In this document: positions 1 through 64,000 of the stretch, in pieces
How the letters are laid out: the number at the start of each line of letters is the position of its first letter
How positions within the stretch are numbered: the first letter of the stretch is position 1
Made by a program: the position numbers and the translations under genes
Assembly: GCF_008933165.1 (NCBI RefSeq)
Contig: NZ_WBVQ01000002.1
Location: 643,569 to 707,568, forward strand
Direction: 5' to 3'
DNA length: 64,000 nucleotides
Source of the DNA: Phaeocystidibacter marisrubri
GTDB lineage: Bacteria > Bacteroidota > Bacteroidia > Flavobacteriales > Schleiferiaceae
The notes under the pieces: generated by a model
The model's input: the letters and a program-made list of their open reading frames with translations, nothing else
The model's database searches: none
Told to the model about the DNA's origin: nothing

Positions 1-406
1 CATACTTATCGGCTCCTAGCAGGTAGGTGTATTCCTGAATGTACTGTCCTTCGACAATCTCTGTCCATTCTCCTTGCTCTTCGCCCGGCCCCAAATACTC
101 GCGATACATCCCTCCATCCGAACTAACTTCCGCAACAGGCGTAATACGAGTGGGACATGCGTCACCAAAGAACCACATTTCCAGGGCCGATGACTCACTG
201 CAAGACTCGGACTGAGAATACAGCATGAGAACCTCCGTTCCCATGGGAGCATTCGCCATCGCCAAGTTCATCGTATTTGAACTAGGGGATGAGTCGGGTG
301 TGATGATGTACCCAAGAATGGAAATCACCACAAACAAAACGATTAATCCAATGGATACAGCCCCAAGGGGATTTTTAAGAATCTTCCAAAAGGCGGATGA
401 TTTCAT
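1..406 (-). CDS. OppC-type peptide/nickel ABC transporter permease (N-terminal part only)
   Basis: Inner-membrane permease subunit of an oligopeptide-type ABC importer, cut by the left edge of the window after about 135 residues. The N terminus reads FWKILKNPLGAVSIGLIVLF, one membrane helix (about residues 12-35) followed by a long extracytoplasmic stretch and then GADKY, which in this family precedes the GRD motif and the remaining helices. Recalled Bacteroidota OppC-like permeases carry a similar insert after helix 1. The ATG overlaps the stop of the upstream S41 protease as ATGA, so the two are probably translated in a coupled way. Substrate cannot be told. The family call rests on the N-terminal pattern only, since the catalytic-partner contact loop lies outside the window. 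Confidence 0.72.
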   Translation of the reverse strand, partial: MKSSAFWKILKNPLGAVSIGLIVLFVVISILGYIITPDSSPSSNTMNLAMANAPMGTEVLMLYSQSESCSESSALEMWFFGDACPTRITPVAEVSSDGGMYREYLGPGEEQGEWTEIVEGQYIQEYTYLLGADKY

Positions 407-2499
407 CGTACGTCTTCCATCACATGCACTGCTTCTCGCAAATACAAATCACGACTTAACCCCTTAAACCAGCGGCTGTAATCTTCGGCTTTGCTTGAAT
501 CTGATTCGAAAAGTTCAATCTGACTAGGCAAAGCAGAAACCGACATACTATCATTCAATCGAGTGAGTTTGTCCCATTGCTTAGCACTCTCTTCACGTGC
601 TTTGGTTTCAGCCACGTATGCATCATACTGAAGGTTCACTTCTGTATCTTCTTGTTGCGCGGCCAACCAGGTTGCATAGGCAGTGATTCGGGCAAACTTC
701 GTACTGGTATCTACTCGAGCTACACTGTTTAGAACTGCATTCTTCAACTTCTCAGGTTCGTAACCTGGCCAGATGTCGTAGTACGCGCCAGAAATCTCAT
801 CCACGCTCAAAGCGGTTGGATATTCCTTCTCGCCCCAATCGATATCTTGCCAAGAGAAAGGCAGAATGATATCCGGCTCAACACCTTGCAACTGCGTGGT
901 ATGTCCATTAATTCTGTAGAATTTTTGTGTGGTGATTTTCAACGCCCCAAGTGGTTTTACAGAGTTGAACTGAGAACCCACAACATTGTCGATTTCAATT
1001 ACATTCTGAACCGTTCCCTTACCGTGAGTATGACTAGAACCAACCACTACACCGCGATGATAATCTTGAATGGCAGCAGCCACAATCTCGCTGGCAGATG
1101 CCGAACCTTCGTTTACCATCACCACTAGAGGACCATCGTACGAAGTACCTCCGTTTCTATCGGAATAAGTCTGGGCACCACGACGTCTTTCTTTCACTTG
1201 AACCACAGGTCCTTTATCAATAAAGAGACCTACAATATCAATAGCCGCTTGAAGCGATCCTCCGCCGTTATTACGCAAGTCGAAGATGATCCCTTCAACA
1301 TTTTGCTCCTTGAGTTTCTCAATCTCAAGGCGAACATCTTCCGCACAGTTTCTATTCTCACTATCGTAAAAATTCACGTAGAACTTAGGAAGTCGGATAT
1401 ACCCAACTTTGTGCTCATCGCCTAAAACAGCGCTGCGTGCAAACGTTGCTTCGAGTTCCACGATATCGCGCTCAATGGCAATTTCCATGGTCGTCCCATC
1501 TTTCTTCTTCACAGTGAGAATCACCACGGTTCCCTTTGGACCGCGAATCATGCTTACCACCTTGTTAATGCCCATACCAACGACATCAACAGGTTCCTCT
1601 CCTTCTTGTGCTACACGGGTAATCTTGTCGCCTTCTTCCAAATCACCCTGACGCCAAGAGGCGCTTCCTGTAACCACTTTCTCTACGGTAACATAATCAC
1701 CACGAACGCGAAGTTGAGCGCCAATTCCCTCCAATTGACCCGTCATGGAAATCTCGAAATTCTCTTGCTGACGTGGAGGATAATACTCCGTGTGCGGATC
1801 AAACTGCGTTGTAAATGCGTTCATGTAAGCGCCAAACCATTCAGCGCGCTCCATATCCTCTAAATTCTCAAACCACTCTTCATGAACTTCGAGTTCACGT
1901 TCACGAGCTTTCGCTTCAGAAGTGGCAAAATCAAACGGCTCCTCATCGGTAGCCGCTTCCATATCGTCATAAATCCGACTGAGAACGCGCAACTTCAATT
2001 GCTTTCTCCAACGGTCCTTTAGCTCCTTCTCATCCTCAGCCCAGTCGTCTTTTTCTAGGTCGGTGTTGATGGATTCTTCCACATCAAAATCAAAAGGCTG
2101 CGCCAACAATTCAGTGTAGTACACCTTCGCCTCGCCAAAGCGCTTCTGCATGGTCGCATACGCCATATCGAAGAAGGCAGCATCTCCCGCCAAGAACTGA
2201 TCGTCGAGTTGTGTTCTGAACTTGCCCAAGGCTTTCACATCTGCCTGGGTTAGAAAACGCTTACCTACATCCACTTGATCTAGGAAGCTCACAAATACGT
2301 GATCGGATAAATCGTCATTTATATCTACCGGTTGAAAATGGGATGATTGCAATGCCTCTTTGAGAATTTGCATCACCACTTGATCTTTCGAGTAGCCGTT
2401 GCCCCATTGTTGGAAACCAAGTACAGCTAAAGCTCCTGCTCCAACTACTATTGATACTCCCCAACGAATGGTGCTCTTTTTCATTTGTTCCAAATTCAT
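403..2499 (-). CDS. prc: carboxy-terminal processing protease (S41 family, Prc/Tsp-like)
   Basis: Periplasmic serine protease of 698 residues with the Tsp layout: a membrane anchor or uncleaved signal (about residues 10-30), a helical Tsp-type N-terminal domain, a PDZ domain (about 245-335), the S41 catalytic domain (about 350-530) and a C-terminal helical extension. The catalytic dyad is visible: Ser468 in NEGSASASE and Lys494 in THGKGTVQ, aligned with Ser430/Lys455 of E. coli Tsp. Such enzymes trim or degrade periplasmic and outer-membrane proteins from the C terminus. A second ATG at residue 6 (MKKSTIRW) is an equally possible start. The stop overlaps the next gene, the OppC-like permease, by 4 nt, so peptides made by the protease might be imported by the coupled transporter (inference). 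Confidence 0.9.
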   Translation of the reverse strand: MNLEQMKKSTIRWGVSIVVGAGALAVLGFQQWGNGYSKDQVVMQILKEALQSSHFQPVDINDDLSDHVFVSFLDQVDVGKRFLTQADVKALGKFRTQLDDQFLAGDAAFFDMAYATMQKRFGEAKVYYTELLAQPFDFDVEESINTDLEKDDWAEDEKELKDRWRKQLKLRVLSRIYDDMEAATDEEPFDFATSEAKARERELEVHEEWFENLEDMERAEWFGAYMNAFTTQFDPHTEYYPPRQQENFEISMTGQLEGIGAQLRVRGDYVTVEKVVTGSASWRQGDLEEGDKITRVAQEGEEPVDVVGMGINKVVSMIRGPKGTVVILTVKKKDGTTMEIAIERDIVELEATFARSAVLGDEHKVGYIRLPKFYVNFYDSENRNCAEDVRLEIEKLKEQNVEGIIFDLRNNGGGSLQAAIDIVGLFIDKGPVVQVKERRRGAQTYSDRNGGTSYDGPLVVMVNEGSASASEIVAAAIQDYHRGVVVGSSHTHGKGTVQNVIEIDNVVGSQFNSVKPLGALKITTQKFYRINGHTTQLQGVEPDIILPFSWQDIDWGEKEYPTALSVDEISGAYYDIWPGYEPEKLKNAVLNSVARVDTSTKFARITAYATWLAAQQEDTEVNLQYDAYVAETKAREESAKQWDKLTRLNDSMSVSALPSQIELFESDSSKAEDYSRWFKGLSRDLYLREAVHVMEDVR

Positions 2500-2646
2500 A
2501 TGCCGTGAAGGTAAGAACTATCTCCCATCAGTCCGAATATTCTATAAAGCAAGCCGTGGAAGAAAAATTCATGCTAAAACAAAACAACGACTTCATGTAT
2601 TCGTTTGTTGAAGCAATTGTAATAATGAAATGTTAAATGCTCTTAT

Positions 2647-2654
2647 TACTTTTA
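2647..2654 (+). promoter_or_regulatory. possible -7 element for the TonB receptor/DUF4249 operon
   Basis: TACTTTTA is one base from the Bacteroidota -7 consensus TAnnTTTG and would give a leader of about 50 nt. No clear -33 TTTG lies at the right distance, so this is weak. Confidence 0.35.
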
Positions 2655-2709
2655 CACCCCCTTTTGCTGCTGAACGCTAGATAGAAACCACCAACCTAAC
2701 TTCTGGTAA

Positions 2710-5058
2710 ATGAAGCATCTACTTCTCATGTCAGTATTGACATTGAGTCCCCTATTCCTCTTTTCACAAGCCTACTCGATCAGTGGGACTGTAGAGGACG
2801 CCACAACTGGCGAAAGTCTCATTGGAGCCTATGTGAAAGACCTTGACGGCAACGGCGTTGCAGCCACCAACCCTTATGGATTCTACTCCATGAATGTGGA
2901 CGCCGGCCGACATCGCATTTCAGTTTCTATTCTCGGCTATAAAACCGATACGCTCACCGTCAATGTTTCCAGCAATGTGAAACTAAACTTCCAAATGCGT
3001 CCAGCCACTGAAGAAATTGGAGAAGTAGTTGTTACCGGCGAAAGAGCCAATGAGAACATCAAAAGTGTAGAGATGTCGGTTACGACCCTCTCAACCAAGG
3101 AAATTCAGAAAATACCTCAATTGTTGGGTGAAACCGACATTGTTCGTTCCCTTACCCTACTTCCCGGCGTAACCACCGTAGGCGAAGGAGCCAGCGGGTT
3201 CAATGTACGAGGAGGTAACGTGGATCAAAACCTGATCCTTTTGGATGAAGCTCCAGTCTTCAACAGTTCACACCTGTTTGGATTCTTCAGTGTATTCAAT
3301 GCGGATGCAGTAAAAGATGTCAAGCTCTTTAAAGGTGGAATTCCTTCCATGTATGGCGGTCGACTTTCATCGGTTCTAGACGTTCGACAGAAAGAGGGTA
3401 ACTCCAAAGAGTTTGCGGGTAATGGAGGTATTGGCCTTCTATCCAGCCGACTCACATTGGAAGGGCCCATCATTGAAGACAAAATGTCGTTTATGGTGGC
3501 GGGCAGAAGATCGTACATGGACATCTTCCTACCTCTTTTTAATGATGATGATCTGGACGGAACCACGCTCTACTTCTACGATTTAAACGCAAAGTTGAAC
3601 TACCGCTTCAGCGACCGAAGTCGCCTCTTTGCATCTGCTTACTTTGGGCGAGATGTCTTGGGATTCAACGACCTTTTCTCTTTTGGCTGGGGTAACGTAA
3701 CCACCACACTTCGATGGAACTATCTGATCAACGACAAGTTGTTCATGAACTTAACGGGAGTCTATTCGGATTACACCTATAACATCGGAACTCCTGAAGA
3801 TCAAGTGAACAACTTCAATTTAGATTCCCGTATTCAGAACTACATCCAAAATGGAAACTTCACTTGGTATGCTTCTAACCATCACAAGGTTGACTTCGGC
3901 TACAACGTAACCAACTACGTATTTAGTCCAGGTGAGATTACGGGGTTCATCAACACAAGTATGCAAAGGGAGTTCGCGATTGAAAGTGCGGTGTACATTT
4001 CAGACGAATGGAACATCACCGACCAATGGACACTTCTAGCAGGCTTGCGTTATTCGGGCATCACCAACTATGGTCCACGGGAAATTGTGAATTATGATCC
4101 AAACGCTCCCACCAGAGAAAACTCCGCTATTGTAGACACCACCTTCTATCCTAAGAACGGCATCATTGCTTCCTACTATGGTTTGGATGGGTTTGAACCG
4201 CGTTTGGCCTTAAACTACACCATTGATGAAACGCAGTCTCTCAAATTGAGTTACAACCGTACTCGTCAGTACATTCATCTCATCAGCAATACAACAAGTC
4301 CTACTCCAGTAGATGTTTGGCGTCCTTCGGGCAAGTACATCCAACCTGCTACGGCCGACCAAATTGCCATCGGATATTTCAAAAACTTGTTCGACAACTC
4401 CATTAAGGTGAGTGTAGAAGCTTACTACAAATACTTTGATAACCTAGTGGACTACAAAGATGGGGCTGATCTCATCTTCCAGGACAATATCGAAACCGAG
4501 CTCCTTACAGGTGTAGGTAGAGCTTACGGTTTAGAGTTGATGATTGAGAAGAAATCCGGCTGGCTAACGGGGTGGATTAGTTATACCCTTGCCCGTTCAG
4601 AAAGACAGGTAGCTGGTGAGATTCGCGAGACAACCATCAACAACGGCGATTGGTACAAGGCCAACTTCGACAAACCGCACGACTTCTCCTTAGTGGCAAA
4701 TGCCCGCTTGTCTGACACCTGGGATATCGGTTTGAACTTCGCCTATCAAACCGGGAGACCTGTGACTTATCCAGATGGATTAGCCAACTATCAAGGTGTT
4801 CCATACCCCATTTACACCAATCGAAATGGTGCGCGTATTCCAGACTACCATCGACTAGACATCAGTGCTACCTATGTAATGAAGAAAACGGAAAAATGGG
4901 AACACAGCTTGACCTTTGGCGTCTACAATGTGTATGGACGTAGGAATCCATACAGCATCTTCTTTCAACAAGATCTAGACACAGGCAAACCTCAAGCGAT
5001 GCAATTGAGCATCTTCGCTGCCCCTATCCCATTCATCACGTACAATTTCAACTTCTAA
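2710..5058 (+). CDS. TonB-dependent receptor with N-terminal carboxypeptidase-like domain
   Basis: Outer-membrane receptor of 782 residues. A signal peptide (MKHLLLMSVLTLSPLFLFSQ) is followed by a carboxypeptidase D regulatory-like beta-sandwich (about residues 22-100, ending in GYKTDTLTVNV), the plug domain (about 105-230, with RSLTLLPGV, GFNVRGGNVDQNLILLD and GGRLSSVLDV) and a 22-strand-type barrel ending in an aromatic residue (YNFNF). The next gene, 3 bp downstream, is a DUF4249 lipoprotein, the usual partner in Bacteroidota. The pair probably takes up a nutrient that TonB energises, but the sequence does not show which. No SusC-type signature or SusD gene is seen, so a classical polysaccharide locus is unlikely. 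Confidence 0.92.
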   Translation: MKHLLLMSVLTLSPLFLFSQAYSISGTVEDATTGESLIGAYVKDLDGNGVAATNPYGFYSMNVDAGRHRISVSILGYKTDTLTVNVSSNVKLNFQMRPATEEIGEVVVTGERANENIKSVEMSVTTLSTKEIQKIPQLLGETDIVRSLTLLPGVTTVGEGASGFNVRGGNVDQNLILLDEAPVFNSSHLFGFFSVFNADAVKDVKLFKGGIPSMYGGRLSSVLDVRQKEGNSKEFAGNGGIGLLSSRLTLEGPIIEDKMSFMVAGRRSYMDIFLPLFNDDDLDGTTLYFYDLNAKLNYRFSDRSRLFASAYFGRDVLGFNDLFSFGWGNVTTTLRWNYLINDKLFMNLTGVYSDYTYNIGTPEDQVNNFNLDSRIQNYIQNGNFTWYASNHHKVDFGYNVTNYVFSPGEITGFINTSMQREFAIESAVYISDEWNITDQWTLLAGLRYSGITNYGPREIVNYDPNAPTRENSAIVDTTFYPKNGIIASYYGLDGFEPRLALNYTIDETQSLKLSYNRTRQYIHLISNTTSPTPVDVWRPSGKYIQPATADQIAIGYFKNLFDNSIKVSVEAYYKYFDNLVDYKDGADLIFQDNIETELLTGVGRAYGLELMIEKKSGWLTGWISYTLARSERQVAGEIRETTINNGDWYKANFDKPHDFSLVANARLSDTWDIGLNFAYQTGRPVTYPDGLANYQGVPYPIYTNRNGARIPDYHRLDISATYVMKKTEKWEHSLTFGVYNVYGRRNPYSIFFQQDLDTGKPQAMQLSIFAAPIPFITYNFNF

Positions 5059-5061
5059 GCC

Positions 5062-5916
5062 ATGAAAAAGTTACTTGCAATTTTCTTTGTGGCGATCAGC
5101 CTCACTTCATGTCGAGACATCATTGAACTTGACATCCCAGACACTGCACCACTACTGATTGTAAACGGTGTAATTACCGACACCGTTCCGGTACAGGTTC
5201 AGGTACTCACCAGTGCTCCATATTTCTCTGGAGCAAATCCAGGTGTATCAAACGCTTCCGTTTTCGTCTTCGAAAATGGAGTGCGCATCGACTCCTTGAT
5301 TGAATCAGACACTGCTTCTGGTTTCTATTATGGAAGTGCTGTTGGATATGTTGGCGGCACCTACTCTATCGAAGTTCAAATTGGTTCCAACAATCCCCAA
5401 TTCGAAAGCGGTACTTGGGTTTCTTCAGACGAGGAACTAAAGAGATGTCCACCGATTGATTCATTCTACAGTGAGTACCGTGAAAAGTCTTTATTCCAGC
5501 CAGAAGGTTATTATGTAGCTGCGCATTTTCACGAGGCAGAAGGCAAAGGCGATTACTATCGAATCAGAGCTTGGAGAAACGACTCCCTTCTAAACACTCC
5601 ATTCGATCTGCAATACTTCAGTGACGAATTTGCTGATGGTCTCAATTACAACAATGATCCACTTCCGGCCTTTACGCTAGATGGGCCCAAACCGGTTGGA
5701 ACAACGTATAAAATTGAATTGGGAAGTATCACACCACAATTCTTCGACTTCTTAGACATCCTTCGACAGCAAACCGCACAAGTAGGTGGAACATTTGACC
5801 CTCCACCTGCCGCGATCATTGGGAACATCTACAGAAAAGGAGATCCTACCGACTACGCCTTGGGCTATTTTAATGCATCGAAAGTGAACTTCGCCGAAAC
5901 GGTGATTGTTCAATAA
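5062..5916 (+). CDS. DUF4249-family lipoprotein
   Basis: Outer-membrane lipoprotein of 284 residues. The lipobox is SLTSC with Cys17 after a short hydrophobic signal (MKKLLAIFFVAISL). The N-terminal part (about 20-110) reads like a beta-sandwich (LLIVNGVITDTVPVQVQVLTS, then FVFENGVRIDSL), as in DUF4249 proteins, which follow TonB receptors with a carboxypeptidase-like domain. Only 3 bp separate it from the receptor gene, so they form one operon. It may act as an accessory or surface-exposed capture protein for the receptor, by analogy. Function of DUF4249 is not established. Confidence 0.85.
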   Translation: MKKLLAIFFVAISLTSCRDIIELDIPDTAPLLIVNGVITDTVPVQVQVLTSAPYFSGANPGVSNASVFVFENGVRIDSLIESDTASGFYYGSAVGYVGGTYSIEVQIGSNNPQFESGTWVSSDEELKRCPPIDSFYSEYREKSLFQPEGYYVAAHFHEAEGKGDYYRIRAWRNDSLLNTPFDLQYFSDEFADGLNYNNDPLPAFTLDGPKPVGTTYKIELGSITPQFFDFLDILRQQTAQVGGTFDPPPAAIIGNIYRKGDPTDYALGYFNASKVNFAETVIVQ

Positions 5917-5919
5917 GCT

Positions 5920-5927
5920 TACTTTTG
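5920..5927 (+). promoter_or_regulatory. -7 promoter element of the mscS gene
   Basis: TACTTTTG matches TAnnTTTG exactly and ends 4 nt before the ATG. Transcription would start at or next to the A of the start codon, implying a leaderless mRNA. It overlaps the tail of the DUF4249 gene region. The -33 box is unclear. Confidence 0.55.
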
Positions 5928-5931
5928 CATC

Positions 5932-7320
5932 ATGCTACCAACAGTTCCTCCTGACACAGCGAATAGTCTTCAAACCGACGTGAGCAATACCGAGCTTGCC
6001 GAGCAAAGTGAAACTCTACTAGAGTCTTTCAACCTTTCGCACTGGGCTCATGATTGGCTTGTGAAGCAAGAACTATCCGACTTTTGGATTACTGCTTTCA
6101 CATTGGTCTTGGATTTAGCAACATTGCTAGTCATTGCCTTTATCGCCGACTATCTCACCCGAAAAATTCTGCTCACGATAGCTCATCGACTGGTGAAGCG
6201 AACGAAAGCCAAGTGGGATGACTACTTTTTGGAGCAACGTGTATTTAGAAATTTAGCCCACATTATTCCGGCAACCATTTCGCTCTACGCACTTCCGATT
6301 CTTTTTAGGGATGTGGAGGTTGCATTGAATCCTGCGCAAATTGTACTCAAGGCCTACATCACCATTCTTGTTGCCATCGCCTTGAACAAAGCTTTCAAGG
6401 CCCTGCAGAACTATACGGAAGACAACAACACTTTCCGCGGAAAGCCCGTTAAAACGGTCCTCCAAGTCATGCAGGTAATGAACGTGTTCATTGCATTGGT
6501 CATCATCTTTGGAATTTTCACCGGAACAAAGATTACGACCGTTTTGGGAGCAATGGCTGGTACCACGGCCATTCTGATTTTGATCTTTCAAGACACCATC
6601 AATGGTCTTCTGGCGAACTTTCAAATCACCATGTACGACCTTCTTGAAAAGGGAGATTGGATTTCATTTGACAAGTACGGAGTAGATGGTGATGTGGTGA
6701 GTATTGATTTGACCACCGTAAAAGTTCGAAACTGGGATAACACCATCAGCTCTATCCCTGCTAAAGCATTCGTCTCGGATTCCTTTATCAATTGGCGAGG
6801 GATGAAGAAGGTGAACATGCGTCGAATCAAGCGGAATATTCTCATCGACATCAACAGTATCGCACTTTGTAATGATGAGATGTTGAATCGCTATGGAAAA
6901 ATAGCGCTTGTTAAAGACTACATCGAAGCGCGTCAAGTAGAGATTGATAAATACAACGACGAGCACGGTTTCGACAAAGGTGCGGCAAGCATCAACGGAA
7001 GACACCAAACCAATGTTGGAATCTACCGAGCGTACATCAAGGCTTACTTGGACAAACATCCAAAAGTTGCCAAGAAGGACGGCGCTATGGTAATGGTTCG
7101 CCAGCTGCAACCTACCTCAAAGGGAATTCCGTTGGAGGTGTACTGTTTTAGCGCCGATATCGTGTGGGAGAACTACGAAGGCATTCAAAGCGACATCTTC
7201 GACCACCTCTATGCTGCCACGGCATTCTTCGACTTGCGTTTGTTCCAAGAAATGTCCGGTTACGATTTGAGTCATTCGCTACAATCGTCATCCAGCACAG
7301 AGACCAGTTCAGAGCAATAA
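5932..7320 (+). CDS. mechanosensitive ion channel, MscS family
   Basis: Inner-membrane channel of 462 residues that would open on membrane tension and protect against hypo-osmotic shock. Hydrophobic helices are visible at about 52-80, 100-125, 135-155, 175-200 and 205-225. The last is the pore-lining helix, with AMAGTTAILILIFQDTINGLLA, followed by the MscS beta-domain start (FQITMYDLLEKGDWISFDKYGVDGDVVSIDLTTVKVRNWDNTISSIPAKAF). A soluble C-terminal domain follows, with an insert of about 60 residues at 325-385, longer than in E. coli MscS (286 aa), placing it among the medium-size YbdG/YnaI-like members. Strong hairpin terminator downstream. Its own -7 box sits directly before the ATG. Confidence 0.9.
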   Translation: MLPTVPPDTANSLQTDVSNTELAEQSETLLESFNLSHWAHDWLVKQELSDFWITAFTLVLDLATLLVIAFIADYLTRKILLTIAHRLVKRTKAKWDDYFLEQRVFRNLAHIIPATISLYALPILFRDVEVALNPAQIVLKAYITILVAIALNKAFKALQNYTEDNNTFRGKPVKTVLQVMQVMNVFIALVIIFGIFTGTKITTVLGAMAGTTAILILIFQDTINGLLANFQITMYDLLEKGDWISFDKYGVDGDVVSIDLTTVKVRNWDNTISSIPAKAFVSDSFINWRGMKKVNMRRIKRNILIDINSIALCNDEMLNRYGKIALVKDYIEARQVEIDKYNDEHGFDKGAASINGRHQTNVGIYRAYIKAYLDKHPKVAKKDGAMVMVRQLQPTSKGIPLEVYCFSADIVWENYEGIQSDIFDHLYAATAFFDLRLFQEMSGYDLSHSLQSSSSTETSSEQ

Positions 7321-7337
7321 TCTGATTCAACCTTTTT

Positions 7338-7379
7338 ATAGCCGTTTGCAAATGATAGTTTTCGTTTGTAAACGGCTAT
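7338..7379 (+). terminator. intrinsic terminator after mscS
   Basis: A 15-bp stem (ATAGCCGTTTGCAAA paired with TTTGTAAACGGCTAT, one G-U pair) with a 12-nt loop, flanked by T-rich sequence on both sides; it could serve both strands, i.e. also the glycosyltransferase gene coming from the right. Confidence 0.85.
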
Positions 7380-7410
7380 TATTTTGATGGAGGTATGGAA
7401 ATCGCTAGCT

Positions 7411-7483
7411 TAATGCTAAGGGGAGGCGGGTTTAATTTTTACCCACTACATTATATTCTAACATGATAAGCGTAATGCTAAGG
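7411..7483. repeat. short direct repeat TAATGCTAAGG in an intergenic gap
   Basis: The 11-mer taatgctaagg occurs at 7411-7421 and again at 7473-7483, each preceded by an AAGC/TAGC-like context, in the 130-bp gap between the terminator and the glycosyltransferase gene. No gene is visible here. The meaning is unknown. Confidence 0.4.
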
Positions 7484-7515
7484 ATGGAAACAGCTCACAA
7501 ATCAAAAAGAAGTGA

Positions 7516-8622
7516 TCAAGCTGCAATCTTCCTTCCCTTCCACTCCACTTTTACGAAAAACGATAGGACGACTATAACGGCTGTATAAAACGGATAAACC
7601 AAACTCTGGACTACCATCCCGCCAAAGGGCAGTTCGTACTTGTATGCCCTTGAAAATCGCTTCAGGAGAACGACATCAACCATAGCCTTACCCAACCACA
7701 ATATGAGAACGGGCACCAACATAGATGAAATGAAGAATGACCCTACCAAACCGACCACGGTAGATAGGCTGAGGAAGGCAATTAAACCTGCTACAGCCTT
7801 AGCTTTCGCAGACGTATAAGAGGAGCTTTTGCCCGCCCATCGGATTCTCTGACGAAATACAGCCTTCCAAGATTGTTGTGGATAAGTATAAACTCCCGAG
7901 AGCTCTTGGATATCCGCGAACAGTACACCATCGGGATAATGAGCCATCATGCGCTGCAAGGTAAATACATCATCACCACTGGAGATGTGTGCATGTTGTC
8001 CGAACCCTCCGATCTTTTCAAATGCCATTTTCCGATAGGCCAAGTTCGCGCCATTACACATCACCGCCCATCCATTCTGGGTGAGGCCACGCGCGCTTCC
8101 CACAAGGCTCAATGTATCAATCCCCTCGAAGGAAGACTGAACACCACCATCTTGAAGTACAAAGACATCTCCACAAACCATTTGTGTTGACTTATCTGAA
8201 AATGGATTAATCATTCCTTTAGGCCAACCAGCTTGAGGAATGACATCTGCATCAATGGTTAAAATTACAGGATGAGAAGATGTGCAGTATCCTATTTCTA
8301 TGGCTGCCTTCTTACCCACACCCGAAGTGTTCGATAGTCTAAAACGATTATCATTCTTGGGTAGATTTGCCCTTACTAAGTCTACACTCTGATCTTCGGA
8401 GCCGTCATTGATCCAAATAACTTCAAACTCATATGGAGAACTTATGAGTCGCTCGATAATAGCTTTTGATGTTTTGGCAATCACTTCCCCTTCATTGCGA
8501 AATGGAATCAGAACGGTGAACGCCTCTCCCGTTCCATTCACAACGGTTTTCCGCCTCTTGAAACCAACAAGTAGGAAAGCGGCGAAGGCAAAATATAAGA
8601 TGAGGAGGAATGGTAAAAGCAC
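7516..8622 (-). CDS. membrane glycosyltransferase, family 2
   Basis: A 368-residue GT2 enzyme anchored in the inner membrane. One N-terminal helix (1-20) precedes the GT-A domain (about 35-260) with the entry motif VLIPFRNEGEVI, the nucleotide-sugar site TIDADV (DxD-type), the acceptor/catalytic SGDDVF and the QRIRW motif typical of processive or lipid-linked GT2 enzymes. Three or four helices follow (about 275-355). It probably transfers a sugar to a lipid carrier or polymer at the membrane. The acceptor is unknown and no sugar-biosynthesis genes are adjacent. It is divergent from ruvC with a gap of only 35 bp. Confidence 0.88.
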   Translation of the reverse strand: MLLPFLLILYFAFAAFLLVGFKRRKTVVNGTGEAFTVLIPFRNEGEVIAKTSKAIIERLISSPYEFEVIWINDGSEDQSVDLVRANLPKNDNRFRLSNTSGVGKKAAIEIGYCTSSHPVILTIDADVIPQAGWPKGMINPFSDKSTQMVCGDVFVLQDGGVQSSFEGIDTLSLVGSARGLTQNGWAVMCNGANLAYRKMAFEKIGGFGQHAHISSGDDVFTLQRMMAHYPDGVLFADIQELSGVYTYPQQSWKAVFRQRIRWAGKSSSYTSAKAKAVAGLIAFLSLSTVVGLVGSFFISSMLVPVLILWLGKAMVDVVLLKRFSRAYKYELPFGGMVVQSLVYPFYTAVIVVLSFFVKVEWKGRKIAA

Positions 8623-8645
8623 GGCGAAAAATAGCTAAAAAAGCC

Positions 8646-8653
8646 TAGGTTTG
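8646..8653 (+). promoter_or_regulatory. -7 promoter element of ruvC
   Basis: TAGGTTTG matches TAnnTTTG and ends 4 nt before the ruvC ATG, implying a leaderless transcript. It lies in the 35-bp divergent gap. Confidence 0.55.
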
Positions 8654-8657
8654 TGAT

Positions 8658-9209
8658 ATGCAGGAGAAGATCATCATGGGAATTGACCCGGGAACAACAG
8701 TGATGGGATATGGCGTCATAAAAGTAATTGGCAAGAAAGCAGAGCTACTGGCATTTGACGTTTTGAAATTCCGAGCAAAAGACGATCACTATCTAAGACT
8801 CGAACAAATCTTCAAGAACACTAGCGAAATTGTAGAACAATACATGCCAGATGAAATGGCGCTCGAAGCTCCTTTCTTTGGGAAGAACATTCAATCGATG
8901 TTGAAACTTGGGAGGGCGCAAGGCGTTGTTATGGCCGCAGCGTTGTCAAGAGGGATTCCCGTTGTTGAATATTCTCCCAAGCGCGTAAAGCAATCCATCA
9001 CGGGAGATGGTAATGCGAGTAAGGAAAAAGTAGCGGGAATGCTAAAGAGTATATATGGATTTAAAGAAATCCCCAAGCTCTTAGACGCAACGGACGGACT
9101 TGCTGTTGCTACCTGCCACCACTACCAAAATAACACCATCCTAGGAAACCAAAAGAGCTATGGAAGTTGGGATGCATTCCTGAAGAACAATCCCGATCGA
9201 TTAAAATAG
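8658..9209 (+). CDS. ruvC: crossover junction endodeoxyribonuclease RuvC
   Basis: Holliday-junction resolvase of 183 residues, the usual size. It cuts the four-way junction delivered by RuvAB. Acidic active-site residues are visible: Asp10 in MGIDPGTTVMGYG, Glu in MALEAPFFGKN (about 71) and the Asp pair in LLDATDGLAVATCHH (about 145-148). The lysine/arginine-rich segment YSPKRVKQSITGDGNASKEKV is the conserved DNA-contact region. The gene stands alone, without ruvA/ruvB next to it, as often in Bacteroidota. It runs convergent with the HIT gene, separated by 2 bp. Confidence 0.96.
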   Translation: MQEKIIMGIDPGTTVMGYGVIKVIGKKAELLAFDVLKFRAKDDHYLRLEQIFKNTSEIVEQYMPDEMALEAPFFGKNIQSMLKLGRAQGVVMAAALSRGIPVVEYSPKRVKQSITGDGNASKEKVAGMLKSIYGFKEIPKLLDATDGLAVATCHHYQNNTILGNQKSYGSWDAFLKNNPDRLK

Positions 9210-9211
9210 AC

Positions 9212-9607
9212 TTACTTCAGCGCTGCTTTAATGGCCTGAGCTGTACTCACCCACTCTTCTTCTTCAAAAGACAATCTTTCATTCGAAAAGTTTAGGTCCT
9301 TCTCAGTGTCAATGGGAATGAGATGAACATGAGCGTGTGGAACTTCCAAGCCCAACACCGCAACACCTACGCGTACGCAAGGAATCGCATCTCCTACTGC
9401 AGCGCCCACTCGATAGGCCAAGTCCATCACGCCATCGTAATCGGATTTAGGAAGGTCGAATAGCTTATCAACCTCCTTCTTGGGAACAATCAAAGTATGG
9501 CCTCTTTTTAAAGGTCTCACATCCAAAAACGCTATGGCGCTTTCCGTCTCTGCTACTTTATAACACGGAATCTCACCTGCGATGATCTTTGAGAAAATAG
9601 AAGCCAT
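9212..9607 (-). CDS. HIT-family nucleotide-binding hydrolase
   Basis: A 131-residue histidine-triad protein. The active-site motif HAHVHLIPI (His-x-His-x-His) is near residue 92, preceded by the substrate strand TLIVPKKEVDKLFDL. Bacterial members (HinT/YcgD-type) hydrolyse adenosine phosphoramidates or dinucleoside polyphosphates. The protein starts with MASIFSKIIAGEIPCYKV, the standard N terminus of the family, so the start is firm. It lies 9 bp after greA in the same direction, so it is likely co-transcribed with it, an arrangement recalled from other Flavobacteriia. Confidence 0.93.
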   Translation of the reverse strand: MASIFSKIIAGEIPCYKVAETESAIAFLDVRPLKRGHTLIVPKKEVDKLFDLPKSDYDGVMDLAYRVGAAVGDAIPCVRVGVAVLGLEVPHAHVHLIPIDTEKDLNFSNERLSFEEEEWVSTAQAIKAALK

Positions 9608-9616
9608 ACACTGAAT

Positions 9617-10090
9617 TTATCGAGAGATTTCAATCACTTCAAACTGAATCTTGCCATTTGGCACTTCAATTTCAGCAACGTCTCCTACGCTTTTACCAAG
9701 GAGTCCCTTGCCGATAGGTGAAGTTACCGAAATCTTACCAAGTTTAAGATCTGCTTCTTTCTCACTCACCAAAGTGTAATTCATCTCCATGCCATTAGCA
9801 AGGTTCTTGATTTTCACTTTAGACAAGACGAGAACTTTAGAAGTATCCAACTGCGATTCATCAATAATACGCGCATTAGAAAGTTCAGTCTCTAGCTTGG
9901 CAATTTTCATTTCAAGCAGGCCTTGAGCTTCTTTAGCTGCATCGTATTCAGCGTTCTCAGATAAGTCACCCTTATCACGAGCCTCAGCAATCTGTTGAGA
10001 GATGCGAGGTCGCTCAATACTCTTCATGTGATCGAGTTCTTCCTTCAGCTTTTTAAGGCCTTCTGGGGTATAATATGATAACTGAGCCAT
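9617..10090 (-). CDS. greA: transcription elongation factor GreA
   Basis: A 157-residue GreA that stimulates RNA polymerase to cleave its backtracked transcript. The N-terminal coiled coil (about 1-75) carries the conserved acidic tip GDLSENAEYDAAKE (Asp/Glu that enter the polymerase secondary channel), followed by the FKBP-like C-terminal domain ending in PNGKIQFEVIEI. I chose the ATG giving MAQLSYYTPEGLKKL, because upstream in-frame codons run through the promoter and leader. An inverted repeat lies at the 5' end of its leader. The HIT gene follows in the same transcript. Confidence 0.96.
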   Translation of the reverse strand: MAQLSYYTPEGLKKLKEELDHMKSIERPRISQQIAEARDKGDLSENAEYDAAKEAQGLLEMKIAKLETELSNARIIDESQLDTSKVLVLSKVKIKNLANGMEMNYTLVSEKEADLKLGKISVTSPIGKGLLGKSVGDVAEIEVPNGKIQFEVIEISR

Positions 10091-10110
10091 AGGTATATAA
10101 TCAAAAGAAA

Positions 10111-10131
10111 ATGAGACCGATATGGTCTCAT
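10111..10131 (-). promoter_or_regulatory. perfect inverted repeat in the greA leader
   Basis: Arms ATGAGACC and GGTCTCAT, 8 bp each, with the 5-nt spacer GATAT. The repeat begins about 7 bp after the -7 box, so it would form a hairpin at the very 5' end of the mRNA or serve as an operator. It is not followed by a T run, so it is not a terminator. Confidence 0.6.
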
Positions 10132-10137
10132 TTCCTG

Positions 10138-10145
10138 CAAATATA
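10138..10145 (-). promoter_or_regulatory. -7 promoter element of greA-HIT
   Basis: TATATTTG on the minus strand matches TAnnTTTG, giving a leader of about 45 nt that contains the inverted repeat. Confidence 0.55.
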
Positions 10146-10198
10146 CAATTTCGTTGAATCCGCAAACCACTTTAGCAATTTACGACTCTGAAATCTTT

Positions 10199-11242
10199 TT
10201 AGAATGCTACTGCTACGCCGATAGTGTGGATACCACTAAAGTTTTGTGCAGCACGGTATGCGTAGTCAAAACGAAAGTTTGCTTTGCCCATTGGAGCGTT
10301 AAACATAACGCCTGCACTCGGACCGCTAAGAGCCGTCGTATTTCTTCCGTCTACGCGATTGTCGTTCACACGGTAACCCGCGCGGACTGCCAACCACTTC
10401 TTGAATCCATACTCTAGACCGAATACGTAGTTATCCTTTTCGAAAGAGTTTGCCACGAAGGCCGCATTGATCGTAAGACGGTGAATGTTCTTAGCAATGT
10501 TCCAGTCGTATGCACCACCCAATGTTAACTGAGTTGGCAATTCGAAATCAGCAGAACGTGAGTTAAAGGCTTGTGAGTAACCACCCTGTGGAACAGGAAG
10601 GTTGATAGAAAGTCCGTCACCACCGTAGCTGAAAGATGGTCCAACGTTCTTCAATGTAATACCCAAGCGCACGTTTCTCTCGTTCTTCTTCGTTTCTGTA
10701 ATGTACTGAACCCCTGCGTCAACAGCGATACCCGTAGCACTCAAGTTGGAGATCGTAGAGTTGTAAACCTTGATGTTTACACCACCGTAGATATTGGTGG
10801 TAAATCGCTGAGCATAGCCCAATCCAATCACAATTGAAGTTGGAGAAATGGTACCTGCACCACCTTCCGGCTGGTCTTCAGTAGTAATATCCCACTCCCC
10901 ATAATCAAAGGACTGAATAGAAAGAGCTAGGTTTCCGTTCTCACCTACCTGCTGAGCGATACCCGCAGCGTTCACAGAAATTCCAGAACCAACTAGCCAT
11001 TGCGTATTCGCAAAACCTACTTCTGTTCCTTCGTTATGTGCCAAACCTGCGATGTTCATAAAGGATCCTTCCAACCCCATTACGCTCGCAACGTTTGAGT
11101 TGGCCAAACCTGCGCTACCAGCCCAAGGGTTGATAAGCAATTCACTTGCACCAGCTGACCCGGCACGTTGAGGGTTGCCTCCGAAGGCTGCTGTGCTAAG
11201 CACAGTTGCAGCCATCAAAGTAGTATATAAAGATTTTCTCAT
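10199..11242 (-). CDS. PorV/PorQ-family outer-membrane beta-barrel protein
   Basis: A 347-residue outer-membrane protein of the FadL-like PorV/PorQ group. A signal peptide (MRKSLYTTLMAATVLSTAAFG) is followed by RAGSAGASELLINPWAGSAGLANSNVASVMGLEGSFMNIAGLA, the characteristic N terminus, in which two near-repeats of the type LANSN/INPAGLA occur, then a barrel of alternating strands ending in VAVAF. PorV is the barrel that shuttles T9SS cargo to the PorU sortase; PorQ is related. Here it is the last gene of an operon with a large exported protein and a TonB receptor, so it may serve these partners specifically. The start is the ATG, with a TTG two codons earlier rejected. Confidence 0.8.
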   Translation of the reverse strand: MRKSLYTTLMAATVLSTAAFGGNPQRAGSAGASELLINPWAGSAGLANSNVASVMGLEGSFMNIAGLAHNEGTEVGFANTQWLVGSGISVNAAGIAQQVGENGNLALSIQSFDYGEWDITTEDQPEGGAGTISPTSIVIGLGYAQRFTTNIYGGVNIKVYNSTISNLSATGIAVDAGVQYITETKKNERNVRLGITLKNVGPSFSYGGDGLSINLPVPQGGYSQAFNSRSADFELPTQLTLGGAYDWNIAKNIHRLTINAAFVANSFEKDNYVFGLEYGFKKWLAVRAGYRVNDNRVDGRNTTALSGPSAGVMFNAPMGKANFRFDYAYRAAQNFSGIHTIGVAVAF

Positions 11243-11270
11243 AGTCAAAGCGTCAATGCGTTGTTCCCTA

Positions 11271-14200
11271 TTAGAATGCGTTCAAGTCAACCGGACGAAG
11301 AGCACCATACCATTTCAGCACAGTTTCTCCAATATCACCAGCGTCTACGTGAATAATGTAAACACCGGATGCAATTGGCACGTTGTAGTCATTTGTCAAG
11401 TCCCAACTCACCCATGTAGATGCGTTGTTCTTATTGATCTGACGAATCAATGTACCATTGGTGCTAAAGATGCTAATTGTACAAACTTCTGGAAGGTTGG
11501 TAAACTTAACTTGGTTGTCCAACTGCGAAGTTTCGTATGCACTTCTAGCATAGTATGGGTTTGGTACTACACGAATGTTGTCCAAAGCACTTGTAGCCGT
11601 AGCCATCTGTCTTCTCTTCGTGGCGAAGTCAGTCGTACTGAATTCGTACAATGGATTTCCACCATTCACTGAAGTGGTTCCAGCAGGTTGGTAGGTACCA
11701 TAAGGACGATTCACTCGAATGCTTGTACGAACCTCACTTGGCATTTCAGTATAAGGGTCAACATCCGTGTACTTCACAGTAGTTAGAGGGATGTTAGCAT
11801 AAAGACATGATGAAAAGATTCTGCGCTTGTTAATTGCACTGCTAATATTCTCAAATCTGTTATACATAGGGTTGGCTGTTTGATCAGCTCCCTTATACGA
11901 GTTGTCTACTGGTGTAATACCTTCAATTGCTTCTGGAGCGAAAACATAGAGGTAATGTTGACCACCGAAGCGGTAACCACCTGTAATGTTATCACCAGGA
12001 CTCACTGCCACAGTTGAAGTTGGGTTCCAAAGCATATCGTTACCGCGCTCTGCAACCATGAAGCTGTTCTCACCAAAGGCCATATTCAAACGCTGACCCG
12101 TTTCAAGGTCAATTGCGTAACCTGGGAAGTAAGACCATCCACGACCAGCCGCAGAATTGTCACGAACAAGTTGATCACCTTGAAGGATCCAACCGTTAGC
12201 TTCACGAAGGTCAAACTTGTTGGCATTACCTTGAGTCAATGCAGGATCTTCACCCATCTCTAGAACAGGAACACGAGTCCACTTGCTCTTGTCATTGGTG
12301 TAAACGATATCCACACTGTGGAGGTTCGCCGGCTTAAGACGAGCACCAATATTACCTACAATAGAATCCGATGGCCCCATACCGAAGATAGAATATCCAC
12401 TTGCCGTACCACGACCTAGGAAACTCACATAGTAGAAAGGAGCCCAAGTACCGTCAACCATCTTCTCGAAGTACTGCTTAGGGTCACCATTGAAGTCAGG
12501 GTACAATTCAGCTGGTGCTTCTGTTGCGGTAGTGTTTGTACCTGCAAAGATCCAGTTGAACGGAGTATACGAGTCATCATCAACAACCCCTGTCAACCAT
12601 TGTGCGGTTGCATCACTAAAGGTTTGTGAAGTTGAAATAATACCACCGTTGAATACGCCGTTTGTATCGTTTCCTGGCTGACGAACATTCTCAACCGTTA
12701 CAGAAATACCCAATTCTGGAATAATCTGTTCGTTCAAGAATCCAATGTTTCTACGTGAGTATACTGTATCACCTTCTGTGATAAGCATCCAGTTTGCATC
12801 GTTATCTACACCGTCGAAAATCATTGTTGAAGTTCCTGCAGGAACATTCTTAGGGTCAACAATCTTCACGTCAACTGGACCACGACCTGGAACGTAAAGT
12901 GCACGTTCAGCATTGTAATCATTAACGATCTCTTCTTCTGTTTCAGTTTGGAAGGCCAAATCATTACCAGAGTTACCCATACCTTCAATACGAGTGATCT
13001 CAATACCATCACCGTAGTCTCCGTTTAGGTCAAGACCACCTTCTTCAGATTCAGTCTTGTGAGGAATACCTGTGTAAGTCTGGATATTGTTACGACCTGG
13101 CAAGAAAGGCTTGCGCTGACCGTCAGGACTTGCTGCTGGATCGAATGGCTCGTATTCGTTATAAGCGTAAGCAATTACAGTGAAGTAATACTCTCTATGG
13201 TTTACAAGTGTACGAGTTGAAGTAGCAAATACATCCTCTTTGATGCTAAATGACATTTGAATACCCTCGTTGTTAGTCACAAGAGTCATGTCTTTTGGAA
13301 TCAACTGGTTGATGTTTGGATCCAACTCCCAGTTAACCAACTGCTCAACCGAGTTACGAACGTCAGTTTGAGCAATCAAACGAGACTGTGATGGATCGTA
13401 ACGGTCGGCAATAGAAACTTCCTTGTTCGCGAATTGGAAGATTTGGAAACCTTCAAATACGTAATTAAAGTAGTTCGGACTATTAGCAATTACTTCCGCC
13501 TCTGTTTTACCACCTGGAACAGGAATCAATGGATCCTTTTCAGAGTAATCCAAATTCTGGTTGTTAGAAGCGTTGCTATAAGAAAGAGTAATGATCAACT
13601 CTTGATCGAGTTCGATGATCTCAACATCTGGAGCATCAGGACCATTCAATACTTGGAAACAGTTGTCGAACAATTGCTGTGCTTTATCATCAGCAATGAT
13701 CACTTCCTCAACGGAAGCAAAGAGGTCTTGAGTTTGGAAGTTTCTCTCCCAAACCACACCTGTAGTGATAAAGTTCAATGCGCCTGGAGCCAAAGAGAAA
13801 GGACCAGCGTTGTGAAGACCACGCTTATCTTCCTTGTTAGAAGGAGACTCAAACCAGTTCTGGTCTGAAGTAGGAGCCGTTACACCTGTAGTATCAAATG
13901 TGTTACCCGGGTAAGCAAACAAAGTTGCCAAACCAGAACCATCAGCAGTGTAACCATCACCGTTTGCCGTGTTACCTTGACCAGATGGATTCTCAACCAC
14001 CAACGGGTTACCGTTCTTCCAACGGCTACGCATGTAGTTATAGAATTCAGCAGCTGAATTCGGGTTACCAGAAGCTGGGTTAGCGGTGTTGTTAAAATAC
14101 ATGAAGCCAGACATGATGATACGCTCGTTGCGTCCCACTGTCTCATCTTCTGCCACACAGTTACCATTTTCGTCACGCACACCATCCACACAACCATCGC

Positions 14201-15305
14201 GGTCATTATCACGACCATCATAGTAGTCAGCAAATGGGCCTTGGAAGAAGTCAAAACCTACCGCAGGTGGGTAGAAACCGTAACCCAACGGACCTTCATC
14301 TTCAAGGTCTGCATTGTAACAGTAACCCAAACCACGAGGAATATCACAACCAATCAAGTCATCATCTGGCTTACCCAAATCTGGGTCAAACCAAGTGGTG
14401 AAGTATGTATCAGTCAATCGGAAAGTCGACTTGTTGATAATACGGTAGTTGTTGAAAGTCATGTTGTTGATTTCGTCGTTCGTAGTGAACGCGAAAGCTT
14501 GAGCGCGGATTTCGAAACCAAGAGCTCCAGCTTGAGTCTCGGTGTGAACGTTACCACGGTCATTATATACCCACCAGATCGTTTGGTCACCATAAAGGAG
14601 ATCCACCTCTTTCAACTGACAGTCGTATGAACGATCTAGATCGTATGCTGGGTAATCCACCATTGGGTCGTACGTATCATCGCCATCGCGGTCGATGAAT
14701 GGAGCCAAACGGTATGGAAGTTCGTTCTCCACACCGTGAGCTGGCCAGTTCATGATGATATCAGGAATGTTTCCTTCGTATCCAGGGAACTCAGCTGCTG
14801 CATCACAGTCTGGATCAGACTGACAATCCAACCACGCTTTGTGGATGTCTACTTGTTCGCGATAAATAATCCAGTGACGGTCATACTTATCACAAACTTC
14901 TTTGGTTACAGTAGCCAAACCGTCGGTTGACAACGGGCCAGGCCAGTAGTCATTACCTTTTTGACGGTAAGTCATTGCTGCAAGTTTAAGCTGGTTACCT
15001 TCATCCACACCACCGAGCCAAAGCGCACCGGCAAACATAGAGTGAAGGTTACTTCCCTTCGGAACCTCATAACGTGCTTGGTTCAAATCCCACCACATAT
15101 CACCACCACCTAGGATGGTCGTACGAACATTATTAATGTTAAGGTCGGACTGAGCCTGTGCAGGTTGACAGAGTTCAGCAACTGTTTTATTTGAATTGGC
15201 CGACTTATTCGTGCTAAGTGGAAGGCCAGGGATTTCACGTCCACTTGCAGAAACTACTGCAAAGACGCTGAAAAGCCACGGTAAGATGCGAAGACCTTTA
15301 ATCAT
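11271..15305 (-). CDS. very large exported protein with C-terminal T9SS-like domain
   Basis: A 1344-residue secreted protein. It has a signal peptide (MIKGLRILPWLFSVFAVVSASG) and long beta-rich regions without recognised catalytic motifs. Asp-rich turns (DRDGDDTYDP, DGRDNDRDGCVDGVRDENGNC at about 230-385) look like calcium-binding repeats. Near the C terminus (about 1230-1330) is NIRVVPNPYYARS, followed by ISIFSTNGTLIRQI and SGVYIIHVDAG, the pattern of T9SS type A sorting domains, here with an extra tail GETVLKWYGALRPVDLNAF. The start is the ATG 27 bp after the TonB receptor stop; a TTG touching that stop is less likely. It is the middle gene of the receptor/PorV-like operon and probably a surface protein working with them. 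Function is unknown. Confidence 0.8.
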   Translation of the reverse strand: MIKGLRILPWLFSVFAVVSASGREIPGLPLSTNKSANSNKTVAELCQPAQAQSDLNINNVRTTILGGGDMWWDLNQARYEVPKGSNLHSMFAGALWLGGVDEGNQLKLAAMTYRQKGNDYWPGPLSTDGLATVTKEVCDKYDRHWIIYREQVDIHKAWLDCQSDPDCDAAAEFPGYEGNIPDIIMNWPAHGVENELPYRLAPFIDRDGDDTYDPMVDYPAYDLDRSYDCQLKEVDLLYGDQTIWWVYNDRGNVHTETQAGALGFEIRAQAFAFTTNDEINNMTFNNYRIINKSTFRLTDTYFTTWFDPDLGKPDDDLIGCDIPRGLGYCYNADLEDEGPLGYGFYPPAVGFDFFQGPFADYYDGRDNDRDGCVDGVRDENGNCVAEDETVGRNERIIMSGFMYFNNTANPASGNPNSAAEFYNYMRSRWKNGNPLVVENPSGQGNTANGDGYTADGSGLATLFAYPGNTFDTTGVTAPTSDQNWFESPSNKEDKRGLHNAGPFSLAPGALNFITTGVVWERNFQTQDLFASVEEVIIADDKAQQLFDNCFQVLNGPDAPDVEIIELDQELIITLSYSNASNNQNLDYSEKDPLIPVPGGKTEAEVIANSPNYFNYVFEGFQIFQFANKEVSIADRYDPSQSRLIAQTDVRNSVEQLVNWELDPNINQLIPKDMTLVTNNEGIQMSFSIKEDVFATSTRTLVNHREYYFTVIAYAYNEYEPFDPAASPDGQRKPFLPGRNNIQTYTGIPHKTESEEGGLDLNGDYGDGIEITRIEGMGNSGNDLAFQTETEEEIVNDYNAERALYVPGRGPVDVKIVDPKNVPAGTSTMIFDGVDNDANWMLITEGDTVYSRRNIGFLNEQIIPELGISVTVENVRQPGNDTNGVFNGGIISTSQTFSDATAQWLTGVVDDDSYTPFNWIFAGTNTTATEAPAELYPDFNGDPKQYFEKMVDGTWAPFYYVSFLGRGTASGYSIFGMGPSDSIVGNIGARLKPANLHSVDIVYTNDKSKWTRVPVLEMGEDPALTQGNANKFDLREANGWILQGDQLVRDNSAAGRGWSYFPGYAIDLETGQRLNMAFGENSFMVAERGNDMLWNPTSTVAVSPGDNITGGYRFGGQHYLYVFAPEAIEGITPVDNSYKGADQTANPMYNRFENISSAINKRRIFSSCLYANIPLTTVKYTDVDPYTEMPSEVRTSIRVNRPYGTYQPAGTTSVNGGNPLYEFSTTDFATKRRQMATATSALDNIRVVPNPYYARSAYETSQLDNQVKFTNLPEVCTISIFSTNGTLIRQINKNNASTWVSWDLTNDYNVPIASGVYIIHVDAGDIGETVLKWYGALRPVDLNAF

Positions 15306-15332
15306 GATTCTATCGCTTTTAATTTTTACCAA

Positions 15333-18300
15333 TTAGAAGTTGTAACGAACACCTAGACGAATACGACGTGGAAGTGCGTAGTTGAAAGGTGAGTTAACTC
15401 TGATGTTATACAAATCTGCGTAAGATTGTGCGTCAGCACGGAATGCGATTGAAGTTTGACCCTGAGGGGACGACAACCAACCGTCATCATCTGCAGCACC
15501 GGTGTAGGCGTATACGTTGGTAACGTTTCTAGTGTTGAGAAGGTTGAGGACAGATACATACACTTCAAAGGATTGAGTATTTGTCATTCTAAACACCTTA
15601 TTCACTGTCAAGTTCATGTTGAACGTCCAAGGCATACGTGAACCGTTGATCTGACCGGTCAATGGTACATTCGATCCAGCAGTGGTCAATTCGAATGCAC
15701 GAACACGCGCAGTGTATGGGTTACCAGAGTTAGCACTTGTCAACAAGTTGACACCAAATCCTTCTAAAATGTTCTTGTCCCACATCTTCGGACCATCATA
15801 ACGATCTCCAAATCCATAACGGTAATCGACATTCAATGTCACCTGATGACGAGTATCGAAGTCCAATGGAAGGATGTAACGCAAGTTAGGTTGACCTGAA
15901 CGTGCTAGGTTAGCACCCGTGTTCGGACCAGAACCTGAACCATCTGCGAAAAGAAGCGTGTAGTTTGCGGTCACACGTACATTCTTAACTCGGCGTAATT
16001 CGTAACCGATGATGAAACCTTTTGTAGTAGAGAAGTCACGGTTACCGTAAGTCAAGTATGTGATTGGGTAAGCTTCGTTCACACTAACAATCTGAATCAA
16101 ATCTCTTTGCTCTTTGTAGAATGCAGATAGGCGAATCTTAGAGTCATCACTTACCTTCTGTTCGAAACCGATCTCATAGTCGGTAGTTCTTTGAGGCTTC
16201 AAGTTCGGGTTACCGATAGTTGAGCTAGTCAAGTTATCGAGCAACAAGTAATCGAATGGATTGAAACGACCCAAACCTGGAGTAGGGCGCTGAACCAAAA
16301 CATCATAGTGTGCAAAGAAGGCGGCGTCCTCATTGATAGGGAACTGGAAAGAGATACGTGGAGAGAAGGTTACTTGTGGAGTGTAATCCTCAAAACCATC
16401 TGTACTCAATACGAAGTCACCGTTATCATCAGTTGGACCATATACATAAGGTTGAGCAATACCACCAGAGATATCTGCAATATCCTTAGGGTTAGAAATC
16501 TGGTCACCTTGAGCATCGTACCACTGATCACCATTACGATAACCGGTAATCGCAGTTGGGTTATCTACGTCGTTTACGTAAACCACGTAATCATCACCAA
16601 CCGAACCTGGGATCTCGCTACCCAAAGCCATGGTGCGAACATCGCCAGCAGAGTAAGCTGGGTAAAGTGAATACGGATCCTTCAAGACAGACTGGTTCGC
16701 ATCATAGCGATCTACACGAACACCTACGTTAAAGTAGATATCGTTGTATTTAAATTGATCTTGAATGTAACCAGCGATATAAAGCGGTTGGAAAGCAGCT
16801 ACCGGACGAGTCAAGTTTCCGTTGTCGTCGGTTGCAGTAAAGAAGTCATTCAATGTTGGGTTTCCGGTTTGGATGTTACCCAAGTAATCGTAACCGTAGT
16901 ATCCTACATATTGTGTACCCCCTACGTTCACCAATTCTGACGCACTGAACATGTCGAGGCTAAAGAAATCAGGATCGTAAGAATCAATATCCACGAAATC
17001 AGTTCCGTTCGGATTCAAACCTAACTTCTCACGCACATTGCGATCAAATGTACGAGGTACATTCGCATCGTATGCACGGTTGTACATGATCGTATCTTGG
17101 AACACACCATTCTCATCGTACACAAGAATTGGGTTATCCAAATCCAACTGAAGAATCGCTTGGTTTTGAAGGAGACGCATTTGAGTCCAAAGACCGTTTG
17201 CATTCAAATTGTAGTTACGGTCGATGCGTTGCTCAAATTCCAAACCAGCAATAAGTGAATGGCCTTTGATATCGAACGTAGTTTGTGCAGTTACACGGAA
17301 CTGTGAGTTGCGAGTGGTACCGTAGCCTGCTTGCTGCGTACCTACTGCTTGGAACAAACCGTAAATACTTTCAGGGTTATCACCGTTAATCAAACCACCA
17401 CCTTGACGAATGTTAGTCAAGTTGAATGTGTTGTTGGTGATGCTTCCATCTTCTACGAAATCGTAGTATGAAGAAGTGTAGTTGGCACGAATCTCATTGT
17501 ACTCACTTGGATCAAACAATACAGCTGTATCTTGGAACAATTGCTGAACCCAAGCAGTGATACCTGTAGTTTCATCCTCTGTGTACGTATAGAAACGTTG
17601 CTGATAAGTAGTAAAGTTACCAATGTGTCCGTAACGGAAGAAGTTGTCCTGATGAACCGCATCCCATGTCTTACGATTGTTACGGGTGTAATCTACTTGA
17701 ATGCTGTAGAACACATTACTTACAAGGGAAGAATCCGTCCCAGGGAAAGACTGACGGAAGCGAACGAAACCGGAGTAATCACTGTTGATTGACTCTGAGT
17801 TTGAACTCCAGTTCATCAATGAACTCGCAAATGAACCATTCTTTCCGCGGAAGTAAGTCAGACGACCACCCACAGTTAGGTTCATGGTTTTGCTAAGTGC
17901 AAAATTAATACTACCTGTAGCACGCACAGTTGTTTGATCTACATTCAATCGATTATCGATTTCAGTAAAATCTGAAGCGCGAAGGAAGTTACCCTCATTC
18001 AGCACCCCTTGACCTACAGTTGATGGTCGAAGTGGAGTAGCTTCAATCTGAGCAAGCTTGCTTTCACTTACGCGCACAGGTGAGATAATATATGGGCGTG
18101 GCTCCTCTTGGTATTCGAACTCACCTGACAACAAGAAACTAGCAATAGTCTTACCTTCATTCTTAACTAATGGACCACCAGCAGTAAGACCTAAGAGATT
18201 GTAGTTCTGATTATCCAACATATAAGAAGAAAGAAGCTCTACCGTACCAAAGTATTCGGTGAAGTTTCCTTTTGTAGTAAGGTTGGTTACGGCACCTAAG

Positions 18301-18944
18301 GCGTCACCGTACTGCGCACCTAATCCCCCAGTGATAATCTCAACAGATTGAATCGCTTGTTGCGGAATATTCGCTGAACCACGAACCTTTACACCGTCGA
18401 TAAAGACTTGGTTACCTTCGGAACGAGTACCACGAGCATTAAAAGAGCCATCCTCATTCTGAGTCACACCCGGTGCCAATGCTGCAACACTTCCAATGTC
18501 ACGTGTAGCAAGCGAAGTCACTTGTTCAGACTCAAAGGTCTCTATTACTGTAGGATTACCCTTGTCAATTAGCTCTCGTTCAGCCTTAATTACAACTTCA
18601 CCTAATTCCTGAGCTGAAGCAGGTGGTGCTGATATATTCAACACCGTTGCACCACTAGGTTTAATAACTTGCCCAGTGAGTCTCATGCCTCCATTCTCCA
18701 GACCTTCAACAACAACAATGTCATAGGTGCCAGGATCAATCGGTGCAAAGTTGTATTTACCGTCAAAATCAGTCAATCCAGCGTAAACAACTGTTTCACC
18801 GTTCATGACTTTAATTTGAACCTGGAACAACGGTTCTCCAGTCTCTTTGTTTTTCACTTGTCCGGTGAGTCGGCCAACATTGGACTGTGCCCAAATTCCG
18901 GCTGATAACACCACAAGAAGTAGCGTGAGTATTCGTTTCATCAT
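15333..18944 (-). CDS. large TonB-dependent receptor with carboxypeptidase-like domain
   Basis: A 1203-residue outer-membrane receptor. A signal peptide (MMKRILTLLLVVLSAGIWAQ) is followed by a carboxypeptidase-regulatory-like domain (about 25-105, LTGQVKNKETGEPLFQVQIKV), a plug (about 120-230, with VAALAPGVTQNEDGSFNARGTR and IFIDGVKV-type strand) and a barrel ending in YNF. The size exceeds the usual 700-1000 residues through long extracellular loops. It is the first gene of an operon with the 1344-residue exported protein and the PorV-like protein. No DUF4249 or SusD partner follows, so the exported protein may be its surface partner (inference). The second Met is an equally good start. Confidence 0.9.
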   Translation of the reverse strand: MMKRILTLLLVVLSAGIWAQSNVGRLTGQVKNKETGEPLFQVQIKVMNGETVVYAGLTDFDGKYNFAPIDPGTYDIVVVEGLENGGMRLTGQVIKPSGATVLNISAPPASAQELGEVVIKAERELIDKGNPTVIETFESEQVTSLATRDIGSVAALAPGVTQNEDGSFNARGTRSEGNQVFIDGVKVRGSANIPQQAIQSVEIITGGLGAQYGDALGAVTNLTTKGNFTEYFGTVELLSSYMLDNQNYNLLGLTAGGPLVKNEGKTIASFLLSGEFEYQEEPRPYIISPVRVSESKLAQIEATPLRPSTVGQGVLNEGNFLRASDFTEIDNRLNVDQTTVRATGSINFALSKTMNLTVGGRLTYFRGKNGSFASSLMNWSSNSESINSDYSGFVRFRQSFPGTDSSLVSNVFYSIQVDYTRNNRKTWDAVHQDNFFRYGHIGNFTTYQQRFYTYTEDETTGITAWVQQLFQDTAVLFDPSEYNEIRANYTSSYYDFVEDGSITNNTFNLTNIRQGGGLINGDNPESIYGLFQAVGTQQAGYGTTRNSQFRVTAQTTFDIKGHSLIAGLEFEQRIDRNYNLNANGLWTQMRLLQNQAILQLDLDNPILVYDENGVFQDTIMYNRAYDANVPRTFDRNVREKLGLNPNGTDFVDIDSYDPDFFSLDMFSASELVNVGGTQYVGYYGYDYLGNIQTGNPTLNDFFTATDDNGNLTRPVAAFQPLYIAGYIQDQFKYNDIYFNVGVRVDRYDANQSVLKDPYSLYPAYSAGDVRTMALGSEIPGSVGDDYVVYVNDVDNPTAITGYRNGDQWYDAQGDQISNPKDIADISGGIAQPYVYGPTDDNGDFVLSTDGFEDYTPQVTFSPRISFQFPINEDAAFFAHYDVLVQRPTPGLGRFNPFDYLLLDNLTSSTIGNPNLKPQRTTDYEIGFEQKVSDDSKIRLSAFYKEQRDLIQIVSVNEAYPITYLTYGNRDFSTTKGFIIGYELRRVKNVRVTANYTLLFADGSGSGPNTGANLARSGQPNLRYILPLDFDTRHQVTLNVDYRYGFGDRYDGPKMWDKNILEGFGVNLLTSANSGNPYTARVRAFELTTAGSNVPLTGQINGSRMPWTFNMNLTVNKVFRMTNTQSFEVYVSVLNLLNTRNVTNVYAYTGAADDDGWLSSPQGQTSIAFRADAQSYADLYNIRVNSPFNYALPRRIRLGVRYNF

Positions 18945-18990
18945 ATAGCCAAGTAGTTAAATCAACGTACCCTAGTCAATTAGAAAGGGG

Positions 18991-18998
18991 TAAATATA
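18991..18998 (-). promoter_or_regulatory. possible -7 element of the TonB/exported protein/PorV-like operon
   Basis: TATATTTA on the minus strand, one base off TAnnTTTG, about 45 bp before the receptor start. Confidence 0.35.
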
Positions 18999-19147
18999 AC
19001 AAGAAATTCACCTGTCACACCAAACGCTAATAGGTTCAAACTGTTGAGATTTGGCCTTTTGGCAGTCTAGGGAACTCAAAATAATAAACGCAACGATGCG
19101 CTAACAGGTTGGCTCTGTGTGAACAAAATGTTAACAGAGCTACTTTG

Positions 19148-19155
19148 TACCTTTG
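19148..19155 (+). promoter_or_regulatory. -7 promoter element of the Rieske-like lipoprotein gene
   Basis: TACCTTTG matches TAnnTTTG and ends 4 nt before the chosen ATG, which both supports that start and suggests a leaderless transcript. Confidence 0.5.
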
Positions 19156-19159
19156 TAAA

Positions 19160-19585
19160 ATGCTGAAGAAACTTTTTTTTCTGACCCCACTTTTTTTTCT
19201 CGGATGCGGGAAAGACTTGCCTCAACAAATACCAAATGTATTTGTGAGCGAGTATGTTTACCTCAATAACCCTTCTTCTCAAGCCATCAATTTTATTGGT
19301 GGGTCCATTTACCATACAGGCGGCTACCGCGGATTGGTTATTTACAGAAGGTATATGAACGGAGATTCCAACGACTGGGTTGTCTATGATCGCGCTTGCC
19401 CCGATCATTATTCCAGAGATTGTGGACTTCTAAAAGTTGAAGAAGATATCTACCTGGGTTGTGGATGTGACGACACTCAATTCTTGATGTTCGACGGTTC
19501 TTTGGTGAAAGGATCCGCAGAATACCCTCTCCTCACCTATCACGTAAATTGGCAGGGCGATAAACTCCACATCACGAATAATTAA
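19160..19585 (+). CDS. small lipoprotein with degenerate Rieske-like fold
   Basis: A 141-residue lipoprotein (lipobox FFLGC, Cys16, after MLKKLFFLTPLFF). The central part resembles the Rieske-like domain lipoproteins of Bacteroidota: GLVIYRRY, then VVYDRACPDHYSRDCGLLKVEEDIYLGCGCDDTQFLMFDGSLVKGSAEYPLLTYHV. A true Rieske protein has C-x-H and C-x2-H ligands for a 2Fe-2S cluster. Here Cys80-x2-His83, Cys88 and Cys101-x-Cys103 are found instead, so the normal ligand set is lost or altered. It may bind another metal, form disulfides, or be a cluster-free relative. The start at the second Met gives the clean lipoprotein signal. It stands alone between two opposite operons. Confidence 0.6.
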   Translation: MLKKLFFLTPLFFLGCGKDLPQQIPNVFVSEYVYLNNPSSQAINFIGGSIYHTGGYRGLVIYRRYMNGDSNDWVVYDRACPDHYSRDCGLLKVEEDIYLGCGCDDTQFLMFDGSLVKGSAEYPLLTYHVNWQGDKLHITNN

Positions 19586-19611
19586 GACTTCCCTATATAT
19601 AGTGGTATAAA

Positions 19612-19641
19612 AAAAGGGCGTCCAATTTTGGACGCCCTTTT
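19612..19641. terminator. bidirectional intrinsic terminator
   Basis: A near-perfect palindrome (AAAAGGGCGTCCAA and TTGGACGCCCTTTT around a minimal loop) between the convergent Rieske-like and ahcY genes; A and T runs on either side let it work for both strands. Confidence 0.9.
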
Positions 19642-19661
19642 CTATGAGACAAAAACACAGC

Positions 19662-20978
19662 TTAGTATCTGTAGTATTCTGGCTTGTACGGACCTTCAAC
19701 GGTAACTCCGATGTAATCCGCTTGCTCTTTTGAAAGTGTCTCCAACTCTACACCAATTGCATCCAAATGGAAAGCTGCTACTTTCTCATCCAAATGCTTC
19801 GGCAAAGTATACACCTCATTCTTATATTGATCGGCCTTGGTGTACAATTCAATCTGTGCCAACACTTGGTTGGTGAATGAATTCGACATCACAAAGCTAG
19901 GGTGCCCTGTAGCACAACCCAAGTTCACCAAGCGACCTTCAGCAAGTAGAAGAATGTCTTTACCATCAATAGTATACTTGTCAACTTGTGGTTTGATTTC
20001 AACATGTGTACTGCCGTAATTGGCTTTCAACCAAGCAACGTCAATCTCATTGTCGAAGTGGCCAATATTACATACAATGGCCTTATCATTCATCAATTTG
20101 AAGTGCTCTCCACGGATGATGTCTTTGTTTCCTGTAGCTGTAACAATAATGTTCGCACGAGGAATAGCATTCTCCATACGCTTCACTTCGTAGCCGTCCA
20201 TTGCAGCCTGCAAAGCACAGATTGGATCAATTTCGGTTACGATTACACGTGCACCCGCACCTCGTAGCGAAGCCGCTGTACCTTTACCCACATCACCATA
20301 TCCAGCAACAACCGCAACTTTACCTGCAATCATTACATCTGTAGCACGGCGAATTGCATCAACAGCACTTTCTTTACAACCGTACTTGTTGTCGAACTTC
20401 GACTTGGTTACGGAGTCGTTAACATTGATCGCTGGCATTGGAAGAGTTCCTTTGGCCATACGCTCGTACAAACGGTGCACACCAGTAGTGGTCTCTTCAG
20501 AAATACCACCAATACCATCTACCAAGTGTGGATAGCGATCCAAGACCATGTTGGTCAGGTCACCACCATCATCCAAAATCATATTGAGTGGCTGACGATC
20601 TTCTCCGAAGAAAAGAGTCTGCTCAATACACCAATCAAATTCCTCATCGGTCATGCCCTTCCAAGCATAAACTGGAATTCCAGCGGCTGCAATTGCGGCA
20701 GCAGCATGATCTTGAGTTGAGAAGATGTTGCAGGAAGACCAAGTTACATCTGCACCCAATTCAACCAATGTTTCAATCAAAACAGCGGTTTGAATGGTCA
20801 TGTGCAAACAACCTGCAATTCTAGCGCCTTTCAATGGCTTACTCGGTCCGTATTCTTTACGAATGGACATCAAACCTGGCATTTCTGCCTCGGCCAATTC
20901 GATTTCTTTGCGACCCCAGTCTGCTAAAGAAATATCTTTTACCTTATATGGAACGTAGTTCGTGATCGTCTCGCTCAT
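19662..20978 (-). CDS. ahcY: adenosylhomocysteinase (S-adenosyl-L-homocysteine hydrolase)
   Basis: Cytosolic enzyme of 438 residues that splits S-adenosylhomocysteine into homocysteine and adenosine, with bound NAD. It recycles the product of methyltransferases. Visible signatures: [16 protein letters not shown] at about 56 (substrate domain), the catalytic region [13 protein letters not shown], the NAD-binding [18 protein letters not shown], and the C-terminal KPEYYRY, whose Lys and Tyr reach into the cofactor site of the neighbouring subunit. Length is normal. It is transcribed alone, between its own promoter and a strong terminator. Confidence 0.97.
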
Positions 20979-21007
20979 TCTATCTAATTTGCATGATTTA
21001 CGGCTGA

Positions 21008-21015
21008 CAAAGATA
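21008..21015 (-). promoter_or_regulatory. -7 promoter element of ahcY
   Basis: TATCTTTG on the minus strand matches TAnnTTTG and would give a leader of about 26 nt. No SAM- or SAH-riboswitch-like structure is seen. Confidence 0.5.
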
Positions 21016-21049
21016 CAATTCTAACAACGAAAACACAGTCAGGTTCACA

Positions 21050-21688
21050 GTGGAGTCCCCCGAACATTACTTATATCACCCTGAAAGCGACGTATCTATC
21101 AATCTGGTTAGCATTGATTGGGTTGATGAAAAAGACGCAGAATGGCTTCATCCGAATGATATCGCGCGTTTAGATGAGAAGATTCACCACGCGATGAAGC
21201 GAAGAGAATTCATTGCAGCCCGAACCGCTTTGCGAATTTTGGTGCCCAATTATATGCTTCACTACGAAGGACGATGTCCGATCTTAGATGGAAAAGGGTT
21301 CATTTCCCTTGCACACAGTCCCCAATTTGGAGCGGCCATTCATCACCCAACGCGGCGGGTAGGAATTGACGTTGAACCAGAGCGACCCAAACTTAAATCC
21401 CTGGCAAGGAAATTTTTAAACGCAGCCGAATTAGATGATATCGCTCGTGGTAATGAGCAATTTAAACTTCAGATAATGTGGGGAGCCAAAGAAGCGTTAT
21501 TCAAATTACACCGAATGGGTGGAATAGAATTTAAGAAGCACTTATTTTTAGACCCTATTCCGAGTACTAAGTCGGGAACCTTCAAAGCTAAAATTGTAAC
21601 AGAAACTGAAAACACACCCTGTAAAATCGGATACTTCTTTCACGAAAATCAATACGTAGTTTACGCCGTAAGTGAAATAGCGCTTTAA
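21050..21688 (+). CDS. 4'-phosphopantetheinyl transferase superfamily protein
   Basis: A 212-residue enzyme of the Sfp/AcpT type that would move the phosphopantetheine arm from CoA to a carrier protein. Motifs: FISLAHSPQFGAAIHHP, RRVGIDVEPERPK (Mg-binding Asp/Glu) and IMWGAKEALFKLHRMGGIEF (Glu and Lys of the catalytic WxxKEA motif). It starts with GTG; the next ATG in frame lies deep inside the fold, so GTG is the best choice. No polyketide or peptide synthetase is near, so its target is probably the fatty-acid acyl carrier protein or a distant cluster. It is divergent from ahcY and followed closely by GGGP synthase. Confidence 0.88.
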   Translation: MESPEHYLYHPESDVSINLVSIDWVDEKDAEWLHPNDIARLDEKIHHAMKRREFIAARTALRILVPNYMLHYEGRCPILDGKGFISLAHSPQFGAAIHHPTRRVGIDVEPERPKLKSLARKFLNAAELDDIARGNEQFKLQIMWGAKEALFKLHRMGGIEFKKHLFLDPIPSTKSGTFKAKIVTETENTPCKIGYFFHENQYVVYAVSEIAL

Positions 21689-21699
21689 ACTCGATTTTG

Positions 21700-21707
21700 T
21701 AGGTTTG
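21700..21707 (+). promoter_or_regulatory. -7 promoter element of the GGGP synthase operon
   Basis: TAGGTTTG matches TAnnTTTG, 13 nt before the ATG, giving a leader of roughly 9 nt. Confidence 0.5.
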
Positions 21708-21720
21708 CAAAAACCATCCA

Positions 21721-22482
21721 ATGGACCAATCCATACGGACATATCTCCAGAATCTTCGCTCCAACGGGGAAAAACGGTTAGCAGTTCTTATCGATCCAGA
21801 TAAGGCAGGAACCGAATATCTCCACCGTGTGGTTGATGTTGTTAATCGATGTGGCATCGAGCTTATCTTCTTTGGGGGAAGTTTGCTCACTCGTTACGAA
21901 CTCGACGAACACATTCGAACCATTAAATCCATCACCGACGCAAAAGTTATTCTCTTTCCTGGAAGTTCACTCCAAGTGAGTTCGGAAGCGGATGCATTAC
22001 TTTTCTTGTCGCTCATTTCAGGTAGAAATCCCGAATTGTTAATTGGACAGCACGTTCTCGCCGCTCCCATGATTCGGCAGTATAACTTGGAAGCACTTTC
22101 CACCGGCTATATGTTGGTAGATGGTGGTAAACCAACCACCGCTTCTTACATTTCTGGCACCCTTCCACTTCCTGCTGACAAGCCCGATATTGCAAGTGTA
22201 ACGGCTATGGCCGGTGAACTTCTCGGACTTCAACACCTTTACTTAGACGCAGGTAGCGGTGCCATGAATCCTGTATCCGCAGAGATCATTGCCGCTGTTC
22301 GAAAAGTCACTTCCACCCCATTGATTGTAGGTGGAGGAATGCGTACGGTTGATCAAGCTGTGGCTGCTGCAAATGCTGGCGCCGACATTGTTGTGGTTGG
22401 CAATGCCGCAGAGAAAAACCCTGAACTCCTGGAAGATATTGCACACAACGTGCACGCTATAAAGGTTAAGACCCAAGCATGA
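21721..22482 (+). CDS. geranylgeranylglyceryl phosphate synthase family (PcrB/GGGPS group II)
   Basis: A 253-residue TIM-barrel enzyme that joins a polyprenyl diphosphate to glycerol-1-phosphate through an ether bond, the step familiar from archaeal lipids; group II homologues are known in Bacteroidota. Motifs: LAVLIDPDKAG at the first strand, FFGGSLLT, PGSSLQVS, LYLDAGSGAMNPVSAE and IVGGGMRTVDQA / ADIVVVGNAAEKNP (phosphate loops). The stop overlaps the following YkoF-like gene as ATGA, so they share a transcript. Which ether lipid the cell makes, if any, is unknown from the sequence. Confidence 0.92.
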   Translation: MDQSIRTYLQNLRSNGEKRLAVLIDPDKAGTEYLHRVVDVVNRCGIELIFFGGSLLTRYELDEHIRTIKSITDAKVILFPGSSLQVSSEADALLFLSLISGRNPELLIGQHVLAAPMIRQYNLEALSTGYMLVDGGKPTTASYISGTLPLPADKPDIASVTAMAGELLGLQHLYLDAGSGAMNPVSAEIIAAVRKVTSTPLIVGGGMRTVDQAVAAANAGADIVVVGNAAEKNPELLEDIAHNVHAIKVKTQA

Positions 22483-22754
22483 TTTTCACCGTCGAAATTT
22501 CCTGCTATCCACTCTCTGAGAACTATCTTGAAATTGTGGACAGCTTCATTGTTGCAATGAATCAGTATCCTGATTTAAAAGTGGTAACCCATCACAGTTC
22601 TACCTTGGTAATCGGACCGAGCTCTAGCGTTTTTCCCGCACTTGAAAAAGAGATTCAAAACTCATTTGAAACATACGGAAAAGCCTCATTTGTGATGAAA
22701 GTTCTAGGAGGAGACTTGACGCAATCGGTGGACATTTCACCTTATGCCCAATAA
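22479..22754 (+). CDS. YkoF-like thiamine/HMP-binding protein
   Basis: A 91-residue protein of the YkoF/MTH1187 ferredoxin-like fold, with the N terminus IFTVEISCYPLSENYLEIVDSFI and the central STLVIGPSSSVFPALEKEIQNSF. In other bacteria such domains bind thiamine or its pyrimidine moiety. It overlaps the GGGP synthase stop (ATGA) and the start of the NadR-like kinase by 11 bp. A TPP riboswitch and its TonB receptor follow 575 bp later, which supports a role in thiamine handling. The sequence alone does not show the ligand. No membrane segments or signal are present, so it is cytosolic. Confidence 0.65.
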   Translation: MIFTVEISCYPLSENYLEIVDSFIVAMNQYPDLKVVTHHSSTLVIGPSSSVFPALEKEIQNSFETYGKASFVMKVLGGDLTQSVDISPYAQ

Positions 22755-23256
22755 GATCGTCGTCACCGGACCTGAATCTACCGGTAAATCATCCATTTCT
22801 TCTTTGCTGGCCGAGGAACTGAACGCTGTTCATGTCCCGGAAATGGCACGCGGGTATTTAGAGCAACTCGATTCTCCTTATTCAGAAGAAGACATGCATG
22901 CCATGGCAAATCTTCAGTTTGAAAAGGAGCTAGATGCTGCAAACTCAGATGTCAACACAGTAGTGTGTGATACCGATTTGCTCACGTTCATCATTTGGTG
23001 GGAGGTGAAGTTTGGAAGATGTCCAGATACATGGAAGAACCTGTGGATGAACAACCTACCGGATTTCTACCTAATCATGGATATTGATCTTCCATGGGAA
23101 GACGATCCACTGCGTGAGCATCCTCACCGCAGGGCTGAACTCATGGAGCGGTACACGTTGAAAATCGAGGAGTGTAAAATCCCCTATTCCATTATTTCAG
23201 GAAGCGGCGAGGAGCGGTTTCATCAAGCCCTTGCTGCCATTCACACAATCTACTAG
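22744..23256 (+). CDS. NadR-like P-loop kinase (AAA family ATPase)
   Basis: A 170-residue cytosolic protein equal to the C-terminal ribosylnicotinamide-kinase-like domain of NadR, without the nucleotidyltransferase domain. The P loop is VVTGPESTGKSSIS (residues 6-19); VPEMARGYL, VCDTDLLTFIIWWEVKFG and LPWEDDPLREHPHRR (lid with Arg/His) are typical of the family. Its place between a YkoF-like protein and a TPP-riboswitch-controlled receptor suggests that it phosphorylates a vitamin after uptake, either thiamine or nicotinamide riboside. Choosing between them needs biochemistry. Co-transcribed with the two genes before it. Confidence 0.8.
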   Translation: MPNKIVVTGPESTGKSSISSLLAEELNAVHVPEMARGYLEQLDSPYSEEDMHAMANLQFEKELDAANSDVNTVVCDTDLLTFIIWWEVKFGRCPDTWKNLWMNNLPDFYLIMDIDLPWEDDPLREHPHRRAELMERYTLKIEECKIPYSIISGSGEERFHQALAAIHTIY

Positions 23257-23290
23257 GAAAGAGGTCTCTAGCGATTCTTCTGTCATTGTC

Positions 23291-23322
23291 TTTGTGATGT
23301 AAGAAATTGGTGCCTACCTTCG
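23291..23322 (+). promoter_or_regulatory. promoter of the TPP-riboswitch transcript
   Basis: -33 TTTG at 23291-23294 and -7 TACCTTCG at 23315-23322 with 20 bp between them, close to the Bacteroidota consensus. Transcription would start a few bases before the aptamer. Confidence 0.65.
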
Positions 23323-23328
23323 CGGCCA

Positions 23329-23410
23329 ATCTCACAGGGGTGTCCTTACTTTACGGTTTGGACTGAGATTATACCCTTTGAACCTGGGCAGGTAATGCTG
23401 CCAAGGGAAC
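23329..23410 (+). ncRNA. TPP riboswitch (thi element)
   Basis: The THI-box core is clear: CAGGGGTG at the 5' side, ACTGAGAT in the middle, then ACCCTTTGAACCTG and GGTAATGCTGCC with the closing AAGGGAAC. It binds thiamine diphosphate and represses the downstream gene. Six T residues follow at once (23411-23416), so the closing stem might take part in termination; otherwise it acts on translation of the TonB receptor 60 bp downstream. Confidence 0.95.
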
Positions 23411-23475
23411 TTTTTTACTTACAAACAAACCCAAGCGAGTAATTGCCCCTGTTATTCGTGATAATGCACATTATC

Positions 23476-25824
23476 ATGAAGCAATTTTCTATGCTTGGCA
23501 TTTTGTTCCTACTCAGCACGGTCGTCTACGGCCAAGCGAGTTTTAGGGGCAAGGTGCTAGACGATCAATCCGGTGAAAAAATCACTTTTGCCGTGATCAA
23601 ATCCACTTCCGAAAGAGTGATGACCAATAATTTAGGTCAGTTCGAAATCACTGTAAACCCGGGAGAAACACTCACTATCTCGGCCATTGGCTACGAAGAG
23701 CAGTCGGTTACGACCTCTTCGAACATGAGGGAAATCGTTATCCGCCTCATACCAGCCGTCGAAAAACTCGGCACGATTGAAGTTCTCGCGTTGCGAGCGG
23801 GTGAAGAGACGCCCATTGCAAAAACGAACCTCGATGAAAAAGACATCGAGAGTCAGGATTTTGCGAAAGACATGCCGTACATCCTAGAAAACACGCCTTC
23901 TGTGGTTTCTACTTCAGATGGAGGTACGGGTGTGGGTTACACCGGACTGCGAATTCGCGGTAGCGATCAATCGAGAATCAATGTAACCATCAACGGTGTT
24001 CCTGTAAATGACGCTGAATCTCAAGGGGTATTTTGGGTAAACACGCCCGACCTCGCTTCAAGCGTGAGTCAACTACAGATTCAGCGTGGCGTAGGTACAT
24101 CCACAAATGGAGGCGGTGCCTTTGGAGGTTCCATCAACATGGAAACCAAGAGCTTATCCAAAGAAGCATACGGTAGTCTAAACGTGGGTGGAGGTTCATT
24201 CAACACGCAGCGTTACACTCTGGCTTTTGGAACGGGACTGATTAACGGACATTGGACCTTAGACGCCCGCGCATCGCGAATTAAGAGTGACGGCTGGGTA
24301 GAACGCGCCAGCAGCGATTTAAAGAGCTACTACCTTGCCTTAGGATATATTCAAGGGAACACTACCGTTAAAGCACTCGTGTTTGGGGGCCGTGAGCGAA
24401 CGTACCAAGCTTGGTATGGAACCGACTCGGCTAACTATGCTGTCAATCCAAGGTTCAACTATGCCGGGGCTATTTATGATGACAATGGGGACATTGTAGA
24501 TTACTACGATGACCAAGTAGACAACTACGGTCAAGATTATTATCAACTCCACGTCAACCACAAGTTCAACGACAACTGGAGTGGTGGAGTTTCTGGATTC
24601 TACACCAGAGGCAAGGGATATTATGAGGAATATCAGCAAGGTCAAGCGTTTGCAGATTATGGTATGAACCCGATTTACACGGCTACAGATACCATCAATA
24701 CCACGGACCTTACTCGCCGACTTTGGCTGGACAACCATTACTACGGTGCCATGGCGAACCTACGTGGAGAGTGGGAAAACCTCACTTTGACCATCGGTGC
24801 TGCATGGAATCAATACGATGGCGATCACTACGGGACATTCCTATGGGCGGAATACGCGAGCAATCGCAAACCGGGTGATCGTTTCTACGACAACAACAGC
24901 ATTAAAACCGCTTGGAACGTTTACGGCAAGGCCGAATACCGCATAAATAACAAGTGGGGCGCTTACCTCGACTTGCAGGTACGCGGGGTAGACTATTCAG
25001 GTGCAGGACTTGAAGAAGAACAAACACCCATTTCATTTAGTGATAACCTCACTTTCTTCAATCCAAAAGCGGGGGTTACATATACGGTGAACGATCATTC
25101 TCGACTTTATCTTTCCTATGCCATGGCGAACCGCGAACCAAATCGCAAGGACTACCTGTTCGCCCCCAACAACGAGAACCCACGTCCAGAGCAATTGCAA
25201 GATATTGAAGTAGGATATGAAGGTGGAACCGAACTCGTTCAGTGGAGCATCAATGGCTATTATATGCACTACACCGACCAATTGGTGCTAACAGGTGCAT
25301 TGGACAATGTGGGCACGCCAATCCGCAAAAACGTTGGAACGAGCTATCGCCAAGGGATCGAGGTTTCATCAAAGTGGAAAATCAACGAACCTCTCACCAT
25401 CAGTCAGAACTTCACATTTAGCAACAACAGGAATGTGAACTACATCCAGAGTATTGGAGATACCACAACTCAAAACTTGGGCTCTACGCCTATCTCATAC
25501 TCACCACAAATCATTGCGAACATCACTGCGACTCTCCATCTTCCACTCAATTTGGATTTGGATATCATCCCGCGCTATGTTTCCAAGCAATACCTGACCA
25601 ATGAAGGCGATGAGCGCTATGTTTTGCCAGAGTACTTCATCACCGACTTGCGTCTTAGTGGTAGCTGGAGCTTTGACGGTGTTAGTAGATTGAGAGCCTA
25701 TGCCATGGCCAGCAACGTCTTCAGTGAAGAATACGCCTCCAATGGATACGCCTCCGGCGGATATATGGGATTCTATCCTCAAGCGCCAATCAACTATATG
25801 TTTGGGATCGAATTGAGCTTCTAA
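23476..25824 (+). CDS. TonB-dependent receptor under TPP control (thiamine-type, Omr1-like)
   Basis: A 782-residue outer-membrane receptor with a signal peptide (MKQFSMLGILFLLSTVVYGQ), a carboxypeptidase-like domain (about 22-105), a plug (about 115-235, with TPSVVSTSDGGTGVGYTGLRIRG and NGVPVNDAESQGVFWVNTPD) and a barrel ending in LSF. The plug pattern is that of vitamin and iron-type receptors rather than SusC. Because it follows a TPP riboswitch, it very likely imports thiamine or a precursor, as proposed for Omr1 in the CFB group. I chose the ATG giving MKQF; another ATG four codons earlier is possible. No inner-membrane PnuT-type transporter is adjacent. Confidence 0.9.
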   Translation: MKQFSMLGILFLLSTVVYGQASFRGKVLDDQSGEKITFAVIKSTSERVMTNNLGQFEITVNPGETLTISAIGYEEQSVTTSSNMREIVIRLIPAVEKLGTIEVLALRAGEETPIAKTNLDEKDIESQDFAKDMPYILENTPSVVSTSDGGTGVGYTGLRIRGSDQSRINVTINGVPVNDAESQGVFWVNTPDLASSVSQLQIQRGVGTSTNGGGAFGGSINMETKSLSKEAYGSLNVGGGSFNTQRYTLAFGTGLINGHWTLDARASRIKSDGWVERASSDLKSYYLALGYIQGNTTVKALVFGGRERTYQAWYGTDSANYAVNPRFNYAGAIYDDNGDIVDYYDDQVDNYGQDYYQLHVNHKFNDNWSGGVSGFYTRGKGYYEEYQQGQAFADYGMNPIYTATDTINTTDLTRRLWLDNHYYGAMANLRGEWENLTLTIGAAWNQYDGDHYGTFLWAEYASNRKPGDRFYDNNSIKTAWNVYGKAEYRINNKWGAYLDLQVRGVDYSGAGLEEEQTPISFSDNLTFFNPKAGVTYTVNDHSRLYLSYAMANREPNRKDYLFAPNNENPRPEQLQDIEVGYEGGTELVQWSINGYYMHYTDQLVLTGALDNVGTPIRKNVGTSYRQGIEVSSKWKINEPLTISQNFTFSNNRNVNYIQSIGDTTTQNLGSTPISYSPQIIANITATLHLPLNLDLDIIPRYVSKQYLTNEGDERYVLPEYFITDLRLSGSWSFDGVSRLRAYAMASNVFSEEYASNGYASGGYMGFYPQAPINYMFGIELSF

Positions 25825-25847
25825 AGCTATTGTAGATTGAATGCATG

Positions 25848-25873
25848 AAAGGGACTCGAAAGGGTCCCTTTTT
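25848..25873. terminator. bidirectional terminator
   Basis: AAAGGGAC and GTCCCTTT arms with a T run on the plus side, between the convergent thiamine receptor and LRR genes; its right arm touches the LRR stop codon. Confidence 0.75.
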
Positions 25874-26471
25874 AATGCCCTTTCTTGCCGCAGTCGCATC
25901 CATACGTTAGATGCACCTCTACATTCTCAATCCCTTCTGGATATCGGCGATAAAAGTCCTGTTCCGACAAATAGGTTTGGCGTAAATCCAACTCTCGAAG
26001 GGCTGGCATTTGCGTGATGGTACTTGGAAGAGTTGACACATCGGTATGCCACATGTCTAAATGTCGAAGGGCGCTCAAACGATGGATGCTATCGGGGAGC
26101 ATCTCAATTCGATTGTCTGCCAAATACAACTCTTCTAAGGATGCTAGCTCCAATATGGCTAAAGGGAAGGAAGTGAGTTCGTTCTTTTCCAGAATTAAAA
26201 TGCGCAAATGAGAGAGTGTGGACAAGGAGTCCGAGATAGAGGTTATGTCGTTCTTGCCTAAATCGAGGATTTCGAGGTTCGTAAAACGCCAAACTTCCGA
26301 AGGAATAGATGTCAAGTCATCTTTGCGAAGTTCCAAATGGATCACTTCTTTGGGAGTGCGAAGTGCATCTTCCAAATCGGTGTACACCTTCCCCTCCTGA
26401 CTCCAAAGATCAGTGCTGCAAACGATTGTTAACAAGGCACTAAGCCAAAGTACGCCGTGCGTCTTCTTCAT
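25872..26471 (-). CDS. exported leucine-rich-repeat protein
   Basis: A 199-residue protein with a signal peptide (MKKTHGVLWLSALLTIVCSTDLWSQ) and about five leucine-rich repeats of 23 residues (IHLELRKDDLTSIPSEVWRF, LEILDLGKNDITSISDSLSTL, LRILILEKNELTSFPLAIL and so on). The C terminus has Cys-Asp-Cys-Gly-Lys-Lys-Gly-His. The spacing and the LTSIP/LP phrases resemble the plant/ROCO-like repeats common in Bacteroidota. Its role is unknown; such proteins often bind other proteins in the periplasm. The first 32 bp of the gene lie inside the end of ribF, so it is expressed with ribF. Confidence 0.8.
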   Translation of the reverse strand: MKKTHGVLWLSALLTIVCSTDLWSQEGKVYTDLEDALRTPKEVIHLELRKDDLTSIPSEVWRFTNLEILDLGKNDITSISDSLSTLSHLRILILEKNELTSFPLAILELASLEELYLADNRIEMLPDSIHRLSALRHLDMWHTDVSTLPSTITQMPALRELDLRQTYLSEQDFYRRYPEGIENVEVHLTYGCDCGKKGH

Positions 26472-27372
26472 CGCGTTTCAATTGCTGCTTCAAGTCGTCT
26501 ACCGATTCAAATTTTTGCTCCGAACGAATTCGGCTCACAAACTCAATAACGAGTTTCTCCCCGTATAAATTTCCATCAAAATCTAGGATATTCACTTCAA
26601 TACGACGCTCGGTCCCGTGCACCGTTGGTCGATGGCCAATGTTACACATTCCCTTTGCAACGGCATCTGGACGCTGTGGGAAATTGACTTTTACGGCATA
26701 CACTCCATCGGCTGGAATCAGTTTATTGGGATCATTGATCTCCAAATTAGCCGTTGGGAATCCAATGGTTTGCCCAATCTGATCTCCCTTCACCACTCTA
26801 CCTGTCAGCAAGAACGGACATGTGAGATAAGCCGCGGCAGATTCTACATCTCCTTCACTCAATGCCGCACGAATCTTGGTTGAGCTCACTTTTACATCGT
26901 CAACATCTTGGGCGGGAATTTCTTCCACATCAAATCCGTAAACCGGTCCAAATTCCACCAAGTGCTCAAAGCTCCCTTCCCTATTTCTGCCAAAGTGATG
27001 GTCGTAACCAATCACTAGGTGCTTCGCTCCAATTTTATTCACAATCAAATTTCGAACAAACTCCAAAGAGCTCGTTCTGCTAAAATCCAGAGTGAAAGGA
27101 TGGATGATCAAGTGATCGAGTCCTGTTGCTTCGAGGAGACGAATTTTCTCGTCCAAGTTGGTAAGAAGCTTCAACTCCATATCGGGTTGAAGTACCGTAC
27201 GAGGATGAGGATGAAAGGTCAAAAGAACGGATTCGCCATTCACTTGTTTGGCCACTTCCACCAATCGCTGTAGAATACGTCTATGTCCCACATGAACCCC
27301 GTCAAACGTCCCAGTCGTAACTACCGCATTCGCACGGGTTTCGAACTCATCGATGGAGTGGTAAACTTTCAT
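26440..27372 (-). CDS. ribF: bifunctional riboflavin kinase/FAD synthetase
   Basis: Cytosolic enzyme of 310 residues that turns riboflavin into FMN and then FAD. N-terminal nucleotidyltransferase domain (about 15-185) with TTGTFDGVHVGHRRIL (HxGH type), LTFHPHPRTVL and SSTKIRAALSEGDV; C-terminal kinase domain (about 185-305) with GRVVKGDQIGQTIGFPTANLE (GxxPTAN Mg/ATP site) and VYAVKVNF. Length is normal. It has a promoter with a clear -7 box and shares its 3' end with the LRR protein gene. Confidence 0.97.
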   Translation of the reverse strand: MKVYHSIDEFETRANAVVTTGTFDGVHVGHRRILQRLVEVAKQVNGESVLLTFHPHPRTVLQPDMELKLLTNLDEKIRLLEATGLDHLIIHPFTLDFSRTSSLEFVRNLIVNKIGAKHLVIGYDHHFGRNREGSFEHLVEFGPVYGFDVEEIPAQDVDDVKVSSTKIRAALSEGDVESAAAYLTCPFLLTGRVVKGDQIGQTIGFPTANLEINDPNKLIPADGVYAVKVNFPQRPDAVAKGMCNIGHRPTVHGTERRIEVNILDFDGNLYGEKLVIEFVSRIRSEQKFESVDDLKQQLKRDEEDARRTLA

Positions 27373-27392
27373 TTGTATTGCCTATTTGAATT

Positions 27393-27400
27393 CAAAGGTA
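27393..27400 (-). promoter_or_regulatory. -7 promoter element of ribF
   Basis: TACCTTTG on the minus strand, leader of about 17 nt. No FMN riboswitch is seen here. Confidence 0.5.
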
Positions 27401-27446
27401 AAAATCCAGTAGATTTACGGGTACAGACACTTAACTTATCAAACAC

Positions 27447-28310
27447 ATGAGCAACAAAGTATCCTTCGGAAAAACCTATTCCATGGGTTTCCGCATTTTC
27501 GGTAAAACCTTGGGTTGGCAAATCCTCTATTTAATCGTCTTTTTCATCGCCGCTATGGTGATTTCACTTCTCACAAGTGTGATTACTGGCGTTCTCTCAG
27601 GTCTATTAGGAGTGATAGGTACCATAGCCATCAACCAGTTGCTCTCTTCCTTTGCAACAACACCTTTGACGTACGGCTTTGCGGTCATCAGCGATCATGC
27701 CTATCAAGGTAAGAATGTAGAATTCGGTTCTGCCTTCTCTACTTACAAGAAAATTGTCCCTTTGTTCTTGTTGTATTTAATTTCAGCTGTAGTAACTGGT
27801 GGTGTATTTCTTGGATTGACCTATGCACTGATGGGACAGGACGTGATAGAACTCGTCAATCTCTTCAGTGAAGTCATGTCATCTGCGCAATCGGGAATGA
27901 CCAATTCAGGCGACATGCAGATGTATGGTGAAGAAATTGTAGCCTTGATAATGGGAAACATTGGTGTTCTCACTATCGTTGGTCTGATTACATTGGCAGT
28001 GGGTGTCATCTTCTTCTTCCCTCCTTACTATGTGGTCTTTAAAAATGACTCCGTAGGCGATGCGTTGAGCAAGGGAATCAATTCCAGCTTGAAGAACCTA
28101 CCAGTTATTATCCTCATCATGATCTCGCTTTACATTGTCATTGCAATCATGGCAGTCATTATGATTATCCCTATCCTCGGTGCATTGATTTGGTTCCTTG
28201 TGATCTTGCCGCTTGTATTTAGTTTCATGCAGGCGATTTTCCGTCAGATGGAACCAGAAATCAGCGAGACGCAAACCTCTGATTTAGACGAAATACTGGA
28301 CTTAGAGTAG
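27447..28310 (+). CDS. unknown polytopic inner-membrane protein
   Basis: A 287-residue protein with six or so hydrophobic segments (about 22-48, 50-75, 98-125, 165-195, 217-235, 238-265). The N terminus MSNKVSFGKTYSMGFRIFGKTLGWQILYL and the phrase FFFPPYYVVFKNDSVGDALSKGINSSLKNL recall Bacteroidota proteins related to the membrane domain of glycerophosphodiester phosphodiesterases and other DUF-type proteins. No catalytic motif is visible. The acidic tail (SDLDEILDLE) is cytoplasmic by prediction. It stands alone between ribF (divergent) and atpD. I do not assign a function. Confidence 0.7.
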   Translation: MSNKVSFGKTYSMGFRIFGKTLGWQILYLIVFFIAAMVISLLTSVITGVLSGLLGVIGTIAINQLLSSFATTPLTYGFAVISDHAYQGKNVEFGSAFSTYKKIVPLFLLYLISAVVTGGVFLGLTYALMGQDVIELVNLFSEVMSSAQSGMTNSGDMQMYGEEIVALIMGNIGVLTIVGLITLAVGVIFFFPPYYVVFKNDSVGDALSKGINSSLKNLPVIILIMISLYIVIAIMAVIMIIPILGALIWFLVILPLVFSFMQAIFRQMEPEISETQTSDLDEILDLE

Positions 28311-28370
28311 GCTCAAACAGAGTCTTTTAAATTTTTCCATGCAATAGGGTGAGTGCGACCGAATAAGTCG

Positions 28371-28378
28371 TATTTTTG
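28371..28378 (+). promoter_or_regulatory. -7 promoter element of atpD-atpC
   Basis: TATTTTTG matches TAnnTTTG, leader of about 56 nt. A short hairpin (CCCGTAATAACGGG, 28395-28408) lies in the leader. Confidence 0.5.
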
Positions 28379-28420
28379 CGCCCGAAATAGAGAGTCCCGT
28401 AATAACGGGATCGAGAATAA

Positions 28421-29950
<1,530 letters not shown>

Positions 29951-29966
29951 TAAATTAGAATAGAGA

Positions 29967-29989
29967 GGAGCAGGCCTTTGGTCTGCTCC
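29967..29989 (+). promoter_or_regulatory. stem-loop between atpD and atpC
   Basis: A 10-bp stem (GGAGCAGGCC with GGTCTGCTCC, one G-U pair) and a TTT loop in the 58-bp gap. It has no T run after it, so it is not a standard terminator; it could stabilise or process the mRNA, or attenuate atpC. Confidence 0.6.
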
Positions 29990-30008
29990 ATCTTTCAAAA
30001 GCATACGC

Positions 30009-30299
30009 ATGTATCTCGAGATTATCACACCGGAAAAACAAATCTTTCAAGGAGAAGTAGACGCAGTTCAACTTCCTGGAACGGATGGTCTTTTCCAAAT
30101 CTTGAAAAATCACGCACCTATCATCGCTACACTTACTAGCGGTAAGGTGAAAGTGAATTTGGCAGACAACCACAAAACACTTGACCATATGTCGGGTGAA
30201 ATCATCCCTGACACAGAAGATGACACGGTGATTTTTATCGATATCACTGGCGGTGTTGTGGAAATGATGAACAACAACATCATCGTTCTAGCCAACTAA
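30009..30299 (+). CDS. atpC: F1Fo ATP synthase subunit epsilon (short form)
   Basis: A 96-residue epsilon subunit that links the rotor to the F1 head. It consists only of the N-terminal beta-sandwich ([32 protein letters not shown] ... [15 protein letters not shown]). The two C-terminal helices of the E. coli protein (139 aa), which inhibit ATP hydrolysis, are missing, a pattern recalled from other Bacteroidota. It follows atpD and ends before a strong terminator. Confidence 0.93.
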
Positions 30300-30322
30300 T
30301 ACGACTCACGGATTTATCCGAT

Positions 30323-30350
30323 AAACCCTGACCTGTGGTCAGGGTTTTTT
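30323..30350 (+). terminator. intrinsic terminator of atpD-atpC
   Basis: An 11-bp perfect stem (AAACCCTGACC and GGTCAGGGTTT) with a TGT loop, followed by a T run; it lies just before the end of the convergent subtilase gene. Confidence 0.92.
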
Positions 30351-30356
30351 TATGCC

Positions 30357-33300
30357 TTATTCTCGCGTTCCAAAGGAGCATTTCAACACATCCCCCCTTT
30401 GGTCCACAAGTGTGTAAACCCCAGCATGAAATTCCATCATTTGCTCTTCCCCAGGCATCCAAACCTTATCTAACAACAACTTCCCGCTCAAATCGTAAAA
30501 GGAAGCACGCATGGGCTTCTCTCCATTCCAACGCACTTTTCTTCCTGTAACTTCAAAGGCTCCACGGTGGATTTGATTTTGATGAACTGAAACTCTGCTC
30601 GCATCCCATTTCAAATAAACCGCACCATTGCCATTCAGTAGAACGTTGGATTGATAAAGTGGGTAATCCATTCCATTCTTACTCCATTTGACGGACATTC
30701 CACGAGGTAGTTCTGCCGTAATTCCCACACTGTCTATTCCAGCTATCCCGGCGTTCCAAAGCAATTGGCAACTATCCGATGCAGACCACGGAAAAACACC
30801 CATCACACAGTCCATATCCTCTATCCTCCACCTGCACTCAGGCCTACTTGCATCATTCAATGGTTTACGAAGCATATCCTCGCCAAAGCGAAAGGACCTC
30901 GAAGAATTTCCGTCCCATCGCAAGAAAACCTCATCATACGACCCTGAAGAGAGGTACCATTTTATTCGAACAAAATAGTTCATCTTGTTAACGTCGGGAT
31001 TCGCTGTTAGCACGGCATCTGACGAATCGATGGCGAGTAGTCCAGTAGATCCCGATGGACAATAAAGCCAGAACGACTGCCCTCGAGGAATGTATCGACC
31101 TCCTCCTTTTGTGTGACTCATTCCATTGGATGAAGCGTAATCTCCCAAATTGCTGTCCCACGTGTAATACGTTCCATCGGTACCTGACCAATCTATGCTC
31201 TGCCCGTCTAGAGGAGCAGTGGTGAAATTGGAAACCAAATTCCAACCTTCATCGCTATTGCTTGGATCGGTGTCGCTATCTACAGTAAGCGTATACGATT
31301 GCGTTCGGGGCATCAGTTCGCCCGTGATGTATTTGGACAGCGGAAGAGGACTGAACTGTCCATGATTATTGGTCCCCATGTAGGAAACTACACCTCCATG
31401 TTCGTGAAGCGAATCGCTTTCACTCAGCGCTACCCAAGACGCAGTAGCCGCATTCCAACCGTAAATGGAAGGGGATGAATGACCATTAAAATGAACGCGA
31501 TTCATATCCGCTTCCCAATCTGCTCCGTTCGCTCTTACGGGAACGCCGAAATATCGAAAGCCCGCCGTACCCTCTATATAAAAATGCACCCGAACATCGC
31601 CACTCACCTTACCCTTCATAATCGCCATTCCCGAAGCGTCAGCCTCCAGATGAACCTGACTCATCACAGAAAGTGTGTTCCCTTCGGCTATGCGAAGCTT
31701 GCCATTGGGCACCACACGAAGTTGTCCCACGCTAACATCCGCTGAAACTAAAGCAATGGTAGAAGTGTCCTTCACCGTAACCAGTACTCCTGATCTCCAG
31801 GTATTCGGAGCGGCCGACCACCCCCCTGCTTCGAACGTAACTCCTCCTGCATCGCTGATTAATAGCGAATACTGCTGCGGACTGGCCACTGTTCCCTTAT
31901 GGGAAACCCTCACCGTATACCAACCAGCGGAAAGCGAAGCGGAACTCACGTCCACACGCTCCACATTATCCACCGAGTTATTTCCTTGGGTGGCCGCAGA
32001 CCCCGGTGAAGAAACATCCAACTTCCAAGCTGCACCTACCATACTTGGCCCAGAAGTATTCCAAAGCTTCATGTCCAAGTCATTCACTAGAATATGAGTG
32101 GTATCATCCAAGTCGGTCGAATCATACTCCAAAGTCGGTGTAATCCCAGCAGGATCCGTCCATGCCAATGTGGCTCGAAAATCCGTTGTACCATCTAAGT
32201 ACACGCTGTACTCGTGGGTTTCTCCATTCGCTAACTCTCCTTCAATAAGTTGCTGACGATCATCTGAATTCTTCAGAAACGCTCCCGCCGAATGGGCATT
32301 GACTAAACCGTATCCAGAGCTCGCATTGGGACTCCCATTCGCGGTGGCTGCATCAGCAGTATGAATGAGCAGAGCTTTCACGGAAGAGGCTAGCATATAT
32401 CGCCCGTGTAAATCGTGGTAATACTCTTGTAGCATGGCCGCTATCCCCGTTACCACAGGTGTGGAAAACGATGAATACGCAGTTCCTCCACTCAAATCAC
32501 CCGGGGAAACTACATCTGGCTTTATTCGACCATCATCCGTTGGCCCCCATTGTGATTGGGAAGATGAATAATCGATATCTGTATACGTCGAATAGCCTCC
32601 CGAAATATTGGAAACAGCTCCTACAACCAAAGCGTTCTTGCTAGTCGCATCTGGCGATAATCCATCGTAGCCATCGGTGCCTCCATCCGCTTCAGGATAA
32701 GGTGAAGACCTCGTAACCAAATCCCACGAACTTCCATTCTTTGTATAGGATGAAAAGCTGCCTCCTGGCCCCACCACTCCTCTATCATTAAAAACAGATT
32801 TCACAATTAGATGATGCGGATGGGCGTACATGATCGAATCGTACTTGCGTGCCAAATACCCATAATACCCAAACTTGTAATCCTCCGTTTCTGAAATGTT
32901 GTTCACTCCAAACCAAAAGGTGTCTAGTTGCCATCCCGCATTGTCGTCATAACTGTGATTAGACAAGAGAAGATCGTATTCATCAATGGCATCTGCCAAT
33001 TCAGCGATCATATTGGAATAGGGGAAATCTACGTCAAACACATAGAAAGTGGCATTGGGAACCACCCCAATCTCTGAAGCATTGGTTGCACCTTTGGAAC
33101 CCATAATCTTGGCTACGGTAGTTGCATGGCCACTCGTGCCCGAAGTGTCCAGATTGGTAAAGTGGGCCAAATCCGAAAGACTGGAATTTACCTCAGCATT
33201 ACTACCGCTAAAGGATTCCCACTGTCCAATGGCGATTCCATCCCCCTCCAGATTCACAGCCAACGAAGATCCAGCCTTAAGTGAATCAACACGAACGGTT

Positions 33301-33386
33301 TCACGCTGACTCACCGTTTTATTTTGAGCGGAAAGAGGTGAAAAAGAAATAACCAGTAGGAGAACTAGTAAGGTTAGTTTGGTCAT
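30357..33386 (-). CDS. exported subtilase-like protein (S8 family) with T9SS-type C terminus
   Basis: A 1009-residue secreted protein. A signal peptide (MTKLTLLVLLLVISFSPLSA) is followed by a subtilase domain (about 45-370). His87 in SGHATTVAKIMGSKG aligns with the catalytic His, Asn143 in LSNHSYDD with the oxyanion region and Ser306 in GTAYSSFSTPVVTGI with the nucleophile. At the Asp position the sequence reads IAIGQWES, so Glu57 may replace the catalytic Asp. A P-domain-like beta-sandwich (about 380-515) and a long beta-rich region follow. The C terminus (FYDLSGKLLLDKVW ... AGVYTLV) resembles a T9SS sorting domain but is atypical at the end. It stands alone between two terminated units. Confidence 0.82.
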   Translation of the reverse strand: MTKLTLLVLLLVISFSPLSAQNKTVSQRETVRVDSLKAGSSLAVNLEGDGIAIGQWESFSGSNAEVNSSLSDLAHFTNLDTSGTSGHATTVAKIMGSKGATNASEIGVVPNATFYVFDVDFPYSNMIAELADAIDEYDLLLSNHSYDDNAGWQLDTFWFGVNNISETEDYKFGYYGYLARKYDSIMYAHPHHLIVKSVFNDRGVVGPGGSFSSYTKNGSSWDLVTRSSPYPEADGGTDGYDGLSPDATSKNALVVGAVSNISGGYSTYTDIDYSSSQSQWGPTDDGRIKPDVVSPGDLSGGTAYSSFSTPVVTGIAAMLQEYYHDLHGRYMLASSVKALLIHTADAATANGSPNASSGYGLVNAHSAGAFLKNSDDRQQLIEGELANGETHEYSVYLDGTTDFRATLAWTDPAGITPTLEYDSTDLDDTTHILVNDLDMKLWNTSGPSMVGAAWKLDVSSPGSAATQGNNSVDNVERVDVSSASLSAGWYTVRVSHKGTVASPQQYSLLISDAGGVTFEAGGWSAAPNTWRSGVLVTVKDTSTIALVSADVSVGQLRVVPNGKLRIAEGNTLSVMSQVHLEADASGMAIMKGKVSGDVRVHFYIEGTAGFRYFGVPVRANGADWEADMNRVHFNGHSSPSIYGWNAATASWVALSESDSLHEHGGVVSYMGTNNHGQFSPLPLSKYITGELMPRTQSYTLTVDSDTDPSNSDEGWNLVSNFTTAPLDGQSIDWSGTDGTYYTWDSNLGDYASSNGMSHTKGGGRYIPRGQSFWLYCPSGSTGLLAIDSSDAVLTANPDVNKMNYFVRIKWYLSSGSYDEVFLRWDGNSSRSFRFGEDMLRKPLNDASRPECRWRIEDMDCVMGVFPWSASDSCQLLWNAGIAGIDSVGITAELPRGMSVKWSKNGMDYPLYQSNVLLNGNGAVYLKWDASRVSVHQNQIHRGAFEVTGRKVRWNGEKPMRASFYDLSGKLLLDKVWMPGEEQMMEFHAGVYTLVDQRGDVLKCSFGTRE

Positions 33387-33491
33387 GCACCGAAATTAAA
33401 TAAAATCACCTAAAAGTGAACCCTTTACACACTCAGCTCAACCGAAGGACAAATGGTGACGTTTATCACGTAGACCCCACCATTCACCTAC

Positions 33492-33499
33492 TATATTTG
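33492..33499 (+). promoter_or_regulatory. -7 promoter element of the Cys-protein/MbnP/MbnH unit
   Basis: TATATTTG matches TAnnTTTG; leader of about 27 nt. The only promoter-like signal before the three genes. Confidence 0.5.
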
Positions 33500-33530
33500 T
33501 AGAAGTCCAACCTTATGGACTAACACGAGC

Positions 33531-33905
33531 ATGCGAAAATTAGCCGCATACATATTGACTCTCATATTCACGCTTCCCTCCCTTTTCAATCTGGGTGTAA
33601 TGGTGGATTATGGCGTTCGCTATCAGTACTATGCTGAAGTGTTGTGTGAGAATAAAGACAAGCCAGCACTCCAGTGTAACGGTCAATGTCACTTGGTGTT
33701 GGCCTCCGAATCTACATCGGACTCATCGCCTCAAAAACTTGAAGTCCGCATGCCCGAGATTCAAATCATTTCTCCGGTTGCTGAATTCTCACTAGCTACA
33801 CAATTCCAAGACACATTTGATCACTTTACGCCGTACGTTGAACACGCTACGGAATCTCGAATAACCTCGCCAAACAAACCGCCAGAAGTAAGTGAATGGT
33901 CCTAA
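33531..33905 (+). CDS. small exported Cys-containing protein next to MbnP/MbnH
   Basis: A 124-residue protein with an N-terminal hydrophobic segment (MRKLAAYILTLIFTLPSLFNLGVMVDY), a cleavable signal or single membrane anchor. Then comes LCENKDKPALQCNGQCHLVLASE, with Cys39, Cys49 and Cys53 plus His54, a set that could bind metal or form a disulfide. The rest is polar and probably lies in the periplasm. I recall similar short proteins with CENKDKP and CNGKC phrases in Bacteroidota, often unannotated. It is the first gene before MbnP and MbnH (35-bp gap), which suggests a role in the same copper-related or redox process, but this is inference. Confidence 0.65.
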   Translation: MRKLAAYILTLIFTLPSLFNLGVMVDYGVRYQYYAEVLCENKDKPALQCNGQCHLVLASESTSDSSPQKLEVRMPEIQIISPVAEFSLATQFQDTFDHFTPYVEHATESRITSPNKPPEVSEWS

Positions 33906-33940
33906 TCCAAACCACAACATTCACATATAAAATTACTTCT

Positions 33941-34711
33941 ATGAAACGCTTTTCGCTTCTCGTAGCGGCATTGGCCGTTGCATTAACGCTGTCGTCTTGT
34001 AAAAAGGAAGACGTTAACAACAATGACGATAATTCATCTGGAACAGCTACCCTTGTAGTTGACTTCAATTACGTTTGGGCAATGTCTAGTCAGCCCTTCG
34101 AAATGAACCGTGCGCTCTACCATCCCATCAGTGGAGACTCGCTCACCTTTACCACTTTCAAGCACTACATCAGCAATGTAAAATTGGTAAAGAGCGACAA
34201 CAGTACGTGGGATGCAACGGAGAGCTATCACCTCTTAGACCTTTCAAATGATGCTTCCACGGCAGTAACCTTCACAGATGTTCCAACAGGAGACTACACC
34301 GGCATTGAAATCACCTTTGGCGTAGACAGTCTCCGCAATGTGAGTGGGGCACAAACGGGTGCGTTAGACCCTGCAAACGGCATGTTCTGGAGCTGGAATT
34401 CTGGATACATCATGATCAAGGCAGAAGGCACAAGTCCTCAATCGGCATCAGGACCGTTTGGCTACCACATTGGCGGCTTTCAGGGGGCTAACAACGTAGT
34501 GGTTACACGCTCGTTTAACTTCCCAAATAGCGAGACATACGCTTTGGGCAAGGATGAAACAATGACCGTTGTGATGTTGGCGAATCCCGCTCGTTTATGG
34601 CACACTTACGGAAGTGTTTCCAACGGTGAAACCATCCATATGCCAGGAACAGAGGCTACACAAATGGCCGAAGACTTCAATGTCTGGACTCAATTAGATG
34701 AAGTATTTTAA
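33941..34711 (+). CDS. MbnP-family lipoprotein
   Basis: A 256-residue lipoprotein (lipobox LSSC, Cys20). The body is a beta-sandwich with the family signature PANGMFWSWNSGYIMIKAEG (Trp150, Trp152), followed by FGYHIGGFQG and later PARLWHTYG. In the methanobactin-linked MbnP and in CorA, a Trp in such a protein is oxidised to kynurenine by a di-haem MauG-like enzyme (MbnH) and the product binds copper. The MbnH-type gene is next, 9 bp downstream. I started at the ATG giving MKRFSLLVAALAVALTLSSC; an upstream in-frame start overlaps the previous gene. No methanobactin genes are seen. Confidence 0.85.
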   Translation: MKRFSLLVAALAVALTLSSCKKEDVNNNDDNSSGTATLVVDFNYVWAMSSQPFEMNRALYHPISGDSLTFTTFKHYISNVKLVKSDNSTWDATESYHLLDLSNDASTAVTFTDVPTGDYTGIEITFGVDSLRNVSGAQTGALDPANGMFWSWNSGYIMIKAEGTSPQSASGPFGYHIGGFQGANNVVVTRSFNFPNSETYALGKDETMTVVMLANPARLWHTYGSVSNGETIHMPGTEATQMAEDFNVWTQLDEVF

Positions 34712-34720
34712 TACTTCCCC

Positions 34721-35743
34721 ATGAGAATTCTACGAAGATATTTTTACGCACTCCTCATCGCGGTGGGGAGTGCTCTCTTTGCCTTCTCTTGCAGCTATGA
34801 AGAGCCCGTAGATCGATTCTCATTCTCGCCTCCATCTTCCTTTCCTCCATTCGCCTATAACAATTCTGACAACCCCATTACGGAAGCAGGTGTCCAATTG
34901 GGAAGAATGCTCTTTTATGAGAACGCTCTCAGCTTAGATAGCTCTATCAACTGCTCCAGCTGTCACATTCAATCCCATGCATTCTCTGATCCAGGAGAAA
35001 CATTCAGTACAGGTGTGAACGGAAAGATAGGCAAGCGAAATGCCCCAGCTCTTTTCAATGTTGGATGGTCGCCTACATTTATGTGGGATGGAGGAATTGT
35101 TCACTTGGATGTAATGCCGCTTGCCCCCATCACAGATTCGCTCGAAATGAATCTGAATATGATGGTCGCCATTCATCGAATCCAAGCGAATAAGAGATAT
35201 CGCATGGCTTTCCAACAAGCATTTGGTTCAGACACTGTGACGAGCCAAAGACTATTCTATGCCCTTTCACAGTTCATGATGACAATGGTGAGCAATCGCT
35301 CAAAATACGATGAACACCTCATCAGCCACACAGAACTTAACGGTTCCGAGGAAAGGGGCTACCAACTCTTTCAAACACATTGCTCTTCATGCCATGCTGA
35401 ACCGTTGCTTTCCGACTTTAGCTATGCGAACAATGGTCTAGATTCTGTTTATTCCGATTTGGGAAGAGGTCGAATTACACTGAACCCGGCAGACAACGGA
35501 AAATTCAAGGTTCCCAGCTTGCGGAACATTGAACTCACTTACCCGTATATGCATGACGGTAGATTCAACACCTTGCAAGAGGTTGTGGAGCATTACAGTC
35601 ATGGTGTTCAAACAACCAATGCCGACCCTAGATTGGAAGATCCGCTGAATTTATCGATAAAAGAAAAGGAAGACCTGTTGGCCTTCCTTTACACGTTGAC
35701 GGATCACAAATTTATCCAAGACTCAAAGTTCAGTGCACCTTAA
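34721..35743 (+). CDS. di-haem cytochrome-c peroxidase-like enzyme (MbnH/MauG type)
   Basis: A 340-residue periplasmic di-haem protein. Lipobox FAFSC (Cys24); two haem-binding motifs, CSSCH at Cys78-His82 and CSSCH at Cys221-His225, followed by the usual KVPSLRNIELTYPYMHDGRFNTLQEVVEHYSHG of the cytochrome-c peroxidase/MauG family. As the neighbour of MbnP, its likely job is oxidation of a Trp in that protein, as known for MbnH; classical peroxidase activity cannot be excluded. It runs convergent with the mazG-like gene, 1 bp away. Confidence 0.92.
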   Translation: MRILRRYFYALLIAVGSALFAFSCSYEEPVDRFSFSPPSSFPPFAYNNSDNPITEAGVQLGRMLFYENALSLDSSINCSSCHIQSHAFSDPGETFSTGVNGKIGKRNAPALFNVGWSPTFMWDGGIVHLDVMPLAPITDSLEMNLNMMVAIHRIQANKRYRMAFQQAFGSDTVTSQRLFYALSQFMMTMVSNRSKYDEHLISHTELNGSEERGYQLFQTHCSSCHAEPLLSDFSYANNGLDSVYSDLGRGRITLNPADNGKFKVPSLRNIELTYPYMHDGRFNTLQEVVEHYSHGVQTTNADPRLEDPLNLSIKEKEDLLAFLYTLTDHKFIQDSKFSAP

Positions 35744-35744
35744 A

Positions 35745-36074
35745 TCACTTCAACTTCTCATTGTTTTGATGACGGTCGTGATCTCTTTTCGTCTTCACAT
35801 CCATCTTCTTGTCAAAAGCCTCTTGTAAATCCGTATCTGTCTGGTTCGCCAGGCACAAAAGCACGAAGAGCACATCAGAAAGTTCTTCACCAAGATCCTT
35901 GGCTTTATCGCTTTCCTTCTCGCTTTGTTCGCCGTATCGCCTGGCGATAATTCGCGCTACTTCGCCCACCTCTTCGGTGAGTTGAGCCATGTTGGTCAAT
36001 TCGTTGAAATAGCGAACGCCGTGGTTCTGAATCCAAGCGTCTACTGTAGCTTGAAGAGATTCTAGTGGTTTCAT
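35745..36074 (-). CDS. MazG-like nucleotide pyrophosphohydrolase
   Basis: A 109-residue protein of the all-alpha NTP pyrophosphatase superfamily, with the metal-binding helices EEVGEVARIIARRYGEQ and KDLGEELSDVLFVLLCLANQ (Glu/Asp pairs). Such enzymes cleave nucleoside triphosphates, often damaged or non-canonical ones. I chose the ATG that overlaps the dtd stop as TAATG; an ATG nine codons earlier would overlap dtd by 28 bp. It is the last gene of the four-gene operon rsgA - e(P4) phosphatase - dtd - mazG. Confidence 0.88.
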   Translation of the reverse strand: MKPLESLQATVDAWIQNHGVRYFNELTNMAQLTEEVGEVARIIARRYGEQSEKESDKAKDLGEELSDVLFVLLCLANQTDTDLQEAFDKKMDVKTKRDHDRHQNNEKLK

Positions 36075-36526
36075 TATTCTTTGTTCTTGCTGTCCATCCA
36101 TATGGTAACAGGACCATCATTGATCAAGCTCACCTTCATATCAGCTCCAAATACACCCGACTTTACAGGTCGATCCGTATCGTGCCATAGGCGGTCTAAG
36201 AAATACTCGTACAAGGCCGTTGCTTTCTCAGGGCGAGCTGCTCGTATGTAACTGGGACGATTTCCCTTCTTGTAAGAGGCGTGCAGCGTGAACTGGCTCA
36301 CCACCAGAAAATCTCCACCTACCTCAACAATGGATCGGTTCATTACCCCTTCCGAATCGGGATAAATCCGAAGCTTTGCCAGCTTAGAACAGAGCCAATT
36401 GGCATCTTCTTCGGTATCGTCCTCTTCAACTCCCAAAAGAATCAGCATACCCTTTTCGATGGAAGAGTGAACATTCCCATCAATGGTAACACTGGCCTCG
36501 TTTACGCGCTGAAGAAGAACTCGCAT
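36074..36526 (-). CDS. dtd: D-aminoacyl-tRNA deacylase
   Basis: A 150-residue enzyme that removes D-amino acids (and Gly) from tRNA. Its signature motifs are both present: SQFTLHAS (about 80) and NDGPVTIWMDS near the C terminus (the Gly-cisPro motif appears as GPV). N terminus MRVLLQRVNEASVTIDG is standard. The stop and start overlap on both sides as TAATG, so it is translated together with the phosphatase and mazG genes. Confidence 0.96.
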   Translation of the reverse strand: MRVLLQRVNEASVTIDGNVHSSIEKGMLILLGVEEDDTEEDANWLCSKLAKLRIYPDSEGVMNRSIVEVGGDFLVVSQFTLHASYKKGNRPSYIRAARPEKATALYEYFLDRLWHDTDRPVKSGVFGADMKVSLINDGPVTIWMDSKNKE

Positions 36527-37359
36527 TATTCGCCTTCTTCTGTAGAAAGTTGTTCGATAAGAGATGCCTTTTTATTGGCCTCCTCTTCTGAATCGCCAGC
36601 TGCGTATGGAACTTCCCATTGACCGTACATTGGGTTCGGGAAAAGAATGTAACGCTCAAACATTTCGGTAGATAGCTGAGTGGTCAGATCCTTCCCGAAA
36701 TCGGCTCTTCTCTCCACAAAATCCTCTCTGAAATCTCTAAGGTTATCGCCCAAATACAGAAGAACATTGTAGGTACTTTCTACGCGCTCTCTTCTAAATG
36801 ACTTATCGGATTCATCGCCTACCTTCAAGTAAACGTGATCTTCATCGGCAAACGGAAATCCCAAATTCTTCAAGTTCGCCAGTGTAGGAATCAAAAGTTC
36901 CTCAGAGCGATTGCTGATGTAAAAAATCTCCACGCCTCTATTCTGGCAATGAAGGGCGAATTCCAGTGCGCCTGGCAATGCTTTAGCACTTGCTGAGTTC
37001 ACCCACTCGTTCCAAGAACCTTCGGAATATCCCTCCCCTTCTACAATGCGTCGAAGTTGATATGGAGAGTTGTCGAGTACCGTTTCATCCAGGTCAACGA
37101 TAATAGCGGTTGGTTTTCCATCCGCTGATTTCGTCACCGCCATATTAAGTCTCTCTGTGGCGTAATTGTACGTTTGAAGGAAGATATAATGTGCTTCCGC
37201 CGATGTATTGAACCACATGGTGGCGTCTACATTCTGTTGAGTGATTCGCGCCTTGAAATTGTCAGCCGACTCTTTAACGGTTTGCGGTTGAGTTTTACAC
37301 GCAGCCAATGTGATAGCTGCCAATGCGATTACTGAATAACGCTTCAAAGTGTTATGCAT
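36526..37359 (-). CDS. 5'-nucleotidase, lipoprotein e(P4) family (HAD acid phosphatase)
   Basis: A 277-residue lipoprotein (lipobox TLAAC, about Cys21) of the class C acid phosphatase group. The HAD motif AIIVDLDETVLDNSPYQ holds the two catalytic Asp residues; EIFYISNRSEE is motif II and LLYLGDNLRDF motif III/IV. The H. influenzae relative removes phosphate from NMN and nucleotides at the outer membrane, so nucleotides are salvaged outside the cell. I chose the ATG before HNTLKRYSVIAL; its start overlaps rsgA by 8 bp, so the two are coupled. Confidence 0.92.
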   Translation of the reverse strand: MHNTLKRYSVIALAAITLAACKTQPQTVKESADNFKARITQQNVDATMWFNTSAEAHYIFLQTYNYATERLNMAVTKSADGKPTAIIVDLDETVLDNSPYQLRRIVEGEGYSEGSWNEWVNSASAKALPGALEFALHCQNRGVEIFYISNRSEELLIPTLANLKNLGFPFADEDHVYLKVGDESDKSFRRERVESTYNVLLYLGDNLRDFREDFVERRADFGKDLTTQLSTEMFERYILFPNPMYGQWEVPYAAGDSEEEANKKASLIEQLSTEEGE

Positions 37360-38290
37360 AATTGTCTTGTCTGTAAGGATTGTCATCTTCATTTCCAGTC
37401 ACCATCCAAAAGTAACTTTGATACCTGGTTGGCGCCAATTTACCATTATCTAGGGCTTCTTTCACCGCACATCCCGGTTCTTCTAGATGGAGGCAATTGT
37501 GAAACTTACATTCCCCTTTCAATTCAAAGATTTCAGGAAAGTAATCCCCTATTTCCTCCTTCTCCATATCGATTAGGCCAAACCCACGGATGCCCGGTGT
37601 GTCGATAATATCTCCGCCAATGGAAAGCGGAAACATCTCGGCAAATGTAGTGGTGTGCTGACCCTGACCGTGAGCATCGGATATGCGATTAGTTCGCAAA
37701 TCCAAATCAGGTTCTACTCGGTTAATCAAGGTACTCTTCCCAACCCCAGAATGACCTGCAATCAAAGAAGTTTTCCCTTTCAAAAGCTCTTCGAAAGCAT
37801 CAATATTAAAGCCTTCAATTGCGCTGGTCTCCAGAGTTTCATACCCCGCTCTACCGTACGCCGCTTCCATATAATCGAGCTCGGCCATTTGGTCTTCGTC
37901 GTAAATATCAACCTTATTGAAAACCATTACGGCAGGAACGTCATACGCCTCACAAGTGGCTAAAAAACGATCAATGAAACCGTAAAGAGTTTTGGGCTGA
38001 GCAACGGTTACCACTAGAATGGCCTGATCCAAATTCGCAGCAAGAATGTGCGTTTTCTTGGAGAGGTTAACCGACCTTCTCACGATGTAATTTCGGCGAT
38101 CGTGAATCTCGGTAATCACCCCTCTTTCTTCTTCGGGCTCTACCTCAACCACATCACCTACGGCTACAGGATTCGTACTGCGAATACCCTGTATTCTAAA
38201 CTTGCCTTTAATACGGCAATCCATGGTAGATCCGTCTTCAAAACGAACCACATACCAACTTCCCGTACTGCGAACTACTGTACCCGTCAT
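37352..38290 (-). CDS. rsgA: ribosome small subunit-dependent GTPase A
   Basis: A 312-residue 30S-maturation GTPase with circularly permuted G motifs: an OB domain (about 1-70), NKVDIYDED (G4), then GHSGVGKSTLINRV (G1) and DTPGIRGFGL (G3), and a C-terminal zinc finger (CKFHNCLHLEEPGC). I placed the start at the ATG giving MTGTVVRSTGSWYVV, because a -7 box lies just 5 bp before it and upstream codons cross that promoter. First gene of the operon with the phosphatase, dtd and mazG. Confidence 0.96.
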   Translation of the reverse strand: MTGTVVRSTGSWYVVRFEDGSTMDCRIKGKFRIQGIRSTNPVAVGDVVEVEPEEERGVITEIHDRRNYIVRRSVNLSKKTHILAANLDQAILVVTVAQPKTLYGFIDRFLATCEAYDVPAVMVFNKVDIYDEDQMAELDYMEAAYGRAGYETLETSAIEGFNIDAFEELLKGKTSLIAGHSGVGKSTLINRVEPDLDLRTNRISDAHGQGQHTTTFAEMFPLSIGGDIIDTPGIRGFGLIDMEKEEIGDYFPEIFELKGECKFHNCLHLEEPGCAVKEALDNGKLAPTRYQSYFWMVTGNEDDNPYRQDNYA

Positions 38291-38295
38291 ATCGA

Positions 38296-38303
38296 CAAAG
38301 ATA
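38296..38303 (-). promoter_or_regulatory. -7 promoter element of the rsgA operon
   Basis: TATCTTTG on the minus strand, ending 5 nt before the rsgA ATG; suggests a leaderless mRNA and supports the start. Confidence 0.55.
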
Positions 38304-38394
38304 GATAAAGGAGTACAGTCTGCCGACTGGAGTCTGGTGCCTGTTGTCTCTTGCCTAACCACCTTTTCCTATCTTAGCGCCAAACAACAAACAC

Positions 38395-39300
38395 ATGTCT
38401 ATTCGCGTATCCAACGTAACCAAACTATACGGAGAACAAAAGGCCCTTAACAACGTGAGTTTTGAAGTGAACTCAGGTGAAGTTATCGGATTTTTGGGGC
38501 CCAATGGTGCCGGGAAATCTACGATGATGAAGATTATCACGGGGTACATCCCTCAAAGCGAGGGTGAAGTTGAAGTATGTGGGATTGATGTTCGTACCGA
38601 CTCCCTTGAGGTTCGAAAAAAAGTGGGCTACTTGCCCGAGCATAATCCACTCTACACCGATATGTATGTGAGAGAGTATCTGTTGTTTGTAGCTGGTCTT
38701 CACAAGGCACCAAAATCTCGAGTGGATGAGATGATTGTAATAACTGGTCTCACTCCTGAACAGCACAAGAAAATAGGTCAGCTTTCTAAGGGATATCGCC
38801 AACGTGTGGGTCTTGCCCAAGCCATGATTCACGATCCGGAGGTACTCATCCTAGACGAACCAACTACAGGGTTAGACCCCAACCAATTGGTGGATATTCG
38901 CAAACTGATCCGAGAAATCGGAAAGGAGAAAACGGTGATGCTTTCTACCCACATCATGCAAGAGGTTGAAGCCGTTTGTGACCGCGTGATCATCATCAAC
39001 AAAGGAGTGATTGCAGCAGATCAAAAGACTTCTGAAATGCAGAACGCTAGCGGTACGGTAATCCTCAACATTGAATTTGATGCCGAAGTGAGCCTCTCTG
39101 GTTTGAAGAAAATCGCTGGCGTTCGCCGCGTACAACATGTAGAAGGTGGTCAGTACTTGATCGAGTGCTCAGAAGCCAAAGATGTGAGAAGCGATGTGTT
39201 CAAGTTTGCCGTTCAGCAAAACCGCACCATCCTTCAAAGTCAGCAGCAAAAGGCGAAGTTAGAAGACATCTTCCGCACACTAACTGGCAACGCGGAATAA
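38395..39300 (+). CDS. gldA: gliding-motility ABC transporter ATPase GldA
   Basis: A 301-residue ATP-binding subunit. Walker A GPNGAGKSTMMKIITG, signature LSKGYRQRVGLAQAM, Walker B EVLILDEPTTGLDP and the H loop STHIMQEVE are intact. A C-terminal domain (about 215-300) of the type NLNIEFDAEV... RTILQSQQQKAKLEDIFRTLTG is characteristic of GldA, which works with the membrane proteins GldF and GldG in gliding Bacteroidota. Those two are not next to it here. Homologues also occur in non-gliding species, so motility is not proven. Confidence 0.88.
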   Translation: MSIRVSNVTKLYGEQKALNNVSFEVNSGEVIGFLGPNGAGKSTMMKIITGYIPQSEGEVEVCGIDVRTDSLEVRKKVGYLPEHNPLYTDMYVREYLLFVAGLHKAPKSRVDEMIVITGLTPEQHKKIGQLSKGYRQRVGLAQAMIHDPEVLILDEPTTGLDPNQLVDIRKLIREIGKEKTVMLSTHIMQEVEAVCDRVIIINKGVIAADQKTSEMQNASGTVILNIEFDAEVSLSGLKKIAGVRRVQHVEGGQYLIECSEAKDVRSDVFKFAVQQNRTILQSQQQKAKLEDIFRTLTGNAE

Positions 39301-39301
39301 C

Positions 39302-40609
39302 CTACTCTGCCCGGTCTTTTTCGATGGCTTCACGAATGAGTTCGTTCAGGTTTTCACCTCGTAGCCCTGTGGCAATTACGACACCTTCTGGATTGACCAA
39401 TATCGTGGTTGGATAGCCGTTCACATTGAGCAATTCAGTGATGTTATTCTCATCTGAATTCAAGATGTTCGGCCAAGTAATGCCGTATTTCTCAATGGCA
39501 TTTTGCAGGTTTTGAGGCACGTCGTAGGCTACACCGATCATATCTACGGTCGACTTATCCATCGCAGCATACGACATGACCAAATTAGGCAGGTCAATCA
39601 CGCAACCGGCACACCAGCTGCCCCAAATGTCGATGTAGAGGTATTTCCCTTTGTAATCTTCGGTGTAAACGGAATCGCCCGTCAATACATTGACCCCGCC
39701 AAAAGACGGCAGGTAAAATCCAACCTTGGCCGACACGGGCTTTTCCCCTTCCACCAACTCTCGCAATTGAATGCGAGCAGGATGGTTGAGCACCTTCGAA
39801 AACTGAAGAATACGTCCTCCTACTCGGACAAAATCACCAACGTAAGCGTTCTCCTGATAGCCTAGATTTGGTGCTACAAACAAGCTCGCATAGGATACGA
39901 GGGAATTTCCAGCAATATTAGACCGAACGTAAACGGTGTCATCCTCAAACTTGAATTCACCGTAGCCATAAGTGGCATTGAGTAGTCCGAGTAAAGATGT
40001 ATTAGGCCCGATTCTGGCCGAGTCTACGGTGAGCACAACGGTCAATGAGTCTTCATAAACCTGCCCCTCTTGCACGTACTCATAGCGGTAATCCAACTCC
40101 ACATATTCCCTTTCTGCTTCTGGATTCAAATGTCGATTAGGAGCACATCCTTTGTGTATCTCATCATCCGAAAAATCCAAATTCGCATTGGCATCCAGAG
40201 CAAACTCAATACAACTGCCATCTAGGCGATAGGCGATGTACATCATGCTCGCCACATCTTTATCCACTACATCATCAAAGCGGAGGCTCTCATGACGCTG
40301 CTTCATAAACTCGAAAAGGGAGTCGTTGAACTCGCCCAACACGTGTTTTTGATACACATGCTGATTGAAGTCTAAAATCTGATGTGCAAAGAAAGTCTCT
40401 TCTTTTGTCCAGCCTTTAGGAAGCGCCTTAAACGCACGTTCATAGCGGAAATCCGTATCCTGTCGTTGCGGAAGTGCCACGCCCATTCCATCCGAAAAAG
40501 GAGCCTTCGACTTATGGAAAGTGACAGGAATTTCGTGATAAACCGTATCCGGTTGGGCCAGGGCAAAAACTGAGCTAATACTCAACAAGAAGAGAGCGTA
40601 GAACTTCAT
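39302..40609 (-). CDS. TlpA-like exported thioredoxin-fold protein with long N-terminal region
   Basis: A 435-residue periplasmic protein with a signal peptide (MKFYALFLLSISSVFALAQ). The last 145 residues are a TlpA/ResA-type thioredoxin domain with the active site WGSWCAGCVIDLPNL (Cys-Ala-Gly-Cys) and the cis-Pro phrase NGYPTTILVNPEG. The first 290 residues are an unrecognised, largely beta region with a few acidic stretches (LDANANLDFSDDEIHKGC). It may reduce disulfides of exported or cytochrome-c proteins. It runs convergent with gldA, 1 bp away. Confidence 0.85.
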   Translation of the reverse strand: MKFYALFLLSISSVFALAQPDTVYHEIPVTFHKSKAPFSDGMGVALPQRQDTDFRYERAFKALPKGWTKEETFFAHQILDFNQHVYQKHVLGEFNDSLFEFMKQRHESLRFDDVVDKDVASMMYIAYRLDGSCIEFALDANANLDFSDDEIHKGCAPNRHLNPEAEREYVELDYRYEYVQEGQVYEDSLTVVLTVDSARIGPNTSLLGLLNATYGYGEFKFEDDTVYVRSNIAGNSLVSYASLFVAPNLGYQENAYVGDFVRVGGRILQFSKVLNHPARIQLRELVEGEKPVSAKVGFYLPSFGGVNVLTGDSVYTEDYKGKYLYIDIWGSWCAGCVIDLPNLVMSYAAMDKSTVDMIGVAYDVPQNLQNAIEKYGITWPNILNSDENNITELLNVNGYPTTILVNPEGVVIATGLRGENLNELIREAIEKDRAE

Positions 40610-40694
40610 AACAAGCGGGTTAGATTCGCAATGATACGGTTATCAACGAAACTATTCCCTAAATCTTGCAACGAAAAGCTTTTACGAAGGGTTC

Positions 40695-42002
40695 TTACTT
40701 CTTTCGGAAGAAGATCTGAATAGGCACCCCGCTCAAGTCGTACAATTTGCGCATTTGATTCTCCACAAAGCGCTTGTAAGGCTCCTTGATGTACTGCGGC
40801 AAGTTCGCATAAAATGCAAACGTTGGCGCGTGGGTTGGAAGCATGGTAGCAAACTTGATCTTGATCTCCTTGCCCTTGGTCATTGGAGGAGGATTGTCCT
40901 TCAAAATGGGAACAATGGTATCATTCAACTTGCTTGTAGAAATCTTGGTGATTCTGCGCTTATAAACTTCCATTGCCTCTTCAACAGCCTTGAGTACACG
41001 CTGACGTGTAAGCGCAGATGTAAAGAAGATAGGAATATCCACGAATGGAGCACAACGCTTGCGAACCAATGCCTCAAAATCACGCATGGTATTGGTGTCC
41101 TTATTGATCAAGTCCCACTTGTTCACGAGAATCACCACACCCTTTCTGTTCTTTTGAATGAGGTTGAAGATGGCCAAATCCTGACTCTCAATTCCCAATG
41201 TTGCATCGAGAACGAGCATACATACATCGGCATTTTCAATGGTTCTTACCGAACGCATTACTGAGTAGAACTCTAGATCTTCATGTACCTTGGTTTTCTT
41301 TCGAACCCCTGCTGTATCGAGCAAAAGGAAGTCCATTCCGAATTTGGTGAAACGCGTGTTCACCGTATCGCGAGTGGTTCCAGAAATCTCTGTAACAATG
41401 TTGCGATCTTCTTCAAACATGGCGTTTACAAGAGAAGATTTCCCAACATTTGGTCGACCAACAATGGCCAATTTTGGAAGTTCTTCTTCCTCACCCAAAT
41501 CTTGATCTGGAGGAAGTAGCTCCACGACTTTATCGAGAAGTTCACCGGTACCAGAACCGTTGATAGAACTAATTCCATAAGGCTCTCCCATACCCAATCG
41601 GTAGAAGTCGGCTGCCTCGGCAAAACGCTGTGGATTGTCCACTTTGTTTGCCACCAAAATCATGGGTTTTTTATATCGACGAAGGATGTCCGCAATTTCT
41701 TTATCGAAATCCGTCATTCCCGTTTCAACGTCAACAACAAAGAGAATCAAATTCGCCTCATCAATGGCCAAACGCACTTGGCGACGAATTTCGCCTTCAA
41801 AGATGTCATCTGAACCATCTACATAACCACCGGTGTCAATGATGGAAAACTCACGTCCCACCCAATCAACGCGACCGTAGTGACGATCACGAGTTACACC
41901 GGCTACACTATCGGTAATCGCATCTCTGCGTTGAACCAAACGGTTGAATAATGTAGACTTACCGACATTAGGTCGGCCAACAATGGCTACGATATTGGAC
42001 AT
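40695..42002 (-). CDS. der: ribosome biogenesis GTPase Der (EngA)
   Basis: A 435-residue double GTPase needed for 50S assembly. Two G domains are visible: [14 protein letters not shown] with DTGGYV near the N terminus, and [15 protein letters not shown] with [11 protein letters not shown] at about 180-235; each has an NKxD (ANKVD, NKWD). The C-terminal KH-like domain has [19 protein letters not shown]. The start is the ATG giving [12 protein letters not shown]; upstream in-frame codons would run into the promoter. A -7 box lies 16 bp upstream. Confidence 0.97.
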
Positions 42003-42283
42003 GAGTCTGAATTTGCGGCAAAGGTACGTGTTATTTTTGGTCATTAGACGTCTGACTCTGGACGCCAAGCAACGGCCGCAAATCTAGAGACCTTGGGCCG
42101 TAGATATTGAGGAGTAAGCCTGCAGGGTGGCTTCTGAAAACAAGTTCTAAAAATTGAGAATAATTCTTGCTCCTATCATAAGTGGCATCTTTACGCTAAT
42201 GACATCAAATCCATAGCGCCCAACTCTCACCTGTGGAATAGTAGTTGAGTTCCATTAGGAGCCTAGAGCCCATCTCTGTGAGC
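42003..42283. other. gap between era and der
   Basis: It contains the der promoter but no gene that I can support. A stretch around 42100-42150 reads as a short open peptide on the minus strand but is broken by a stop, and no family is recognised. Confidence 0.4.
42019..42026 (-). promoter_or_regulatory. -7 promoter element of der
   Basis: TACCTTTG on the minus strand, matching TAnnTTTG; leader of about 13 nt. Confidence 0.5.
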
Positions 42284-43159
42284 TTAATACCCAAACTGCT
42301 TCAGCTTCCGTTGGTCATCTCGCCAGTCCTTGTTCACCTTTACGAAGGTTTCTAGGAAGACTTTCTTTTGGAAAAACTTTTCCATTTCAAGACGAGATTC
42401 ACTGCCTACTTTTTTGAGCATGGCTCCTTTGTGACCAATGATAATCCCCTTCTGCGACTCACGAGCAACGAGAATTACCGCACGGATGCGAATGATATCC
42501 TCTTCCTCTTTGAACTCATCGATGTTGACTTCTACTGAGTAAGGAACCTCCTTTTTATAGTTCATGAGGATCTTCTCACGAATGATTTCAGAAGCAAAGA
42601 AACGCTCCGAACGATCGGTTAATTGATCCTTTGCGAAATACGGCGGTGATTCCGGCAAAAGCGCGATCATTCTAGAAAGGAGGTGATCGGTATTGAATTT
42701 TTTCAAGGCAGAAAGTGGAATGATCTCCGCGTTGGGAAACTCGCCTTTCCAATAAGCCACTTCCTCTTCTAGCTTGTCTTGATCTACGGTGTCAATCTTG
42801 TTTAACCCCAATAACAATGGAGTTTTGGTATTCTTGAGTTGATTGTAGAAATTCTCGTCTTTCAAGGCTCGTTCGCCCACTTCAACCAAGTAAAGGAAGA
42901 CATCTGCATCTTCAAAAGCAGAAGAGACAAACTGCATCATTGACTCTTGCAAGGCATACGCCGGACGAATCACGCCGGGAGTATCTGAAAACACCACCTG
43001 ATAATCCTCGCCATTCAAAATCCCGAAAATACGGTGACGAGTAGTTTGTGCTTTTGGAGTAATGATGGACAACCTTTCGCCCAACATGGCATTCATGGTA
43101 GTCGATTTACCCACATTGGGGTTACCGATAATATTAACGAAGCCTGCTTTGTGCGCCAT
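42284..43159 (-). CDS. era: GTPase Era
   Basis: A 291-residue GTPase that binds 16S rRNA and helps to mature the 30S subunit. The G domain has GNPNVGKSTTMNAMLG, TTRHRIFGI, DTPGVI and NKID; the KH domain (about 205-285) has the RNA-binding phrase IIGHKGAMLKKVGSESR. The start is the ATG before AHKAGFVNIIG; a longer reading starts seven codons earlier inside the spacer and has no support. It has its own promoter and is the last core gene before the island. Confidence 0.97.
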   Translation of the reverse strand: MAHKAGFVNIIGNPNVGKSTTMNAMLGERLSIITPKAQTTRHRIFGILNGEDYQVVFSDTPGVIRPAYALQESMMQFVSSAFEDADVFLYLVEVGERALKDENFYNQLKNTKTPLLLGLNKIDTVDQDKLEEEVAYWKGEFPNAEIIPLSALKKFNTDHLLSRMIALLPESPPYFAKDQLTDRSERFFASEIIREKILMNYKKEVPYSVEVNIDEFKEEEDIIRIRAVILVARESQKGIIIGHKGAMLKKVGSESRLEMEKFFQKKVFLETFVKVNKDWRDDQRKLKQFGY

Positions 43160-43174
43160 GATTGAATATTTTGG

Positions 43175-43182
43175 CAAAGGTA
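43175..43182 (-). promoter_or_regulatory. -7 promoter element of era
   Basis: TACCTTTG on the minus strand; leader of about 12 nt, the same spacing as at der. Confidence 0.5.
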
Positions 43183-43291
43183 GGGAATTGGCACGTTGGT
43201 CTTAGAATTTAGACTGCAGTCCGAAGTCGAAAGTCTATCCCCCAATTACGAGAGCCCGTGCACCTGCACTTCGAATCACGATAATGGAAAC

Positions 43292-43323
43292 AAAAAAAGC
43301 CAGAGCGTTAACTCAGGCTTTTC
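43292..43323. terminator. hairpin terminator at the left end of the island
   Basis: Arms AAAAGCC and GGCTTTT with inner GAG/CTC pairs and poly-A/T flanks. It is probably the original terminator of the tRNA-fMet gene, now parted from it by the insertion; the right-hand copy before the tRNA has the same outer stem but a different loop. Confidence 0.7.
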
Positions 43324-43341
43324 TTAGTAGCGGGGGCAGGA
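43316..43341. repeat. left attachment site of the genomic island (attL)
   Basis: 26 bp identical (one mismatch) to the sequence at the 3' end of the intact tRNA-fMet. The exact 17-bp core is tagtagcgggggcagga at 43325-43341, of which 14 bp are tRNA 3' end. Identity stops inside the T arm, so this is a tRNA fragment, not a gene. Confidence 0.85.
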
Positions 43342-43892
43342 TCCAACTAAACTAATAGCCGCTCAAGAACGCGTTAATCAAGCCACTTCCAACAACCCTT
43401 ACCATTTTGAGTTCATAAAAAACCAGTGATATGGAACTTGAACCAAGAACACTCTACAAAGAACACAGAGACAATATCGTTCATAACCCATAAAGGAGAA
43501 ACTTTCTACAGATTTCATGAGCGATTTCAAATGATTGGACCTAACCAGTCAGACAAGAAAGATTCATATTTCTATGGGTTGTCAAGAGATGTACGTCATG
43601 CGAAGAAAATGGACGATAAAATCATTTTGCATTAATACCAAGCCTAACATGGGAGTAATCAACAGAATAAACTCAAAGAGAGATAACTAAAGATGGACAG
43701 AAGGAGTCCCCAAAAAAGCAGTGTAGAATGATAGACATTTAGGTTAGGTTGGTTGCAAATCTTGGCGATCTGCTTCTGAGTGTTTTCAACTTGAATCTAC
43801 CTTCGATAGAAAACAATAGATTAAAAAGATTGGAAAATGCCCCCCGAAAGAAAAGACACTCCTCAAATCTACATTTTAGAACAATCAAATTA
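43342..43892. other. left inner part of the island, no firm gene
   Basis: About 550 bp, AT-rich. A possible 69-codon reading frame (43426-43635, GTG start) ends ...DKIILH; a competing frame starts at the nearby ATG 43431 and stops after 20 codons. Neither resembles a known family. It may be a remnant. No repeats or RNA gene are seen. Confidence 0.35.
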
Positions 43893-44579
43893 TTAGTTCC
43901 GCGCAGTACGATATTGTTGATCTCTTAAATATCTACTAACGTTATTAAGAAACTGTTTTACATACCTCGACACATATACCTTGATGTCAATAAGCTGTTC
44001 GAAAGTATATGACCTACCACACTCAGAAAATGATATGTTACCGTGGGCCAAGCTGTTACGTTGTTGCTTGACAATATGAAGTTGGCTTCCATCACCAGCT
44101 GTATGATGTACCCTCTTTGGAAATCCATACAAATCACAGAACTCGTTGATCTTACGAGAATCTATATTCCCAGATATACCAGAAGAAGTGTACTCAAGAT
44201 TGAAAACTTCATTCTCCAAGTTCCTCAGAGTTTCGACAATGATAGAGTTCGCCATATCCCGAAATTTATTGTGCTCTTCTTTTATCCAAATCAATCGAAT
44301 CTCATCTATCACCTCTCTATATGTCAGTCTTTCGTTTGAAACATGGTCATGAACATGGGTTATTGCCAGCCTTACAGAAGATTCAACCAAATTGTAGATT
44401 AATAGAAAGCAATTAGCCTTGAGCACCTTTTGAAGAGTGGGGTCAGGAGTTTTATATTTATGAGTTTGCTTGTTAGGGAAATAGACCTGTGCATCATCCT
44501 CCAAGAATGCCTCAAGGTGCTTGAAATACACATCAATCTCATCCACCCTTTTCTCAAACTCTTGAATTACTGCATTCAT
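43893..44579 (-). CDS. HEPN-domain nuclease, MAE_28990/MAE_18760 type
   Basis: A 228-residue helical protein. The HEPN active-site motif R-x4-H is present as Arg174-Asn-Ser-Leu-Ala-His179 in QQRNSLAHGNISFSECG; the helix NCFLLIYNLVESSVRLAI at about 57 is also typical of the MAE_28990/MAE_18760-like HEPN group. HEPN proteins of defence and toxin systems cut RNA. Its start overlaps the stop of the DUF262 gene as ATGA, so the two are made as a unit. This pairing is a recalled association in bacterial islands, and an abortive-infection role is likely but not shown. Confidence 0.85.
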   Translation of the reverse strand: MNAVIQEFEKRVDEIDVYFKHLEAFLEDDAQVYFPNKQTHKYKTPDPTLQKVLKANCFLLIYNLVESSVRLAITHVHDHVSNERLTYREVIDEIRLIWIKEEHNKFRDMANSIIVETLRNLENEVFNLEYTSSGISGNIDSRKINEFCDLYGFPKRVHHTAGDGSQLHIVKQQRNSLAHGNISFSECGRSYTFEQLIDIKVYVSRYVKQFLNNVSRYLRDQQYRTARN

Positions 44580-45622
44580 TGAGAAAGCAGTTTATCTCTG
44601 ACGTACTCGATTCTAGCAATAACGTTAGACTGAACATTGTGACTTCCGCCGGTAGTTAGTCCAACAAACTCATCATTTTCTATGAATGACATGTCAATCT
44701 GACTATTGATCAGATCCGGCTTCTCCCTTAAAGCCAAGTTGATTCCAACCGAAAGAGCCTCAAATCGAACACGAGGAGTTTTCTTAGAACCTTCCTTTTT
44801 GAGAAACCCATGATCAAGAAACTTGTCAACGAACTCAAGCATCCGTTCAAACTCACTTAACAACCTGTCTTTCTCCAGTTTTTTATTTGAATCATCTGTA
44901 TAGTCATTGAGAAAGTCGTTTACACCACTTTTAAAGACTCTATATCTATCTGAAAAAGCAAAGAATCGAATGATGAGTTCTTCATCCTCACCTCGTGAAA
45001 GCATGGTTTCTGTAAATTCCGTATGCCGCTTGTAAAGAGGATGGGTAGCACACTTGTTCTTTACAAATTGTATAAACTTTCCGCCGAAAATGCCTTGTCG
45101 CTTCTCCATGTCCTTTAGAATCATGCTACCAGTGTTGATTCGTTCGAACATCATAAACCTAATCTCATCATCGCTTTTCTCCGAAAGGGATATCATTCGA
45201 ATTGTTGAGTTCTTGAATCTTCTTTGTCTTGCAACAGTTAAGTCGTTAAAGCTAAACCCATTCAGCTTAGTCAAAACATCAAGATTCTTTATCACTAATC
45301 TGTTCTCTAAGAAGTTATTTATTGTCCTTAACCTTTGCGATCCGTCAACAACTTCTAATCTTCCATTATCAATGTCAGCCGTAAATATGTAGGGAATTGG
45401 AAGACCTAACAAAATTGACTCAATAAACTTGGCCTGTCTTTCTTGATCCCAAACAAATTTTCTCTGGTAGCTCGGTATAAAGATCTCGTTAGTGTCGTCT
45501 TGAAGTCCCGTTATGTACTTATGGTTTAGTAGTTCAAGTGTGAACTCTTTGACATCATAGTCAACGACCTTCTGTTTCTCAATAATTTGACCCTCAGCCG
45601 CTTCTCTGAATTTCTGATCCAT
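44576..45622 (-). CDS. DUF262-domain protein
   Basis: A 348-residue protein with the DUF262 (ParB/sulfiredoxin-like) fold: IPSYQRKFVWDQERQAKFIESILLGLPIPYIF at 49-80, then VVDGSQRLRTINNFL with the D-G-x-x-R motif (Asp93, Arg97 or Arg99) of the active site, and a helical C-terminal half without an HNH DUF1524 motif. Proteins with this fold act in phage-defence systems such as GmrSD, where the DUF262 part uses NTP. Here the nuclease function appears to be provided by the coupled HEPN protein instead of DUF1524. Codon use is AT-rich compared with the chromosome. First gene of the pair. Confidence 0.88.
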   Translation of the reverse strand: MDQKFREAAEGQIIEKQKVVDYDVKEFTLELLNHKYITGLQDDTNEIFIPSYQRKFVWDQERQAKFIESILLGLPIPYIFTADIDNGRLEVVDGSQRLRTINNFLENRLVIKNLDVLTKLNGFSFNDLTVARQRRFKNSTIRMISLSEKSDDEIRFMMFERINTGSMILKDMEKRQGIFGGKFIQFVKNKCATHPLYKRHTEFTETMLSRGEDEELIIRFFAFSDRYRVFKSGVNDFLNDYTDDSNKKLEKDRLLSEFERMLEFVDKFLDHGFLKKEGSKKTPRVRFEALSVGINLALREKPDLINSQIDMSFIENDEFVGLTTGGSHNVQSNVIARIEYVRDKLLSQ

Positions 45623-46334
45623 AATAAAGATTTATAATTGCGCACAAGTGACTCATGATTCATTCGGCTATGCTTGATTGCATTTTAGATCGAGAATGAG
45701 TACGTCGTGTGAGTTATCAATCAATTTATCCAAAGTTCGACAAATTATCTATCATTAGTCATATCCGGTTGTATAAGCCCAACTTTAACTGTACTCATTA
45801 TTTGTAGTGATCTAGAACATAAATCCTATAATCAAATACAAGAAGATTTTTACAGACGGAAGCATTAAGCATTTGCAAAAGTGCGAAGCGGAAATCTCTG
45901 ATATATCTTGTTTGACATTCCGCAAAAATCTAGAAATTTTTCATGCTTTAACGCAAATAGCTTCATGGAGGTCAACTATTAATTAATCTGAATCTGTACT
46001 TCCATTAAAGTGACTTTTCTTCATCATAGAAATAAAAGAATGTACTAGATGCCAGCTTGTTAGCTTCACAGTTTTGTGATTCAATCGAGCATTGAATCAA
46101 GTCGAAACAAATTCTGAAGATTATAGCCCAAGTGGTGAAAAACGGCCATGCCGTGAAGCCTCTTCAATCGAAGCAAATCATAATGCCAGCAAACATTGCC
46201 CAAGTAATGTAGCAGCTAGTAACGACCTGAGGTAAGAACTACCACTGAAGAGATTTCTCAACTCAGTGGGGGTGGGCAACACTTGTCAAGCCCTTGCAAT
46301 ACAAAACCCATTCGGATAAATCCTGAGCTTCACA
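45623..46334. other. gene-poor AT-rich stretch with one coding remnant
   Basis: About 710 bp without a supported gene. On the minus strand, 46081-46206 reads WHYDLLRLKRLHGMAVFHHL and continues GYNLQNLFRL before a stop, between stops; it looks like the tail of a degraded protein (perhaps a transposase or phage protein), but I do not recognise it. The promoter of the DUF262 gene should lie in the first 100 bp; no clear TAnnTTTG is seen. Confidence 0.4.
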
Positions 46335-46735
46335 TTGGACAATTCCGGTAGTAGCGCAGCGAAGGACCACGTGATTTTCGATGCCCTAGGAATGGTCGCG
46401 GAGCTCAAGGGAGGCACTTTGAATGACCTTGACGGTACTTTTGACCAAAGCTATGTAGTAGTGAAATCGTCTATTCAGACCATTCCGCTCATCTTGAAAG
46501 GATTCAACAAGATCCGAAGGGTTCACTTGGCTTTTTAAAGTACGTCTTCGTACTGCACTTTCCACAGGTGTAGGACCAGTAATTACTGTTAAAAACTCCA
46601 AGATCGAAGGAGACTTGAGCGTGACTTCATATGGGGCAAATACTGGACTATTTTCTACAAAGACCGTTCAGTAAACACAACCACTGGATTTAATTACAAT
46701 GTAGGCGCTGATTTAACTATAAGCCCAAATTAAAT
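46335..46735 (+). pseudogene. decayed phage-like structural protein fragment
   Basis: A 67-codon open frame (TTG start) reads SSAAKDHVIFDALGMVAELK and LNDLDGTFDQSYVVVKSSIQ, then shifts: in another frame the sequence continues VRLRTALSTGVGPVITVKNS and in a third YKDRSVNTTTGFNYNVGADL. The phrases are beta-rich and look like one protein split by frameshifts. No start signal or family is recognised. A phage structural origin is inferred from the neighbouring DUF1353 remnant. Confidence 0.4.
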
Positions 46736-47225
46736 CCTCATTCGTTGCTGTGACACCGGAACATTCGAGTCAGTAAAAATCATCGGCTTGGTAAAGCTCA
46801 CCTACTATCCTTACATCAACGCATAGCGATTACAAGTATTTCAGAGAAAGGGATTTCAAAGAGAGCTAAGTGATTCTTGTTTCATGCTCTTTAATGGGTA
46901 ATCGTGAATCAACACTTAGAGGATTTGATCGTGCGAAAAAGAATCAGGTGTGTGCTTTGTGGCGGAAGAACATTCCAGCATGAACTTGCTCAAGGGCGCA
47001 GTGGTAATTCCTCAAATTATTATAACCGTGAGAAGATTATCAAATCAAAGGCCTTAAATTATAAGGTCTCTTCATTATAAGATCTATATCTAATTTTCAA
47101 AGGCTTGATTAAAGCAGGATTTACCCGAATAGAGCTTCAGACCGAGGAAGCTGCTATCTAGCTCGTTCAAGCCTGTTTTGTGTGCAAGCGTCTGCTTGCA
47201 GAAAATCGGGAAACAGCCTAGATGA
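46736..47225. other. degraded stretch with a possible small zinc-ribbon gene
   Basis: A GTG-started frame at 46904-47080 gives a 58-residue peptide with IRCVLCGGRTFQHELAQGRS, i.e. one Cys-x2-Cys pair; it may be half a zinc finger or a remnant. The rest shows only short frames with stops. I see no RNA gene or repeat. Confidence 0.3.
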
Positions 47226-47566
47226 ATGAGCTGCCTGAGAATTTCGTTATTTCAGCCATGCATTACGCCTAATTCAGATGAGGAATACACTTCGGATAGC
47301 CCTTATATATCCACCTTCAATTATTCTGTAGAATATGAATTGTACAAGCTCAATATTGCACCACGATTCATTCATAATGGAGCTAGTGCGCCTCGATTAT
47401 TATGGACATCGAGTGGAATCCATCTGGATAGGTTCTTGCGAGCCTCAAGCCTCATGCATGACTATATTTACATCAAAATGGGGCATTTGTCACAAACAGA
47501 TATGAAGCTTTGATGGATGAACTAATCGAGGCGAGGCAAGAATTTCAATTTAACCCGACGTCGTAG
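47226..47566 (+). pseudogene. DUF1353 (phage-type) protein remnant
   Basis: The frame up to 47513 contains YELYKLNIAPRFIHNGASAP, RLLWTSSGIHLDRFLRASSL and MHDYIYIKMG, which matches the DUF1353 pattern of a strand followed by GAS-x-PR-x-x-W and a later H-D-Y-x-Y. DUF1353 proteins come mostly from phages and are probable peptidases. The frame then ends early, while the next frame continues TNRYEALMDELIEARQEFQF, so a frameshift has broken the 3' part. The 5' end is also doubtful: MNELPENFVISAMHYA lies in another frame at 47221. Confidence 0.6.
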
Positions 47567-47957
47567 CGACCGCATCATCCATCACATTATGAAAGAGTCC
47601 GGCATGAAAAAAACACACAACCATGATACCCTATGCAGCTGCCCGTTCTGCCAGTTGGGTATTGTGGAATCGCAAGTCAAAGGAAATGAAACGACAAAGC
47701 ATGCAAGTTTGATTCTATCAGTTCATTCAGCCAGTTTTGAGTACGCTGAGCGCTGCCGTAGTCATTGTAACTGCTACTTCTTTGTTTCGGATGAATACTG
47801 AATTAGAAGTACTCAAGTCCAATACGCCGGATGTGAAGACTCAAATTCAACAAATCAAAGAATAACCTGTAAAAAGTATTGAATTTGTTTCATTCAAGAG
47901 CCTGATCAACTATCGCTTCAACAGGCATCAAAATGGAATACAGTATTTAAAAGAGTA
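47567..47957. other. small reading frames of doubtful status
   Basis: One frame (47589-47801) codes 70 residues with five or six Cys (LCSCPFCQLG, ERCRSHCNCYFF). A second frame ending at 47865 codes QPVLSTLSAAVVIVTATSLF and then a short charged helix, a small membrane-plus-coiled-coil peptide without a good start. They overlap each other, so at most one is real. Both could be remnants of phage lysis or accessory genes. Confidence 0.3.
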
Positions 47958-47982
47958 AAGGCGATTTATTCGCCTTATTTTA
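47958..47982 (+). terminator. hairpin before the methyltransferase gene
   Basis: AAGGCGA and TCGCCTT arms with a 5-nt loop, followed by ATTTTAT. It would insulate the methyltransferase gene from upstream transcription. Confidence 0.65.
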
Positions 47983-47990
47983 TATATTGC

Positions 47991-48020
47991 ACAGTGTAAC
48001 CTTGTATAACCTTGTGTAAG
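47991..48020 (+). promoter_or_regulatory. three in-phase 10-bp repeats before the methyltransferase start (probable operator)
   Basis: acaGTGTAAC, cttGTATAAC and cttGTGTAAG follow each other without gaps (consensus NNNGTRTAAS), so they lie on one face of the helix, 3 bp before the ATG and just after a TATATATTG promoter-like sequence. They are well placed to bind the helix-turn-helix fused to the methyltransferase and to limit its own expression. Confidence 0.6.
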
Positions 48021-48023
48021 GAT

Positions 48024-49079
48024 ATGAATGAATACCTCACCGTTAAAGAAGCCTCTGATTTTCTAGGTGTAAGCGCTGAAACTCTTCGCAGATGGGATAA
48101 CTCTGGTCGTTTTGTCAGCAAGCGTCATCCCATGAATAACTATCGAGTGTATGCTCGGGAAGAGCTTGAATCTCTTGCGTCGACACTGACTAACCCCAAT
48201 GTTGCCACCATTAAAATTGATTCACCTTTTTTTCAAACTGAGCTTGGCGAATTGTACAACGTTGATGCGATCCTATTTCTTAAATCGCTTGAGCCGCAAT
48301 CTGTCGATCTGATATTCGCAGACCCTCCATACAATATTAAAAAGGCCCAATGGGACTCTTTCAAGTCGCAACGTGAATATGTTGAATGGAGTATGACTTG
48401 GATTAAAGAAGCTGCCAGGGTTCTTAGGCCCACAGGCTCTTTGTATATATGTGGATTTTCAGAAATACTTGCTGATGTGAAATGGGCTGCCTCCCACCTA
48501 TTTGAAGGTTGTAAATGGCTCGTATGGTTCTACAGAAACAAGGCGAATTTATCAAATGACTGGGGACGATCGCACGAGAGCATTCTACACTTCAGAAAGT
48601 CTAAGAAGTTCACATTTAACGTCGACGAAGTCCGGATCCCGTATAATGACCACACATTAAAATACCCAAAGCGGGCCCAAGGTGAATCTTCCCAATATTC
48701 TAATGGAAAGAAGCACGAATGGGAGCCAAACCCCTTAGGCGCTAAACCAAAAGATGTACTCGAGATTCCGACTCTTTCAAATGGCACATGGGAACGTCAT
48801 AGTCATGAAACTCAGAAACCGGTAGAACTACTAAGTCGTATTATTCGATCATCTTCAAATCCTGGCGACCTTGTGATCGATCCATTTGGTGGATCTGGAA
48901 CTACTTACGCAGTGGCAGAAGCTTTTGACCGAAAATGGAAAGGCTCTGAACTCGAAAGCACCTATTGCGAACTAATTCAAGAGCGCTTATCTGACTTTCG
49001 ACACTTGAATCGAATCAAAGACGGGACTGATGCTCGAAAAGCAGCCTCGAGAAGGAGGTCTCTCCGAAATGCCGAATGA
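48024..49079 (+). CDS. DNA methyltransferase (beta class) fused to an N-terminal helix-turn-helix
   Basis: A 351-residue protein. Residues 1-50 form a MerR/excisionase-type helix-turn-helix (LTVKEASDFLGVSAETLRRWDNSGR ... YRVYAREEL). The methyltransferase part has motif IV DPPYNI at Asp100-Tyr103 and, far behind it, the SAM-binding motif I as DPFGGSGTT at 286-294, preceded by HETQKPVELL. This order marks the beta class, which methylates N6 of adenine or N4 of cytosine. The restriction gene faces it 2 bp away. I begin at the ATG; a TTG four codons earlier is less likely. The fused helix-turn-helix may act as a built-in controller on the repeats upstream. Confidence 0.88.
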   Translation: MNEYLTVKEASDFLGVSAETLRRWDNSGRFVSKRHPMNNYRVYAREELESLASTLTNPNVATIKIDSPFFQTELGELYNVDAILFLKSLEPQSVDLIFADPPYNIKKAQWDSFKSQREYVEWSMTWIKEAARVLRPTGSLYICGFSEILADVKWAASHLFEGCKWLVWFYRNKANLSNDWGRSHESILHFRKSKKFTFNVDEVRIPYNDHTLKYPKRAQGESSQYSNGKKHEWEPNPLGAKPKDVLEIPTLSNGTWERHSHETQKPVELLSRIIRSSSNPGDLVIDPFGGSGTTYAVAEAFDRKWKGSELESTYCELIQERLSDFRHLNRIKDGTDARKAASRRRSLRNAE

Positions 49080-49081
49080 CG

Positions 49082-49969
49082 TCACTTGAGAAGCCTGAAT
49101 AAGTCATCTAACAATAAATTGGAAACCTTTTTCATGTGTTGATTCCAAGGACGTCTCAGAGCGCTGGAAGGCGGATCCAAATAGTACACTCCTTCAAGTT
49201 GTGTGAGGAATTTAGAGTACACCATAAACTGCTTAGAAACAAGCGTATAGCTGACCTTGTTTACTCCTTTACGCTGCACATCATTGAGAAATATGCCTAT
49301 CACCTTTACAGGATGTTCAACGAATCTCTCAAGCAGCATTTTATCAATGAACATTTTACCCATTCTATCTTTAGAAGAAGTTTTGATGGAGACCACCACT
49401 TCATCAGGGTGTATAGTACTATTCGTAGAACGAACTGAAGAAGCCGAAGATATAATCGCATCGTTCTCACAGCTATATTCTTCACTCTTCGATGCACCAT
49501 AGGGAATTTTAAGTACCGTGTGGCTATTCGAAATCCTAACTTCATCAAATACACAACGCATCAATTCTTCAAATCGGTTGCCAACATGCTTCCGTGCAGC
49601 ATTTGGGTTGATAAGCAAATCCATCCCAACCCCTAGCGATTGCTGAATTGTATATAAAGTTCTGTTAACCACTTTATGATCGTGAGCAGTAAATGTTCCA
49701 ATTGTGCTTCGGTCTAATCTGTCTAGCGTGATTAGAAAATCTGAGAACAGAAGCTTGAACTCAGTCGGGTCTTGCTCAAATAGCGAGACATTCACAGGTC
49801 TAATGTAGGTCGTTGTATTTGTGACAACTTGTGTCCAAATTTCATAATTACCGTCGGCAATTCTACCGGATACGACATTGGGTAAATGTCCCAAGACTCG
49901 TACTGTTAGATCTGCAAAATCCTGCAAACTACCTTGCGGAGTCGTGAGCTGTTGATTGAGAGTGGGCAT
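49082..49969 (-). CDS. probable type II restriction endonuclease (PD-(D/E)xK-like)
   Basis: A 295-residue protein. A likely nuclease core is visible in the second half: Glu134/135 in GNRFEELMRCVF, Asp170 in SCENDAIIS and Ser-Ile-Lys196 in EVVVSIKTSSKDRMGK, compatible with a PD-(D/E)xK site where the second acidic residue is replaced. The rest (IGTFTAHDHKVVNRTLYTIQ) does not recall a named enzyme. Its convergent position, 2 bp from the end of a DNA methyltransferase, supports a restriction role. The recognition site is unknown. Full length and no internal stop, so probably functional. Confidence 0.72.
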   Translation of the reverse strand: MPTLNQQLTTPQGSLQDFADLTVRVLGHLPNVVSGRIADGNYEIWTQVVTNTTTYIRPVNVSLFEQDPTEFKLLFSDFLITLDRLDRSTIGTFTAHDHKVVNRTLYTIQQSLGVGMDLLINPNAARKHVGNRFEELMRCVFDEVRISNSHTVLKIPYGASKSEEYSCENDAIISSASSVRSTNSTIHPDEVVVSIKTSSKDRMGKMFIDKMLLERFVEHPVKVIGIFLNDVQRKGVNKVSYTLVSKQFMVYSKFLTQLEGVYYLDPPSSALRRPWNQHMKKVSNLLLDDLFRLLK

Positions 49970-50440
49970 GGGTTGAGAATATTACTTCATATTTACTACA
50001 ATTTATCCTTACAAGCGTTGGAATAGATAGATATTATAGGTCGTGTATCGTTTCGATACGTACCAATTCCCTACTGTTACGATAGTTATGTAAGCGGCTA
50101 CTATCTTTTAGAATGCATCTTTTATTATTCCCCTGCCGCCTTTACAAGGAATAACGGAGAGCTTGTTGATTGTCAAGATCTGGGACGCTCTTCACGCACG
50201 CTTCAAAGGAGTTGTGGTAAGTTTCGGCTGAAGTATTTGGCATGCATAATATTGATTATCAATTTTTTACGATATTTCACCTCGTACCTCAACAACTTGT
50301 GTTTCGTAATACTCTATTCATTTTTACCATATTAATATTCTCTATAAAGCCTCGTAATCTTACGATAAGAAGTAGTAGAAATACGGTTGTTTACCCTGAT
50401 ATAAAATTCGATCTTATCGCGCAATTAATCAATTTCAATC
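49970..50440. promoter_or_regulatory. 470-bp control region between the restriction gene and the small-gene unit
   Basis: No gene. It holds the palindrome GTATCG-TTT-CGATAC (50045-50059), about 75 bp upstream of the restriction gene, and three copies of TTACGATA (50077-50084, 50267-50274, 50360-50367). It must contain divergent promoters for the restriction gene and the small-gene unit. Confidence 0.5.
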
Positions 50441-50650
50441 ATGCCATATTATAGATTAAACCATAACGCCCAAAACAATGGCGATCACGAAGTTCACACT
50501 ACAACGTGTAATTGGGTTCCAACTTCTAACTTTGAAGATCTTGGGTTTCACTTAAACTGCCAGTCAGCAGTTCAACAAGCAAGGCTGCGATATCCAAGAG
50601 CAAAAATTGATGGGTGCAAGCACTGCTCATACCCATGTCACACGAACTAA
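50441..50650 (+). CDS. small Cys/His-rich conserved protein
   Basis: A 69-residue protein, MPYYRLNHNAQNNGDHEVHT ... NWVPTSNFEDLGFHLNCQSA ... ARLRYPRAKIDGCKHCSYPC HTN at the end. The N-terminal NGDHEVH phrase and the C-terminal C-x2-C-x3-C-H tail recall small conserved proteins seen in bacterial accessory regions, without known function. The Cys and His could form a zinc site. It is followed after 1 bp by a membrane-protein gene, so it heads a three-gene unit. Confidence 0.7.
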   Translation: MPYYRLNHNAQNNGDHEVHTTTCNWVPTSNFEDLGFHLNCQSAVQQARLRYPRAKIDGCKHCSYPCHTN

Positions 50651-50651
50651 T

Positions 50652-51056
50652 ATGAGTAAACTAGACACTGTTGCTGTTGAAGTTCATAAGGCAGGCGAAA
50701 ACATCACTCTTGCTGAACTTCAAGATGTTTATTATGTTATCGATACGGGACAACTTGTTATTGGTTTAGGGGTTAGTTTATTGACCATCATAGCTCTTGC
50801 CGTAGGCGTTACAGCCTATCTGCATAACCACGTTGATAAGAAAATAAATTCAGCCAAACCTGATTGGGAAAAGGTGGACGATAAGCAAGACACTCAGATA
50901 ACCTCACTTCGAAATGACCTAAATTCGCTCCGGAATGAGTTGTCTAAACATGAACAACTACTCAGCCCTCTCAGAAAAATGGTTGATGCTCAGACGGAGA
51001 AGATATTCCAAGCTATGGACAATGATTCTCATGAAAAGAAAAGTGATGGTAAATAG
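50652..51056 (+). CDS. small membrane protein with coiled coil
   Basis: A 134-residue protein: a short N-terminal polar part (1-32), one membrane helix (about 33-57, GQLVIGLGVSLLTIIALAVGVTAYL) and a long charged helix (about 62-115, with SLRNDLNSLRNELSKHEQLL heptads). It resembles in layout, not in sequence that I can name, small phage or defence membrane proteins. I chose the ATG 1 bp after the previous stop; a longer reading overlaps that gene. The next gene begins inside or just behind its end. Confidence 0.65.
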   Translation: MSKLDTVAVEVHKAGENITLAELQDVYYVIDTGQLVIGLGVSLLTIIALAVGVTAYLHNHVDKKINSAKPDWEKVDDKQDTQITSLRNDLNSLRNELSKHEQLLSPLRKMVDAQTEKIFQAMDNDSHEKKSDGK

Positions 51057-51066
51057 ATCTGAACGT

Positions 51067-51348
51067 ATGGACCCAAAGGAGTTTGCCTTAATACGGGGAA
51101 AGCTCGAAAGGAATCTTCCCGTCACTTCATCTGAAGTACGCCGCTATCTCTATGCATTGCAAGATCAAGGTGCGGAAGCCGAAAAAGAGATAAGTCGATT
51201 GATGATGATCAATAATGCCTCTAGCATTGACGAGCTGTCCGTCAAGCTTGCCAAACAGCCGTCAAATAACTGGGCCGAAGGGCTTATAACTATAGGTCTT
51301 GGAGCGCTACTTGCATGGGCAATCATGAAACTTCTGGACAAGGACTAG
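51067..51348 (+). CDS. small C-tail-anchored protein
   Basis: A 93-residue protein: MDPKEFALIRGKLERNLPVTSSEVRRYLYALQ and further helices, then one C-terminal membrane helix (about 70-88, EGLITIGLGALLAWAIMKLL) with a short positive end. It starts 10 bp after the preceding stop; an earlier ATG at 51046 would add seven residues and overlap by 11 bp. It is the last gene of the three. No family is recognised. Confidence 0.65.
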   Translation: MDPKEFALIRGKLERNLPVTSSEVRRYLYALQDQGAEAEKEISRLMMINNASSIDELSVKLAKQPSNNWAEGLITIGLGALLAWAIMKLLDKD

Positions 51349-52505
51349 TCATAACCCCTGCGAGTAATTCAAAAGCTCAGGGATAGCATTCTGATCCTCC
51401 TTAGGTGTGTAACGATCAGTAACTGAGATGCCATAAGGCCGAGCTTGATCACGTATAACGATGGTCGTAACTCCTTGACGAAACATATTCGTTTTCCCGG
51501 TGTCTTTAAGGCTACAAAACTGGTAGTAACTAGGTAGGTCCAGTTCTCTTTTCATATGAGCCCTTAGGTCTGAGACTTACTTTGGCGACAACTCTTGGGG
51601 CCCAAGCTTACAATTTCGAAGTGAGAAAAGATAGTGGCCTGCAACTACTCCCTTCGTGTGTTTTCTTAAAGCCTTTGCCAAGTCATCTGGTACCATCACG
51701 ACTTGATTTTTTCTATTCTTGGAATATTCCTCAGGAATGAAAAGCGTATGTAAGTCGAGGTTAAGATGCTTCACCTTTATGCTACAAAACTCCTTTCTTC
51801 GGACGAACGTGTAATATCTAGTCAGGCAAAGTGTCCGATAACCTGGATCTGCTCCAAATGCTTGAGTATATCAACTAGCACGGTTCGTGGAATAATCTTC
51901 CTTCTTTTAGTTGACTCAGGGAGTTTGGGTATGGCTTCGATCGGATCGGAAGGTAAATAGCGCTTCTACACCACCCACGTACAGATTCGATGGAAGAAGG
52001 ACAACTAGTTATTTCTGGTGCGGGCCGAACGCCCACGCTCTTTCATGATGTGAACTAAAAACTGATCAATTATTGGAAGGTCAGTCGAATAGCCCTTTGA
52101 CCAAGCCCTTTTAGTCCATACCATTTCTCAAAATTCTTTAGGTGTGAGGTTTAGGATCGGATAGTGTCCGCCCTAATACCTCCTTCCTCAGCAAGTTTCG
52201 CTTTCTCGCGCATAAACTCCTCGAAAGCCACTTTTAAAGGAACAAATGCTTAGTTCACTCTGGCTTTCAACAAAAGGATTCCAGCCTGCTGCCAATTTTA
52301 TAGTCAAATCCTTGCAAAGCTTGATACCTTCTTGCCTTCGCTTCTCGAGATTTCGAATGCGGTTGAATTTGTAGCAGACCTCTCGGAGTTGTCCTGTTTC
52401 TGGATGGCGCGCTTCGAATGAGATGTACCACGTGGACTTGCCTTCGTGAAGTTGTTCCGGAGTGAAGTCCACCATGGGTGTGATGGGAGAATAGCGGTCT
52501 TTCAT
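51349..52505 (-). pseudogene. broken tyrosine recombinase (integrase)
   Basis: Pieces of one integrase in the correct order but in changing frames. N-terminal arm-binding part (52188-52505: STWYISFEARHPETGQLREV, GIKLCKDLTIKLAAGWNPFV), then in another frame VAFEEFMREKAKLAEEG and IRADTIRS-stop-TSHLKNFEKW, IIDQFLVHIMKERGRSARTRNN-stop, then LPSDPIEAIPKL, CLTRYYTFVRRKEF and KVKHLNLDLHTLFIPEEYSK (to 51577), an in-frame TAA, and finally KDTGKTNMF ... ITVTDRYTPK-type C terminus with the catalytic Tyr (51349-51555). At least three frameshifts and several stops; it cannot make an active enzyme. It lies 60 bp from the tRNA. Confidence 0.88.
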
Positions 52506-52565
52506 ACCGATAAAAACTATCTACTCCTCGCAAAATTGTCTGGCTTAGTGCCGTTTAGAACAATA

Positions 52566-52607
52566 AAAAGCCCGAAAGGCCAGTGTTTACAGGCTTTTCG
52601 GGCTTTT
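52566..52607 (-). terminator. terminator of tRNA-fMet
   Basis: Stem AAAAGCCCGAAA with TTTCGGGCTTTT around a 20-nt loop that pairs partly, directly after the tRNA 3' end on the minus strand. It overlaps the attachment site, so the island brought or kept a terminator. Confidence 0.8.
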
Positions 52608-52612
52608 CCTAG

Positions 52613-52685
<73 letters not shown>

Positions 52686-52732
52686 ATATATGTTTGAGTG
52701 CTGTAATCAGCGTCTCTTCGTTGTTGGGAGTG

Positions 52733-52762
52733 CAAATGTAAGACAGGTTTTTAAACTGACAA
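52733..52762 (-). promoter_or_regulatory. promoter of tRNA-fMet
   Basis: -33 TTG at 52760-52762 and -7 TACATTTG at 52733-52740 with 19 bp between, minus strand; it lies about 47 bp before the tRNA 5' end. Confidence 0.6.
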
Positions 52763-52826
52763 GGGAATCATGTGAAGAATTTCAAATTATCTGAATACAC
52801 ACAGGAAGAAGGACCGCTCAGTCTTG

Positions 52827-53978
52827 CTAATGCTTCAAGAGTTCCAACGTTTTAGCGTATTCCACATGCTCTTCGGTGTGCTCCAACTTCCACTGAAGAG
52901 GAATCTGATAGTTCTGAAAGATCAATTTCCGATTGGCTTCGTTGGAATATGTTGGATATTCCATGGTCATTCGACTCCATTCGAATTGCTTTTCCCACAA
53001 CTCGGCATTTCGCAAACGCACATGGTCTTCGCTTCCATTGAGCAAGTAAGTGAGTCCAACAGCGGAAAGTCTATCCTCAAACCCACTGTACCACTCATCA
53101 GATACGGTCATGGCAATGTGTACAGGGCGCCCCTTTGGAGGGTTGGCCAACAGATGCTGTACAACATTCGTCCAGTTCTCTCGGTATTCATCCACATCAA
53201 TTTCATTCAACGCTAAAGGAGGAATCCCGAGAGAGTCGAAAACCATATCGCGATACGACTCCATCAGCAAGAAATCAATATTGATTACCCAAACATCTGA
53301 CCTATACCCCTTCACATCTTGAAGCATCCATGCGGGATACGAATCGTTGTCGTGTTGAGTTAAGAGTATTCCATGGGGTTCAACGGAGGCGAGCACATCT
53401 TCCGCATACGCCAATAAACCGGGGTTCATCTCATCGGCTGCGTTCCAGTTGGCGTTCACCACCTTTCGCAAATCACCATCATCCGTACCTACCGCATACG
53501 TCACCATGGGGCCGTGTATGGGCGTGAAATCTGGATTGAGTTCGTAAGCCTTTAAGAGGTTCTCATTGGCATCCACTCCGCCCGTAGAACCACTCACAAA
53601 GTAGTAGATGAAACTGTTGGGGATAGCCCGCTCCATCAGTGGAACGATATCTCTACCCAGGCGCAATGCAGGAGATTCGAGAACAAAGTCCTCCTTCCAA
53701 TCTGCCGTTCCTTGAGCATTTCTACAAGCGCGATAATAATGGTACCAAGCCATTTCAGACGTTGTATCCCTCTGCACCTCTTCCCACCAAAGTTCGGCTT
53801 GCTCCACATAGTAAGCATGTGGTCTCACCTCTTTGGCAAAAGATATCTGCGGTTCTGCTACGGACGTATCCGTCTCTTGGCAACTGGAAAGTACAAGGGC
53901 AAAAAGGAGGTAGCAAAGAGATCGCAAGGTTGATGATTTTAACCGAAATGTAGCACACCTTGGACTTAGAGAATTCAT
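52827..53978 (-). CDS. lipoprotein resembling the C-terminal part of DUF2723 proteins
   Basis: A 383-residue lipoprotein, lipobox LVLSSC (about Cys33). The central phrase EPHGILLTQHDNDSYPAWMLQDVKGYRSDVWVINIDFL resembles the segment after the membrane part of Bacteroidota DUF2723 proteins (typically GD-NDTYP-WYLQ and R-DV-V-N-S). The region before it reads as a helical hairpin array. No membrane helices apart from the signal are present, so it is a stand-alone version of that domain. DUF2723 proteins have been linked to O-mannosylation, but I do not transfer this. The start could also be a Met closer to the signal. Confidence 0.65.
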   Translation of the reverse strand: MNSLSPRCATFRLKSSTLRSLCYLLFALVLSSCQETDTSVAEPQISFAKEVRPHAYYVEQAELWWEEVQRDTTSEMAWYHYYRACRNAQGTADWKEDFVLESPALRLGRDIVPLMERAIPNSFIYYFVSGSTGGVDANENLLKAYELNPDFTPIHGPMVTYAVGTDDGDLRKVVNANWNAADEMNPGLLAYAEDVLASVEPHGILLTQHDNDSYPAWMLQDVKGYRSDVWVINIDFLLMESYRDMVFDSLGIPPLALNEIDVDEYRENWTNVVQHLLANPPKGRPVHIAMTVSDEWYSGFEDRLSAVGLTYLLNGSEDHVRLRNAELWEKQFEWSRMTMEYPTYSNEANRKLIFQNYQIPLQWKLEHTEEHVEYAKTLELLKH

Positions 53979-54062
53979 TTCATTACCACTTTATCCAGAA
54001 TTTAACACGGGCAGATGTTTGGTGATTTTAAGTATATTTCAATCCCAAATTAAAACACTCTC

Positions 54063-55181
54063 ATGAAAATCAGCTACTCTCTGCTCCTCGCCTTTGGCCT
54101 TTCCACAAGTTTGTTCGCTCAAAAAGAGAATCCCGTTGATGCCCTAATTTCAGAAGGCATTAATCTCCATGATGCGGGTGACTACGAAGGTGCCATAGAA
54201 AAGTATTCAGACGCACTTGAAATCGACGAAGACAATTCCAGCGCACTTTACGAAAGAGCCTTCTCTTACGCAGCCATAGGCAAATGTGATCAAGCTATCT
54301 CCGATTACAAAGCAATCCTTGAACAACAATCCTTGCTTAACCCGAAATTCTCTGCTCAAGTGTATCAAGGTTATGCCAACTGCCTAGACGACTTGGGAAA
54401 GTCCAATGAAGCCATTTCTGTCTTCCGAGAGGCCATTGATAACCATCCAGAAAACTTCCTTTTGCACTATAATCTAGGCATCACTCTACTTCGGATAAAT
54501 CAATTAGAGGAAGCTGAAAATGAAATGATGTCCAGTTTGAACATAAACCCTGGCCATGCCAGTTCAAACTACTTCTTAGCAGTGTTGCTAGAGAACAGAA
54601 ACGGCAGCATGACACGTTCGTTAACCTCTGAAGTATGGTTCTTATTGCTAGAGAACAGCGGCGAACGATCAGACAACACTTTTGACAGTTTTCTCCAGAG
54701 ATGGCAACGGACTGTTAAAATTGAAGATGAAAAAACAAGCACCATCAGCTTGAGCATGTTTGGAAGCGACTCACCTCAGTCGGATGAAGCATTTACCTCC
54801 TCCGACCTTATGATTGGACTGTCAGCCTCGATGGATATTCGCAAGCCTTTGGATTCCCTATTGGGTGATAAAGCCAATCGCTTTGAAGACGATATGAGTG
54901 AAGAGTTTAAGAACTTCGTCGTGTACACTTACTCTTCTATGACGGCAGGCAAATACCTCTCTGAAAACGAACATCTTCCAGAGTATTACCAATTCGTCCT
55001 CCCACTTTTAAACGAATTAGCCGAGTCTGAACATTTTCCTGCTGCATGCTACCTCCTTGCCAATGGTAGAATGGAAGAAGCTACCTCTTGGGTGAAGAAG
55101 AATGAAGCTAAAATTCACAATATGGCTACTTGGGTTGGACAGGCTGCGGAAAAATACCTGAAAGCGGTTGGAACGAACTAG
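54063..55181 (+). CDS. exported TPR-repeat protein
   Basis: A 372-residue protein. Signal peptide MKISYSLLLAFGLSTSLFAQ, then tetratricopeptide repeats at about 26-170 (DALISEGINLHDAGDYEGAIEKYSDALEIDEDN, ALYERAFSYAAIGKCDQAISDYKAIL, ... NFLLHYNLGITLLRINQLEEAENEMMSSLNINP). The remaining 200 residues are helical and of unknown family. TPR proteins serve as protein-binding scaffolds in the periplasm or outer membrane. No neighbour points to a partner. It stands alone between two convergent genes. Confidence 0.85.
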   Translation: MKISYSLLLAFGLSTSLFAQKENPVDALISEGINLHDAGDYEGAIEKYSDALEIDEDNSSALYERAFSYAAIGKCDQAISDYKAILEQQSLLNPKFSAQVYQGYANCLDDLGKSNEAISVFREAIDNHPENFLLHYNLGITLLRINQLEEAENEMMSSLNINPGHASSNYFLAVLLENRNGSMTRSLTSEVWFLLLENSGERSDNTFDSFLQRWQRTVKIEDEKTSTISLSMFGSDSPQSDEAFTSSDLMIGLSASMDIRKPLDSLLGDKANRFEDDMSEEFKNFVVYTYSSMTAGKYLSENEHLPEYYQFVLPLLNELAESEHFPAACYLLANGRMEEATSWVKKNEAKIHNMATWVGQAAEKYLKAVGTN

Positions 55182-55219
55182 AAGTTAGGAATGAGATGCG
55201 AGAGTAAGTGAACCTATTT

Positions 55220-56101
55220 CTAGTTCACTACACGAAGTTTCTCTACCCAAACAACGTGGTTGTATTCAATCTGAATGATGAATAACCCGTTCCTTAAGTT
55301 CGATACCGAAATGCGTTGTTGTTCTGACGTGAGCTCACCGCTCGCAAGCAATTGTCCTGACAGATTTACAATGCAGTAAGTCGCATTTTCTGGCGCCCCT
55401 TTTATGGAGATAAAATCTGTAGATGGATTAGGATAAACTTCTAATGTCAACGCTGAATGCTCAGGTACGTCTAATGCCGTGGAAACTACATAGCCACAGG
55501 TGTCCCCGTCTTTTACAAAGCCAGTCATTCCCCAATTATGGTAAGGATTGCCACTGTACGACGGGTTAGTTCCATCCACATAATTGGAGGTTACACACCC
55601 AAGACCCAAACCATAGGCATATTCGAAATGATAACCTTCAAAAAAACTTGTACTGTAGTAGTATCCCTGAACGGTTGAATCACAAGCCCATTGCTCTATA
55701 TCCGAAAAGGGAGTCGTACTCATTCCGTACCCCGTCGTATCGAAGTAAGGGTTGAATAGCGTATCATACTCCGCTAAAGTCAAGTCTAGCCCGTCAATCA
55801 GATCCGTCAACGTATCGGTGTAATAACTGGTACTCCAATTGTAATTGTTATCTAACCACGAGTCCTTGGTTTCTACAAACCAGGTGTATTCTACTACCGT
55901 TGAATCAGCGTTGTATGAAACGCCAATGACTCTATGACTATGCTTTGCACTGTTGTAACCAAAAGCTCCCACGCCTCTGGATTCGCGGTATTGAAATTCA
56001 TCACCCACATCAAACTGAAAGACATCAAATCTCAAGTATGTGCCTTGCGAGAAAAGCATCGCGCTTGTGAGGAGAGCTAGAATTGTAATGGAATACTTCA
56101 T
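55220..56101 (-). CDS. exported protein with T9SS type A sorting domain
   Basis: A 293-residue secreted protein. Signal peptide MKYSITILALLTSAMLFSQG, a beta-rich middle part of unknown family, and a C-terminal type A sorting domain (about 220-293: LTLEVYPNPSTDFISIKG, YCIVNLSGQLLASG, NLRNGLFIIQIE, VWVEKLRVVN). It would pass the inner membrane by Sec and the outer membrane by T9SS, with the domain cut off at the surface. Its function is unknown. Confidence 0.85.
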   Translation of the reverse strand: MKYSITILALLTSAMLFSQGTYLRFDVFQFDVGDEFQYRESRGVGAFGYNSAKHSHRVIGVSYNADSTVVEYTWFVETKDSWLDNNYNWSTSYYTDTLTDLIDGLDLTLAEYDTLFNPYFDTTGYGMSTTPFSDIEQWACDSTVQGYYYSTSFFEGYHFEYAYGLGLGCVTSNYVDGTNPSYSGNPYHNWGMTGFVKDGDTCGYVVSTALDVPEHSALTLEVYPNPSTDFISIKGAPENATYCIVNLSGQLLASGELTSEQQRISVSNLRNGLFIIQIEYNHVVWVEKLRVVN

Positions 56102-56200
56102 GAGAGCAGAGATGTTATACGGTTAAATTTAGTCAATTATGGATACTAAAGCACATAATATCAGAAGCGTAACTTCTATGCACTTTTCACAAAATGCGAG

Positions 56201-56208
56201 TATCTTTG
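56201..56208 (+). promoter_or_regulatory. -7 promoter element of the YqeY gene
   Basis: TATCTTTG, ending 4 nt before the ATG; leaderless transcription likely. Confidence 0.5.
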
Positions 56209-56212
56209 CCAC

Positions 56213-56668
56213 ATGACACTAGAAGAACGCATTACAGCAGATATGAAAACGGCCATGAAGGCCAAAGATCGCGACGCGCTAGAGGCCATTCGCTCTATCC
56301 GCGCAGCAATTATCAATGCCAAAACAGAAGTAGGTTCTGGCGGTACTTTCAAAGATGAAGATGGCATGAAGCTCCTTCAGAAATTGAAAAAACAACGCGA
56401 CGATGCAGCGGCCATTTACCGCGAACAGAATCGTGCGGATCTTGCCGAAGTGGAAGAAATGCAAGCCAAAGTTATTGAAGGATACTTGCCAGAAATGATG
56501 TCGGCCGAAGAGCTAGAAGCAGCGGTGAAAGACATTATCACATCCTCTGGCGCCACTGGAATGGGCGACATGGGCAAAGTGATGGGCATGGCCTCTTCTA
56601 CACTTGCAGGAAAAGCCGAAGGCAAAGCCATTGCAGGCGAAGTTCGAAAACAACTTCAATCACTATAA
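56213..56668 (+). CDS. GatB/YqeY domain-containing protein
   Basis: A 151-residue protein equal to the YqeY domain that forms the tail of GatB, the tRNA-dependent amidotransferase subunit. N-terminal helical part (MTLEERITADMKTAMKAKDRDALEAIRSIRAAI) and C-terminal helical bundle with EGYLPEMMSAEELEAAVKDII and MGDMGKVMGMASSTLAGKAEGKAIAGEVRKQL are typical. Free-standing YqeY proteins are probably tRNA-binding, with no enzymatic activity known. A strong terminator follows. Confidence 0.93.
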   Translation: MTLEERITADMKTAMKAKDRDALEAIRSIRAAIINAKTEVGSGGTFKDEDGMKLLQKLKKQRDDAAAIYREQNRADLAEVEEMQAKVIEGYLPEMMSAEELEAAVKDIITSSGATGMGDMGKVMGMASSTLAGKAEGKAIAGEVRKQLQSL

Positions 56669-56671
56669 TTT

Positions 56672-56700
56672 AAACCCCGGCAATCGTCGGGGTTTTCTTT
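56672..56700. terminator. intrinsic terminator after the YqeY gene
   Basis: AACCCCG and CGGGGTT arms (with inner GC/GT partial pairing) and a T-rich tail, between the convergent yqeY and ccoI genes. Confidence 0.8.
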
Positions 56701-56702
56701 TG

Positions 56703-59078
56703 CTATTTCTTCGCGAAGGAGAAACGGCTTACTGTAAAGGATACAAACGCCACCACAGATATACTGCTCAACGGCATCAAGATAGCCGATAGCAGCGGAC
56801 TAAGCATTCCGGTAATCGCAAAGGACAATCCTACAATGTTGTATGCGAAGCTCATCGCAAAGCTCCAGTACACCACTTTCCTGGTGTAACGAGCTAGTCG
56901 GAAGAACTGTGGCAATGACTCGAACACAGACGCTTGCAAAATGGCATCGCTTGCTGGTGTGAAGTTGTTGATGTCTTCTGCAATGCTAATGCCCACTTCC
57001 GCTTGATTTAGCGCCCCTGCATCGTTTAGGCCATCGCCAATCATAGCCACTCGGTAAGATTGATCTTGAAGTGCAGCCACCACCTTCAACTTATCAGAAG
57101 GTTTCTGCTTAAATCGCAAATCAACCTCATCTCCAAAGAGCTGGCGAAGTGCACCTTCTTCACCGGAATCATCACCAGTAACCACGGTTTGCTTTGCGTA
57201 AGGAGCCAGAGATTCCACCACTTCAGAAACTCCCTCTCGCCAGGCATGCGTTAGGGCAAAGTGACCAATAGCCTCTCCATTCTTTTCAATCCAAACCACG
57301 GATTTATTCGGAAGCGATTCTCCATCCTCCCCAATCCATTGTGTAGAACCCACTCTCCATTTTACGCCGTTCACTTCACCAATCACTCCGGACCCCACTA
57401 CTTCTTCAAAGGAATCCACAGGTTCAAAAGCCACTTGAAGAAAGGCCACTATTCGAGTGCTCAATGGATGTCGAGATGAGGCCATCAATCCCGCCAAAGC
57501 GCGTTTATCACTGGCACTCAGCTCCTCTCCCTTCCACTTTACCTCACTACTCGCCACGCTAGTGAGCGTACCGGTTTTATCCCACACCACTCGGTTGATT
57601 TCACCCAGAGCTTCAATCACATCAGCTTTCTTTAGGTACAGTCCATTTCGACCCATAATCCGCATGGCGTGTCCATTGGCAAAAGGAGCCGCTAAAGCAA
57701 GCGCACACGGACAAGCCACAATGAGCACTGCGGTAAACACATGAACGGCCATTCCCAAACTTCCCTGAAGAGTCCAATAGGCGAAAGCTCCCGTTGAGAG
57801 AATGAGAATGACAGAAATGAAGTAGGCCGAAACGCGATCGGTTAGGGTGTGAAAGCGATCCGACTTATTTCCATGAAAATTCTGATCATTCCAAAGCTGC
57901 GTGAGATAACTCTGATCCATCGGTCGCTCCACTTCAACAGTAATGGCACCACCGCACTGCTTTCCTCCTGCAAAAATCTTATCGCCAACGGCTTTCCGAA
58001 CAGGTGTGGATTCGCCCGTCACAAACGCATTATCAATAATGGGCTCACCACTTAATATGGTTCCATCCACCGGGATAATCTCCTCGTTTCGAACATAGAG
58101 CACCTGCCCTTTTTCTACCGATTGAACCGGAATGATTTCGTGCTTTCCGTCTTCCCTTATCACCGTAATTCCCAAGGGGAAATAACTCTTGTAGTCTCGT
58201 TCAAATGAAAGCGATTCATACGTCTTTCGCTGGAAGAGTCGCCCCATCAACAGAAAGAACACCAGCCCCGCCAAACTGTCCAAATACCCAGATCCTACTT
58301 CAAATAGAATCTCGTACATGCTTTGTGCAAATAAGGCTGTAATCCCAAGAGCTATTGGTTGATCAATATTCACCTTGCGGATGGTCAATCCTTTATAGGC
58401 GTTGATGAAGTAATCACTGGCTGAATAAAACAACACGGGCAAGATCAGAGCTACACTCAACCATCGGAAGAAAGTGGAGTACTCCTGTAGACTGTTGTCT
58501 TCTGGATATAGGTACTCTGGCAATGCCATTAACATGATATTCCCAAAGGCGAAAGCCGCAATTCCAAACTGGTAAATCAAGCGGCGGTCTTTGGTACTCT
58601 TCACTTCCTCCTCACCATCTGCCAAACGGATATGCGGCGGATAACCAATCTTGTCCAGCAATTCTGCCAACTGACGAAGGTTCATTACTTCCTCATTAAA
58701 GCGGATGTGCGCCATGCGCTTGGAGAACTCCACGCGGACAGAAACCACGCCGGGGTTCAACTTGTGCAATCGTTCCAACAACCACAAACAAGCGCTGCAA
58801 TGAATGGCAGGCAAAAAGAGTCGGACCACCCCAATTCTACCATCGGAGAAGTCCATCACCTGACTGCGAATTTCCTCATTGTCTAAAAAGGCAAATTCAC
58901 CTCCAGACTCCACGGGTTTCCCGTCGGCATCGAGGTGATTGTAGAACGACTCCATTCCATTCGCCCACAGTAAAGAGTAAACAGATTTACATCCTTCGCA
59001 ACAGAACACCTTGTCATCCAGATGAATTTCATCGGTGCAAGCGGTTCCGCAGTGGTCACATTTGTGCGATTTCGCCAT
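56703..59078 (-). CDS. ccoI: copper-transporting P-type ATPase, CcoI/FixI-like
   Basis: A 791-residue inner-membrane ATPase. The Cys-rich N-terminal domain (CDHCGTAC ... VFCCEGCKSVYSLL, residues 7-40) and a heavy-metal-associated domain with CSAC (about 94) lead to eight membrane helices. The metal site CPC is in VACPCALALA, the phosphorylation motif is DKTGTLT, TGES is the actuator and MIGDGLNDAGAL the hinge. The Cys-rich N terminus is typical for the CcoI type, which delivers copper to cbb3 oxidase. No ccoNOP or ccoS lies next to it in the window. It is divergent from a Crp/Fnr regulator, the common partner. Confidence 0.88.
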   Translation of the reverse strand: MAKSHKCDHCGTACTDEIHLDDKVFCCEGCKSVYSLLWANGMESFYNHLDADGKPVESGGEFAFLDNEEIRSQVMDFSDGRIGVVRLFLPAIHCSACLWLLERLHKLNPGVVSVRVEFSKRMAHIRFNEEVMNLRQLAELLDKIGYPPHIRLADGEEEVKSTKDRRLIYQFGIAAFAFGNIMLMALPEYLYPEDNSLQEYSTFFRWLSVALILPVLFYSASDYFINAYKGLTIRKVNIDQPIALGITALFAQSMYEILFEVGSGYLDSLAGLVFFLLMGRLFQRKTYESLSFERDYKSYFPLGITVIREDGKHEIIPVQSVEKGQVLYVRNEEIIPVDGTILSGEPIIDNAFVTGESTPVRKAVGDKIFAGGKQCGGAITVEVERPMDQSYLTQLWNDQNFHGNKSDRFHTLTDRVSAYFISVILILSTGAFAYWTLQGSLGMAVHVFTAVLIVACPCALALAAPFANGHAMRIMGRNGLYLKKADVIEALGEINRVVWDKTGTLTSVASSEVKWKGEELSASDKRALAGLMASSRHPLSTRIVAFLQVAFEPVDSFEEVVGSGVIGEVNGVKWRVGSTQWIGEDGESLPNKSVVWIEKNGEAIGHFALTHAWREGVSEVVESLAPYAKQTVVTGDDSGEEGALRQLFGDEVDLRFKQKPSDKLKVVAALQDQSYRVAMIGDGLNDAGALNQAEVGISIAEDINNFTPASDAILQASVFESLPQFFRLARYTRKVVYWSFAMSFAYNIVGLSFAITGMLSPLLSAILMPLSSISVVAFVSFTVSRFSFAKK

Positions 59079-59181
59079 AGTTCAAAAGAATGAGTCAAAA
59101 GTGCTAGAAAGCGCTAAGTTAAACCATGATATTCGTCACATACCTGATCCAATTTCTATTCTCATTCAGAGAAGTATTTAC

Positions 59182-59189
59182 TAAATTTG
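59182..59189 (+). promoter_or_regulatory. -7 promoter element of the Crp/Fnr gene
   Basis: TAAATTTG, ending 5 nt before the ATG, which decides between this start and an upstream reading. Confidence 0.5.
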
Positions 59190-59194
59190 GATGT

Positions 59195-59917
59195 ATGCCA
59201 GTTAAGACCACACAAACCCCCATACCATTCGATTGTGCGAATTGTGGGAAACGACATCTTTCTCTTTTCAAGGACCTTAGCGAAGAGGAACTGAATGAGC
59301 TGAACAACGTCAAGGCCTGCACTTCTTTCCGAAAAGGGCAGATCATCATGGGCGAAGGGAATCGTCCGAACGGAGTTTATTGCATTCATTCGGGTAAAGC
59401 GAAACTCATTCGCATGGGTCAGAATGGAAAAGATCAAATTATCCGTTTTGCCGTTCAAGGTGATCTCATCGGATATCGCTCACTTTTGAGCAACGAACCT
59501 CTATCTGCCAGTGTGGAAGCATTGGAAGATGTGCACGCTTGTTACATTCCAAAGCAAGTGCTTTTTGGATTTCTAGAAACCAATCCAAAGTTTTCTCTAA
59601 ACCTCTTGCGCACAGCTTGTCATGAACTTGGCGAAGCTGGCAAACTCATCACAGATATTGCACAAAAATCTGTTCGTGAGCGTTTAGCTGAAGTTCTCCT
59701 GATGTTGAAATCACAGTTTGGCACCAATGAAGAAACTGGAGCCATTGACATTTCCCTCACCAGAGAAGAAATTGCCAATATGGTAGGTACGGCCACAGAG
59801 TCTGTTATTCGTCTCATTTCAGAGTTTAAACAAGACGGTGTAATAGAAGTAAAAGGCCGGCACATCTTGGTATTAGACGAACCGGCCTTGTTGCGTATCG
59901 GTAAGGTATTCGATTAA
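59195..59917 (+). CDS. Crp/Fnr-family transcription regulator
   Basis: A 240-residue regulator: an N-terminal segment with Cys14-x2-Cys17 (FDCANCGKRHLSLF), a cNMP-type beta-barrel (about 25-140, with GNRPNGVYCIHSGKAKLI and GDLIGYRSLL), a dimer helix and a C-terminal helix-turn-helix (LTREEIANMVGTATESVIRLISEFKQDGVIEVKG). Further Cys are at 42, 63 and 116. An Fe-S sensor like FNR needs four Cys; Cys14, Cys17, one of 42/63, and Cys116 could serve, but the spacing differs from E. coli FNR. Divergent position to ccoI suggests oxygen control of the oxidase machinery. Confidence 0.88.
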   Translation: MPVKTTQTPIPFDCANCGKRHLSLFKDLSEEELNELNNVKACTSFRKGQIIMGEGNRPNGVYCIHSGKAKLIRMGQNGKDQIIRFAVQGDLIGYRSLLSNEPLSASVEALEDVHACYIPKQVLFGFLETNPKFSLNLLRTACHELGEAGKLITDIAQKSVRERLAEVLLMLKSQFGTNEETGAIDISLTREEIANMVGTATESVIRLISEFKQDGVIEVKGRHILVLDEPALLRIGKVFD

Positions 59918-59932
59918 ATCGACTTCCCTTAT

Positions 59933-62218
59933 TTAGTGATTTTCTGAGCGTGTTTGAGCGTCGACAACAGCCATTGCTACAATGTTGACGATTTCTCTCA
60001 CACTTGCTCCCATTTGCAATACATGTGCTGCTTTATCCAAGCCGATAAGGATTGGACCAATAGCCTCTGCGGCACCTAGGGATTGCAATAACTTGTAGGA
60101 AATATTTCCCGCAGCTAGATCTGGGAAGATGAAGATATTCGGCTTGTGATTCACCAAGTCAGAGAACGGGAATACTTCTTCTAAAAGTTCGTTGTTCACT
60201 GCAAAGTTGGCTTGCATTTCTCCATCCACAATCAAATCTGGGTGTGACTGTTTCAAGAGTTCAACCGCCTTGTTCATCTTGGTAGGCACCTTTCCGTGAT
60301 GCGACCCAAAGTTACTGTAGCTGAGTAGAGCAACCTTTGGCTTCAAGTTGATTCGGGAAACCGTTCTTGCTACGCTCAATACGATATCTACAATACCCTC
60401 CGCATCTGGTTCCTCATTTATGGTGGTATCTGCAAAGAAGATCGGGCCACGCTTGGTGAGCATGATGTACATGCCTGCAACGCGCTTCTTGTGATCTTTC
60501 GGACCCAATATTTCTAGAAGAGGACGTACCGCACGTGGATACTTGATGGTCAATCCAGTGATAAATGCATCGGCATCACCGTGCTTCACCATCATCGGAC
60601 CGAAGTAATCGCGGTTCTTCATGAGGCGACGAGCTTCGAACTCAGTTACCCCTTTGCGCTTGCGCTCTTCGTAGAATTGCTGTGCATAAACTTCAGCCGC
60701 ATCTGGCATGCTTCGCGGATCCACAATTTCCATGGTTCCTGCAATGCCTAGATCGTACTGCTTATCGATTTGCTTAATGCGCTTCTCATCTCCCAAAAGG
60801 ATAGGGATAGCAATTCCCTCATCGTAGGCAATTTGAGCTGCCTTAAGCATCTTAAAGTTGTCGGCTTCGCTGAACACCACGCGTTGAGGATTGGCTCTCG
60901 CCTTCTCCATAGCCAGACGGATAAACTTGTCGTCTCTTCCCAATCTGGTAATGAGCTCCTCTTTGTATCGCGCCCAATTCGTGATTGGATTCTTGGCTAC
61001 ACCTGAGTCCATCGCAGCTTTGGCCACCGCCATTGCAACGGTGTAAATCAACCTTGGATCAAAAGGCTTTGGAATGATATAATCCTTACCGAAGCTCATG
61101 TTCTTCTGACCATAGGCAAGGTTCACGATTTCTGGAACCGCTTCTTTCGCCAAATTGGCAATGGCATAGGTTGCCGCCAACTTCATCTCTTCGTTAATCT
61201 TGCTAGCGCGCACGTCTAAGGCCCCGCGGAAAATGAATGGGAACCCAAGTACGTTGTTCACTTGATTCGGATTGTCACTTCTCCCGGTAGCCATCACCAC
61301 ATCCTTACGGGCTGCAACAGCTTCCTCGTACGTAATTTCCGGATCGGGGTTGGCGAGGGCGAATACAATGGGATCTGCCGCCATCGACTTCACCATTTTC
61401 TTCGAAAGCACTCCTCCGCGTGAAAGGCCAACAAACACATCGGCTCCTTCTACCGCCTCCTCCAATGTGTTCAACTTTGTATCTCGAGCGAATCGCTTCT
61501 TCTCGGGCGTCAAGTTCTCGCGATCTGTTGTAATGACTCCCTTACTATCTAGCATGAGAAGGTTCTCCGCTTTAACGCCGAGCGACAAATAGAGAGAAGC
61601 ACAACTCACGGCACTAGCACCAGCACCGTTGAACACCACTCTAACTTTATCAATATCCTTCTCAACAATGGTCAACGCATTCAACAAGCCCGCACCCGAA
61701 ATGATGGCGGTACCGTGCTGATCGTCGTGCATGATAGGAATATCCAACTCCTCTTTGAGTCGTTGCTCAATTTCAAAGCATTCAGGGGCTTTGATATCTT
61801 CTAGGTTGATACCTCCAAAGGTAGGAGCAAGCGCCTTTACCGTTTGAATAAAAAGCTCTGGATCGTTTGCATCCAACTCGAGGTCGAATGTATCGATATC
61901 AGCAAAAATCTTGAAAAGCACGCCTTTGCCTTCCATCACTGGCTTAGATGCCAATGGTCCTATATCCCCAAGTCCAAGTACGGCTGTACCGTTAGAAATA
62001 ACGGCAACAAGGTTGCCCTTTGCAGTGTACTTATAGGCCGTTTCAGGATCCTTTTCGATTTCCTTACAAGGTTCCGCAACCCCCGGTGAATACGCAATGG
62101 ATAAATCGCGTTGTGAGTTGGACGGTTTAGAAGGAATCACTTCAATTTTTCCGGGACGACCGCCTTCGTGATACTCCAGCACGTCTTCTCTCCGGATCTG
62201 GTTCTTCTTCTTAGCCAT
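59933..62218 (-). CDS. maeB: NADP-dependent malic enzyme with phosphotransacetylase-like C terminus (MaeB)
   Basis: A 761-residue fusion. The malic enzyme part (about 1-425) decarboxylates malate to pyruvate and makes NADPH, with [15 protein letters not shown], the catalytic [14 protein letters not shown] region, and the NADP-binding [14 protein letters not shown]. The C-terminal 320 residues resemble phosphate acetyltransferase ([30 protein letters not shown], ...), which in MaeB binds acetyl-CoA as a regulator and lacks transferase activity. Both domains are complete. The gene has its own promoter and is single. Confidence 0.96.
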
Positions 62219-62236
62219 GATCTGTGGATTGTACTA

Positions 62237-62244
62237 CAAATGTA
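62237..62244 (-). promoter_or_regulatory. -7 promoter element of maeB
   Basis: TACATTTG on the minus strand, leader of about 15 nt. Confidence 0.5.
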
Positions 62245-62279
62245 TCAATTGAATGACCCGAAAGGTATCGGTCAGTCGA

Positions 62280-63476
62280 TTAATACAGAAAGTTTTCAAA
62301 TGGAAAGCGCTTGGAATGAATCTCAGAAACAACCTTGTAGATGGTTTTTCGCAGCTCGTCCATATTGGTCTTATTCTCCGCAGAGATAAACACCGCATTT
62401 CCGTTCATGCGAGACATCCACGTGCGCTCCCAGTCTTCCAACGTCCAATAGCGCTCCTCTAATTCCTCTTCTGGATCTATTACCTCTGGCTCTTCGTGTT
62501 TGTACAAATCAATCTTGTTAAACACCATGATCGTAGGTTTCTCCTGACCATCAATTTCGCCAATGGTTTCGTTTACGGATTCAATGTGTTCCATAAAATT
62601 GGAGTGCGAAATATCCACCACGTGGATCAACACATCCGCTTCTCGAACCTCATCCAAGGTACTCTTAAAACTCTCTACCAATTGCGTAGGAAGTTTTCGA
62701 ATGAACCCTACCGTATCTGAAAGAAGGAATGGCAAATTGTCGATTACCACCTTTCGAACTGTGGTGTCCAAAGTTGCAAAGAGCTTGTTCTCAGCCAGCA
62801 CTTCGCTCTTGGCCATACGGTTCATCAAAGTACTCTTCCCAACGTTGGTATACCCCACCAATGCTACGCGTACCAAGCTTCCACGGTTCCCGCGCTGGGT
62901 GGCCATCTGCTTGTCAATTTTGGTGAGTTTTTCCTTCAGAAGACTAATCTTCTGTTGAATAATACGGCGGTCGGTTTCAATTTGAGTTTCCCCCGGACCG
63001 CGCATACCAATACCCCCTTTCTGGCGCTCGAGGTGAGTCCACATTCGGGTCAATCGCGGCAAGAGGTACTCATATTGAGCCAACTCTACCTGTGTTCTCG
63101 CGTAACTCGTTTGGGCACGAGCCGCAAAGATGTCGAGAATGAGATTGGTACGATCCAGCACCTTGCACTTCAACATTTGCTCAATGTTCTTGAGCTGTGA
63201 AGGTGTGAGTTCATCATCAAAAATAGCCATGTCAATGTCGTGTTCTTTGACATAGCTTTGGATTTCATCCATCTTCCCAGAACCCAAGAAGGTTTTAGGA
63301 TGAGGAACGTCTAATTTCTGAGTGAATCTTTTGGCGACATCCGAACCGGCAGTATCTGCCAAAAATTCGAGTTCGTCAAGATATTCCGCGCTCTTCTCTT
63401 CATCTTGCCATCGGTTGATAATACCAACCAAAACAGCAGTTTCTCTTTCTGAAGATCTGGGCTTTATTTCAATCAT
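62280..63476 (-). CDS. hflX: GTPase HflX
   Basis: A 398-residue GTPase that binds the 50S subunit and helps to split or rescue stalled ribosomes, for example under heat stress. The HflX N-terminal domain (about 1-200) has the motif GMRGPGETQIETDRR and the nucleotide-binding-like helices; the G domain has GYTNVGKSTLMNRM, DTVGFI and NKID. The start overlaps the stop of the membrane-protein gene as ATGA, so they are coupled. Confidence 0.96.
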   Translation of the reverse strand: MIEIKPRSSERETAVLVGIINRWQDEEKSAEYLDELEFLADTAGSDVAKRFTQKLDVPHPKTFLGSGKMDEIQSYVKEHDIDMAIFDDELTPSQLKNIEQMLKCKVLDRTNLILDIFAARAQTSYARTQVELAQYEYLLPRLTRMWTHLERQKGGIGMRGPGETQIETDRRIIQQKISLLKEKLTKIDKQMATQRGNRGSLVRVALVGYTNVGKSTLMNRMAKSEVLAENKLFATLDTTVRKVVIDNLPFLLSDTVGFIRKLPTQLVESFKSTLDEVREADVLIHVVDISHSNFMEHIESVNETIGEIDGQEKPTIMVFNKIDLYKHEEPEVIDPEEELEERYWTLEDWERTWMSRMNGNAVFISAENKTNMDELRKTIYKVVSEIHSKRFPFENFLY

Positions 63477-63919
63477 GCACCTGGCAATTCAAATAGTCTT
63501 TCCCAAGGGACGCGGGTTAACAACAGTAGGAAGCCCACTGTAAAATACATCAACACATGACGAAACTTCGCTGCATCGGTAGTCTTGCGCTTGATACCCG
63601 CTCTACCAATTGTAATAACTACGATCGCGATAATATTGATTGCAATATGCTCTACACTGTAAAATCTCAATGCGGCATTTGACATTGCTTCGCCTGTTTC
63701 AAAAGCTTTGAATCCCAATGGAGATACAAAGTAGAGTACCAAGCCTACTACGAGTTGAAGGTGAGCGAAAATCAATCCGAACAAACTCAACTTATCGTCT
63801 AACTTTCCAAAGCTCTTCTTTCCAAAGTATCCACTGGCAAATTTCAAGACGCCAACAGCAATGGTTAGCAAAACCAAGATGGCCAATAGCCAGTGTGTAT
63901 GTAGTAGTGGTGTGTACAT
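63473..63919 (-). CDS. four-helix membrane protein with conserved-looking histidines
   Basis: A 148-residue protein of four hydrophobic helices (about 8-28, 45-66, 85-105, 120-136). His9, His53, His91 and His121 lie one per helix near the membrane faces, which recalls b-type haem ligation in cytochrome b561-like four-helix proteins. Similar Flavobacteriia proteins are sometimes annotated as cytochrome B. No haem was proven here. I begin at MYTPLLHTHWLLAIL; an upstream reading of 19 more codons crosses the promoter. Coupled to hflX by ATGA. Confidence 0.75.
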   Translation of the reverse strand: MYTPLLHTHWLLAILVLLTIAVGVLKFASGYFGKKSFGKLDDKLSLFGLIFAHLQLVVGLVLYFVSPLGFKAFETGEAMSNAALRFYSVEHIAINIIAIVVITIGRAGIKRKTTDAAKFRHVLMYFTVGFLLLLTRVPWERLFELPGA

Positions 63920-63940
63920 ATTTTCCAATTTTTTGAACAG

Positions 63941-63948
63941 CAAATGTA
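63941..63948 (-). promoter_or_regulatory. -7 promoter element of the membrane protein-hflX unit
   Basis: TACATTTG on the minus strand, leader of about 18 nt; rules out the longer start of the membrane protein. Confidence 0.5.
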
Positions 63949-64000
63949 CAAAGGGCGAGCGTGACCTCCACTCCAATTTTTAGGGGATTCATTCCTTTTG

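Follow-up and report, generated by a model that had tools for sequence, protein, structure and literature searches.

We describe a convergent type II restriction-modification (R-M) system in which, to judge from sequence comparison, the methylase probably acts as an autorepressor by way of an N-terminal winged helix of the BldC/MerR type. The system lies in a 64-kb window, by which we mean the whole stretch of DNA that was analysed, and its methylase gene, M, is preceded by three adjoining 10-bp repeats that very probably form the site at which the helix-turn-helix (HTH) domain binds and represses the M promoter. The elements of the locus are the following.

47958-47976 (+): intrinsic-terminator-like hairpin with a 7 bp stem and a T-rich tail, 5' of the M promoter
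47991-48000 (+): repeat unit 1, ACAGTGTAAC, the weakest unit, below the 2-bit cut
48001-48010 (+): repeat unit 2, CTTGTATAAC, which passes the 2-bit cut
48011-48020 (+): repeat unit 3, CTTGTGTAAG, which passes the 2-bit cut and lies 3 nt from the ATG at 48024
48024-49079 (+): HTH-methyltransferase gene M, 351 aa; the family members align from this ATG
48033-48176 (+): N-terminal MerR/HTH_17/BldC-like winged helix, residues 4-51 (Pfam, predicted fold)
48303-48983 (+): N6_N4_Mtase catalytic domain, residues 94-320 (Pfam, nearest structures)
49082-49969 (-): gene R (295 aa) for a type II restriction endonuclease, converging on M, with 2 nt between the 3' ends

The methylase, its partner endonuclease and the upstream repeats

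The N-terminus of M matches the Pfam families MerR (E 1.5e-8) and HTH_17 (E 3.4e-7), and the protein also matches N6_N4_Mtase (E 4.8e-52). The residues DPPY (100-103) stand before DPFGGSGTT, which begins at residue 286; we take these to be the DPPY motif and motif I of the methylase, and their order is that of the beta class. The nearest solved methylases are M.MboIIA, M.RsrI and M.BceJIV, and the full-length model of M, which was of moderate quality (pLDDT 72.5), was used only for the methylase fold. By these features M is assigned to the beta class of N6/N4 methylases, with m6A or m4C as the predicted product. The convergent gene R, which an earlier note on this DNA had overlooked, matches the PADLOC model REase_II (PDLC03436, E 3.2e-26) and a solved endonuclease (PDB 6ekr, E 1.2e-8). 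Judged by homology, M and R are a type II R-M system, for which a shared target site and cleavage are predicted. The main proposals of the earlier note about the gene itself, a type II methylase with an N-terminal MerR-type HTH, are borne out by these matches and by the convergent R, and its view that a separate C protein is absent agrees with the lack of any Pfam HTH match in the five neighbouring ORFs tested. A profile search of the genome with the HTH returned one match, which was M.

The three repeats before the ATG had also been proposed earlier and were recovered at 47991-48020, with unit 1 keeping GTGTAA and missing the TTG. In the best 30 bp upstream of M, 15 of 20 positions are identical at a lag of 10. 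When the 60 bp preceding the ATG were put through 20,000 dinucleotide shuffles, 7 did as well, and nowhere else in the window does a 30-bp segment reach this value. Across the 3.35-Mb genome, the exact pattern TTGTRTAANNTTGTRTAA has a single occurrence, which is the array before M. Allowing up to two mismatches gave nine genomic matches, two of them in the M array, against 12 for a reversed control pattern, so that no second target of the HTH stands out, and further genomic targets were rejected on this count. An in-frame TTG at 48012 was considered as the start of M and dismissed, given that it lies within the repeats and that relatives begin at the ATG. The hairpin reported just upstream is present (arms AAGGCGATTTATTCGCCTT and ATTTTATATA); the region holds four terminator-like sites against 1.8 +/- 1.3 in shuffles, a count that makes it poor evidence for a terminator.

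Conservation of the repeats in the fused family

We assembled 25 HTH-fused methylases, namely that of the window, 17 relatives of 61-67% identity from a scan of genome contigs and seven of 62-66% identity from 296 genomes of the phylum; one locus with only the C-terminal part of M (L022) was kept outside the set. The relatives come from Bacteroidota, Ignavibacteriota, one assembly labelled Akkermansia and one unclassified bacterium. By the earlier note, fused homologues lacking repeats would speak against its reading, and none turned up in this family: all 25 have at least two units and 14 have three, the last unit ending 4-23 nt before the ATG. The unit consensus is [TG]GTTGTATAA at a pitch of 10 bp, with the G of TTG the most informative position, and the best two-unit scores range from 13.6 to 29.2 in the 25 rows, on which the matrix was trained. 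Summed autocorrelation over the 25 upstream regions gave z values of 14.5 at lag 10 and 7.8 at lag 20, the other lags from 5 to 19 lying at or below zero. With a cross-clade matrix built from 10 rows, the other 15 all beat 200 of 200 shuffles; in the reverse test nine of ten did so, and the tenth was equalled by one shuffle in 200.

As a cut we used 5.6, the top score among 246 other ORF upstream regions in the window and loci L002-L029. None of seven HTH-less methylase homologues scored above it (maximum -4.4); the starts of these genes and of some stand-alone HTH genes were picked by hand, and L021, at 36% identity, does not count as HTH-less kin. The two groups also differ in gene order. 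An R homologue takes the same convergent place in 25/25 fused loci, and in 24 of them the two genes share 4-45 bp at their 3' ends, which leaves a terminator no room between them. In all six HTH-less loci tested by homology, R lies downstream in tandem on the same strand; in L095 (Lactiplantibacillus) a same-strand hypothetical gene follows the HTH-less methylase. The HTH-less, tandem homologues without repeats form a natural contrast to the fused family. An operator in front of R was sought and rejected: 0 of 17 R upstream regions exceeded 5.6 (maximum 3.1), a sample that omits L012 and L008, where too little sequence was available, and includes the R of L022.

In a phylogenetic tree, the seven near HTH-less sequences cluster with a support of 90/100, under the starred level of the tool, and the tree shows two changes; the fused form may still have a single origin, and fusion may have been acquired in one step with convergence. 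Because the 25 fused rows are related, the association of fusion, convergence and repeats should be read as one evolutionary observation.

The sequence TAnnTTTG is the -7 promoter element of Bacteroidota. An exact copy lies within 5 nt of the array head in 12/25 rows (shuffles: mean 1.2, maximum 6), several of these 12 being close kin; with one mismatch allowed it is found in all 25, but shuffles then average 12.1. A protein bound to an array with this box beside its head would cover the transcription start. The earlier placing of the repeats over the presumed start fits the 12 rows with the box near the array head; in the window, where no exact box precedes M, the overlap with the transcription start is presumed.

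Fold of the N-terminal domain

The HTH domain was predicted at pLDDT 83. Its top Foldseek matches are the BldC structures 6amk and 6ama (E 8.4e-4, TM 0.76-0.80), and VIA-align gave a Z of 8.8 against BldC, with an rmsd of 2.3 over 54, followed by the first MerR entry at Z 7.8. A BldC profile matched the HTH at E 1.1e-6, and E-values better by five-fold and more went to MerR proteins. By these scores the predicted domain resembles BldC most in fold, and MerR proteins only slightly less. BldC is described as binding 9-bp direct repeats head to tail, with Arg30 reading a YpG step (PMC5859096). Since BldC binds direct repeats, it is a better model for the domain than classical MerR dimers on palindromes. 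With BldC residue numbering anchored on the L43M marker, BldC Arg30 and Trp31 (recognition) and Arg47 (wing) align with R23 (21/22 rows), W24 (22/22) and R41 (22/22), respectively, and TG is the repeat core. The BldC residues Gly44 (oligomer interface), His46 (minor groove) and Arg48 (wing) are not kept, Asn or Ser, Tyr, and aliphatic or aromatic residues standing in their places. Like the HTH of M, BldC is a small winged helix on direct repeats about one turn apart; it differs in being a free developmental regulator of 68 aa, with 9-bp repeats and a regulon, as PMC5859096 describes it. The HTH of M, by contrast, is fused to an enzyme, has repeats at a 10-bp pitch and has one exact target pattern in the genome.

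Comparison with known R-M regulators

Ecl18kI and EcoRII are cytosine-5 enzymes. Together with SsoII, likewise described as a cytosine-5 enzyme (PMC3978073), they are reported as methylases with built-in repressors whose N-terminal HTH acts on their own promoter (PMC12707154). According to the same source, the EcoRII methylase represses itself and leaves R unaffected, and for the Ecl18kI type it places the binding site between R and M promoters that overlap, so that R is touched directly (PMC12707154). M resembles these enzymes in having an N-terminal HTH, predicted to act on its own promoter, and probably in needing no separate C protein; unlike them, it is of the N6/N4 beta class, its wing is of the BldC/MerR type, its 10-bp direct repeats stand at the M promoter only, and its R is convergent. 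The catalytic parts of SsoII and M belong to different classes (cytosine-5 and N6_N4_Mtase).

Direct repeats have been described for two other R-M regulators. HsdC of Mollicutes acts on the repeats (GTGTTAN5)2 over the -10 box and start, TG being the critical core, and homologues of it occur as parts of type I operons or as fusions to type II methylases (PMC5282649); the pitch is 11 there and 10 before M. Judged by its description, HsdC is the closest parallel in logic, probably a convergent one. RptR is a small repressor of an R-M promoter with three direct repeats; it differs in being a homodimer without close structural homologues in the searches of its own paper, in its 9-bp repeats with the palindromic core TAGCTA, and in serving type I systems unfused (PMC12255303), whereas the HTH of M is fused. 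Both are described as protein classes other than that of the HTH of M (PMC5282649, PMC12255303). Classical C proteins likewise exert autogenous control of R-M systems, but from a separate gene and as activator plus repressor, in the account of PMC12707154. In the literature covered, which included few subscription papers, we found no account of an R-M methylase that bears a fused MerR/BldC-type domain and has such an operator. The M system combines known themes, methylases as repressors and control through direct repeats, with a BldC-type domain and an operator phased at 10 bp.

The HTH module outside the M family

The same HTH occurs elsewhere, at 40-59% identity to that of the window in the rows compared, with repeats before some of these genes and not before others. 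Where its partner is a C-5 cytosine methylase (two by Pfam, others by eye), the fusion is preceded by repeats above the 5.6 cut in 5/8 loci of Bacteroidota, in 3/3 taken from a pair of viral contigs and a single genome in the gammaproteobacterial draw, and in 1/3 of the Verrucomicrobiota draw, where another scored 5.5. Two further long HTH fusions of the gammaproteobacterial draw did not pass (L200 at -17.6, L215 at 4.3), nor did a long m5C-type fusion from Methylobacterium; both helicase fusions, from Rhodococcus and Polymorphobacter, did. A stand-alone HTH of about 57-79 aa precedes an AlwI-type system (RE_AlwI, 3.3e-63), HsdM or a YhcG-type nuclease, and 3/5 of those before R-M genes (L023, L026 and L027) exceed the cut. 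In the Omnitrophota draw 2/11 stand-alone genes pass, and among more distant relatives of the HTH 0/9. As pass rates fall outside it, the link between HTH and operator is strongest in the family of the window and weakens with distance.

By eye, the repeats of the m5C-fused Bacteroidota (L063-L066, L069-L071, L113) are framed by inverted arms, AACC...GGTT, and this frame stops at or near the start codon. The stand-alone HTH of Omnitrophota often precedes genes that by eye resemble serine recombinases or m5C methylases; in L185-L188 it stands before serine-recombinase-like genes with TTATAATGTT-type 10-bp repeats upstream, and the repeats of L186-L188 are of this related TTATAATGTT type. In view of the Omnitrophota rows, the control module may serve mobile elements too.

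The set of nine distant relatives comprises six of 17 loci from one search together with L099, L103 and L104; from the same search, L074 and L076 were scored as m5C-fused, and L073, L078, L081-L086 and L088 were left out for an unclear start, duplication or weak matches. Four of 16 plasmid records were looked at (H1, H2, H11, H13). Near copies were dropped (L067, a copy of L068, which was scored as L113; L024, a copy of L023), L054 is a copy of L052, and L071, L094, L100 and L101 are the same loci as L111, L105, L027 and L026, respectively.

The HTH of the window also matches the PADLOC model Mad1 (E 7.9e-13). Kinship with MADS was considered but not adopted, as the model likewise matches E. 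coli, B. subtilis and Caulobacter, whose genomes served as controls, and most loci drawn with it resemble classical MerR regulators by eye. Twenty-five such loci were fetched and 21 scored, with none above 5.6; the strong HTH rows among the 21 are L204 (the same place as L028), L200 and L215. Three loci of the gammaproteobacterial draw (L205, L208, L211) carry a small HTH_17-like type with a W-L/M-S-V motif, without these repeats, before genes that read as HsdM- or m5C-methylase-like; this type is possibly a second controller family.

A gene-blind search of the 296 genomes with the exact operator pattern gave 15 matches at 13 places in 12 genomes, and the reversed pattern gave five matches over the same genomes. 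Six of the 13 places directly precede HTH-methylase genes, the nearest match lying 4-32 nt from the start; five of these belong to the family of the window and one is m5C-fused. The remaining seven have A/T-only spacers and no HTH-methylase gene behind them. The exact pattern is strict, since 17 of the genomes carry the HTH and six were recovered. Viral contigs yielded 44 exact matches in 43 contigs, none with an HTH within 150 nt after it, and phage carriage as a vehicle gained no support from this search. Two viral contigs found by their HTH (L074, L076) bear repeat-like sites.

Proposed mechanism and alternative explanations

The direction of the repeats and the BldC-like fold argue for head-to-tail binding, and we consider it rather likely that the HTH forms a head-to-tail filament on the array. 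Upon entry into a new host, M would be made freely; as it accumulates, it would shut its own promoter. Since M and R meet or overlap tail to tail, unrepressed transcription of M should enter R antisense, and autorepression of M would relieve this, so that R would rise later. The repeats precede M and none of the 17 R upstream regions, so that the timing of restriction and modification suggested earlier could only be indirect. We advance timing of R through convergent transcription tentatively, as somewhat short of an even chance. A broader form of the proposal, more doubtful again, is that the BldC-like winged helix and its phased [TG]GTTGTATAA operator make up a portable cassette that unrelated defence genes have taken up (methylases of the beta class and of the m5C kind, a helicase fusion, and free-standing controllers for AlwI-type and type I systems), and that in the window a filament on the M promoter switches R on by stopping antisense transcription.

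The alternative that bears most on the timing of R is plain autorepression that keeps M low and leaves R unaffected, the tail-to-tail overlap being gene packing. The missing operator before R (0/17) favours it, as does the precedent of the self-repressing EcoRII methylase with its unaffected R (PMC12707154); the overlap of 3' ends in 24/25 loci, with no room for a terminator, speaks against it, and so do reports from other R-M systems that convergent promoters inhibit R or M by collision and antisense RNA (PMC12707154). We regard it as a serious possibility that nevertheless falls well below an even chance.

Two further alternatives dispute that the HTH is a repressor at all. One may postulate that it is an extra DNA-targeting domain of the methylase and that the repeats are a promoter or translation signal; the HTH is after all fused to an enzyme, and the repeats, which are AT-rich, coincide in part with the promoter and ribosome-binding region of M. 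This is quite improbable, however, given that L023, L026 and L027 have a free-standing HTH in front of R-M genes, again with these repeats, that the repeats are missing from the seven HTH-less homologues and the 246 other ORF upstream regions, and that the exact repeat pair occurs once in the genome. The HTH could instead activate the M promoter in MerR fashion by twisting the spacer, a reading suggested by its MerR-family fold and by the several MerR structures close behind BldC in Z. The repeats are direct and not palindromic, however, and across the family they extend from the -7-like box in the direction of the ATG instead of lying between promoter boxes; a short linker separates the HTH from the methylase domain, and if M depended on activation by its own product from the outset, protection would presumably be delayed. 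We consider activation improbable, and autorepression through the repeats remains our preferred reading.

Genomic setting and significance

In the same low-GC stretch, a GmrSD_N protein (PADLOC NsnA, E 3.2e-54) overlaps a HEPN_MAE_28990 protein at 43893-45622 (-), and by sequence the two are likely a second defence pair. Between 46300 and 47900, ahead of M, only short fragmentary ORFs are present, three of which were tested and had no Pfam match; these are apparently decayed genes. Beyond R, short minus-strand ORFs at 51349-52685 resemble pieces of a tyrosine recombinase by eye, with no Pfam match, and a tRNA-Met gene (52612-52685) adjoins them; the stretch is possibly what is left of an integration end.

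A standing question about R-M systems is what keeps the nuclease back until the host has been protected, and the M system offers a compact and testable answer to it. The predicted operator can be used to look for further modules of this kind. If the proposed reading is true, BldC-type regulators would have a second role, that of controlling phage-defence genes as a module.
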